Positions 1 to 34,903 of a DNA stretch of 34,903 bases are shown one piece after another. The notes under the pieces were generated by a model. The model was not told the DNA's origin. It was given only the letters and a program-made list of their open reading frames with translations, and did no database searches. A program made the position numbers and the translations under genes. Source of the stretch: a virus. The stretch lies in the IMG/VR virus record IMGVR_UViG_3300041402_000493, positions 1-34,903 of that record, one strand, 5' to 3'. Position 1 is the first letter of the stretch. Every line of letters starts with the position of its first letter.

Positions 1-2
1 AC

Positions 3-194
3 CCCACAGATGAAATAGAAGAACGGTGCAAGGGGGAGGAAATTCAAACAGCGAGTTCCTTTATGTGTGAGAGTTGCGGGGAAATATTTTTAAACCTAAC
101 AGCCTTGGGTTTTTGCATGGATATTTATTGGTGCACGATGAAGGAATGCCTTGCAGCCTACCACCACATGACGGGATTTAAACAGACAGCTTAA
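3..194 (+). CDS. Cys-rich hypothetical protein, C-terminal part
   Basis: Open from the window edge to a TAA at 192-194, so the start lies outside; 63 residues are visible. The segment holds a CESCG pair followed by C and CTMKEC, with a His pair (YHH) near the end, which suggests a small zinc-binding domain of two Cys clusters. It runs in the same direction as the RNA ligase gene 35 bp downstream and is probably in the same accessory operon. I do not recognise the family. That it is coding is inferred from the open frame, the Cys pattern and operon position. Confidence 0.55.
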   Translation, partial: PTDEIEERCKGEEIQTASSFMCESCGEIFLNLTALGFCMDIYWCTMKECLAAYHHMTGFKQTA

Positions 195-229
195 TAACCG
201 AATATTTATTAGTATAAGGATTTAAAAAC

Positions 230-1114
230 ATGGAATTTAAAAAATACCAGCACCTTGAGAAATTCGGGACAACAGAAGTTAATGAAATTGAAATAGGCAT
301 GTGTCATGTATTCCCTAAAATTGATGGTACAAACGCCTCTCTGTGGTGGAATGATGGACTGAGAGCAGGCAGTAGAAACCGGGAATTGAGTCTTGACAAC
401 GATAATGCCGGTTTCCTGAATTGGGCCGCCATGAACGATAACGTGATCTGTATGTTGGAAGACATGCCACACTTGAGACTTTATGGCGAATGGCTTGTGC
501 CGCATACCCTTAAAACCTATTTAGACTCTGCATGGAGGGACTTCTATGTATTTGACGTTAAGGATGTAAACGACGAATATATCCCCTATAAAGAGTACAA
601 ACAGATACTTGACGATTACGGAGTCAACTATATAGCCCCTATCTGCATCATAAAAAACCCGACAGATGAAACACTTTTCAAATGTCTGGACAAGAATAAC
701 TATCTTATCAAAGACAACGAGGGTGCAGGAGAGGGAATTGTAATAAAAAACTATGGATTTAAAAACCGGTTCGGGAATACCGTATGGGCTAAAATTGTCC
801 GGTCTGAATTCAAAGTAAAGAATCAAAAGGTTTTTGGTGTTTCTGAAATTAAAGAAAAGAATACTCCTGAAGAAATGATAGTAGCAGAATATGTGACCGG
901 GGCCCTGGTCGAAAAAGAATATTCTAAGATCGAGATTGATACAGGATGGAATTCCAGAATGATACCAAAACTTTTGAACGTGGTTTTTTATTGCCTGGTT
1001 AAGGAAGAGTCTTGGAATTTTGTCAAGAAACACAAAAACCCTACAATAAATTATCGAAGGCTTATGTCTTTAACTTTTGCCAGAGTCAAAGAGATTAAAC
1101 CGGAGCTGTTTTAA
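230..1114 (+). CDS. RNA ligase, T4 Rnl2-like nucleotidyltransferase
   Basis: Encodes 294 residues that seal 3'-OH/5'-phosphate RNA nicks through a lysyl-AMP intermediate. The nucleotidyltransferase motifs are visible in order: motif I KIDGTN with the adenylated lysine at residue 30, the SRNREL segment at 48-53, motif III LYGEW with Glu87, motif IV EGIVIK at 168-173, and a motif V lysine in WAKIV at 188. Length fits the Rnl2 group (T4 Rnl2 is 334 residues), with a shorter and unrelated-looking C-terminus. The start follows AAGGA at an acceptable distance. It heads the visible accessory operon and may repair tRNAs cut by host anticodon nucleases, fitting the phage-encoded tRNA array at 26383-26887. 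No polynucleotide kinase is visible in this window. Confidence 0.9.
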   Translation: MEFKKYQHLEKFGTTEVNEIEIGMCHVFPKIDGTNASLWWNDGLRAGSRNRELSLDNDNAGFLNWAAMNDNVICMLEDMPHLRLYGEWLVPHTLKTYLDSAWRDFYVFDVKDVNDEYIPYKEYKQILDDYGVNYIAPICIIKNPTDETLFKCLDKNNYLIKDNEGAGEGIVIKNYGFKNRFGNTVWAKIVRSEFKVKNQKVFGVSEIKEKNTPEEMIVAEYVTGALVEKEYSKIEIDTGWNSRMIPKLLNVVFYCLVKEESWNFVKKHKNPTINYRRLMSLTFARVKEIKPELF

Positions 1115-1150
1115 TCCACACTACTTATAAGAATATGGAGGACTAATAAA

Positions 1151-1432
1151 ATGTGTAATTGCGCAACCGAAATGTCTGAAAAACTGGTAGGCCACATCAA
1201 AGAGAAAATAGAAAAGGAACCTGGGTTCCAAAAGATTGAAGACTCATATTTCACCAACAGAGTTTATTGTTTTTCAAAGGAAGGCCAGTGTACTTCTCCT
1301 ATAATAATACCGTTCATGGTGGAATACACCAGGAAGGCAAAAGGGAGCGGTAATATCCGAACCTACAAACACAAAACCAGTATCAAGCCATCATTCTGCC
1401 CTTTTTGTGGGATCGCTTACGACAGCATATAG
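1151..1432 (+). CDS. hypothetical protein with terminal zinc-binding motifs
   Basis: 93 residues starting MCNCATEM, preceded by GGAGG about ten bases upstream. The N-terminal CNC and the C-terminal CPFCG pair would make a split four-Cys zinc ribbon; the middle is a mixed alpha/beta segment with a basic stretch (RKAKGSGN). This 'CPFCG near the end' layout is common in small phage proteins thought to bind nucleic acid, but I recognise no named family. It sits 36 bp after the RNA ligase and 73 bp before another Cys-rich gene, same strand. Confidence 0.7.
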   Translation: MCNCATEMSEKLVGHIKEKIEKEPGFQKIEDSYFTNRVYCFSKEGQCTSPIIIPFMVEYTRKAKGSGNIRTYKHKTSIKPSFCPFCGIAYDSI

Positions 1433-1505
1433 ATAATATCAAGGATGGGAAAACAGCCCGAAACCCTTTACCCCCATAGCCCGGATAAAATTTAAGGAGA
1501 AACAA

Positions 1506-1727
1506 ATGCCAGAAGAAATAAAAGTATGCGCCAACTGCAACAAAGGAGAAGAGCACACAGGAAAGCCATGCCCTACCAGAACAGGATGCTATACCCCGAA
1601 TTATGACCACTGGGAGCCGATAGGGGCAGATAAAGAAGATACGGGATGTGCCACTTGCCACCATTGGGCAGCTGTTAAGATTGGGACTTTTTGCCCGGAT
1701 TGTGCGCAACCGATAATATGGACGTAA
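1506..1727 (+). CDS. small zinc-ribbon protein
   Basis: 73 residues with a strong AAGGAG site just before the ATG. Contains CANC (residues 8-11), a CPTRTGC segment, CATC followed by HH, and CPDC near the end, enough Cys/His ligands for two zinc sites. Such mini-proteins are usual in phage accessory operons; the molecular function is unknown. Its direct neighbours are another Cys-rich protein and an ASCH protein. Confidence 0.7.
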   Translation: MPEEIKVCANCNKGEEHTGKPCPTRTGCYTPNYDHWEPIGADKEDTGCATCHHWAAVKIGTFCPDCAQPIIWT

Positions 1728-1759
1728 TAACACACTATGAAAGGGGATAGGAGATACCG

Positions 1760-2158
1760 ATGGAAACCCTACATTTAAACCTAATTAAAAAATGGTTTGA
1801 TATGATAAAATCCGGGGAAAAAAAAGTAGAGTACCGGGAAATCACAGACTATTGGGCGGTAAGACTTTTTGAGAATTGGAAAAGCCTTAAACCAAACGCA
1901 AAAAAAATCGTGTTGCAGATCCTTCAACTAAATGGGGAATTCCGGCCGGAAGAATTTGAAAGCTGTATAGATATGGTGCCCAAAAAATTTGATATGATCG
2001 AATTTAAAAATGGATTTGCCAGGAAGGGGATACCTGCCCCATGTTTTAAAAAGGAATACTGCAATCTTTCCACAGGCAGAGGTATCGAAAAATGGGGGGC
2101 TGACCCAGATAAGATATATTTTATAATTAAGTTTAACACAATCACCAACTTGGAATAG
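1760..2158 (+). CDS. ASCH-domain protein
   Basis: 132 residues. The N-terminus reads LHLNLIKKWFDMIKSGEKKVEYRE, i.e. the typical opening of ASCH domains (PUA-like beta barrel) in which a strand is followed by a helix with a GxKxxEYR-type sequence and then a conserved DYW. ASCH folds bind RNA or nucleotides, and some act as amidohydrolases on modified cytidine. The C-terminal part (KIYFIIKFN) supplies the closing strands. A GGAG site precedes the start. In this operon next to an RNA ligase an RNA-directed role is plausible, but that is inference. Confidence 0.8.
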   Translation: METLHLNLIKKWFDMIKSGEKKVEYREITDYWAVRLFENWKSLKPNAKKIVLQILQLNGEFRPEEFESCIDMVPKKFDMIEFKNGFARKGIPAPCFKKEYCNLSTGRGIEKWGADPDKIYFIIKFNTITNLE

Positions 2159-2174
2159 TACAGAGGATAATAAA

Positions 2175-2267
2175 ATGGGGCTTATATTTATGGGATTTAT
2201 CTCCGGATGTTTTGCGGGGGTTGCCCTCACGATTGTGGCAATATTACTATATACTAAAAACTATTAA
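2175..2267 (+). CDS. 30-residue single-pass membrane peptide
   Basis: Very short gene with a good ribosome site (AGAGGATAATAAA then ATG). The product is almost entirely one transmembrane helix: starts MGLIFMGFISGCF, continues AGVALTIVAILL and ends YTKNY. Glycines at helix-packing spacing (G7, G11, G15) suggest oligomer formation. It lies 16 bp after the ASCH gene and 28 bp before the next. Function unknown; small hydrophobic peptides of this type in phages can modulate host membranes or lysis. Confidence 0.55.
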   Translation: MGLIFMGFISGCFAGVALTIVAILLYTKNY

Positions 2268-2295
2268 CCACTAACAAAGTGTCATAAGGATGGGA

Positions 2296-2541
2296 ATGGA
2301 TTACATAGATTACAGGAATTTACGAAACGGTTTATATTACATTTACTGGAAATCAGGCGGTTCATCGTTGGCAAGTATTGGGATGCTCCGAGACGGGGGG
2401 AGATGGATTGCCCCTACAAATTGGAGCAGTCCTTCAGAGAATCAAGATATCTACAAAGAGATAGATTTTGTCATAACAATAGCCCCAAAACAAAATATAA
2501 TAAAAAGGTTCAAAGGCTGGCTGTCCAGAAAGTTTAAATAA
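2296..2541 (+). CDS. hypothetical protein
   Basis: 81 residues from the second of two ATGs. The upstream ATG at 2290 is embedded in the AAGGA ribosome site itself, so the ATG at 2296 (MDYIDYRN) is properly spaced. The sequence is rich in Tyr/Trp with a SGGSS turn and a GMLRDGGRWIAP beta segment, and ends in a basic tail (KRFKGWLSRKFK) that could contact membrane or nucleic acid. No family recognised. It is the last gene of the plus-strand accessory operon. Confidence 0.6.
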   Translation: MDYIDYRNLRNGLYYIYWKSGGSSLASIGMLRDGGRWIAPTNWSSPSENQDIYKEIDFVITIAPKQNIIKRFKGWLSRKFK

Positions 2542-2556
2542 CTTTGTACATAATAT

Positions 2557-2591
2557 AACATGATGCCAGATAATTAGTCTGGCATCATGTT
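2557..2591. terminator. hairpin between convergent operons
   Basis: A perfect 14-bp inverted repeat (AACATGATGCCAGA and its complement) separated by a 7-nt loop TAATTAG, in the 62-bp gap between the plus-strand operon end (2541) and the stop of the tailspike gene on the minus strand (2604). The position fits a bidirectional terminator. There is no long U-run on either side, so termination may be Rho-assisted or the hairpin may protect 3' ends. Confidence 0.6.
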
Positions 2592-2603
2592 CCTGGTTGA
2601 ATC

Positions 2604-4943
2604 TTAATACACTGTTGAATTTGATTTTGTTACTTCTACAATCCAATTGCCTGTCCCTAAGTCTATAGCTCCTGCTGTCCCATTAAATAATGAGATTATT
2701 ACAAACCCTGTGGCACTTACATAACCTGTGGCTTGTACCCCTTGCAAACTGTACGGAGGGTATACCACTACAGTATCCCTTGTTTGAGCATCATTCACCG
2801 CAAACGTTGGGCTTAGCAAATTACCAAGCGACGCTATACTTGCCGGGTCCCATGACTGCGTTTTCCGTAACACTGGAGTCTGCTGAATTGTGTTTCCCGC
2901 TTGATCTGCATTATAAGAAAATCCAGAAAAGCTCTTACTGATCTGATTAATTCCATACACACAATGATCGTATGTACCAATATTGAATACCGCCCACTGA
3001 ACAGACTGATATAGGTTAATTAAACCAGGATCAGACGTAAGATAATCAGATGCAAATGCAGACGTATCCAAGTTTATAGAAAACGAATCTTCATCAATAA
3101 TAGAAGCTATAGAATAGTTTTCCCCATTCAAAGAGGTCCAGTTAGCATCTGTTATATCTGAAAACTCAACTGACTTCCCTGCTACAAACTTATGATCTTC
3201 CCATGTCACAACAGCAAGGACATCTCTTGAAATTCCTTCTATTGAGTTTAGTGATACGTTAAAGCTATTACCTTGCACTATCTGGTTGAAGTTCTTTACA
3301 GTATTATAAATGGCATAGAGGGATGTAGTGGAGCCTATGCAAATATCAGAGAAGGAGTTACCACTATACACGCACCCGTTAGATGCATCACCCAGGATAG
3401 CTCTTACAGTTAGCTTCCTGAAGACATTACCTGTCACAGACGAATCTCTAATATTATTAAATCTACAGCCGTATAATGAGTTCTTGAATATATTTCCAAT
3501 GATGCTACTTCCGAAGAAACTACCAAGTAGCCCAAACCCCATATCATCAAAAGTATTGCCTTTTATAACGGAATCAAAGATAGCAGAAGAACTCACCCCC
3601 CTATTTAGTGAACTAAATGAGTTTCCTGATATTAGTAGATTCTCTGTTACACCGCTTGCATCAGTTATACCGAAGGAAGACGCAACATCCCCTCTAAAGG
3701 TATTATTAATTATCTTGTTATCTGATACGGGATTACTACCATCAACAGTTATAAATATACCTTCCATATCTGCGGGTATCTCAAAGATACAATCTTCGAC
3801 AACTGAACCGATACCATCTATAGCTATTTGACCACCAGCACCAATTATATCATTTGCAAACGTGCATTTTATAACCTTGCTACCCCTGGCAGCGTGCATC
3901 CTAACACCACCCTCCCCCACAGAAAAGTCACAATTTTTTATAGTCCATTGGTATCCATTTTGCATATTAATACCCCAGGAGGATGAATTTAGAAACGTAC
4001 AGTTTTTTATTACTGCCCCATATGCGTGATTGTTAGTTCCTACGTTATTAGATGCTAAATTCGAGACTAAGCCTGTTCGTACTGCATCATTACCATCGAA
4101 GATAAGATGGTCTATCGTCGAATAAATAAACTCTCTCTCTATGATTAATACCCCGTGACCACCACCTGTTGTACTTACTTTAAAGGTGGCCCCGTTACCT
4201 TCTATGGTAACATAATCAGCGGCTATTATAACAGTAGCATCCAAAGAATATATTTTATAGGCTTCTAAAACAAGGGTTTTTCCTCCACTTACCGATAGCG
4301 CCTTATTTATTTGGATATCGTCTGCTGACCCGTCAACGTTCCACCATGCAGGGTGAACTCTGTCAATAGAACTATCGGAAATGGATGTAGATAGATTGTC
4401 TCCAAAGATTTGATAGATACCTGATATTAACGGCCCTTCTATGTTTAACGTTTCTGTACCACCCCCGGCCACGCCATCGAACGAGCCACCTTTTATTACA
4501 TCTATCGATATATTATCGGTTATTGTCTCAGAAGTTCCACCTGCTATTATACAAGCACAATCAATTGTTAAGGTGGTCTGCTCTACTGTCCCTATTGCTG
4601 CCAAGGCTGCCGATAAATCGCAACCATAATCGGACTTAAGACTTTTTGATGCTGATATACTCGCTTTGTATTGAAGTCCGTTCAATGTTTCTATAAGGAT
4701 ATCGTTAGAGTCAAAAATCTCCATTTTATAAATGTTATCGCCGTATATTTCAGCTTTCCCAGATGAATCAAGGACGACAGGATTAGTCGAAACACCCCCC
4801 TTATCCTTATCTGTCCATAAGGAAGACAGCGTACTTGTACCATCAAGGTATGTATATATTTTACCACCTGCAAGCTCTTCATCGCTTGTCGGGTCTCTGT
4901 ACCCAGCCAGAATAAAATCAACTTGTAATGCGATATCTGCCAT
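2604..4943 (-). CDS. tailspike / tail fibre with parallel beta-helix
   Basis: 779 residues. The first 100 residues form an attachment-type domain (MADIALQVDFILAGYRD..., WTDKDKGGVS, VVLDSSGKAEIY) of a kind seen in podovirus tailspikes. Residues of about 230-560 have the repeating pattern of a right-handed beta-helix, with many short strands closed by N-containing turns such as IIGNIFKNS, SVTGNVFRK, LISGNSFSS and IIEREFIY. The C-terminal 200 residues look like a beta-rich trimerisation or receptor domain. It would bind and possibly cleave surface polysaccharide of the host. It is the last gene of the virion operon, at the position of P22 gp9. Catalytic residues cannot be assigned by eye. Confidence 0.85.
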   Translation of the reverse strand: MADIALQVDFILAGYRDPTSDEELAGGKIYTYLDGTSTLSSLWTDKDKGGVSTNPVVLDSSGKAEIYGDNIYKMEIFDSNDILIETLNGLQYKASISASKSLKSDYGCDLSAALAAIGTVEQTTLTIDCACIIAGGTSETITDNISIDVIKGGSFDGVAGGGTETLNIEGPLISGIYQIFGDNLSTSISDSSIDRVHPAWWNVDGSADDIQINKALSVSGGKTLVLEAYKIYSLDATVIIAADYVTIEGNGATFKVSTTGGGHGVLIIEREFIYSTIDHLIFDGNDAVRTGLVSNLASNNVGTNNHAYGAVIKNCTFLNSSSWGINMQNGYQWTIKNCDFSVGEGGVRMHAARGSKVIKCTFANDIIGAGGQIAIDGIGSVVEDCIFEIPADMEGIFITVDGSNPVSDNKIINNTFRGDVASSFGITDASGVTENLLISGNSFSSLNRGVSSSAIFDSVIKGNTFDDMGFGLLGSFFGSSIIGNIFKNSLYGCRFNNIRDSSVTGNVFRKLTVRAILGDASNGCVYSGNSFSDICIGSTTSLYAIYNTVKNFNQIVQGNSFNVSLNSIEGISRDVLAVVTWEDHKFVAGKSVEFSDITDANWTSLNGENYSIASIIDEDSFSINLDTSAFASDYLTSDPGLINLYQSVQWAVFNIGTYDHCVYGINQISKSFSGFSYNADQAGNTIQQTPVLRKTQSWDPASIASLGNLLSPTFAVNDAQTRDTVVVYPPYSLQGVQATGYVSATGFVIISLFNGTAGAIDLGTGNWIVEVTKSNSTVY

Positions 4944-5045
4944 TATTCTTCCCCTTCTCCTTTTGCTGCCATTAATCCGAAGGCCGCAGCCACGGGTGGC
5001 AATTCGCTTTGTTTAATACACTATTATTTAAGTAACATATCAATG

Positions 5046-7169
5046 TTATTCTGCCTCATTTTCATCAGGCCTGCTGATAAATGATGCGCTCCCTGCGAGA
5101 GGTAAAGTTGATCCGGCCACTTTCTTAGCCCTTGTTATTTTCGATAAAGACCTATCTCTGATTACTGGCTTTGCTTTTAAAACTTTTCCTGACCCGTCCA
5201 ATGACATATCTAAAAAAACATTCAGTATAGGTACCTTGTCGATGCGCCTCTTTAAAGAGTCTATGACTGACCCTGCTACCTGTCCGGACGGTCCAAGACC
5301 TAACGCTGTGCCTCCTGGTGGTTCTAATATCCGGGATACATCTATCATCTCTTTAAGAAACTTAATTTCCTGCGGCTCAAGCACAACTTCAAGATTCTCA
5401 AATCCTATTTTGTTTGTTATGTTTTCAAGAGCTGCCCGGCTCAGATTTCTGTTGCCTTGGGCATCCTCTGGACCGACAAAAGATTTATTCTTTATCAAAT
5501 CTATTGTCTCAGCTCTAAAATCGTTCCAGGCTTTTGCCCCTTGTTCTATTTGATCCGGTGTTCCGGTTGTAAAATATTTTTTTAACGATTCGATATCATC
5601 TTTCCGGTACGTCTTTCCTGTCAAAACTTTTTCAGTAAAATTATCAGGGTCTATTTTATTTTCAAGGACATCTCTCACAAGTGAGGTTTTCCTCTTGTCA
5701 AACTTGCTTATTTTAGACCTTGATAAATCAGCCTCAAATTTTGCCTTGGCTTGCCTTGCGCTCTTAAATAAACCTTGGCCCCCTGACTCCGCCACATCAT
5801 CATCTATGGCGTTTTTAAGCTGCCTGGATATCCTATTAGAGTTGTCATTCGTCTTGGAAAATCTTGCGTTTATGCTTTTCACAAGGTTTTCGGCTTCTTC
5901 TACTGATACATCCCTAAAAACACCAGTTTTTGAATCAAGAATACCCCTGCTTTCTGCTACACCTTCCAAAGACTTTATTAATCCGCCCGTAAGGTCATTG
6001 TCTTTTTTGCGCCTTTTCAGGTTTGCAAAAAACCTGCCCAATGGCACTACTTCCTCGTTGTTTGTAAGCACCTTGGCCTCTTGATAAAGGTTAAATATCT
6101 CATTATCAAGAGCTGTGGCCTTATTTACAACATGATCCGTAACAGGAGATCCGCTTGTTACAGGTCTGCCAGATGTTCCTGCAATCGCATCATCAAAGTT
6201 GTTTGCCAAAACCCCTTGCTGAGATTCGAGCCTTGCTCTTACTGCACCAGATGTTTTTCTCAATTCCTGTTGCTGTTGGAATGATGTGGGATCTCTTGTG
6301 ATTTGTGCCTTTGTTGGGGCGGATCCACCTTTAAGTCCCTGGATCTCTAATAGAGAAGACCTCAAAGCCTGGCCTGCGTCTGAACCTTCAGGGGCATTTG
6401 CTATAAGTTCCATAGCTGCGTCTTTCAAGTCACCAAATTCAATATCTTGGGTTTTAAGTGCGCTTAATAGCTCATCTGTTGGCAATCCATCTGGCGTTAA
6501 AATTGAACTTTTTGGAGAAGTTTTTAATACTTTCCTGATAAGTTTACCACCAAGGCGACCAATGACAGGCAAAACAAGTTCCAGACTACCAGCAGCGATA
6601 CCCCCAACACCTCCCGAAAAAATTTGTTCACTTTCTGACCCTCCCTCTCCCTTTGATATTAAACTACCCTCCACCGCTCCCAATCCTGCTGTTGCTGCCA
6701 CTCTGCCTGGGATGCTTGCAAATTGCCCAGCCCCTACCCCTAAAGGCAAGAACGGCAAAGCCTCTCCGACTGATTCACCAACGGCTGTTATGATAGGGCT
6801 TTCTTTTCCTAAAGCCTCGAACGCTTTTTTTTCTGTCTCTGATTCTGGCTCTGCAATCCCCAAAGCCCTTGCAATTTTAAACAAACCACGCCCGGTAGAT
6901 ATTGCGCCGGTTCTGATTGGTCCCTGCTCCTGTGCCAATTCCTCAAAAGGATCTGGGGAAACAAGACTTTGGAGTTGTTCAGGTGTCAATGTGTTTTGAG
7001 TGCTGAGGCCTGCTGTTTTTTCAAAAGGTACATCCCCACCCGTTGCTAAGGGGGTAGATGGTCCTTGTATCAATCCTCGGGATACAGCTTCATCGAACAC
7101 TGCCTTTTTATTTTGTGGTAAGATGCCACGCTTTTCCGCTTCTTGCAGTAGCTCAATTTTAGTTGCCAT
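5046..7169 (-). CDS. internal virion / DNA ejection protein (gp16 position)
   Basis: 707 residues. Begins with two short related helical segments (IELLQEAEKRGILP and KAVFDEAVSRGLIQ), then has a Gly/Ala-rich hydrophobic stretch around residues 130-175 (GEALPFLPLGVGAG, AATAGLGAVEG) that could insert in membrane, then a long helical, charged body. Gene order and size match P22 gp16, an ejected protein that helps DNA cross the cell envelope. Its start overlaps the end of the preceding gene by 11 bp, indicating translational coupling. No lytic transglycosylase motif is evident. Assignment rests mainly on position and composition. Confidence 0.6.
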   Translation of the reverse strand: MATKIELLQEAEKRGILPQNKKAVFDEAVSRGLIQGPSTPLATGGDVPFEKTAGLSTQNTLTPEQLQSLVSPDPFEELAQEQGPIRTGAISTGRGLFKIARALGIAEPESETEKKAFEALGKESPIITAVGESVGEALPFLPLGVGAGQFASIPGRVAATAGLGAVEGSLISKGEGGSESEQIFSGGVGGIAAGSLELVLPVIGRLGGKLIRKVLKTSPKSSILTPDGLPTDELLSALKTQDIEFGDLKDAAMELIANAPEGSDAGQALRSSLLEIQGLKGGSAPTKAQITRDPTSFQQQQELRKTSGAVRARLESQQGVLANNFDDAIAGTSGRPVTSGSPVTDHVVNKATALDNEIFNLYQEAKVLTNNEEVVPLGRFFANLKRRKKDNDLTGGLIKSLEGVAESRGILDSKTGVFRDVSVEEAENLVKSINARFSKTNDNSNRISRQLKNAIDDDVAESGGQGLFKSARQAKAKFEADLSRSKISKFDKRKTSLVRDVLENKIDPDNFTEKVLTGKTYRKDDIESLKKYFTTGTPDQIEQGAKAWNDFRAETIDLIKNKSFVGPEDAQGNRNLSRAALENITNKIGFENLEVVLEPQEIKFLKEMIDVSRILEPPGGTALGLGPSGQVAGSVIDSLKRRIDKVPILNVFLDMSLDGSGKVLKAKPVIRDRSLSKITRAKKVAGSTLPLAGSASFISRPDENEAE

Positions 7170-8349
7170 CCAATGCCTCCAAAAGCTCTGTGTCTGTCAA
7201 TTCAGAAACAGGTTTTGTTATTTCTGGTGGTGGAGCTTTGTCCCTTTTCCTCTGTTCCTGTATAACATCAAAAGCACCAGCAGACCCAGCCTTTAAAATA
7301 TCAAACTGTTTCGCCCTTGAGTCCCGTTTTTGAGCTATAACCCCGGGAGCATCCCCAATCTGTGGGAAAAACTTTTTATCCTCTCTCACAAATTCTGAAT
7401 CACTGATCGCCGCCCCTGATTCAAGCCTTAAAATTGCAGTTACAAAATCACGCTTTGCCTGTTCGTACCTCTGTTTGTCTGGTGACAGTAAAGCATTACC
7501 AACCAGGGGGATACTTGCTGCAATGGTTTCACTTAACAATGCTGGTTCAAACTCTGGAGTATCTTCTAAATCGTTTAGGATCTGCCCGGATCTTTTCACC
7601 CTGTCTGCGAACCCTCCTGATTTTGATTGAACCTCTGTAAATTTCTTTTGTGTTACCCCACCCACACTACCACGGGTTATTTTAAAACCACCACCTGGGG
7701 TTGATTCTATTATCTCCCCTTTCTCTGGTAGCGGCCTGATTCCTTCTGGCACTGTCCCTGTGCTTGGGTCAAAATTAAAGAACACTTGTTTCCCTGAAGA
7801 GTCAAGGCCCTCTTTTAATTGGACTTTCCCGCCGGATGGTGTTGCGGCCACAGGGAACTCCTTAATCACCACTCCATCAGCTTTTCTTATCAAAACTTTT
7901 TTGTCTTTCTGATCTACAAGCATAGTTTCTGGAGTATCTTCTAAAAGTTCCCAAGACGTGCCAAGCTCCTTATTGACAAAATCAATGGCACCCTGCCCAC
8001 TAAATTTTGCAATATTACCGGCGGTTGTTATAGTTTTTGTAATAATCTCCTGGGCCTGCTGCGGGTTCTTTTCCCTTAAAAAATTAATACCTTTTAGGGT
8101 TTGGCTTTCTCCTGTGTCCTGTCCTAAAGCTGTTTGGAGGTCTGTTTGCTGTTGCCTACCGGCTGCCAAATCTGCAAGGGTTTGTTGCTGTTGCTGTACC
8201 TGGCCCCCGAGTAATTGCTGCTGTAACCCTCTGGTAACCGATTGCTCAGATTGGAGTTGCCTGTTTTGCTGATCAATCCTGCCCTGCCTCAGAGTGTCGG
8301 AAAGCCGACCAAGACCAAAAGGGTCAATTGCTGCTTGTCTTTGTACCAT
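7159..8349 (-). CDS. internal virion / DNA ejection protein (gp20 position)
   Basis: 396 residues. The N-terminal 70 residues are very Gln-rich (RQGRIDQQNRQLQSEQ, VQQQQQTLADLA) and predicted helical. The middle contains a beta-rich part (MLVDQKDKKVLIRKADG) and the C-terminus is helical with many charged residues. The combination of Gln-rich helices and order between gp7-like and gp16-like genes fits the second ejection protein of P22-type phages. Start is 2 bp from the stop of the upstream gene. Confidence 0.6.
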   Translation of the reverse strand: MVQRQAAIDPFGLGRLSDTLRQGRIDQQNRQLQSEQSVTRGLQQQLLGGQVQQQQQTLADLAAGRQQQTDLQTALGQDTGESQTLKGINFLREKNPQQAQEIITKTITTAGNIAKFSGQGAIDFVNKELGTSWELLEDTPETMLVDQKDKKVLIRKADGVVIKEFPVAATPSGGKVQLKEGLDSSGKQVFFNFDPSTGTVPEGIRPLPEKGEIIESTPGGGFKITRGSVGGVTQKKFTEVQSKSGGFADRVKRSGQILNDLEDTPEFEPALLSETIAASIPLVGNALLSPDKQRYEQAKRDFVTAILRLESGAAISDSEFVREDKKFFPQIGDAPGVIAQKRDSRAKQFDILKAGSAGAFDVIQEQRKRDKAPPPEITKPVSELTDTELLEALDGN

Positions 8350-8351
8350 AA

Positions 8352-8999
8352 TTAAAGCCCCTGTCCTGAAGTCAAGCCCAATGGATTTTGAGCAGTTATA
8401 AACGGGTTATTTGGTTGGGGTTGCCTTTGCCCTGCGATAAAAGCAGGAAGACCGCCCAAGCTGGTTGTTAATTGGTTCGCTGTGTTCTGCCTGCCTATGG
8501 CCGCATCCTGCAACGACTGACCGGCTAAATTGCCACTTCCCAGCAAAGAGCTTCCTAATGTTGTGCCAAGGTTTATCCTGGAACCTGCGGAGGACCCTAC
8601 TCCACCCAACCCGATATTAACAAGGTCTGACAATCTGCCTTTGTTCCGTTCAAGCTCTGTGGCCTCAAGATTTGCCAAAACGTCTTCGGTGACAAAGCCC
8701 GGGGCCTGGGGTCCAAGAAAATCAGAAATCAAATCAGATTGAATCTGTGTCGCTGGCAGACCTGATACATCTCCACGGTTTGATATAGCCTGGGTCAATG
8801 GATCAATTGCCCTGGTTCCGACATCAATAAAAGGCTGTTGCCTCACTATTTGCTTGTCAAATTCTTCCTTTGATGCTGCCCTGCCAAGGCGCTCAATACC
8901 CGCTTGAGTCTTTGCTCCCTCAATAGATCCTGCCTGGGCCTGCTGTTGACCGACAGCGCCAGCGCCTATACTTCCCAAACCGACCACTAAAGATGCCAT
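8352..8999 (-). CDS. DNA transfer (ejection) protein, P22 gp7-like
   Basis: 215 residues. Opens with MASLVVGLGSIGAGAVGQQQ, a Gly/Ala hydrophobic segment, followed by helices (QAGIERLGRAASKEEFDKQ), a Pro-flanked FIDVGTRAIDPL segment, and a low-complexity Gly/Ser/Asn/Gln C-terminus. This composition is typical of the DNA transfer proteins of P22-like phages, which are packaged in the capsid and expelled before DNA (P22 gp7 is about 230 residues). The start codon overlaps the stop of the upstream gene in a TAATG arrangement. The upstream gene looks like a second member of the same type. Confidence 0.65.
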   Translation of the reverse strand: MASLVVGLGSIGAGAVGQQQAQAGSIEGAKTQAGIERLGRAASKEEFDKQIVRQQPFIDVGTRAIDPLTQAISNRGDVSGLPATQIQSDLISDFLGPQAPGFVTEDVLANLEATELERNKGRLSDLVNIGLGGVGSSAGSRINLGTTLGSSLLGSGNLAGQSLQDAAIGRQNTANQLTTSLGGLPAFIAGQRQPQPNNPFITAQNPLGLTSGQGL

Positions 9000-9691
9000 T
9001 ATGCCCCCTGTTGACTTGCTAAGAGTTGAGAAAGACCGGCCAAACCACTACCTAGCCCCTGAAAAGATGATTGCCTGGCCTGGCCTTGATTCTGTTGCGC
9101 TTGGTTTAGTCCTTGCCCAAGATTAGAGAAGATGTTCGCCACGTTGCCGGTCAATTGTGATCCGGACTGCCCAAGCTGGTTCGTGGCTGTTATACCCTGG
9201 TTTAATAGGCCCTGCTGCCCCTGTTCAAATCTCCCGACATCTTCACCGGCTAATCCGGAGACAAGATCCCCAAGGCGCTCAAAGGTTCTGCTTGATTTTA
9301 CCCCGGCTCCACCAGCTGCCTGACTTCTCAATATTCCTGTCCTGCCCTGTTCAAGTTGCCTTCCAAAAAGTTTCGACGGTTGAAAATCAACGTCACCACC
9401 AAAGGCAAGGGCTGATAATTGAGGTAGCGCAACGTCTGTTGCGGCTCCCCTGAATGGTGCCGTTTGTGCGGCTATTTGTGCAAGCTGATCCTGTTGGAGC
9501 TTTATATTATCCTGGGCTGATTTGGTTAAAATCTGTTCGATCTCTGCCTGGGTCGCCTCAGCCCTTTTCCCGTGGAGGTCTAAAGGGTCTGATATTACAT
9601 CAGTTACCTTCTCCACATCGCCGCCTATGGCCCCACCTATGGCATCAACAGGGTTAAAAATTTTAGAGATATCAGCGCCTAAATTGCCCAT
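8999..9691 (-). CDS. second gp7-like internal virion protein
   Basis: 230 residues. Gly-rich amphipathic N-terminus (MGNLGADISKIFNPVDAIGG), a helical Gln-rich centre (KLQQDQLAQIAAQTAPF) and a C-terminal low-complexity Gln/Gly/Ser segment (LNQAQQNQGQARQ, LASQQGA). It is comparable in length and composition to the 215-residue product downstream and may be a diverged paralogue or a separate ejection protein. AAGGTGA precedes the ATG. It lies 4 bp after the acetyltransferase-fold gene, the order seen in P22 (gp14 then gp7). Confidence 0.6.
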   Translation of the reverse strand: MGNLGADISKIFNPVDAIGGAIGGDVEKVTDVISDPLDLHGKRAEATQAEIEQILTKSAQDNIKLQQDQLAQIAAQTAPFRGAATDVALPQLSALAFGGDVDFQPSKLFGRQLEQGRTGILRSQAAGGAGVKSSRTFERLGDLVSGLAGEDVGRFEQGQQGLLNQGITATNQLGQSGSQLTGNVANIFSNLGQGLNQAQQNQGQARQSSFQGLGSGLAGLSQLLASQQGA

Positions 9692-9695
9692 GGAG

Positions 9696-10145
9696 TCACC
9701 TTATTATCCTTCCCATGCAAACTTGATCATGGTATTTCCCATTTTTGATGTATGATTTCTTATCAATACCCTCTTTCTCGAATCCATTTTTTTCTGCAAA
9801 CTTGATTACATCCCGGTTAATAACCGGTATCTTTGCATTTATTTTCACAAATCTTTTATCACTCTTTTTAATCAGCCATTCCAACAACCCATTCCCCATC
9901 TCAAAAGACTTTTTACCCCTATTTTTTGCAGGGATATGTATATGGATAATAAAACACACCGCCGATTCTTCATGGGCAGAAAGCAGGGCAAGACATTCCC
10001 CATCCTCAAACCATCCTACCCATTCCGATTTTTCAGGGTGCCACCTTTCCGGGGTTGTGAAATCGTTGGAAATACGCTCATAAAGTTCTTTATCATCAAA
10101 GAGCATTTTTCTTATCATTTCATAATCTTTTGTTATTTTAATCAA
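9696..10145 (-). CDS. GNAT-fold virion protein, P22 gp14-like
   Basis: About 149 residues from a TTG start. The pattern of a GNAT acetyltransferase is visible: WVGWFEDGECLALLSAH as strands, IHIHIPAKNRGKKS as the region corresponding to the acetyl-CoA loop, GNGLLEWLIKKSDKRFVKINAKIPVINRDVIKFAEKNGF as the following helix and C-terminal strands with the NGFEKEG motif. Position just before the ejection genes matches P22 gp14. The TTG overlaps the upstream stop as TTGA and has GAAGGA at good spacing; an in-frame GTG at 10160 is possible but overlaps more. Whether it acetylates anything or is purely structural is unknown. Confidence 0.7.
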   Translation of the reverse strand: MIKITKDYEMIRKMLFDDKELYERISNDFTTPERWHPEKSEWVGWFEDGECLALLSAHEESAVCFIIHIHIPAKNRGKKSFEMGNGLLEWLIKKSDKRFVKINAKIPVINRDVIKFAEKNGFEKEGIDKKSYIKNGKYHDQVCMGRIIR

Positions 10146-11395
10146 AATAATTCCTTCCACCTAAACGATAAATCCATTTCACTGTTGACCGTTGTGACTG
10201 CAACGATAACCGCATAATCGTTGGGCCTGAGTGTTAATTTTAAATCTTCTATCTTTTCAAAAAACGAGTCTGCCCTTGCCATCTTCCATGAAATCATTAG
10301 AGTGCCGGTTAGAACGTCATTATCTTGGTCTGTTGAAAACTCCATCACAGAGTCATCTGTATTTATATCTGTCCAAGTCCCGGGCGTTATGACATCCGGG
10401 TTTTTAATTATCTTCCAAGCAACGGGCTTATTCCCTTCCGTTGATGCAGAAATCAAAGATAATAAGGTGCTTATTTTATTTGTTATTCCAAAGAAATCTG
10501 CTTTATTCCGAAATGTGAATAGCTGAACTGTATCTGATCCAGTTGCCCCACCTTCAAAGGAAAAATTTCTTGCTATAGGATCAGACCCACCCCCATCAAC
10601 GATCCCAGCGGATACACTCCCTATTTTCATCTGCAAATCGATAGTGTTCCCGGCGTTGGTAATTTCAGCACGAAGGGGGATATTTGTGTTTGCTATATGG
10701 GTTTCTATGCTTGTATTAGGGTAATCAATGCTTGCCATCTCTACAAATCCACCGTGAGGGACCATTACCTCAAAATGGATTGTAGCAAACCCCAAATAAC
10801 CATAACTGATTTTGTATACGTTGCCTTTTGTTGGGTCAAAAACTCCAAATTCCTCCGGGAAAATATCCGCTACGTCAACGGCCTGAAAAGTGTCAACTCC
10901 TGCCCTGCGCCTTGTTATTCCGAATTGGATCCCAGAATATCCCAGGAAAAACCCGTTCCCATCTCCACTATCAAAATCAAAAAGCCCAATTCTTTGGATG
11001 CTATCATCTACCGCAGGAGCAAAAACAACAGTAAAAAAGGCATAGGCTTCATGCCCAGGGATATATCGCAAATAATCGTTGCCCTGTAACCCCACATGCC
11101 CATCCGAAGCTATACCGGTGTTTAAAAGCAGCATAGCATCTGATATGTCCGTGTTCCCTGTGGTGACAATATCCACGGTTGCATCGTCTGACCTTAACCC
11201 ATACTGGAATTGGGCCGCAATACTTGGGACACGTTGCCCAACTATTTTATCACCGAATATACTGTTAGAGCTACCCCTATGGGCAGTGTCTATATCTGTT
11301 GTAGGAACATTCTTATCAACCGTAAGCTCAAGAATCCTGTCATTAATTGGATCATATAACGCTGATTTTATGAATTTTTTAATTGCAGTTATCAT
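10142..11395 (-). CDS. beta-rich virion protein, possibly lectin-like
   Basis: 417 residues dominated by beta-strand sequence with Gly/Asn/Asp turns (YLRYIPGHEAYAFFTVVFAP, IGLFDFDSGDGNGFFLGY, IHFEVMVPHGGFVEM, IPLRAEITNAGNTI). The pattern resembles a concanavalin-like jelly roll, as in several phage decoration or tail proteins. It lies where P22 encodes the gp26 tail needle, but its composition is not that of a trimeric coiled-coil needle, so I call it only a structural protein. Start overlaps the upstream gene by 4 bp; its TGA overlaps the TTG of the next gene. Confidence 0.6.
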   Translation of the reverse strand: MITAIKKFIKSALYDPINDRILELTVDKNVPTTDIDTAHRGSSNSIFGDKIVGQRVPSIAAQFQYGLRSDDATVDIVTTGNTDISDAMLLLNTGIASDGHVGLQGNDYLRYIPGHEAYAFFTVVFAPAVDDSIQRIGLFDFDSGDGNGFFLGYSGIQFGITRRRAGVDTFQAVDVADIFPEEFGVFDPTKGNVYKISYGYLGFATIHFEVMVPHGGFVEMASIDYPNTSIETHIANTNIPLRAEITNAGNTIDLQMKIGSVSAGIVDGGGSDPIARNFSFEGGATGSDTVQLFTFRNKADFFGITNKISTLLSLISASTEGNKPVAWKIIKNPDVITPGTWTDINTDDSVMEFSTDQDNDVLTGTLMISWKMARADSFFEKIEDLKLTLRPNDYAVIVAVTTVNSEMDLSFRWKELF

Positions 11396-11733
11396 GTATT
11401 ATCAATATCCAGGCCTGAAAAGTTAAAAGACACGTTGTTTGAATCTGCCTCAACAACTACAGCTTTACCAGGCCCTATCTCATAAGTAATATCATACATG
11501 CCACCCTCTTCAAGCTCTACTCCAAACGGTTGCCAGTTTGCTTTTGTGGGAGATACACCGGAGCTTGAAACAACGGCAAGATTATATTTTGTAGGTCCGG
11601 TTCCTGCTGATCCGGTATGGGCGGCTCTGATTGTTCCTGTGTATGAATGCTTTAGCGGAACAGAAAACCATTCAGTCTCGGTATCTGCTGCCGGGTTAAT
11701 TCCTTCAACTAATTGGCCGAATAAATCAGTCAT
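11392..11733 (-). CDS. small structural protein
   Basis: 113 residues. Beta-rich, with WFSVPLKHSYTGTIRAAH, YNLAVVSSSGVSP and MYDITYEIGPGKAVVVEAD. No membrane segment or Cys. It is coupled by a one-base stop-start contact (TAATG type) with the upstream gene and by a 4-bp overlap with the downstream gene. It is most likely a virion component acting together with the 417-residue product; no family recognised. Confidence 0.55.
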   Translation of the reverse strand: MTDLFGQLVEGINPAADTETEWFSVPLKHSYTGTIRAAHTGSAGTGPTKYNLAVVSSSGVSPTKANWQPFGVELEEGGMYDITYEIGPGKAVVVEADSNNVSFNFSGLDIDNT

Positions 11734-11966
11734 TAATAATTCCTCGCAAAGAAAAAAGCTCTCCTGGTTGACCTGGTTTCTATATCATCGATTGAATCTC
11801 CACTATCAACAAGCCCACCCTCTCCATCAAATTCTGGGATATTACCTGGCTCTGCATCTGGAACCTTATCGATCTTATCAAAGTTGTCATCATCCTGACC
11901 CCTTCGCCACGCCTCAATCTCTCTTGGGTCGTTGGTCCGGGGTGGCCTGCGTTTCTTGGTTACCAT
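11733..11966 (-). CDS. small acidic linker-type tail protein
   Basis: 77 residues. Basic N-terminus (MVTKKRRPPRTNDPREIEAWRR), then an acidic, Asp/Gly-rich middle ending in IPEFDGEGGLVDSG, a segment common near the ends of phage fibre modules, and a basic aromatic tail. Couples to both neighbours by one-base overlaps. Likely a minor virion protein; precise role unknown. Confidence 0.5.
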   Translation of the reverse strand: MVTKKRRPPRTNDPREIEAWRRGQDDDNFDKIDKVPDAEPGNIPEFDGEGGLVDSGDSIDDIETRSTRRAFFFARNY

Positions 11967-13417
11967 TATCTTAAAAACTCCAGGTCTTCTTCTGCCTTAA
12001 CTATTGAGAAAGGGGTATCATCAGTGCATACAAACTGATATTGCCTGGTGTTGTAGTAGGAACCCATCTGGAATAATGAATAACTGAATTTTGTGTCCCC
12101 TTGGAACCCTAAAGGTATGCTCCTGTAATTGCTCCAATCCCCATCACCATCATTCTGCCACCTTACCAAAAGCAATGGTTCGGGATCGTCAACAGTAACC
12201 CTCGCCACCTTACCACGCTTAAGCCTCAACCTAAGCTCATTTACTCTTTTTCCTCTGCTTGTACCATGGTCAAAATGCCCGGTTATGACAGAAGACCGAA
12301 TAGTTTCCCCGTCATCCTGGTAATCATTATCAGACAGCTCATAAATTGTGCCGGTATCCACATCGCTGCAAAGGGTTTTACCCCATTGCTTGATGTTGAT
12401 AAAATTCCGGGCTTTGAATTTTTTGTAAGTAGCGGTTGTTGAGTTCCATGATGCCCATTCGCCAACCCATTCATTTTGGGCGTAATCGAAAACAAAAGTT
12501 CTTTCATTGATTGTCAAAAGATAAAGAGTTTTCCCGTTAATTGTTACTTCTTCCCCCCTGGCGTTCTCAGCGTCAGCAGAATCAGTTAAAATATCGTCTA
12601 TGGGCTGAGATAATACCCTGCCTTGCCTCCCATCCACACGGACAAGTCTTCTGTCTGCATTTAAGAAGAACCACGCATTATCGATACTTTTTATTGACCA
12701 AGGGGAAAGGGTGCCTTGTTTTACCTGGCCCCCTGGAATTGCAACAAAAGGGTCCACCCCGTTATCATAAAAGTTTTCCATGGTTTTAGAGCCGAACAGG
12801 GCTATCTCATCAAAATCAGTGTGCATCGCTTTTATGGGATCTGGTTTGTTCTCTGCTGAGAAAAAAGCACCTTCAAAATTGATCGGGTCAGCTACCTTTG
12901 AATGCAGAATAGACTCATCGTATTTTTGCCCATTCAATTCATTGGACAAAAGATAAGTATCGAACATGATAATGTGACTTGATTTTACAGGGTCGTTTGT
13001 CCCTTCAAGCTTTTGCGCTGTTGATCCATCATATTCCACAATTCTTTCACTATTTGCGGAAAAAAGCTTTCTTACTGCCCCTGCGGTGACCAGCTCAAGG
13101 TTTGCCGATTCATCCCAGGATACGTCCTCTCCTGGCCCGTAAAGATTTGCTCCGATCTCTGTTATTACTTTATTTTCTGACATACTGAACAGGGACCGAT
13201 CAGAAACAAAATAAACCATGTCTGTGATTTCCCAATAATACTGCCCAACCACTTTACCAGGTAACCCACCCACGAACGGGATAAGGGCAGGCCTGCGTAT
13301 CGTGGAGCCAAGCAGATCCTTGATAACGTCCATGCGCTGCTCTGCAAATGTGACTTTTGACTCATCTTCTGCATTGCTTAAGAATGGGGCGTTTACTGGT
13401 ATTTGTTGGAAAGCCAT
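11966..13417 (-). CDS. tail accessory / stabilisation protein, P22 gp10-like
   Basis: 483 residues, close to P22 gp10 (472). The N-terminus (FQQIPVNAPFLSNAEDE) and the internal beta-propeller-like pattern (FVSDRSLFSMSENKVITEIG, HIIMFDTYLLSNELNGQ, EIALFGSKTMENFYDNGVDPF, WFFLNADRRLVRVDG, RTFVFDYAQNEWVGEW) match the phage stabilisation protein family that plugs the portal-adaptor channel and joins the tail needle and spikes. It follows the holin gene directly with a one-base overlap. Confidence 0.85.
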   Translation of the reverse strand: MAFQQIPVNAPFLSNAEDESKVTFAEQRMDVIKDLLGSTIRRPALIPFVGGLPGKVVGQYYWEITDMVYFVSDRSLFSMSENKVITEIGANLYGPGEDVSWDESANLELVTAGAVRKLFSANSERIVEYDGSTAQKLEGTNDPVKSSHIIMFDTYLLSNELNGQKYDESILHSKVADPINFEGAFFSAENKPDPIKAMHTDFDEIALFGSKTMENFYDNGVDPFVAIPGGQVKQGTLSPWSIKSIDNAWFFLNADRRLVRVDGRQGRVLSQPIDDILTDSADAENARGEEVTINGKTLYLLTINERTFVFDYAQNEWVGEWASWNSTTATYKKFKARNFINIKQWGKTLCSDVDTGTIYELSDNDYQDDGETIRSSVITGHFDHGTSRGKRVNELRLRLKRGKVARVTVDDPEPLLLVRWQNDGDGDWSNYRSIPLGFQGDTKFSYSLFQMGSYYNTRQYQFVCTDDTPFSIVKAEEDLEFLR

Positions 13418-13920
13418 TATTTAGGGTCCTTTTTCCTGCTACCAGCAGAACTACCAAAATAAAAATATAGGACAGCCATCAAAGCTGCATCCAGAGTACC
13501 CATTGATCTCACAACAATATTCGCATTACTAAGCTCGGAGGTTGCTGTAAATATTATATAGCTGATAACCCCCCATGCACCCACGATTAAGGCGGCCAGA
13601 ATAGACGGAGTGAAGTCTTTGTTATCTGTATTCATTTTCCTGGCAGACTTTCTATCATCTACCTCTGTCTTAAACATATTTATATCAGCTTTTTTAAGGT
13701 CTATTTTTAATTTGTTCTCAACCTTTTTTAACTCAACCATTTGAGCAGGGGTCATAGCCTTTATAGCCTGCTCAAGCTGAATATCAGCATCGTTGGATGT
13801 AGAATCTATATCAAAAAACCCAAGCAATGCACTTGTTGCTGTGCCTGCCAACGGGCCACCCAACATTGAAGCAATGCCGGGAACTACAGACCCTATCGTT
13901 TTTTTCCAATCAAAGCTCAT
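13417..13920 (-). CDS. holin, 3TM (GTA-type)
   Basis: 167 residues. A hydrophobic Gly/Ala-rich N-terminal segment (VVPGIASMLGGPLAGTATS) is followed by a charged helical cytoplasmic-looking region (MTPAQMVELKKVENKLKID..., DDRKSARKMN), then two strong membrane helices near the C-terminus (SILAALIVGAWGVISYIIF and LDAALMAVLYFYFG) and a basic tail. This layout is that of the 3TM holin family found with gene transfer agents and many phages. It is adjacent to the M23 endopeptidase gene (4-bp overlap), completing a two-gene lysis cassette. Confidence 0.85.
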   Translation of the reverse strand: MSFDWKKTIGSVVPGIASMLGGPLAGTATSALLGFFDIDSTSNDADIQLEQAIKAMTPAQMVELKKVENKLKIDLKKADINMFKTEVDDRKSARKMNTDNKDFTPSILAALIVGAWGVISYIIFTATSELSNANIVVRSMGTLDAALMAVLYFYFGSSAGSRKKDPK

Positions 13921-14279
13921 TTTTTCACCATAAAGTGGATATGATCTTCCATATTTTCCAAGCCATAATCCTGGGAAACTGATTGGGCTATTCCTATCAC
14001 TTCACCCCCAGAAACCTCTTGACCTATAACATGCTTGAAAGGAGCAAAATACCACATCCTGCCGGTTGACCTTCCTTTTTCCCAAGCTATCCCGGTCATA
14101 GGGCTACCCGCTTTTGGCTTTGATTCCCTGATTATTTTCATATCAAACGGGGCTTTAATGTCCTGGCCTTGGTCGCAAAGGTAATCTATACCGTTGTGGA
14201 TGCGATCCCCCCGGCTTGTGCCGTAATTACCATCCCCTTGAGGATCTAACCTGATACCTTTACCTGTTGGAGATATCAT
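13917..14279 (-). CDS. M23-family endopeptidase (endolysin)
   Basis: 120 residues. LytM-type zinc ligands are present: HNGID (His28, Asp32) and HIH (His113, His115), plus FKH at 83 and a VSGGEVIG turn, so it should cleave peptide cross-links in peptidoglycan. No signal peptide, consistent with release through the neighbouring holin. The ATG at 14279 is chosen because GAGGA, formed by the last codons of the upstream gene, lies eight bases ahead; a longer frame from 14315 would overlap that gene by 35 bp without a ribosome site. The domain is minimal, with no cell-wall-binding part. Confidence 0.85.
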   Translation of the reverse strand: MISPTGKGIRLDPQGDGNYGTSRGDRIHNGIDYLCDQGQDIKAPFDMKIIRESKPKAGSPMTGIAWEKGRSTGRMWYFAPFKHVIGQEVSGGEVIGIAQSVSQDYGLENMEDHIHFMVKK

Positions 14280-14280
14280 T

Positions 14281-14625
14281 TTAAAAATCCTCAAAGGTAG
14301 TTGGTTGAGGTTCATACGGGCTTGTGATCTGGCTGTTGAGCCTGCTTTTCATAATATCCTCTGCGCCCCTCCATTGATTTGGAACACCAAATTTCCCGGC
14401 CACCCTCCCAGAAAGAAGAATAATCAAGGCATCTGTGGCAAACTCTGGTATTTCATCATCTGCAATAGGCCAGTTAACAAGAGACTCGTTCAGTAATTCC
14501 TCATAAAGACCTGTGTAAGCGTCCTTAACCGTTTTTAACTGGCTTGCAGGAGCTACTTGACCATCGGGCAAGCGGCCAATCTCCTGCAGTACTTCTTTTC
14601 CTATTTCGGCTATAGTTTTTGACAT
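14281..14625 (-). CDS. head-tail adaptor, P22 gp4-like
   Basis: 114 residues, mostly helical: EIGKEVLQEIGRLPDGQVAP, LKTVKDAYTGLYEELLNESL, PEFATDALIILLSGRVAGKFGVP, EDIMKSRLNSQ. The arrangement of helices around a short 'Trp-x-[IL]' turn and the position before the gp10-like gene match the P22 tail accessory factor gp4 / gp6-like connectors, which extend the portal ring. One-base contact with the upstream stop codon. Shorter than P22 gp4 (166 residues), lacking its C-terminal tail. Confidence 0.75.
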   Translation of the reverse strand: MSKTIAEIGKEVLQEIGRLPDGQVAPASQLKTVKDAYTGLYEELLNESLVNWPIADDEIPEFATDALIILLSGRVAGKFGVPNQWRGAEDIMKSRLNSQITSPYEPQPTTFEDF

Positions 14626-14981
14626 TATTTCACCATTATCAGTCGGTCATCCTGATTAATTTCTTTTTCTTCCATCCATTCAATGGCCTCGGTTTTCAAC
14701 CGATCCTCATCTGCACCGGTGAAAACCTTTTCAGGCCTGGAATACGGCGTACCGTCTTCTTTTTTCTTGAAGATGCCTATTGCCACTCTGGCATCTTCCG
14801 GGGCTTCCATGACGGGTGGTAACGGGCCGAAGTTGTCAACATGATCGCAATAGAAGTGCCTGTTGCCCAGGTATTTTCTTATTGCAAACTTATCAGATTC
14901 GGGCACATCAACCGGCCCACTCGAAAAGTCATACCCATAAGAGATCATGTTTTTTACATTGCCAAGGTACGTGACTTCCAT
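14625..14981 (-). CDS. hypothetical head protein
   Basis: 118 residues from the ATG at 14981 (MEVTYLGN), chosen because AAGGAG sits six bases upstream. The longer frame from 15038 would run through the 14998-15017 hairpin. The N-terminal 70 residues form a beta-rich part (YLGNVKNMISYGYDFSSGP, FAIRKYLGNRHFY) and the C-terminus is acidic and helical (TEAIEWMEEKEIN). Similar small proteins with a 'F..G..V.V...D..FA.K' pattern are encoded between coat and connector genes in many phages. Function unknown. Confidence 0.65.
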   Translation of the reverse strand: MEVTYLGNVKNMISYGYDFSSGPVDVPESDKFAIRKYLGNRHFYCDHVDNFGPLPPVMEAPEDARVAIGIFKKKEDGTPYSRPEKVFTGADEDRLKTEAIEWMEEKEINQDDRLIMVK

Positions 14982-14997
14982 AATTCTCCTTTTATGA

Positions 14998-15017
14998 GCC
15001 CCAGGTTTCCCCGGGGC
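14998..15017 (-). promoter_or_regulatory. GC-rich hairpin with GAAA tetraloop before a ribosome site
   Basis: In minus-strand RNA the 20-nt sequence GCCCCGGGGAAACCUGGGGC folds into an 8-bp stem (one G-U) closed by a GAAA tetraloop. It lies between the stop of the 166-residue gene and the AAGGAG site of the next gene, without a U-run. It may be an RNA processing/stability element or a weak terminator modulating read-through from the highly expressed coat region. Confidence 0.7.
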
Positions 15018-15034
15018 GTTGATTAAAGTTTGAA

Positions 15035-15535
15035 TCAACCGTCTGCTGAGGTGTAAAGCACCAGCAAAGACAGGGTGCCAGCTGCGAATGTTGCGGCGGT
15101 TGCTATAGTAGTCAACTGAACTACTGTTTCCTTGGTGAATTTCGGGAAAACGCCCTCATTCAGCTTGCCATTCAACGGGTAATTATAGGAAACGACATTT
15201 GCCACATTACCAAGAACGAAAGCATCACCGGTCATAACACCAGTATTCAAAAGGCCATCGGCATCCAGGGCATCAAAATCACCTGAGCCACCGTTTGCTG
15301 CCCATCCAACGTCTATGTCAAGTGTCTCTGTGGCGTTGGTGTCAAGCCTGTCTCCACGGAGCCAGCCACCGATAATAACTGCGCCTGCTGGAAGTCTAAG
15401 CATTTCATAAATATCGGCTGCGACCGGGTTGATGGCAACATCAATTTCACCATATGCGTATTTCACAGATCCACCATGACCAACACCGGCCACCGGAAAA
15501 CCCTTGGCTGCTCTTACTGCGCTAAAAGTTGTCAT
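15035..15535 (-). CDS. probable head decoration / structural protein
   Basis: 166 residues, immediately downstream of the coat gene. Beta-rich and Gly/Ala-rich: KYAYGEIDVAINPVAADIYE, LRLPAGAVIIGGWLRGD, ETLDIDVGWAANGGSGDFDA, AATFAAGTLSLLVLY. The pattern AxIAxxDVAxxLRLPAGxxVxxGxL followed by TLDVGxxD is common to small proteins that follow podovirus/siphovirus coat genes. Flanked on both sides by 20-nt GC-rich hairpins. Role as decoration protein is inference from position and composition. Confidence 0.65.
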   Translation of the reverse strand: MTTFSAVRAAKGFPVAGVGHGGSVKYAYGEIDVAINPVAADIYEMLRLPAGAVIIGGWLRGDRLDTNATETLDIDVGWAANGGSGDFDALDADGLLNTGVMTGDAFVLGNVANVVSYNYPLNGKLNEGVFPKFTKETVVQLTTIATAATFAAGTLSLLVLYTSADG

Positions 15536-15550
15536 ATTAAAAACTCCTAA

Positions 15551-15570
15551 CCCCCGGCGTGAACCGGGGG
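15551..15570 (-). promoter_or_regulatory. GC-rich hairpin downstream of coat gene
   Basis: On the minus strand CCCCCGG UUCACG CCGGGGG forms a perfect 7-bp stem with a 6-nt loop. It lies 17 bp after the coat stop codon and is followed by UUAGGAGUUUUUAAU and the start of the next gene, so it is either a leaky intrinsic terminator (short U-run) or a 3'-end stabiliser of coat mRNA. Same length and placement as the hairpin at 14998. Confidence 0.7.
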
Positions 15571-15587
15571 AGGTTTAACTGTTAATA

Positions 15588-16715
15588 TCAGGCATCATCA
15601 ACGGCGGCGGTATAAACTGTCACCATTCCATGGTCAACATCAGAACCAGTGTTGTCAGGATCATCAAACAATAGTTTTTTGATGCCCCTCATCTCCTGGA
15701 TGCCTACGCCCTTTCTGAACTTATAATCTTTGTCCATCATGATTGGGCTTGCGGTCTTTGCAAAAGCGATACCAATTGCCTGAACACCACAAAGGGCATT
15801 AAATCCGACTGCTGTAGTACCAGAATCACCGACCAAGCCGAGTGAAGGAATTTCAGGGATTTCACGGTAAATAATACCGTTATAAAGCTCATCCCCATCA
15901 ACAAAAAGGGGATTATCCTTGACGTTTCTGGGCCTTGCTTCACGATTGGCAGCGGTCAGAACAGTATCAGTTTTCAAATCCCTAAAAGAATTGGCATTGC
16001 AGAACATCACAAACCATTCCTCGCCTCGGGTATCATTGACCTGTGTTGGTCCGATGGCAGGTGTAGCGGCTGCGGCCATTCTCTTGGCAAGACCACCGAT
16101 AACTGTTGAAAGCTTATCATTGGTGTTGTCAAGCATTGCCAAAGAGGCACTATGGTCATTTGATTGGTTATTGGACTTCAATGCACCGAAGAGAACACGG
16201 TCAGCGTTTGCGGCCAACCATGCGTCTTTTTCTGTCTCGTCAACCTGAGAAGTGTAGTTCGTATTCCCGGGAACCTGAGAAGCCAGATATGCCTTGTCTT
16301 TGATGGACATCATTGCGGTGATGATATGGTCCCGCATTTTTTCCATCATCCACTTTTTGAGGGAAACACGGGCAGCGTTCAAGTAATCAATCGCTGTGGC
16401 CTGTTCATCCTCAAGGGTACGCTCAACTGCATTTCTAAGGAAGGAAACAGAGATATCGTATCCATCACTGTTCTGGGCCTCTTCGTTTCCATCCAGCACG
16501 CCGTTTCCGGTCACGCCTGTACCGGTCAATTTGTTCAGGAGTTGAAAAGTAAGGGTATCCCCTTTCTTTTTGCTCAAATCCTTTTTGATATGGATGATTG
16601 CGTTTTCGTTCACGCCCATATAGGGTTTAAATCGGTTATCCCTTACATATTCTGTAAAGAAAGTTTCTGCCCATTGCTGGACTGTTAAACTTGCTGGTGT
16701 CGGGGTTCTTGCCAT
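15588..16715 (-). CDS. major capsid protein
   Basis: 375 residues. Begins MARTPTPASLTVQQWAETFF and carries the features of the N4-gp56-like / DUF4043 coat group: VQQWAETFFTEYVRDNRF..., KKKGDTLTFQLLNKLTGTGV, VSFLRNAVERTLEDEQ, WMMEKMRDHIITAMM, ANREARPRNVKDNPLF and YREIPEIPSLG. It should adopt the HK97 coat fold and form the icosahedral shell. It is directly downstream of the scaffold gene. ATG preceded by AAGGAGC. Confidence 0.85.
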   Translation of the reverse strand: MARTPTPASLTVQQWAETFFTEYVRDNRFKPYMGVNENAIIHIKKDLSKKKGDTLTFQLLNKLTGTGVTGNGVLDGNEEAQNSDGYDISVSFLRNAVERTLEDEQATAIDYLNAARVSLKKWMMEKMRDHIITAMMSIKDKAYLASQVPGNTNYTSQVDETEKDAWLAANADRVLFGALKSNNQSNDHSASLAMLDNTNDKLSTVIGGLAKRMAAAATPAIGPTQVNDTRGEEWFVMFCNANSFRDLKTDTVLTAANREARPRNVKDNPLFVDGDELYNGIIYREIPEIPSLGLVGDSGTTAVGFNALCGVQAIGIAFAKTASPIMMDKDYKFRKGVGIQEMRGIKKLLFDDPDNTGSDVDHGMVTVYTAAVDDA

Positions 16716-16725
16716 TCTATGCTCC

Positions 16726-17508
16726 TTAGCTGGCTACCTGGCCCGGAAAAAGCTCCGTGAGCGCATCTTTCGGCGCTGCATTGGTCGGAACATTATCCGC
16801 TAAACTTGCTGCGCTGGGTGGTAACCCTGCAACAATTGCGGCCTTGCCTGCTGCTTTTGTTTTAAATTCTGTTTCGAGTTTGGCCCGTTCTTCGGCGGCT
16901 ATTTTTTCTCTGTACGCTGCCGGGTCGGCTCCCACTTCGTCGGTAAACATTTTTTGGCTTGCTTGATCATAGGCCCATTGAGCAGGATCGGGTTGAGCGA
17001 CCATTGTTTCCAATATGGCCGGGTTTGCTTGGGCCATACCTGTAAAGGTCTGATACTTTTCTTGATAGTCTTCATGCCTGGCGCTGCATTGAGCACCCGA
17101 CATATTCAAGAAGTTCGCCTGGTTTTCAGCCCTCAAATCAGTTTTAATAGATTCAATGGTTTTTTCCGGATTTGTCCAGTCGAATGCCTCAGGTTCTTTT
17201 GCTTGGGCTGGGACTTCTGCCGCCTGTCTGCGTTTTTTCTCCGCAAAATAGGCGTTTTTCCAACCGTCTTCCTGGGCTGTTTCGGCCTTTACCTCTGGTT
17301 TTGGTTCTTCGGTAGTCACCACCGGAGTTTCTATGACCTTTTCATCAACTACAGGGGCCGTCACCACCTCATCACTGACCGTTTCTGCTGCTGAATTGTC
17401 ACCAAAAATAGAGTTTAGGGGATCGTTTTCAAGTATCCCTGACTCTCCGTTTTCCATTAAATCTTCAATTGTTTCCTGCTCTGCTACTTCCTGGCCCTCA
17501 TTCTCCAT
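16726..17508 (-). CDS. scaffolding protein
   Basis: 260 residues, acidic and largely helical or disordered. Acidic N-terminal half (NEGQEVAEQETIEDLMENGE; VTTEEPKPEVKAETAQED), a central helical part (EKTIESIKTDLRAENQANFL, SARHEDYQEKYQTF), and a C-terminal helix with basic residues (EERAKLETEFKTKAAGKAA) followed by a short conserved-looking tail (DALTELFPGQVAS). Location between portal and coat and this composition are characteristic of phage scaffolds that template procapsid assembly. Strong AAGGAG site. Confidence 0.8.
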   Translation of the reverse strand: MENEGQEVAEQETIEDLMENGESGILENDPLNSIFGDNSAAETVSDEVVTAPVVDEKVIETPVVTTEEPKPEVKAETAQEDGWKNAYFAEKKRRQAAEVPAQAKEPEAFDWTNPEKTIESIKTDLRAENQANFLNMSGAQCSARHEDYQEKYQTFTGMAQANPAILETMVAQPDPAQWAYDQASQKMFTDEVGADPAAYREKIAAEERAKLETEFKTKAAGKAAIVAGLPPSAASLADNVPTNAAPKDALTELFPGQVAS

Positions 17509-17599
17509 GGTTTTTCTCCTTCATGGTGTCCGTTAATATTGGCCCGACATCGGCCTGCCCGTTATGGTCGGCATCACCTATTTTAATTTGGTCGCACAT
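17498..17599 (-). CDS. 33-residue overlapping protein with Ca-binding-like loop
   Basis: ATG at 17599 to TGA at 17498, overlapping the end of the 107-residue gene by 17 bp and the scaffold start by 11 bp, so it fills the only gap in this gene string. The peptide begins MCDQIKIGDADHNGQADVGP and ends TMKEKNHGE. DADHNGQAD matches a DxDxNGxxD loop, the calcium-binding loop of EF-hand and dockerin repeats. A weak GAG site lies in front. Whether it is translated and binds calcium is inference; the match to neighbours' spacing argues that it is real. Confidence 0.5.
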   Translation of the reverse strand: MCDQIKIGDADHNGQADVGPILTDTMKEKNHGE

Positions 17600-17903
17600 T
17601 CTCAAACACAACATTTGCCTTAGCCTCTGCCAAAAGCATGATCATATCAGGGTTTTCAAATTCGTTTATGTCCCAATCGTTGGGGCAATTTTGGGGCGCT
17701 GCTGCGTAATCAAGGTAAAATGTGGTTCTCAATGGGAAGATGAACACCTTATTTGATTTCCCTGGCCGGTTGTTGGTTATCATCATGTTCAACTCTGAGC
17801 CTTGGGCCTGGTCGTTCAACAGGATCAGCTCTACGCCCTCAATCTTCGAAAAGCGGTCTGCTATCCATTGGTATTCCTTGAACTCTTGCGGTAGTTTTTC
17901 CAT
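17583..17903 (-). CDS. hypothetical head-region protein
   Basis: 107 residues from the ATG at 17903 (MEKLPQEFKEYQWIADRF). GGAG precedes this ATG; a longer frame from 17942 would start inside the terminator hairpin at 17920-17952 and is rejected. Mixed alpha/beta sequence with no Cys pairs or membrane segments (VELILLNDQAQGSELNMMI, KVFIFPLRTTFYLDYAAAP). Lies between portal-linked small genes and the scaffold. No family recognised. Confidence 0.6.
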   Translation of the reverse strand: MEKLPQEFKEYQWIADRFSKIEGVELILLNDQAQGSELNMMITNNRPGKSNKVFIFPLRTTFYLDYAAAPQNCPNDWDINEFENPDMIMLLAEAKANVVFENVRPN

Positions 17904-17915
17904 ATTCTCCAATAC

Positions 17916-17952
17916 AAAAAGCCGAACAAGTGCTATTTGCACTCACTCGGCT
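17916..17952 (-). terminator. intrinsic terminator upstream of the 17903 gene
   Basis: Minus-strand RNA forms AGCCGA-GUG-AGUGC, loop AAAUA, GCACU-UGU-UCGGCU: 14 continuous pairs including three G-U, followed directly by UUUUUG. It lies only 12 bp before the start codon of the next gene. On the plus strand the same hairpin is followed by CGGUUUUU, so it could work both ways. Expected effect: partial stop between portal-linked genes and the scaffold/coat genes. Confidence 0.75.
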
Positions 17953-17989
17953 CGGTTTTTCCGGTGCCTATGTTTGGTTGTCTATCTAT

Positions 17990-18190
17990 CTAAATCTTTA
18001 ACGTTCCTTCATCTTCTGGTATTAGATCGCTGCCACTTAAACCTTTTCGGCTTAATTTATGCGTCTCGCTTCTTATGACTTCATCTGTCCCACTTATTCT
18101 GAAATCAAGACCCTCTTTCTCTTTGTCACCGCTAAAAAGAGAAGGGCCTCCTGATTTTGACACTCTCGTTGGTATTTCTAAAGGCTTCAT
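17990..18190 (-). CDS. hypothetical small protein
   Basis: 66 residues: basic, Ser/Gly-rich, apparently disordered N-terminal half (LEIPTRVSKSGGPSLFSGDK) and a charged C-terminal half (ISGTDEVIRSETHKLSRKG). Its ATG overlaps the upstream stop as ATGA, so translation should be coupled. No family recognised; it is the last gene before the terminator at 17952. Confidence 0.5.
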   Translation of the reverse strand: MKPLEIPTRVSKSGGPSLFSGDKEKEGLDFRISGTDEVIRSETHKLSRKGLSGSDLIPEDEGTLKI

Positions 18191-18312
18191 ATCTTAATAG
18201 TCTCCTCTTTCCGCACTATGGGCTGAATCTTACCATCTTTGAAAGATATAATCAACTTGCCGTTGTAATTTCTGGCTATTAGGTCGGTTATTATTTTCAT
18301 TAGGGCTTTCAT
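18187..18312 (-). CDS. 41-residue DUF2292-like protein
   Basis: A short gene linked by ATGA overlaps to both neighbours (18309-18312 and 18187-18190). The product starts MKALMKIITDLIARNYN, followed by GKLIISFKDGKIQPIVRKEE and TIKI. The pattern 'helix - G.L.I...DGKI..I.R.E.I.I' is that of the DUF2292 family of tiny bacterial and phage proteins, of unknown function. The double overlap and family-like pattern together support that it is expressed. Confidence 0.65.
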   Translation of the reverse strand: MKALMKIITDLIARNYNGKLIISFKDGKIQPIVRKEETIKI

Positions 18313-18602
18313 ATACCAGCTTCATTTTCCATAGCTACTAAACTCTTCCTAAAAGCAAGGTCCTTAATAAGTAAAGATTGCAAATAAGATTCTGGCAAAA
18401 ACTTTTCTATTCCTTTTCTAACTGGGTCTTTATAGGTTTCGTGAAATTCTGCTTCCAATTTTAGAGAATGAGCATAGCTGTCACACCAATCATGTTTATA
18501 TATTTTAGCGAACCCATTCAACAAAGGTGGATTCTTCCTGCAAATACCATCGTGAATATATACATCTTGGTCTTCATAAAATTCACACGTCAAGCACTTC
18601 AT
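18309..18602 (-). CDS. Cys-rich hypothetical protein
   Basis: 97 residues. N-terminal CLTCEFY, GICRKNPP and WCDSY place four Cys in the order C-x2-C...C...C with a Pro pair, a layout frequent in small phage zinc or iron-sulphur proteins. The C-terminal 50 residues are helical (EAEFHETYKDPVRKGIEKF, YLQSLLIKDLAFRKSLVAM). It follows the portal gene by 15 bp with AAGGAAAAA ahead of its ATG. Confidence 0.65.
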   Translation of the reverse strand: MKCLTCEFYEDQDVYIHDGICRKNPPLLNGFAKIYKHDWCDSYAHSLKLEAEFHETYKDPVRKGIEKFLPESYLQSLLIKDLAFRKSLVAMENEAGI

Positions 18603-18617
18603 AAGGTTTTTCCTTTA

Positions 18618-20534
18618 TTAAGCTGTTTGCGTCTGTGGTTCAAGCGATTCCTGAACCTCCAAGGCAGTTTCAACAACTATCTGCTTGGCTTCCTGGTTGG
18701 TCTTGTTGGCGGTAGCAATATTTTTCTCAGCTGTGGACTCATCCACCTTAATTTCTGCTGCGGCTGCGGCCTTCTGGAACTCTTTGGCCTCGGCTTCCTC
18801 TTGCTGTTTGACCTGTGCCATGGCTTCTTTCTGTTCATCGGTTCCACCCTCAAGTAGTTGCACCAACTCATCTTTATTTCTTAGCTGACTGGCTTTGATA
18901 ATAAGCTCAAAAGGTACCGCATTGGGGTTAGCTTCATATAATCTCGCCAAAATATCAAACTGTTCCTGCTGCAAGGTAACAGTATCAGGAGCCTCGTCGA
19001 TGATAATATCAACGTCCATGTCTTTTATGGGGTTTTCAACATCAACAACTGTGTTCAGCCTGGGATCATTGGTTTCCACCATTTGGATCTCTTCCGGGCT
19101 AAGGGATTCTATACCCTCTTCCTCGAATTTCATGCTGATCTGGTCACCAAGCTTTATCTTGCCATTAATACGGGTAAATTTCAGCTTATTCTCGTTGTCT
19201 GTCACCCTGATCCAGCGCTCTTCTGTCCAGAATTGTTTGGCCCGGTTCCACATCATCCTGTGGACCCTGTTTTTCAAGAAGCGTTGACCGTCGAATAATG
19301 GCCCAAGCTCAACAGAACCACCCTGTTGCAACGATTGAAGCGCTCGGCCCGATAGTTGCCTTGCCTCAGTTCCTGCCAGGGCTGCATTGGCGCCTTGTGA
19401 ATCAATCTCCTGTTTTGCATCGATCAACAAGACTGACTGACCGCTTGCCATGTCTGCCGTTGGTATTATGCCAAAGTCTTTACCGAACTCACCATCATTT
19501 ACCTCAATATGCCCGTCTGGTTTAGCCATCTCCTGCTTAATCTCATGGGCTTTTTTCTCTCCAAGTGCTCCCTTGTTTCCGAATGTTTGCCGGACTGAAA
19601 TAAGGTGAAGGAGTTTTGACCGGCGTTTATTGACTTCATCCTGCAGATCAAGATATGAATCGACCTCTCCGAATCTATTCCCCTCTATGTCAACGAATGA
19701 AGATTGAAACTCGAATTGTGGTTCAGGTATTCCTTGATCGTCAAGATATGGTGATTCAATTGGTTCCTTGATAAACCCTGATTTTGTAAAAATTGTATAG
19801 TGCCATACTGCCCTGCGTAGAAAATAACAGAAGAAAACGCATACCCTTTGCCGTTTCGAATCAACAAAGAAGTTGGGCCTGTCTTCATGGGTATTATCAG
19901 TCCCGAAGGCAGACGAACCGGCATCATCAATTGTCCATACCTTTTCTGGGGCATCTGGAAACTTTTCTTTACCCTCTGCCAGATCCATCCATTGCTTTGT
20001 GCCTAACCATCTTGCATCTCGGAAATCTTCACGCCTTGAATGGGGGTCCCACCACAACCTGTCCCATTGGAGAACATTGTGCTTGATTTCTAATATATCG
20101 TTCTTTGGTTCAACAATGATTTCATGGCCCTCGGTACCTTCCACAAGATAATACTCGAACCCCCTGGAAAACTCCTGCTTGCTGTGGTTGTTGTCCTCAA
20201 TGAATCGAAGGGCATCAGTTGAGACTTGGGCCTCATCTTCTTTATCCGGATACCGGGGGTAAGCTTTAGGGTCTGTCCTGGTCTGTTGCTCCATTCCCTT
20301 TAAGAACTGGACCTTTGGCTTAATCCTGTTGTTTGTTATGCAAGGCTGATTTCTGTTGGCAAGGGTTTTGCGCTCTTTGGCTGTCCACTGATACCCGTCT
20401 TTGTAATCCCTGGCCCTCTCTGATCTTACCCGAGCATCATGTGTGGCATCAAGGTATTGATCAACGAAACCAAGGACAAGCGTTAAGTCTTCATCGTTAG
20501 TGGCTGCGCTTACTGGTCCTATGCTATCCGCCAT
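18618..20534 (-). CDS. portal protein, P22 gp1-like
   Basis: 638 residues. Typical podovirus portal segments are visible: ARDYKDGYQWTAKERKTL, RNQPCITNNRIKPKVQFLKG, EDNNHSKQEFSRGFEYYLVEG, LQWDRLWWDPHSRREDFRDARWLGT, and a long helical C-terminus rich in Ala/Gln/Glu (AEAKEFQKAAAAAEIKVDES). It forms the dodecameric DNA channel at one capsid vertex and docks the terminase. Somewhat shorter than P22 gp1 (725 residues), lacking a very long C-terminal barrel. Start overlaps the terminase gene by 16 bp. Confidence 0.9.
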   Translation of the reverse strand: MADSIGPVSAATNDEDLTLVLGFVDQYLDATHDARVRSERARDYKDGYQWTAKERKTLANRNQPCITNNRIKPKVQFLKGMEQQTRTDPKAYPRYPDKEDEAQVSTDALRFIEDNNHSKQEFSRGFEYYLVEGTEGHEIIVEPKNDILEIKHNVLQWDRLWWDPHSRREDFRDARWLGTKQWMDLAEGKEKFPDAPEKVWTIDDAGSSAFGTDNTHEDRPNFFVDSKRQRVCVFFCYFLRRAVWHYTIFTKSGFIKEPIESPYLDDQGIPEPQFEFQSSFVDIEGNRFGEVDSYLDLQDEVNKRRSKLLHLISVRQTFGNKGALGEKKAHEIKQEMAKPDGHIEVNDGEFGKDFGIIPTADMASGQSVLLIDAKQEIDSQGANAALAGTEARQLSGRALQSLQQGGSVELGPLFDGQRFLKNRVHRMMWNRAKQFWTEERWIRVTDNENKLKFTRINGKIKLGDQISMKFEEEGIESLSPEEIQMVETNDPRLNTVVDVENPIKDMDVDIIIDEAPDTVTLQQEQFDILARLYEANPNAVPFELIIKASQLRNKDELVQLLEGGTDEQKEAMAQVKQQEEAEAKEFQKAAAAAEIKVDESTAEKNIATANKTNQEAKQIVVETALEVQESLEPQTQTA

Positions 20535-21973
20535 GCGTCTTCCTCGCTCAAGTCGTTGTAACCGTCATAATCTGGTTTTTTCTTTTCTTCTGTCGGCTCT
20601 GGCCTGGTCCAGGGTCTGCTCATGCAGGCATATCTGCATTCATCCGCTGCATGGTCTTCCATTTTTGTATCAAGGTCCTCTGCTTTATTCGGGTCATGCT
20701 GCAAAGCCGGGATAGTCCGGATAGAATCAAAGCAATTATCAAAGAAATAAAGCATCGGTTTCCCATCCATACCATCAAGTCTATCTCTCATTTGGTCCCA
20801 TCCACCATGCACCGCCTCGGTCGATGTTCTTTTATTCTTTGCCCTTCTGAAATAAACCTTTTTATCAGCGAACCTGGAAGACATTGACGGGCCACCATCT
20901 TTGGCAAATATGGCAGGATCTGCAACGGAATAGTCGATCGATTCTGAATCTCTTTCAATTATCCCTGCCCCTACTTGTTCAACTGTCATCTTAAGCCCTG
21001 TGTCTGCTTTTTTGGGTTGGCATCCATACCACTCTCTATATTTAACCATTGCCCCTTTTGGGATGTATCCATTTCCCGTTTGATAGCCGTTAGATACGGC
21101 GTACCACCCGACTGAGAACGGTTTAGCTGATCCCCAATCGAATGACCTGAACTTTGTCCAATCCCTTGGAATCTTGAAAGGCTTAATAATGTTTTTCTTT
21201 GACCAATTGTCAAAATATGCCCCCTCTACAACGTCCCAATTACCGTGCCTCTTAGCCTCAACCAGTGCTGCGCTGCCCAAGCCCTTAAGTTTCGCCTCAT
21301 ATGTTGGATCATCCTTAAGCATTGACGGGTTATCCTCAAGCAATGCCGGGATAAACTGGCGCAACATACCGCCTTCATCGTCTTCCATCTGCCTAAGCTC
21401 AAGAGGTCTGCAACCATCGATAAACGTCTTTTTAACCCATAGATGCCCAACATTGCCAGGGTTTGTCCCGCATATAATCCGTGGAAAAAGCCCGGTGAGA
21501 TGTTCCGGTAAGGTTGGAAGCCCAACAGCTCGAACACGGCCACGGAGAAACCTATAAACTTTTTCTGTAAAATGCGTAAGCTCATCCATAAGCAGTAGGT
21601 GAATCTCTGCACCATCAAAATCATACATATTCTTTTCGTGTTCACAATGGCATAGATATATTTTTGAACCATTCCAGAACCGGATCTCTTTATCAACAAT
21701 CTTTGAAAAACCATATTTAGCCCATGGAGCGAGCAAAGAACGGAACCCTTGAGGGCCTTCGATATGATTTTTAACCAGATCCTTAGTGACTTTACGAAAG
21801 AGATACACCTGGAGGCCAGGAACCATGCTGCACCAAATAATAGCAGCGCAACGCATAAGGTGAGACTTACCACCACCAGCAGCGCCACCGTATAGAATCT
21901 CGGTTGCTTTTGACTTATAGGCGATTGTCTGCTTGCTGTGTAGGCCAAGATTAATCTCCGGTAGTTGTGACAT
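20519..21973 (-). CDS. terminase large subunit
   Basis: 484 residues. The ATPase Walker A GGAAGGGKS is at residues 29-37 and a Walker B HLLLMDELTHF with catalytic Glu near residue 131. The RNase H-like nuclease domain follows: RSFDWG with first acidic residue, a middle DPAIF acidic site, and DHAADECRY near the C-terminus. It pumps DNA into the procapsid and cuts the concatemer. It overlaps the small subunit gene by 23 bp. Headful (pac) packaging would fit a P22-type phage, but is not shown by the sequence. Confidence 0.95.
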   Translation of the reverse strand: MSQLPEINLGLHSKQTIAYKSKATEILYGGAAGGGKSHLMRCAAIIWCSMVPGLQVYLFRKVTKDLVKNHIEGPQGFRSLLAPWAKYGFSKIVDKEIRFWNGSKIYLCHCEHEKNMYDFDGAEIHLLLMDELTHFTEKVYRFLRGRVRAVGLPTLPEHLTGLFPRIICGTNPGNVGHLWVKKTFIDGCRPLELRQMEDDEGGMLRQFIPALLEDNPSMLKDDPTYEAKLKGLGSAALVEAKRHGNWDVVEGAYFDNWSKKNIIKPFKIPRDWTKFRSFDWGSAKPFSVGWYAVSNGYQTGNGYIPKGAMVKYREWYGCQPKKADTGLKMTVEQVGAGIIERDSESIDYSVADPAIFAKDGGPSMSSRFADKKVYFRRAKNKRTSTEAVHGGWDQMRDRLDGMDGKPMLYFFDNCFDSIRTIPALQHDPNKAEDLDTKMEDHAADECRYACMSRPWTRPEPTEEKKKPDYDGYNDLSEEDAWRIA

Positions 21974-22379
21974 TTATTATTGGTTTTATGTCCATTCCAT
22001 CGATTGAAACTTCTTTTTTATCTTCCCAGCCAAAGTTATTCTTCAAGTTAAAAATGGTTCCGGTACACCCATTTGAGTAGAGTCTTTCCTCTAAAAAAAT
22101 CTCTATTCTTTGCTTTGCCCTTTTTACAGTGTCAGAAAATTCATCTTTATTACCGTATTCTATTAGGCCCTGCCTTGACAGATTTAAGGTGTATGCAAGA
22201 CCGCAAACAGAAGGTAAGTTACTTGGTATATCGTTTATTATCAAAAGATCCTCTTCTGGCAATCCTTCCATCAAATCGGTGTTCCCTGTTGTTCTTACTT
22301 TACATGCAAGAAAGTATAAGCTTATTAGCTTTTCCATATCTTCTTTTGTTTCAAATTTGGGGGGCCTTCCACCTGGCAT
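21951..22379 (-). CDS. terminase small subunit, gp3-type
   Basis: 142 residues. PGGRPPKFETKEDMEKLISLYF opening, a LPSVCGLAYTLNLSRQGLIEYG helix-turn-helix segment and a C-terminal FLEERLYSNGCTGTIFNLKNNFGWEDK match the DNA-packaging gp3-like family, whose members recognise the pac site and stimulate the large subunit. AAGGATG-type site ahead. First gene of the packaging/structural series. Confidence 0.9.
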   Translation of the reverse strand: MPGGRPPKFETKEDMEKLISLYFLACKVRTTGNTDLMEGLPEEDLLIINDIPSNLPSVCGLAYTLNLSRQGLIEYGNKDEFSDTVKRAKQRIEIFLEERLYSNGCTGTIFNLKNNFGWEDKKEVSIDGMDIKPIINVTTTGD

Positions 22380-22380
22380 T

Positions 22381-22464
22381 TTATAACATCCTTAAATTGT
22401 TGTGAAAAGTCTTGGTCTGGAGGGGGTAATGTATCCTCATATTTTTACAACATACAGGCATCAT
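22381..22464 (-). CDS. possible 27-residue peptide
   Basis: A short frame that starts in an ATGA overlap with the lipoprotein stop codon and ends directly before the small terminase ATG, so it fills the gap exactly. The peptide begins MMPVCCKNMRIHYPLQTKTF. No domain or membrane segment is visible. The coupling geometry favours translation, but the frame could be chance. Confidence 0.3.
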   Translation of the reverse strand: MMPVCCKNMRIHYPLQTKTFHNNLRML

Positions 22465-22721
22465 TTCTCTACCTCAATACAAATTATTTTACCATCTGCA
22501 CCCAACCTTGGTGTCAACCCCCATCTGGTCATACGTGTGCTTTCACTGTGTGAACTTTTAAACCCTGTCGTGAGGTATTGACATCCTGTTTCTTCATCTG
22601 TGATAATATATAAAGCATGCCCTCGATCAATCCCAACGTCAGTGTACCTATTCTCGGAACAACCTGCCCCACATCCAGCCAATAAAATAAACATAAGTAA
22701 AAATATATACTGCTTACCCAT
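22461..22721 (-). CDS. lipoprotein, DUF6440-like
   Basis: 86 residues from the ATG that overlaps the upstream stop (TGATG); an ATG six bases earlier is an alternative. Signal peptide MGKQYIFLLMFILL followed by the lipobox LAGC, so the mature Cys would be lipidated in the inner or outer membrane. The rest (HALYIITDEETGCQYLTT, RLGADGKI) shows the 'TD..TG.QYL...G...PR...DGK' pattern of DUF6440. In phages such lipoproteins can be late accessory or superinfection-exclusion factors; role unknown. Confidence 0.75.
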   Translation of the reverse strand: MGKQYIFLLMFILLAGCGAGCSENRYTDVGIDRGHALYIITDEETGCQYLTTGFKSSHSESTRMTRWGLTPRLGADGKIICIEVEK

Positions 22722-23074
22722 CAGCATTTCCCCAGCCCATAATCATAATTAATATTTGGGTCGCTATTATCGGTTATTTTCAGCTTAATAATCCGGCTAT
22801 CAACCTGACCATCGGCAAATGTAACGGTATTTGTGATCGTATTTTCCCCTGTACTGCCTGAGATTAAAACGGAGGTGGTGCCTGATCCTGAAGTAACGAA
22901 AGAAGCGCCGGATAGAACAGCATCCCCATTTTCAACCACCCATTCAGAGTTTGATAGGGGTTGCTGCTGGGCCGCGCCCCAATTACCGGAATATTTCAAG
23001 CTCAGGTCTTCTGCCTGCTCATATCTGAACTGTTTTCCGAGCAATGGGTTGAAAGTTCTCTTCTGATTATTCAC
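22721..23074 (-). CDS. phage structural protein with Ig-like segment
   Basis: 117 residues: MNNQKRTFNPLLGKQFRYEQ, then DLSLKYSGNWG, then a beta-sandwich-like stretch SEWVVENGDAVLSG, GTTSVLISGSTGENTITNTV and DSRIIKLKITD. The pattern SxWxVxxGDaxlSG....vxGgt.G..y.itn.vtt..Gr...Rs..L.v is seen in small phage proteins called fibre-tail adaptors. Location upstream of terminase is unusual for a tail component, so role is uncertain. Overlaps the upstream gene by 8 bp. Confidence 0.6.
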   Translation of the reverse strand: MNNQKRTFNPLLGKQFRYEQAEDLSLKYSGNWGAAQQQPLSNSEWVVENGDAVLSGASFVTSGSGTTSVLISGSTGENTITNTVTFADGQVDSRIIKLKITDNSDPNINYDYGLGKC

Positions 23075-23417
23075 GTTTCAGACCTTTTATTTTCTTATTT
23101 TCCATGTCAATATTCAGGTGGTACATGATAAGTATAATATTTTCATTAACTTCTGTCAATTTGTTTGATACTTCTGCGGTTGTTTGTTTGGCTTCCAAGA
23201 TTTCCTGCTTGAGTTCAATTTTTTCTTGCTTAAAAGTCTCTTTATCCATGAGCCGTATCTCGCCATTCTCACCTAAAACAACTTTTTTGAAAAAATCAGA
23301 TAGCTTCGTTATACTGGAGCTATTTGCTTTTATATCCCGCTTTGTAGATGTCCAAACCGTTGCAAGACCTGCAACCATACCACAAATCATGTATATTTCT
23401 CTAATAGTAAGATCCAT
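23067..23417 (-). CDS. membrane-anchored coiled-coil protein
   Basis: 116 residues from the ATG at 23417; a TTG at 23435 is possible. One N-terminal membrane helix (EIYMICGMVAGLATVW) followed by long coiled-coil-prone sequence (FKQEKIELKQEILEAKQTTAEVSNKLTEVNENI, shown only in part here as KIELKQEILEAKQ). This build resembles i-spanins or superinfection-related membrane proteins, but no o-spanin gene is evident beside it other than the lipoprotein at 22461, which is too large for a classical o-spanin. Function uncertain. Confidence 0.6.
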   Translation of the reverse strand: MDLTIREIYMICGMVAGLATVWTSTKRDIKANSSSITKLSDFFKKVVLGENGEIRLMDKETFKQEKIELKQEILEAKQTTAEVSNKLTEVNENIILIMYHLNIDMENKKIKGLKRE

Positions 23418-23464
23418 TAAACCAACCGAGTTCAAGTATGAAATTATTAAATAATTTTACTGTA

Positions 23465-23545
23465 CTACGGGTAAAATATTATTGCAACAGCTAACAAAAA
23501 GAGCAACCCGCACACCAAGCCGTATATCCTTGCTTTGGTTTTCAT
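23465..23545 (-). CDS. 26-residue membrane peptide
   Basis: Very short gene with a strong GGAGGA site and an ATGA overlap with the upstream gene. The peptide has a basic start (MKTKARIYG) and one hydrophobic helix (LVCGLLFLLAVAIIF) ending YP. Features are those of a genuine single-pass small membrane protein. It lies in the 120-bp gap between the nuclease-like and coiled-coil genes. Confidence 0.55.
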   Translation of the reverse strand: MKTKARIYGLVCGLLFLLAVAIIFYP

Positions 23546-23910
23546 TTCCGTTCCTCCCAATATAATTCCCCATTAACAATCAAAACGTCTGCTATCCGTG
23601 GAGCCCAATACGTTGCCTTTTTGCCCTTTACTTTCTTTAACTTACGCCAACCCCAGCACTCAAGCCTTCCTGTATTTGATAGCCACTCAAGAGTGTTTTC
23701 TTTCTTCTCTTCCATAATTTTAATTTTATGTGAAGAGAAATCTGTGCCGGTCACCTGAATACCAACAATGCCATTGTCCAGGGCTATAAGATCGATGATC
23801 CCAAAAAGATCAATTCTCTTTCTTGCCCTCTGTATCCAACGCTCAACCACCCCATGGGTGATGCCATGCTTTTTGAGTTTTGCTTTAGTCCTTACCATTG
23901 GCGATGTCAT
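23542..23910 (-). CDS. PD-(D/E)XK-like phage nuclease
   Basis: 122 residues from the ATG at 23910, which follows GGGAGGAAGT. The core reads RKRIDLFGIIDLIALDNG then IVGIQVTGTDFSSHKIK and LEWLSNTGRLECWGWRKLKK. The Asp in GIIDL and a QVT in place of the E-x-K strand fit the divergent restriction-fold proteins of phages related to VRR-NUC/Holliday junction resolvases, in which a Gln replaces Glu. It may act in recombination or packaging. Catalytic activity is inferred, not proven. Confidence 0.6.
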   Translation of the reverse strand: MTSPMVRTKAKLKKHGITHGVVERWIQRARKRIDLFGIIDLIALDNGIVGIQVTGTDFSSHKIKIMEEKKENTLEWLSNTGRLECWGWRKLKKVKGKKATYWAPRIADVLIVNGELYWEERK

Positions 23911-24178
23911 ACTTCCTCCCGATCCCAGATATTTTTGCATACACAGCAGCCCGCCATGATTTTTGAGCCTTTAATAACTTAACCTCTTTCTCCAGGGCCA
24001 CGATGTGCTTTTGCTTTGCGATTATGGTTTCTGCGTGCCTTTCGACTGCCTCTGAAAGTTTTCTGGTTAGTATTGCATTATTTGATATGGCTATATTACG
24101 TTCCTCAATCCCGGCCTCAAGTATCTTGATTATCTCCTGGCCTGACTTCCCGGTTTTTATTATTCTTTCTGGTTTCAT
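23885..24178 (-). CDS. coiled-coil hypothetical protein
   Basis: 97 residues, helical: KSGQEIIKILEAGIEERN, LTRKLSEAVERHAETIIAKQ, HIVALEKEVKLLKAQKSW. Heptad-like leucines suggest a dimeric coiled coil; the C-terminus is basic. CCGGAGGATAT precedes the ATG. Overlaps the nuclease-like gene by 26 bp. No family recognised. Confidence 0.6.
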   Translation of the reverse strand: MKPERIIKTGKSGQEIIKILEAGIEERNIAISNNAILTRKLSEAVERHAETIIAKQKHIVALEKEVKLLKAQKSWRAAVYAKISGIGRKYDIANGKD

Positions 24179-24195
24179 ATATCCTCCGGTGACAA

Positions 24196-24411
24196 TTATT
24201 TAGTTCTGCGTGGAATTTTAACTTTCATCAATTCAGTGAAGGCCCAAGCCCAGATAATAGGCCAAATTAGAACACACAACCCCATACCCGCTAAGATTTC
24301 TCCAATTTCCTGGCCGTCTTGGCTTTTATAATAAGCGCAAATGCAAAGAATTATACCGCTTATTAACCCAACTATTCCATATACTTTTAGCGCTAATATT
24401 TCATTCATCAT
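24196..24411 (-). CDS. two-TM membrane protein
   Basis: 71 residues with two hydrophobic helices (VYGIVGLISGIILCICAYY and ILAGMGLCVLIWPIIWAWAF) joined by a short polar loop and ending in a basic tail (KIPRRTK), so both termini are probably cytoplasmic. Starts in an ATGATG cluster overlapping the upstream stop. Possible accessory holin/antiholin-like or host-modulating membrane protein; unassigned. Confidence 0.6.
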   Translation of the reverse strand: MMNEILALKVYGIVGLISGIILCICAYYKSQDGQEIGEILAGMGLCVLIWPIIWAWAFTELMKVKIPRRTK

Positions 24412-24605
24412 TCCCCCTCTGGTTGGTAGATGTTTATTTTAAATTCAAACTTTCCAGACGATTCTTTTATGCCACCGGCCTCTTCCTCATCCCATAAATA
24501 CCCGGTCAATAGGTCGATAACCTTACCTCTGTTGCCTGAGCATTGGACGCACAAAATATCTATTGCATTTGAAATTATGGCGTATTCTGTTTTTTCTTTT
24601 TCCAT
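24408..24605 (-). CDS. hypothetical protein
   Basis: 65 residues: a helical N-terminus (TEYAIISNAIDILCVQC), then DLLTGYLWDEEEAGG and a C-terminal strand (KFEFKINIYQPEGE). GGAGGGG site ahead. Coupled to the downstream membrane protein by overlap. No family recognised. Confidence 0.55.
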   Translation of the reverse strand: MEKEKTEYAIISNAIDILCVQCSGNRGKVIDLLTGYLWDEEEAGGIKESSGKFEFKINIYQPEGE

Positions 24606-24606
24606 C

Positions 24607-24819
24607 TTACCCCTCCAATGTTTTATTGATCGATTTTTTTTGGGCTCCCTTCATCTCCTGGGCTGCTTTTTCCTTGGCTATTTTCCCAGTTATGAATTTA
24701 CATTTAAAATCACATCTCTTGCTTTTGCCAGGTTGCCCCAAGAAAAAAGCTTTCCCGTAACACTTGCCTGTGTCTTTACATTTTGCCGGGCAGGTGTTTG
24801 ATATTTGTTCTTTATTCAT
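24607..24819 (-). CDS. Cys-rich small protein
   Basis: 70 residues, starting at the ATG that overlaps the upstream TGA (TGATG). Contains CPAKC, GKCYGK and CDFKCKF, i.e. five Cys in a compact basic domain, likely metal binding, followed by a Lys/Ala-rich helical tail (IAKEKAAQEMKGAQKK). Possible nucleic-acid-binding role; no family recognised. One bp separates its stop from the next start. Confidence 0.6.
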   Translation of the reverse strand: MNKEQISNTCPAKCKDTGKCYGKAFFLGQPGKSKRCDFKCKFITGKIAKEKAAQEMKGAQKKSINKTLEG

Positions 24820-25373
24820 CACTCAATCCTCTTGATTGCATTGTTTGCAAGTTGTTTAAGCCCGTCTGTGGGTATCATTTTACCCCCGGGGGTTTCGGTT
24901 AATAACCCGGCGTTTTCATACTTCCCATAGGATTTATAAAGAACAATAAAATCTTTTTTCCACCATGTAATATCAGATTCGGTGATGGTCGAGGCCCACG
25001 AATTATAAGGCCAACGATCCGTCATTATGCTTTTGGTTATAGGATCAGAGAAATCAATAACCCCGTTCCTACCATCATATTTCAGCTTTTTAATCACAAT
25101 GGCAGCTTGCATCTCTGCCCGTTCCTCAATTCCTACCGCCTTCAAACCAAATGATTCAATGATCTTTACAAATTCCGGAATGGCAGGGATGGCAGGCCAA
25201 GTTGTTTCCCGGTATTTTGCAAGATGATGAGATGCTTTTGTAATATCCTCAATGGAAAATTCCTTAAGCATCTCGAACTTAACAGACAATTGCTCTTGTG
25301 ATATTTTAACACCTGCATCATTCGCAAACATCCACAAAAGTTTTGCAAATTCTTTTTTATCTTCATTCTCCAT
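24819..25373 (-). CDS. probable helicase loader, lambda P-like
   Basis: 184 residues. The N-terminal half matches the helical pattern of replication loader proteins that follow phage initiators (FAKLLWMFANDAG, LSVKFEMLKEFSIEDITKAS, HHLAKY, then TWPAIPAIPEFVKIIES). This 'W.E.L...ped...A...h.......P..iPe.' pattern is typical of phage loader/DnaD-associated proteins. The C-terminus is helical with aromatic residues (ITWWKKDFIVLYKSYG). It overlaps the initiator gene by 11 bp, reproducing the lambda O-P arrangement. Interaction with host DnaB is inference. Confidence 0.6.
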   Translation of the reverse strand: MENEDKKEFAKLLWMFANDAGVKISQEQLSVKFEMLKEFSIEDITKASHHLAKYRETTWPAIPAIPEFVKIIESFGLKAVGIEERAEMQAAIVIKKLKYDGRNGVIDFSDPITKSIMTDRWPYNSWASTITESDITWWKKDFIVLYKSYGKYENAGLLTETPGGKMIPTDGLKQLANNAIKRIE

Positions 25374-26109
25374 TTATCCACTCCTGACATGTTTTGGTAT
25401 TTTGTTCACCTATATTTTTAGGAGAACCGTTCATTTTCTTTGCATTTATCCGGTTGTCATCCTTGAACCAAACACCACGCATTTTCTGTTTCCAGTTTTT
25501 TACCTTGTTCCCCCGTGAGTCTACCCAATCGGCGCAGGCGTAAAATTCAAAAGCCTCAGCCCCTTTGTTTCCATCGTATTCATTTTCAAGGAAATAACTT
25601 ATAACTTGATCTTTCGTTGGTGGTTGAAATTTCTTCTTTGGTTTTTTTGGCTTGGGGGTAGGGGGTATATCTTTTTTCTCTCTGTTCTTTATGTGTTTAA
25701 TGTTCTTGTTTGTGGTCACTTGCTGGTCACTTGTTGGTCGGTTGCTGGTCACTTGTTGGTCACTTTGCTGGGCGTTCTCTTCTTTTTCGGCTTGATAAGT
25801 ACCCCAATTTATTATTGATATTATACTAAATTTGTTGGTCGTTTTGATGGTCAGATTTCCAAAGCTTTCTAATTTTTTTAAACAAGTTCTGACCTTTCGC
25901 TCTGAAAGCCCCGTCTCTATTGATGCTTTATTTCTACCAAAAACAAATTGACCGGGCTCTAATTCTACCATTGTCAACCCCACCAAAGACTTGTATTTTT
26001 TATGGCTTGCTTTCATAAGACAATAGCTCCAGAAATAGAATAGTTCAGGGTTCTTAAAAATAGGAGAATCCAAAGATTTACGCCATAACTTAACATAACC
26101 CCTTTCCAT
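25363..26109 (-). CDS. replication initiation protein, O-like
   Basis: 248 residues from the ATG at 26109 (MERGYVKLWRKSLDS). The N-terminal 100 residues form a winged-helix domain (IFKNPELFYFWSYCLMKASH, LEPGQFVFGRNKASIETGLS, RKVRTCLKKLESFG), as in phage initiators of the DnaD/O type. A low-complexity linker (QQSDQQVTSNRPTSDQQVTT) is encoded by the 11-bp iterons, then a Lys/Pro segment, then a C-terminal DnaB/loader-interaction-like domain (FEFYACADWVDSRGNKVKNW). The longer frame to 26223 would overlap the upstream gene. It should bind the iterons within its own gene and open the origin. Confidence 0.8.
   Translation of the reverse strand: MERGYVKLWRKSLDSPIFKNPELFYFWSYCLMKASHKKYKSLVGLTMVELEPGQFVFGRNKASIETGLSERKVRTCLKKLESFGNLTIKTTNKFSIISIINWGTYQAEKEENAQQSDQQVTSNRPTSDQQVTTNKNIKHIKNREKKDIPPTPKPKKPKKKFQPPTKDQVISYFLENEYDGNKGAEAFEFYACADWVDSRGNKVKNWKQKMRGVWFKDDNRINAKKMNGSPKNIGEQNTKTCQEWINGE
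25714..25769. repeat. 11-bp iterons: putative replication origin
   Basis: Five tandem copies of GGTCACTTGYT (plus-strand reading): 25714, 25725, 25736 (variant GGTCGGTTGCT), 25747 and 25758 (variant with one extra T). They lie inside the initiator gene, between the winged-helix and C-terminal domains, as lambda ori lies in gene O. The unit is 11 bp, about one helical turn, so all copies face the same side of DNA. Two more GGTC-containing half-copies lie at about 25833 and 25847 beside an AT-rich stretch (25802-25832). Confidence 0.8.
25802..25832. other. AT-rich candidate DNA-unwinding element
   Basis: Within the initiator gene, about 35 bp from the iteron array, the plus strand reads CCCAATTTATTATTGATATT then ATACTAAATTT, almost pure A/T over some 25 bp. 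Placement beside iterons is that expected of an origin melting region. It also encodes part of the winged-helix domain, so the AT bias could have coding reasons. Confidence 0.45.
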
Positions 26110-26113
26110 TATA

Positions 26114-26266
26114 TTAAGCTTTTGATAATTGTTTTTGTTTACGCTCTTTGTCCCAATAAGGCGTATGGCACTTGGGACAGACCACCGGTCTTTCAGGTGA
26201 TCGCCTGTGCCATTCATGCCCACACCTTAAACATTCATCTTTATTCCATCTGTCTTCTGGCATCAT
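26114..26266 (-). CDS. zinc-ribbon protein
   Basis: 50 residues from the ATG at 26266, which follows a near-perfect AAAGGAGGATAT. Contains CLRCGHEW and CPKCHTPYW, a classical four-Cys ribbon, with a basic tail (DKERKQKQLSKA). First gene of the minus-strand replication operon, 4 bp before the initiator ATG. Could be a regulator or a DNA-binding accessory factor; the sequence alone does not decide. Confidence 0.7.
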   Translation of the reverse strand: MMPEDRWNKDECLRCGHEWHRRSPERPVVCPKCHTPYWDKERKQKQLSKA

Positions 26267-26302
26267 ATCCTCCTTTAAAGTTAAACATGGTAATGAAATA
26301 GC

Positions 26303-26308
26303 ATTATA
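26303..26308 (-). promoter_or_regulatory. candidate -10 box for the replication operon
   Basis: Minus-strand TATAAT lies 37 bp ahead of the zinc-ribbon start, in the intergenic region shared with the divergent tRNA promoter. The matching -35 (ATAAAA at 17 bp) is poor; a TTGACT lies too close (9 bp). Activation by a regulator or another sigma factor would be required, so the call is tentative. Confidence 0.35.
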
Positions 26309-26332
26309 TTTTACCGTAGTCAAGTTTTATTC

Positions 26333-26361
26333 TTGACAAGACAAACAATCAAATGTATGAT
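26333..26361 (+). promoter_or_regulatory. sigma70 promoter for tRNA array and structured RNA
   Basis: TTGACA at 26333-26338, a 17-bp spacer and TATGAT at 26356-26361 give a near-consensus housekeeping promoter. Transcription would start near 26368, about 15 bp before the first tRNA, and no terminator-like hairpin with U-run is seen until 27715. It therefore probably makes one precursor with six tRNAs and the downstream RNA, transcribed against the direction of the flanking operons. Confidence 0.8.
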
Positions 26362-26382
26362 AGCTTAGTTTTTTGAAAATAT

Positions 26383-26456
26383 AGGGGGTCGATTAGGGTG
26401 ACAAGTACGCTTTGGAAGCGTGCGACAGGCTGGTTCGATCCCAGCACCCCCTACCA
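26383..26456 (+). tRNA. tRNA-Pro (UGG)
   Basis: Acceptor AGGGGGT pairs with ACCCCCT; anticodon arm TACGC-TTTGGAA-GCGTG gives anticodon UGG; T-arm GCTGG-TTCGATC-CCAGC; encoded A-CCA end. The D-arm is weak (ATTAGGGTGACAAGT), as sometimes in phage tRNAs. Confidence 0.85.
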
Positions 26457-26462
26457 AAATAA

Positions 26463-26537
26463 AGCGGTATAGAGTACTGGTAACTCAGAGGTCTCATAAG
26501 CCTCGCCATGGCGGTTCGAATCCGCCTACCGCAACCA
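26463..26537 (+). tRNA. tRNA with CAU anticodon (Met or Ile2)
   Basis: D-arm GAGT-ACTGGTA-ACTC, anticodon arm GAGGT-CTCATAA-GCCTC with anticodon CAU, T-arm GGCGG-TTCGAAT-CCGCC and encoded A-CCA are all clear. Acceptor is 6 bp (GCGGTA/TACCGC) with an unpaired A1-A72, reminiscent of the initiator 1-72 mismatch. However, the three G-C pairs of initiator anticodon stems are absent, so it is more likely elongator Met, or Ile if the C is lysidine-modified. Confidence 0.8.
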
Positions 26538-26541
26538 AAGT

Positions 26542-26618
26542 GGCTCTGTGACCCAACTGGCAGAGGTGCCCGGCTTAGAACCGGGTTGTTGAAAGTTCGA
26601 CTCTTTCCGGAGCTACCA
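26542..26618 (+). tRNA. tRNA with UAG anticodon (Leu by codon), short variable loop
   Basis: Acceptor GGCTCTG/CGGAGCT (two G-U pairs), anticodon arm CCCGG-CTTAGAA-CCGGG with anticodon UAG reading CUA, variable loop only TTGTT, T-arm GAAAG-TTCGACT-CTTTC and encoded A-CCA. Bacterial leucine tRNAs normally have a long variable arm; this one is class I in shape, so its charging identity is open. Confidence 0.8.
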
Positions 26619-26627
26619 AAATATGAT

Positions 26628-26704
26628 GTGAGAGCGTTGCTGATTGGTAGAAGCATGCCCGGCTGTGAACCGGGCCATAGGGTTCAATTCCCTCTCTCAC
26701 CCCA
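26628..26704 (+). tRNA. tRNA-His (GUG)
   Basis: Acceptor GTGAGAG/CTCTCAC, anticodon arm CCCGG-CTGTGAA-CCGGG (GUG), T-arm around AGGG-TTCAATT-CCCT, C73 and encoded CCA. The base before the acceptor is T, so the G-1 typical of histidine tRNA is not encoded in the usual register. Position 8 is C and the D-stem is short, i.e. the tRNA is degenerate. Confidence 0.75.
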
Positions 26705-26706
26705 AA

Positions 26707-26795
26707 GCCTGTTTAACCCGTACTCGGAAGCGGTCCAGACTGTAAATCTGGTGTTCTTAGGAACTCGGTTGGTTCAAGTCCAACAGCAGGCACCA
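26707..26795 (+). tRNA. tRNA-Tyr (GUA)
   Basis: Class II tRNA of 89 nt. Acceptor GCCTGTT/AGCAGGC, anticodon arm CCAGA-CTGTAAA-TCTGG with anticodon GUA, long variable arm (TGTTCTTAGGAACTC region) as expected for bacterial Tyr, T-arm around GTTGG-TTCAAGT-CCAAC and encoded A-CCA. It starts only 2 bp after the His tRNA. Confidence 0.9.
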
Positions 26796-26811
26796 AACGA
26801 TCTTTTACAAT

Positions 26812-26887
26812 AGGTCCCAATGTTCCAAGGCTGGCGAATGAGACTCCAAATCTTATTGGCGGGGTTCGATTCCCCGGGGGCTTGCCA
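26812..26887 (+). tRNA. tRNA-Trp (CCA)
   Basis: Acceptor AGGTCCC/GGGGCTT (with G-U pairs), anticodon arm TGAGA-CTCCAAA-TCTTA giving anticodon CCA, T-arm CGGGG-TTCGATT-CCCCG, discriminator G and encoded CCA. D-arm is weak. It is the last recognisable tRNA before the structured region. Confidence 0.85.
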
Positions 26888-27376
26888 AATTTACTTAAAT
26901 TTAAAGCCAGCACAGGCAGGAGGTAACAGAGTGTGAAAACAAACTTTACCGGGTCCGTGAGAGATCGGCAGAACAAAATGATCTTTGAAAACTTATATTT
27001 TTAAGAAGGAGCACCGGCAAGAAAAAAACAAGCACAGCGGTTTGTTATTCAGATAGCCGGGACTGAACCGCAACGGAGGTGCTTGAGCTCCTTTTTAAGA
27101 ATATAAGAATTTGTACTTGTAGTTTAAAGAAAACACCTGGGAAGGAACGCTTGGGAGAATGCTGGTGTAGACTCCAGCCGGGACGCCAAATTTACCAAGC
27201 CCACAGGAACAAGAATCCTTTTAGTTCGACCCTGTGGCAGTATACGGCCTACATACTGAATGTCTGGCCCATGAAAGCTCGGTACAATATGCCGGGAAAT
27301 GAAAGCGCAGCCCTCGCCAATCCCTCATGGCGCCGAGTTGGTTGGCTTGCGGTTGCTTTAAATGTTCTTTTAAAAT

Positions 27377-27529
27377 ATGTGTGGTAGCTCAGCTGGTTAG
27401 AGCACTGGGGAATAGAAAGTCCCCGGGCATTTTCACTTCGGTGGAGAGACGGTATAAAAACCCGAGCGCAGGTTCAACTCCTGGAGACTGACTATGCCAC
27501 CGATTTGAAGCCCCGACAACCACCCACAT
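27377..27529 (+). other. tRNA-like domain embedded in the structured RNA
   Basis: U8-A9 followed by a perfect D-arm GCTC-AGCTGGTTA-GAGC (27387-27403), then an extended 7-bp 'anticodon' stem CTGGGGA/TCCCCGG with an 8-nt loop ATAGAAAG (27412-27419), a large variable insert with a UUCG-capped hairpin (27430-27447), and a T-arm-like GCAGG-TTCAACT-CCTGG (27468-27484). ATGTG-TGG (27377-27384) pairs with CCA-CC-CACAT (27520-27529) to close the domain. No acceptor with CCA end, so it is not a normal decoding tRNA. Confidence 0.6.
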
Positions 27530-27714
27530 AATACGAACTAAAAACATCCTGTGCATTGGGCCACATGTAGCACTTAAATGTGTAAAAAAGGAACCTTGGT
27601 TGACTCAGCCCACAGGCAAACTACCAATAACGGATAAATAAGTATTAACCATAAACAAAAGGGGAATCTATGTGAAGGTATTCTAAAAAATGTTGATTGG
27701 TTTCTGCAAAAGTT

Positions 27715-27750
27715 AAAAGGCCCTTAGACGATTCTGAGGGCCTTTTTGTT
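27715..27750. terminator. intrinsic terminator, bidirectional
   Basis: AAAAGGCCCT and AGGGCCTTTT form a 10-bp stem around a 12-nt loop, followed by TTTTTGTTTT on the plus strand, ending the tRNA/structured-RNA transcript. In the opposite direction the stem is followed by TTTTAACTTTT, so it can also end the minus-strand operon whose last gene stops at 27751. Confidence 0.85.
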
Positions 27751-27945
27751 TTAGTCTTCATCCGCTTCTTCATACTGCCTAAATTCTACATCTCTCCACT
27801 CACAAAGCCCCAGATAGTGGCCACAATTACCGCATTTTATCGGCCCGTTGCCAGTTTCCCAGATCCAAAAAATCTTACCAGGGTTTTTTGGTTTGCAATT
27901 CGGGCAGGGGCAGTATTGTTTTTTTTTGCATTTTGGGCAGATCAT
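27751..27945 (-). CDS. zinc-ribbon protein
   Basis: 64 residues with four Cys pairs or clusters: CPKC (3-6), CPCPNC, CGNC and a final C in GLCEW, enough for two zinc sites, plus an acidic C-terminus (RQYEEADED). Its ATG overlaps the upstream stop as ATGA. It is the last gene of the minus-strand early operon, directly at the terminator. Function unknown. Confidence 0.65.
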   Translation of the reverse strand: MICPKCKKKQYCPCPNCKPKNPGKIFWIWETGNGPIKCGNCGHYLGLCEWRDVEFRQYEEADED

Positions 27946-28661
27946 ACAGCATACCCCCGAATCTCAGGGTCAATCCCTTTTATGATTGGAATATATGTTT
28001 TGCACCCGTCACAGTTTAAAGAGTTCATGATTTTACAAGCCATCACACCAGAGCAATAGTCGCCTCGTTTATCAATTGACCACCCGGAGTAATCGGATAT
28101 ATTTTTAGGAGAACTGTGTTTTTTACACTTGTTCATTGGCGTTAATTTTTCTCCAACTTCACCGCAACCGCAATCATAAAGCTTGAATTTTACCAGGAAA
28201 CCAGATTTTTCTTTAGTGGGATTTTCGCAGACCTGGCAGCAGGAAACCATAAACCCGTCTATCAACTTCAATGTTGCCTCCCGGGTTGTATGGTGGGAAA
28301 CATGGCCGCACTTGTAGAAATTATATATCCCTGGTTTTAATAACAACCCTGCCGCAATTATTTTTTTCTTTGCGTGAGTTGTTGATATAACCGATTTTAC
28401 AGCAAGGTAGCGTCTATTCTTCATCTCTGCATGTCGTGTTTTGGCACAAGCTGGGCATCTGTCCGGGGCTTTGCCGTATGTGTCGAAAATGAAATCTTTC
28501 TCGCAATCTGGGCAATTCCTTTTTCTCTTTGTTACGAGCCCTTTATGCTCTTTGCACATTTTACCCTTTCTGCTTCCGTCAAAGGAGGCTCTTTTTATTT
28601 GGTCTTTCGTTAGTTCGCATTGGCCGCCTGGGCAGGCAGTCAAATATATTATTTCTGACAT
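27942..28661 (-). CDS. multi-zinc-finger hypothetical protein
   Basis: 239 residues with about twenty Cys. Clusters in order: CPGGQC, a CKEH, CPDCEKDF, CPACAKTRH, a C-H-C-C set in FYKCGHVSHH and SCCQVCENP, CGCGEVG, CKKH, and CDGCKTY near the C-terminus. Basic segments between clusters (TKRKRNCPDC; HAKKK) suggest nucleic-acid binding. I recognise no complete family; the central CPDCEKDF/CPAC part resembles ribbons of HNH-associated phage proteins. It overlaps the HNH gene by 13 bp. Confidence 0.65.
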   Translation of the reverse strand: MSEIIYLTACPGGQCELTKDQIKRASFDGSRKGKMCKEHKGLVTKRKRNCPDCEKDFIFDTYGKAPDRCPACAKTRHAEMKNRRYLAVKSVISTTHAKKKIIAAGLLLKPGIYNFYKCGHVSHHTTREATLKLIDGFMVSCCQVCENPTKEKSGFLVKFKLYDCGCGEVGEKLTPMNKCKKHSSPKNISDYSGWSIDKRGDYCSGVMACKIMNSLNCDGCKTYIPIIKGIDPEIRGYAV

Positions 28662-28909
28662 TTTAAAAACTCCCCGTTATGAGATTTACCGTGGCACATT
28701 TTGCACCCGGTCCGTAAATTGTTTAAATCATCCCCTCCCCCGGCCCCCACAGATACGATATGGCAGGGTGATAGGTATTCAAAAAGGAACTGAAGGCCAC
28801 ACCAGAAGCAGATAAACCCATCCCTGGTGAATGTTTCGAGTACCCGGGCTTTCCATGCTTTGGAATTTCGGGGTAATCTTTCTCTTTTTGGCTTCGGATC
28901 TGCTGGCAT
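28649..28909 (-). CDS. HNH endonuclease-type protein
   Basis: 86 residues. FTRDGFICFWCGLQF supplies the first Cys pair (CFWC), PCHIVSVGAGGGDDLNNL the catalytic His and Asn, and CKMCHGKSH the second Cys pair and final His, i.e. a complete small HNH with structural zinc. Single-domain HNH proteins of this size occur in packaging and recombination regions and as NinG-like nucleases. N-terminus is basic (KPKRERLPRNSKAWKAR). AAGGAAAAG site ahead. Confidence 0.8.
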   Translation of the reverse strand: MPADPKPKRERLPRNSKAWKARVLETFTRDGFICFWCGLQFLFEYLSPCHIVSVGAGGGDDLNNLRTGCKMCHGKSHNGEFLKCQK

Positions 28910-28936
28910 CTTTTCCTTATACCGCTTTGTAAGTAG

Positions 28937-29770
28937 CTATTTTAATTTAAACGGTAGTTCTTTGCACTGGAATCCTGCGGCACCTTTATGTCCACCACCG
29001 CCCCTTGCTTTGCAAATTATACTTGCATCAATATGCTTTTGATCTGAATAAATAGAAACCGTCCACTGACCTTTCCTCCATACGAAAGTAAGCATCCCAT
29101 CATGCTTCTCAGGATCATAAACAGATTCAAAAAGTTGTGAATTCGTCATTCCCCGGTTGACAGCCACCACATGCAACCCATCAATTTCAGTCTCGAAAGA
29201 AAAAGATTTAACATATGATTTATCATCCATTTGTTTTTTTCTAAGAAGAACCTTGCCAACATGCAACGACTCTTTCAAAAGGTCTTCATCTTCACCAAAA
29301 AGGCTTTCCCATAAATCAGTATTCGTGGGCAATGTATCGTGCATCCTTAACCCATTTTGAAGTTCAAGTGTACCTGGTTGAAGATCCCAAACGTCATAAC
29401 GCCCAAGCAATCTTACAGCCTCACTTTTACTGAGAGGGAATAAGAACTCCCAACACAGTTCACAAGCCCCTTTACCTATCTCAAGGGATTGTCCACCCGT
29501 TGATATAAACCCCCTACTATGGGCTTCCTCTATTGCTGATTTATGATGATCAATCCAAACGAGATCAGCAATAGAATTTAATTTCTCCATGTCTTCAAAC
29601 GGTTGAAGGCTGAAATCAACCATATATACTATTTCGTTTTCTTGGATTGTATCCCATGGGAACTCATCTCCGTAGTTGATTCCGATTAGTTCACAATCTG
29701 GATAGGCACGGTTTACAATTGCGCCAGAACAATGGCCGTCAAGGTCTGCTGAATGGTAAAAACATTTCAT
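28937..29770 (-). CDS. DHH-family phosphoesterase
   Basis: 277 residues with the DHH/DHHA1 build: HSADLDGHCSG (metal-binding DxD-type motif I, residues 6-16), VDFSL (motif II), IDHHKS (DHH motif III), RYDVWD (motif IV region) and a C-terminal GGGGHKGAAGF (DHHA1 substrate loop). Family members hydrolyse nanoRNA, pAp or cyclic dinucleotides (NrnA, GdpP type) or ssDNA (RecJ). With no extra domains, NrnA-like oligonucleotide or cyclic-nucleotide turnover is most plausible. AGGAGAT site in a duplicated 20-bp leader. Confidence 0.85.
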   Translation of the reverse strand: MKCFYHSADLDGHCSGAIVNRAYPDCELIGINYGDEFPWDTIQENEIVYMVDFSLQPFEDMEKLNSIADLVWIDHHKSAIEEAHSRGFISTGGQSLEIGKGACELCWEFLFPLSKSEAVRLLGRYDVWDLQPGTLELQNGLRMHDTLPTNTDLWESLFGEDEDLLKESLHVGKVLLRKKQMDDKSYVKSFSFETEIDGLHVVAVNRGMTNSQLFESVYDPEKHDGMLTFVWRKGQWTVSIYSDQKHIDASIICKARGGGGHKGAAGFQCKELPFKLK

Positions 29771-29776
29771 GTTTAA

Positions 29777-29796
29777 ATCTCCTATTACATTTTAGT
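29777..29796 (-). repeat. duplicated 20-bp leader, copy 1
   Basis: Minus-strand ACTAAAATGTAATAGGAGAT, containing the ribosome site of the DHH gene and an ATG-TAA start-stop just before it. An identical copy lies at 30028-30047 ahead of the zinc-ribbon gene. Confidence 0.8.
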
Positions 29797-29804
29797 TATA
29801 CTGT

Positions 29805-30023
29805 TTATTTCCTCAAAGCTCGTTCGCTGTAATCTCTGTATACCCTGCTACCACACTTCCAGCAGCTATCTTGTTTCCCTTTGCCTGGGTCATATCCACA
29901 GTTCCCGCATGGTTTATGCCATACGTCGTAATCTCCTAAAGTTTTTGCGTGTGGTTCACCAGGCTTTCTAATTCCATTACAAATACTGCATATCCCACAG
30001 TCACAATCATATGATTCTTTCAC
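29805..30023 (-). CDS. zinc-ribbon protein with GTG start
   Basis: 72 residues from a GTG that follows GGAGATCAAG. Cys clusters: CDCGICSIC near the start, CGNCGYDPG in the middle and CWKCGSRVY near the end, separated by basic sequence; probably two zinc ribbons. The last part looks like a rubredoxin-type knuckle. Function unknown. It shares an identical 20-bp leader with the DHH gene downstream. Confidence 0.65.
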   Translation of the reverse strand: MKESYDCDCGICSICNGIRKPGEPHAKTLGDYDVWHKPCGNCGYDPGKGKQDSCWKCGSRVYRDYSERALRK

Positions 30024-30027
30024 CTTG

Positions 30028-30047
30028 ATCTCCTATTACATTTTAGT
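30028..30047 (-). repeat. duplicated 20-bp leader, copy 2
   Basis: Identical to 29777-29796 over 20 bp; carries the GGAG site of the 72-residue zinc-ribbon gene. The repeat ends 5 bp before the GTG start codon. Confidence 0.8.
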
Positions 30048-30052
30048 ATTGG

Positions 30053-30253
30053 TTATTTAAATTCTATCTCAATCGTGGTTTTTTCTTCCCCGGTTTTCTC
30101 GTTTTTATATTTTCTGACCTGCCGAAGAGATCCGGGCCCATAAAGAATATTGCACCGGGCCCGGATAATTTTGCACCGGCGATGGTTTGCCGGGTAGGTT
30201 CTGGTTTGATCTGCATGTATCCAGAAATTCAAAGGTTTTGGTGTTGTCGGCAT
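30053..30253 (-). CDS. hypothetical protein
   Basis: 66 residues from the ATG at 30253, which overlaps the upstream stop (TGATG). Basic, starts MPTTPKPLNFWIHADQTRTY, continues RARCNILYGPGSLRQVRKY and ends in a strand (TTIEIEFK). An overlapping frame at 30105-30371 is longer but lacks coupling and is not preferred. No family recognised; the fold may be an OB-like or small beta domain. Confidence 0.55.
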   Translation of the reverse strand: MPTTPKPLNFWIHADQTRTYPANHRRCKIIRARCNILYGPGSLRQVRKYKNEKTGEEKTTIEIEFK

Positions 30254-30687
30254 CACATACCACCTTCAGCATTTCCCAAAAGCTCATCAACGGTGATCCC
30301 GATCTGTTTCGCCAGGATGGGCCAAGATTGCGTAAAGAAATTATTCGCATCCATGAACTTAAGCTCCGCAAAGCAGATTGACCGATAATGTGGAACCCAT
30401 TGGCCCATAACTACAGTGCTTTTTTGCATGTCGATGAATTGGAGCTTCACCTTGACCTGGTTTTTCACCTTGTCCACATTGTTCCAGTTTGGATCTTCGG
30501 TATTCTCTACCACGGTCCGGCAGCAGGCAAAGAATAATCTAAGCTGTCTCAAACTTCTCTCTTTCATCGTGCCGGACACTTTGGCTATCAGGATTTGGTT
30601 TTCCTTGAAAGAGGATAGCGCCTCTTTGTCCTCTGGGCTGAATGGTACCAGGGTGTTATTTATTTTTTGGAATGATATTTGTTTCAT
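30253..30687 (-). CDS. DUF1367-like phage protein
   Basis: 144 residues beginning MKQISFQKINNTLVPFSPED, the typical opening of DUF1367 phage proteins, with the family-like KVSGTMKERSLRQLRLFFACC helix and a C-terminal WPILAKQIGITVDELL. The family is found in replication/recombination clusters and has no established function. Coupled to the 66-residue gene downstream. Confidence 0.6.
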   Translation of the reverse strand: MKQISFQKINNTLVPFSPEDKEALSSFKENQILIAKVSGTMKERSLRQLRLFFACCRTVVENTEDPNWNNVDKVKNQVKVKLQFIDMQKSTVVMGQWVPHYRSICFAELKFMDANNFFTQSWPILAKQIGITVDELLGNAEGGM

Positions 30688-30690
30688 TTC

Positions 30691-30906
30691 TTATTCCCAC
30701 ATATACCGGACTTCTCTTTTCGGTATGATAAATACAGATACAATCTCGCCATCATCGTATGATGCGTGAAAATCTTGGATGGCGGTCTGGTAACATCCTT
30801 CTTTTTTTGACCACCAGATATCAGGGGCAAAATATTCATAACGACCTAATGGGATATTTATTTCTTCTTGTTCAAATTTTAGCCATTCGAAATCTATAAA
30901 ATCCAT
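30691..30906 (-). CDS. hypothetical protein
   Basis: 71 residues, acidic and aromatic: FIDFEWLKFEQEEINIPLG, YEYFAPDIWWSKKEG and a C-terminal strand EIVSVFIIPKREVRY. AAGGATACACC before the ATG. The beta-strand pattern resembles small phage proteins near recombination genes; no family recognised. Confidence 0.55.
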   Translation of the reverse strand: MDFIDFEWLKFEQEEINIPLGRYEYFAPDIWWSKKEGCYQTAIQDFHASYDDGEIVSVFIIPKREVRYMWE

Positions 30907-30931
30907 GGTGTATCCTTTGTTGGTTGGTTTT

Positions 30932-31117
30932 TTAAAGTTCGTCAGCGTGGCAATAGCTTACAGCGCTAAGTTCATGGGCCTTGGTTTGGAAATCTTCCCC
31001 GGAATATGCCATGCTTTCCCCGGCTTGCTTTCTTGTCTCGTTTTCGCATTTCATGGCCTCAATTTCTGCCTGGACAGAAAAAATCAATCCTAATCTTTTA
31101 ACATCTGTTCCTTCCAT
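30932..31117 (-). CDS. hypothetical helical protein
   Basis: 61 residues, mainly helical (LIFSVQAEIEAMKCENETRK, DFQTKAHELSAVSY), acidic. GGAGAGCAAAG ahead of the ATG. Overlaps the AP2-HNH gene end by 28 bp, which suggests that the endonuclease gene was inserted upstream of it. Length and composition resemble small phage hypothetical proteins; unassigned. Confidence 0.5.
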   Translation of the reverse strand: MEGTDVKRLGLIFSVQAEIEAMKCENETRKQAGESMAYSGEDFQTKAHELSAVSYCHADEL

Positions 31118-31662
31118 CTTTGCTCTCCTTTGTTTTGAAACATATCCTGAACATATTTAAACGCTGGACTACTTGAATCGCACCCACTCCACCCCAAACA
31201 TTGTTCCATTGCAAGCCTGGCACAAGCTGCTTCTGCAAATTCGGCATGGCTTCCAAGTTGAATAACCTTGCTGTTAATTGAAATCTGGGATCTCCACCTT
31301 TTGTCAATTTTATTCCAAGTAACCCCTTTTACCCCTGAGGTATTGTTTTTCCATTCCCCGGCATTCCTAAGATTACACATGTGGCTGACTTCTCTTAAAT
31401 TTTCAATCCTATTATCAGAGGTGTTTCTATTTATATGGTCTAATTCATTTTCAGGAAACGATCCGTAATAATATAACCACGCCAACCTGTGTGCTCTATA
31501 AATTTTATAAGATATATAAATAATCCTATACCTTTTGTCGTTTAAACAACCAGGCTGGTTATGCAAGCTTCGCCCTTTTCCGGATTTAATCCATTTAAAA
31601 ACACCAGTTTCAGGATCATAGTGTAAAAGTTCTTTCAACCGTTTTTGAGTGATATTGTTCAT
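31090..31662 (-). CDS. HNH endonuclease with AP2-like domain
   Basis: 190 residues from the ATG at 31662, which overlaps the RHH stop as ATGA. N-terminal LKELLHYDPETGVFKWIKSG (NUMOD4/HNH-associated opening), HNH core YRAHRLAWLYYYGSFPENELDHIN followed by DNRIENLREVSHMCNLRN, then a C-terminal AP2-type DNA-binding segment (SGVKGVTWNKIDKRWRSQI, QLGSHAEFAEAACARLA). This is the usual build of phage free-standing homing endonucleases, so the gene is probably a mobile invader of the RHH transcription unit. Confidence 0.85.
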   Translation of the reverse strand: MNNITQKRLKELLHYDPETGVFKWIKSGKGRSLHNQPGCLNDKRYRIIYISYKIYRAHRLAWLYYYGSFPENELDHINRNTSDNRIENLREVSHMCNLRNAGEWKNNTSGVKGVTWNKIDKRWRSQISINSKVIQLGSHAEFAEAACARLAMEQCLGWSGCDSSSPAFKYVQDMFQNKGEQRWKEQMLKD

Positions 31663-31808
31663 TTCTTGTCTTCTTTTTTGATATACCAATCCAGGGCAAC
31701 AACAACAAACTCCTTAAGAGAAATCCCCTGTTTTGCAGCTTCAACCTTTGCCTTGCGCTTTGATTCTTCAGGAATGTTTACCATCATATTTATCATTTTA
31801 TCAGACAC
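31659..31808 (-). CDS. ribbon-helix-helix regulator (GTG start)
   Basis: 49 residues starting at a GTG preceded by AGGGGGTAAC. MINMMVNIPEESKRKAKVEA is the DNA-contacting strand and first helix, and KQGISLKEFVVVALDWYI the second helix, matching the compact Arc/CopG/HicB-type RHH fold. It is the first gene behind its own promoter and has an AT-rich dyad over the -10 region, so autoregulation is likely. Longer upstream ATG frames (to 31877) would run through the promoter and are rejected. Confidence 0.75.
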   Translation of the reverse strand: MSDKMINMMVNIPEESKRKAKVEAAKQGISLKEFVVVALDWYIKKEDKK

Positions 31809-31845
31809 GTTACCCCCTAAAATTAAATTGTTTAACATAATAAAT

Positions 31846-31874
31846 ATATTAATGTTATTTAGGAGGGAAGTCAA
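31846..31874 (-). promoter_or_regulatory. sigma70 promoter with possible RHH operator
   Basis: Minus-strand TTGACT (31869-31874), 17-bp spacer, TAATAT (31846-31851); the start would be near 31839, about 30 bp before the GTG. AACAT and ATGTT arms (31834-31856) form a dyad across the -10 region where the RHH protein could bind. It directly follows the terminator of the upstream operon. Confidence 0.65.
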
Positions 31875-31884
31875 CAAAAGAAAA

Positions 31885-31915
31885 TAAAAAACCCCAGACC
31901 CGAAGGACTGAGGTT
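31885..31915 (-). terminator. intrinsic terminator after coiled-coil gene
   Basis: Minus-strand AACCUCAGUCC, loop UUCG, GGUCUGGGGUU: 11-position stem with one U-U mismatch, then UUUUUUAUUUU. Ends the RecT operon 57 bp after the stop at 31972 and insulates the RHH promoter. Confidence 0.85.
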
Positions 31916-31971
31916 TAACCTGGGGAAAGGCCAGGGAGAAAATTATAGCTTAGGGGGTTTTGGGTGGGTTG

Positions 31972-33210
31972 TCAAGCAAGATCCTCTTGGGCTTCCCGGG
32001 CTTCATCAAGCGCACGGTTAATTTTAACTACAAGGTCAAGCTCAATCTGTGCTGCTGAATTGGTTTCGTAGCCTTTGGGCAACGGGTTCAAACGATCAAT
32101 GAAAACGTCAAGATCATCAAAGGCCTGGGTTAATATTTTCTTATCAGCCTCAATCAGCTTGGCCCTGGCCTTGTCCTTTTTGAGCTGATCCTTTTTATCA
32201 GACTCTTCTTTTTTTACAAACTCATCAAACTTTATATTCATTATTTTGGCTGAGTCATTTACAATCCTTCTGTTCATGTATATGGCATCGTTCCACATGG
32301 CAGTGTATTTTTCAAGCTCCATTTCAGCCTTCTCTTTTTCCAGGGCCAGACGGTCCTTTTCGAGCTTTGCGTTCGCCTGTTTGGTTTTTTCTTCTTCCTG
32401 GACTGCAATCTTTGCGGTTGTATCGTCTTTTATTTTTTGGGCAGCATCAATCTTTGCCTGATCTGCTTTTCTTTTTTCTGCTATATCGGCCTGGAGCTTT
32501 TCAAAGGCTGCGGTTTTTTCTGCAAGGTCTTTGGCTTTGGCTTCATTCTCTTCTTTGGCTTTGGCTGCGGCCTCCTGCTCCGCTTTCAGCTTATCGGCAT
32601 GGGCTTTTTGATCGGCTTCCCATTTAACCCTGGACTCAAGGAGGTTTGTCAGCGTTTCAATTCCGGAAGCCTTGACCATCTCGGCCATCTCTGTTTTTTC
32701 CTGGAAGTCTTCTTCTGAGATTTCAAAATCTTCCAAGGTCAATAGGTGTATTTTTATTGTGCCGGCAGATAGGTTAAAAGCTTGGCCTGCCGATACTAAA
32801 TTATCAAGGATGCCCATAGAGGTATCTATTTTATCGGTCCTGGACTGTTCTATTTCAGCTTCCTTTGCCTTTTTATCTTCGGCAATTTTTTCCCATGCAA
32901 ATCTGCGGGAAGATGACAATTCTATCAAAGGAGAAACCATCCCCTTTGCGTTTTTGGCAGCTGCATCAAGATCCCTGCCTTTCTTTAATATGCTGGCCTT
33001 GAGTTCAACCCGCCTATCTTCAATAAGCTTAGGTAGTTTTTTGGCTGATATGTGCATCTCTTTAACAGATTCATACTGGGTTTTATCTTCAGGGGTTTCC
33101 GGAATTTCAAGTATTTGTTTTTCCATCAGGGCCAGGTTATCCGCTGTGATTTCCTGTATGTTGAACTCTTTTATGATTTTGTCTTCTGGTTTTATTTCCT
33201 GCTCTACCAT
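31972..33210 (-). CDS. coiled-coil protein of the recombination operon
   Basis: 412 residues, about 60 percent charged/helical. Residues 40-110 (MHISAKKLPKLIEDRRVELK, SILKKGRDLDAAAKNAKG) resemble the opening of DUF1351-type phage proteins often encoded beside RecT; residues 200-300 are a long Lys/Glu/Ala coiled coil (KAKEENEAKAKDLAEKTAAF, LEKDRLALEKEKAEMELEKY). C-terminus is helical with an acidic end (EAREAQEDLA). Possibly an annealing partner or scaffold; no nuclease motif is visible. Last gene before a strong terminator. Confidence 0.6.
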   Translation of the reverse strand: MVEQEIKPEDKIIKEFNIQEITADNLALMEKQILEIPETPEDKTQYESVKEMHISAKKLPKLIEDRRVELKASILKKGRDLDAAAKNAKGMVSPLIELSSSRRFAWEKIAEDKKAKEAEIEQSRTDKIDTSMGILDNLVSAGQAFNLSAGTIKIHLLTLEDFEISEEDFQEKTEMAEMVKASGIETLTNLLESRVKWEADQKAHADKLKAEQEAAAKAKEENEAKAKDLAEKTAAFEKLQADIAEKRKADQAKIDAAQKIKDDTTAKIAVQEEEKTKQANAKLEKDRLALEKEKAEMELEKYTAMWNDAIYMNRRIVNDSAKIMNIKFDEFVKKEESDKKDQLKKDKARAKLIEADKKILTQAFDDLDVFIDRLNPLPKGYETNSAAQIELDLVVKINRALDEAREAQEDLA

Positions 33211-33221
33211 TTTTCTCTCCC

Positions 33222-34247
33222 TTAAATTTCTGGTTTATTATTGGCGTTATCAATAGCCTGTTTAATCTGGCTTACGGCTTCAATGCACTGCTCTTTTGTT
33301 GTTGGCTCTGGCATTTGGACAGGGCAGTTTTTCAAGGCTTCTGAATATACTTTCCATTCTTCGGTGTCTTGCAATGTTTCTTTTTTGACCCCTGCACCGG
33401 CAAGCTTCGGGGGATGTTTCATTTCATATTCAATCTCGGCTATCACCCCTTGCCTTACACTTGGTTTTGTTATTTCCCTGGCCGATTTAAAATTCCATTT
33501 TTCTCTTAATATTTTGTCATAAGCGTACGGCTCATGAACCGCATACCATTTCATTTCACCGTGAAATTTATCAGTCTCTATTTTTTCCTGCTCTTCTGCT
33601 GAAACCAAATTATCAAGATCATAGTTTTCATTATCGATTGTTTCTATGTTGCTAAAAATATCCTTAAAGTGTTGCTTGCAGGCTTTTTTTATGATGGTCT
33701 TTAGAGCCATCTCATTAAACCAGTTTGCCCATATAAAATCGGTTTTTGCCACTCGCCTATGCTTGTCTATGTCCTGCTTGGAAAGAAGCGTTAAGAACTC
33801 ACCTCGCTTGTTTTTAATGACACAATAAGCCCCAACAAGGTCTCTTTCTGTTGTCCCAAAAGGATTGGATATTTCATGGGTATATTTTACATGCCCTGAA
33901 TTTTTGCTAAATTGGAAGTTATCCCCGTTATGAACAAGACTTACATCGACTATGCTTTCCGGATATGCATTAAACATCTTGTTTTTGAAAGCCTGATATG
34001 AATAAGAGACCCCCGTATTTTGGAGGGTGATATCCTCACCATCAAACACAAGACCGTCAAGGGCCACTTTTTTAAAGATGGTTGCAAGATATTCATCTGT
34101 TTTGTGTTTCATCCATGGGTTTTTAGTCACGTAATTTTGCCCGTCTTTTTTCTTTTCTGATTGTAATTTTATCAGGTATTCTATATAGCTGTTTGCGTGG
34201 TCTTCGTTGCAGCCAGCTAAAAGATTTTTTAAATTTGCCGGTGTCAT
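33222..34247 (-). CDS. RecT-family ssDNA annealing protein
   Basis: 341 residues. Core RecT segments are present: MKHKTDEYLATIFKKVALDG, LVGAYCVIKNKRGEFLTLLS, KQDIDKHRRVAK, then IWANWFNEMALKTIIKKACK. The C-terminal 100 residues contain Pro-rich linkers and helices. It anneals complementary single strands during phage recombination and usually works with a 5'-3' exonuclease, which is not complete in this window. AGGGAGAGGGGAA ribosome site; 11 bp from the coiled-coil gene. Confidence 0.9.
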   Translation of the reverse strand: MTPANLKNLLAGCNEDHANSYIEYLIKLQSEKKKDGQNYVTKNPWMKHKTDEYLATIFKKVALDGLVFDGEDITLQNTGVSYSYQAFKNKMFNAYPESIVDVSLVHNGDNFQFSKNSGHVKYTHEISNPFGTTERDLVGAYCVIKNKRGEFLTLLSKQDIDKHRRVAKTDFIWANWFNEMALKTIIKKACKQHFKDIFSNIETIDNENYDLDNLVSAEEQEKIETDKFHGEMKWYAVHEPYAYDKILREKWNFKSAREITKPSVRQGVIAEIEYEMKHPPKLAGAGVKKETLQDTEEWKVYSEALKNCPVQMPEPTTKEQCIEAVSQIKQAIDNANNKPEI

Positions 34248-34273
34248 TTCCCCTCTCCCTATTTTGGCATTGG

Positions 34274-34486
34274 TTATACTGCAAATTCCATTGCAATTTT
34301 TTGGGCCGCAGCAATTACTTTCTCAAGCTCTGCGATCTTGTCATCCTTCTCTTTTAACAGCTCGGTTACAAAGTCATCATGATTGTTATCTCTGATCAGG
34401 ACATCCTCAACCTTGAATACTTCACCTGAATCGGACTCGTATAGCCTGTAACTCCCGTTTGTTACCATTATTCCATATTTCTTCAT
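34274..34486 (-). CDS. hypothetical protein
   Basis: 70 residues: beta N-terminus (KYGIMVTNGSYRLYESDSG, VFKVEDVLIRDNN) and a helical C-terminus (VTELLKEKDDKIAELEKVIA). The C-terminal heptads suggest dimerisation. AAGGGGGAAGC ahead of ATG. Encoded just before RecT in transcription order; no family recognised. Confidence 0.6.
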   Translation of the reverse strand: MKKYGIMVTNGSYRLYESDSGEVFKVEDVLIRDNNHDDFVTELLKEKDDKIAELEKVIAAAQKIAMEFAV

Positions 34487-34495
34487 GCTTCCCCC

Positions 34496-34762
34496 TTATC
34501 TATCCTGCATTTGATCTCTGAGATATTCAGCTTTCTTAAACTCATATTCCAGCCCTGCCTGGCTTGCTTCCTCCAAAAGGGTTCCCTCAATTTCTTTATC
34601 CTCGAGGGCTGTATTGACAAGACGAATCAATTCATTCTCTGAATAATCAAGATCATTGATCTCGTCAGGGCATCCAGGGTCTTCATGCGTGGCAGGATAT
34701 CCCTTTGAGGCTGTGTAGGTTACCGGCAACTCGATCTCTATTATTATTTTAGATTCCATCAT
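34496..34762 (-). CDS. hypothetical acidic protein
   Basis: 88 residues. Begins MMESKIIIEIELPVTYTASK, a beta strand pair, then YPATHEDPGCPDEINDLDYS and helices (ELIRLVNTALEDKEI, LEYEFKKAEYLRDQM). The 'P..YTYY......G.......PE......V.......V' like layout is common in small phage proteins near recombination genes. The ATG overlaps the upstream TGA, so translation is coupled. Confidence 0.6.
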   Translation of the reverse strand: MMESKIIIEIELPVTYTASKGYPATHEDPGCPDEINDLDYSENELIRLVNTALEDKEIEGTLLEEASQAGLEYEFKKAEYLRDQMQDR

Positions 34763-34902
34763 GGATTAATCCTCTTTATACGATCTGTGAAAGTAGCATC
34801 ATACGGATGATATACGTCAAGCACCCTGAACTCTGTTAGGCCTGTGTAATCTCTCGGAGTGTGAAAATCAACTATACTCAGAGCGATACATGCTGCCAGG
34901 AC
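34759..34902 (-). CDS. C-terminal end of an upstream gene
   Basis: 47 residues visible (AACIALSIVDFHTPRDYTGL ... FTDRIKRINP), open to the window edge and ending in a TGA that overlaps the next ATG as ATGA. Too little is present to name; it could belong to the recombination operon that contains RecT. Confidence 0.5.
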   Translation of the reverse strand, partial: VLAACIALSIVDFHTPRDYTGLTEFRVLDVYHPYDATFTDRIKRINP

Positions 34903-34903
34903 A

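What the first reader, a model, noticed from the sequence alone, without database searches (positions are those of the whole stretch)
26891..27750. Large ornate non-coding RNA downstream of a phage tRNA array
About 860 nt carry no credible gene but many mutually consistent pairings: a 21-bp helix without mismatch (26992-27012 with 27087-27107), a 5-bp loop pseudoknot inside it (27014-27018 with 27056-27060), a 9-bp pairing across about 450 nt (26899-26907 with 27355-27363), several local hairpins, a UUCG hairpin and a final multi-stem domain (27548-27616). A sigma70 promoter lies before the tRNAs and an intrinsic terminator at 27715. Known classes with this size, phage location and tRNA linkage are GOLLD and ROOL. 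It is either a divergent member or a new class.
Basis: partly seen in the sequence, partly recalled or inferred. Interest (0 to 1): 0.95.

Follow-up and report, generated by a model that had tools for sequence, protein, structure and literature searches.

The report
Orphan structured RNA after phage tRNAs
Just after six tRNA genes, this phage carries about 830 bases that encode no protein and probably make a folded RNA with one unmistakable knotted hairpin and one tRNA-derived piece; it is not either known giant phage RNA (GOLLD or ROOL), and no relative was found, so a new RNA class is possible but unproven.

Summary
The window is an IMG/VR phage fragment. Its only large gene-free stretch (26324-27750) is a + strand unit: near-consensus sigma70 promoter, six tRNAs, about 827 nt of candidate ncRNA, intrinsic terminator. 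No Rfam family but tRNA gives a credible match, even at E<=10. GOLLD and ROOL models are silent here but ring in control records, including a divergent GOLLD at half its cut-off. Not above chance: the 9-bp long-range pairing, other long-range pairings, and the 'final multi-stem domain'. No homologue was found in IMG/VR, GTDB, phage or plasmid records with the methods available, so covariation could not be tested. Best reading: a phage large structured RNA that works like, but is not, GOLLD/ROOL. Main rival: a smaller pseudoknotted RNA plus a deformed seventh tRNA in one trailer.

The parts
26333..26361 (+). sigma70-type promoter, TTGACA-17 nt-TATGAT
   Evidence: 11 of 12 consensus positions, the best of 15 sites in 3.4 kb
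26383..26887 (+). array of six tRNA genes: Pro(UGG), Met(CAU), Leu(UAG), His(GUG), Tyr(GUA), Trp(CCA)
   Evidence: ARAGORN; Rfam tRNA
26888..27714 (+). candidate non-coding RNA body, from the end of tRNA-Trp to the terminator
   Evidence: no credible gene; folding z -2.3 without the terminator; z -4.4 with it.
26992..27107 (+). long arm: 21-bp helix 26992-27012/27087-27107 (two G.U pairs)
   Evidence: longest of 300 shuffles is 19; z -6.5; pair probability about 1; 1 other such site in 1.47 Mb
27014..27085 (+). pseudoknotted cap of the arm: 27029-27035/27079-27085 (7 bp) and 27037-27044/27064-27071 (8 bp), crossed by 27014-27018/27056-27060 (5 bp)
   Evidence: 1 of 1000 shuffles has as stable a crossing pair
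27201..27237 (+). 7-bp hairpin CCACAGG/CCUGUGG with UUCG-containing loop
   Evidence: z -2.7, p 0.01; pair probability 0.7-0.8. Its loop could pair with 27534-27543 (10 bp), but pairings that long are expected by chance.
27381..27500 (+). tRNA-derived module: canonical D-arm 27385-27404, T-arm 27469-27483, acceptor-like GUGG/CCAC (27381-27384/27497-27500), with 64 nt in place of the anticodon arm and variable loop, including hairpins 27405-27426 and 27430-27447
   Evidence: pattern absent from 100 shuffles; D-arm half matches tRNA-like DNA elsewhere; not called by ARAGORN
   Evidence: z +0.5; forcing it costs about 5 kcal/mol
27715..27746 (+). intrinsic terminator (14-bp stem, 4-nt loop, U-rich tail)

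Best explanation
A single + strand transcript starts at 26333-26361, runs through six tRNAs and ends at 27746. tRNA processing releases the tRNAs and leaves an RNA of about 830 nt (26888 to the terminator). That RNA is a stable, non-coding, self-folding accessory RNA of the phage: a rigid pseudoknot-capped arm, a central set of hairpins, and a tRNA-derived module built in near the 3' end. It most likely accumulates during infection and acts as a structural RNA particle or scaffold in the manner of GOLLD and ROOL, without being homologous to them; the tRNA-derived module would play the part of the tRNA that some GOLLD RNAs carry in their linker. Shown by sequence: promoter, tRNAs, terminator, lack of genes, the pseudoknotted arm, the tRNA origin of the module. 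Inferred: that it is expressed, that it is one RNA, its 5' end, its abundance, any oligomer and any function.
For: Operon layout with promoter and terminator on the strand opposite to the neighbouring genes. Only large gene gap of the window and no protein family in its ORFs. Long arm and pseudoknot far above shuffles and rare in phage DNA. Precedents: GOLLD and ROOL lie in phages near tRNA islands, form RNA-only cages, and GOLLD linkers sometimes contain phage tRNAs (PMC12286853). Unassigned RNAs of this size and placement are the most abundant transcript of phage ICP1 (PMC7567579) and occur next to phage K tRNA genes (PMC9241854).
Against: No homologue, so no covariation. Long-range pairings that would tie 860 nt into one fold are at chance level, and the 3' third folds no better than shuffled sequence. 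No expression data. The nearest relative found (L008; portal 92% identical, though the locus holds only half of it) ends just before the place where the RNA would lie.
Confidence: 0.45

Rival explanations
1. Composite trailer: the region is not one ornate RNA but a small pseudoknotted RNA (about 26985-27112, perhaps to 27375), then a seventh tRNA-shaped element whose anticodon arm has been replaced (27381-27500), then unstructured trailer. The pieces are cut apart by tRNA-processing nucleases.
For: Structure significance is confined to the arm and, weakly, to 27113-27375 (z -2.1); 27376-27505, 27544-27620 and the windows around them are at or above shuffle level. The tRNA-derived module keeps tRNA spacing and orientation in line with the array. 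A search for its architecture shows that tRNA-shaped genes with 55-80 nt between D-arm and T-arm are recurrent in phage tRNA arrays, often with full acceptor stems. An 11-nt copy of the tRNA-Trp 3' end and spacer (GCCAAATTTAC) recurs at 27185.
Against: The module's acceptor stem is poor (4 bp plus an imperfect extension), so RNase P and RNase Z sites are doubtful. No second promoter or terminator separates the pieces. Real tRNAs also give weak folding z-scores, so a low z does not show lack of structure.
Confidence: 0.35
2. A highly diverged GOLLD or ROOL RNA.
For: Similar size, phage location, tRNA linkage and a tRNA-like insert (PMC12286853).
Against: No match to RF02032 or RF03087 at E<=10, while the same searches find ROOL in pMP118 and a GOLLD at half the cut-off in G046. 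By eye, the conserved GOLLD and ROOL stretches seen in those alignments have no counterpart here.
Confidence: 0.06
3. A DNA-level element, such as a replication origin, an attachment region or a remnant of a mobile element, which happens to contain a large inverted repeat.
For: It lies next to the DnaD-like helicase-loader gene, and phage origins are often near such genes (general knowledge).
Against: No iterons or tandem direct repeats. The inverted repeat has a pseudoknotted interior that is meaningful only as RNA. Promoter and terminator frame it as a transcript.
Confidence: 0.07
4. The region encodes a protein.
For: A 102-codon open frame exists at 27079-27387.
Against: The frame runs through the 3' half of the arm's cap, the 3' strand of the 21-bp helix and into the tRNA-derived module; no Pfam match; no relative in IMG/VR or GTDB by peptide-pattern search.
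Confidence: 0.02

Closest known systems
GOLLD RNA (Rfam RF02032)
   Same: Large phage non-coding RNA next to tRNA islands; some members carry a tRNA in the linker (PMC12286853); size about 800 nt.
   Different: No covariance-model match at E<=10. The conserved GOLLD stretches seen in the positive control have no visible counterpart. No oligomer data.
ROOL RNA (Rfam RF03087)
   Same: Phage and plasmid large RNA, often near tRNA islands, with several pseudoknots (PMC12286853).
   Different: No match at E<=10. ROOL is 574 model positions, closed by pairing of its own two ends; here the only proposed closing helix joins position 26899 to 27363, leaves about 350 nt outside, and is at chance level.
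Abundant ~800-nt ncRNA of Vibrio phage ICP1
   Same: Orf-less space of about 1 kb, no Rfam assignment, compared with GOLLD/ROOL by its finders (PMC7567579); cmscan here gives it no credible family either.
   Different: ICP1 has no tRNAs, and its RNA is shown to be expressed; this one is not. The hairpin model of this RNA does not match ICP1.
Phage K (Kayvirus) lncRNAs
   Same: Located at tRNA genes, with unknown function (PMC9241854).
   Different: Expressed in infection; no sequence relation found in the phage collection.

Membership tests
GOLLD (RF02032) | match to the conserved-region covariance model | tested here: not met
   nothing at E<=10. Positive control: divergent GOLLD in G046, 77.8 bits, E 1.4e-21.
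GOLLD (RF02032) | phage-encoded, close to a tRNA island | tested here: met
GOLLD (RF02032) | forms a homo-oligomeric cage (14-mer) | not testable with these tools
   needs cryo-EM or native gels
ROOL (RF03087) | match to the covariance model (574 positions, cut-off 99.1 bits) | tested here: not met
   nothing at E<=10. Positive control: pMP118, 130.4 bits.
ROOL (RF03087) | long helix joining the 5' and 3' ends | tested here: not met
   no significant end-to-end helix; the best candidate closes 26899-27363 only and is at chance level
Large structured tRNA-linked phage RNAs (informal kind) | several hundred nt without genes, own promoter or tRNA operon, and terminator | tested here: met
Large structured tRNA-linked phage RNAs (informal kind) | extensive structure supported by covariation | tested here: inconclusive
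   one arm with pseudoknot is significant; no homologues for covariation
Large structured tRNA-linked phage RNAs (informal kind) | abundant stable transcript | not testable with these tools
   no expression data
tRNA | cloverleaf with 7-bp acceptor and 5-bp anticodon stem (27381-27500) | tested here: not met
   not called; D-arm and T-arm canonical, anticodon arm replaced, acceptor poor

The most novel reading that the evidence does not exclude
A new class of large phage structural RNA, unrelated in sequence to GOLLD and ROOL, built around a pseudoknot-capped 21-bp arm and with a tRNA-derived module incorporated into its body.
Probability: 0.3. Interest if true: 0.75.

Novelty: new variant of a known kind. 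Interest (0 to 1): 0.48.

Why it matters
GOLLD and ROOL are among the largest structured RNAs known in phages and make RNA-only cages, yet their function is unknown. A third, unrelated RNA in the same genomic setting would indicate that phages repeatedly evolve such RNAs beside tRNA arrays, and a tRNA-derived module within one would point to a tRNA-related role. If it is only a trailer with a deformed tRNA, it is still an example of tRNA-shaped phage RNAs with replaced anticodon arms, which turned up repeatedly in the search for its relatives.

Tried and rejected
Homologue searches that failed: blastn against phage records (only tRNA-arm matches) and plasmids. Terminase, DnaD-like, DHH and zinc-protein neighbours in IMG/VR and terminase in GTDB: relatives of the phage were found but none with this RNA. 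The 16-mer ACTCAGCCCACAGGCA in IMG/VR: 4 hits that look like chance matches in unrelated genes. The tRNA-like architecture in IMG/VR: 61 contigs, no relation outside the tRNA core. The RNA translated mechanically and used as peptide patterns: nothing; one search was weak, because four of its six patterns contained recoded stops. Covariance model of the arm alone in 49 phage and plasmid records: nothing. Taxonomic sampling of host genomes was not possible for a virus record. I first queried RF01998 by mistake for GOLLD; GOLLD is RF02032. Considered and rejected: group I intron in a tRNA (no Rfam intron hit at E<=10; the insert is only 64 nt); tmRNA (ARAGORN finds none; a full D-arm is present); intact intron-containing tRNA (ARAGORN with introns allowed does not call 27381-27500).

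Full report
Setting. The window is a 34,903-base IMG/VR record classed as linear, i.e. a fragment. It carries a tailed-phage gene set on the minus strand: terminase, portal, major head protein, head closure protein, DnaD-like helicase loader and RecT-like protein. The nearest named phages share only about 45% of the terminase. The stretch 26324-27750 is the only large gap in the genes, 1427 nt against 366 nt for the next. It is framed on the plus strand by a near-consensus sigma70 promoter at 26333-26361 and an intrinsic terminator at 27715-27746, and starts with six tRNA genes. The open frames in it match no Pfam family.

Known RNA families. Rfam finds tRNA and no other credible family: at E<=10 over 26300-27800 the remaining lines are low-scoring chance matches. 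GOLLD (RF02032) and ROOL (RF03087) searched directly give nothing. These are meaningful negatives: the same search finds ROOL in plasmid pMP118 with E 1.1e-29 and, in a tRNA-rich phage contig, a GOLLD at 77.8 bits, about half Rfam's cut-off, with E 1.4e-21.

Structure that stands. The 21-bp helix 26992-27012/27087-27107 contains 19 Watson-Crick and 2 G.U pairs. In 300 dinucleotide shuffles of the 860 nt the longest helix was 19. In 1.47 Mb of phage DNA fetched here only one other site has a helix of 21 bp or more around a 20-109-nt loop. The 128-nt arm folds with z -6.5. Its 74-nt cap can form two more helices, 27029-27035/27079-27085 (7 bp) and 27037-27044/27064-27071 (8 bp). Only 1 of 1000 shuffles of the cap has as stable a crossing pair. 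Nested-only folding programs choose a different, weaker cap, so the two inner helices are a proposal resting on stacking energy. The hairpin 27201-27237 has p 0.01. Very stable short hairpins (stack energy -14 or below, span under 40) number 4 against 0.9 expected, reached in 5 of 200 shuffles; one of the four is the terminator.

Structure that does not stand. The 9-bp pairing over about 450 nt, and a 10-bp pairing 27219-27228/27534-27543 that I noticed, are of a length expected by chance in 860 nt (3 observed against 1.5 expected at 9 bp or more). The 9-bp pairing has a predicted probability of 0.02. Strong helices over 120-900 nt are not enriched overall. The 'final multi-stem domain' 27548-27616 folds no better than shuffles (z +0.5). 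'Many mutually consistent pairings' across the whole 860 nt is therefore not established.

A tRNA-derived module. At 27385-27404 lies a fully canonical tRNA D-arm (TAGCTCAGCTGGTTAGAGCA) and at 27469-27483 a canonical T-arm, 64 nt apart instead of about 25. The pattern does not occur in 100 shuffles, and the D-arm half matches tRNA-like DNA in phages and plasmids. The acceptor is reduced to GUGG/CCAC. The anticodon arm and variable loop are replaced by a 7-bp hairpin (27405-27411/27420-27426), the UUCG hairpin and a short linker. ARAGORN does not call it. Searching IMG/VR for the same architecture gave 61 contigs; many are tRNA-shaped genes with good acceptor stems and an expanded anticodon region, of several unrelated kinds. 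None resembles this RNA outside the tRNA core.

Homologues. None was found with DNA similarity in phage and plasmid records, exact or degenerate patterns in IMG/VR and GTDB genomes, the neighbouring proteins or a covariance model of the arm in 49 whole records. The closest relative phage, L008, ends just before the place where the RNA would be. Pattern searches need exact words of about 16 bases, so a relative below roughly 80% identity could be missed. Covariation could not be tested.

Interpretation. The safest statement is that the phage carries a tRNA operon whose 3' part is a non-coding RNA with at least one strongly supported pseudoknotted arm and a tRNA-derived module. The setting matches GOLLD and ROOL, which lie near tRNA islands and, for GOLLD, sometimes carry tRNAs in a linker (PMC12286853), and other unassigned phage RNAs such as those of ICP1 (PMC7567579) and phage K (PMC9241854). 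My best explanation is a GOLLD/ROOL-like accessory structural RNA of separate origin (0.45). The main rival is a composite of a smaller pseudoknotted RNA and a deformed seventh tRNA (0.35). The two make opposite predictions for a northern blot or for read coverage across 27381 and 27500. As to novelty, it fails the membership tests for both named families but belongs to a known kind of thing.

Noticed in passing
L107, L137, L132, L147, L103, L099, L090, L122, L093, L105, L139, L118, L143, L101, L142, L120, L129, L130, L124 and others: Recurrent phage tRNA-shaped genes with intact D-arm, T-arm and 6-7 bp acceptor but 55-80 nt between D-arm and T-arm, mostly not called by ARAGORN. Several unrelated insert families, each found in several contigs; inserts are too short for group I introns.
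   Followed up: partly
L096, L106, L112, L128, L138: tRNA-shaped genes whose anticodon region holds a second T-arm-like hairpin (ACGGTTCGAGTCCGT) followed by a GAAA-capped hairpin; nearly identical across five contigs.
   Followed up: no
G046:C1:152055-152483 (L169), contig IMGVR_UViG_3300021387_001157: A divergent GOLLD RNA inside a large tRNA array, 77.8 bits with E 1.4e-21, below Rfam's gathering score of 150.
   Followed up: partly
window 230-1114 (+): RNA ligase (Pfam RNA_ligase PF09414, E 2.5e-19) in the same phage as the tRNA array; such ligases can repair cleaved tRNAs (general knowledge).
   Followed up: no
window 26884-26894 and 27185-27195: An 11-nt exact repeat, GCCAAATTTAC: the 3' end of tRNA-Trp with its spacer, repeated inside the candidate RNA; possibly a remnant of tRNA-array duplication (5 of 100 shuffles align as well).
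   Followed up: partly
window 28649-28909 and 31090-31689 (-): Likely HNH endonuclease genes flank the region on the right; 31090-31689 has HNH_3 (E 2.8e-16) and a weak AP2 match, typical of free-standing homing endonucleases. 28649-28909 is judged by sequence only.
   Followed up: no
L154 845-935: A 26-bp uninterrupted helix with a 39-nt loop, the only one longer than the window's in 1.47 Mb of phage DNA.
   Followed up: no
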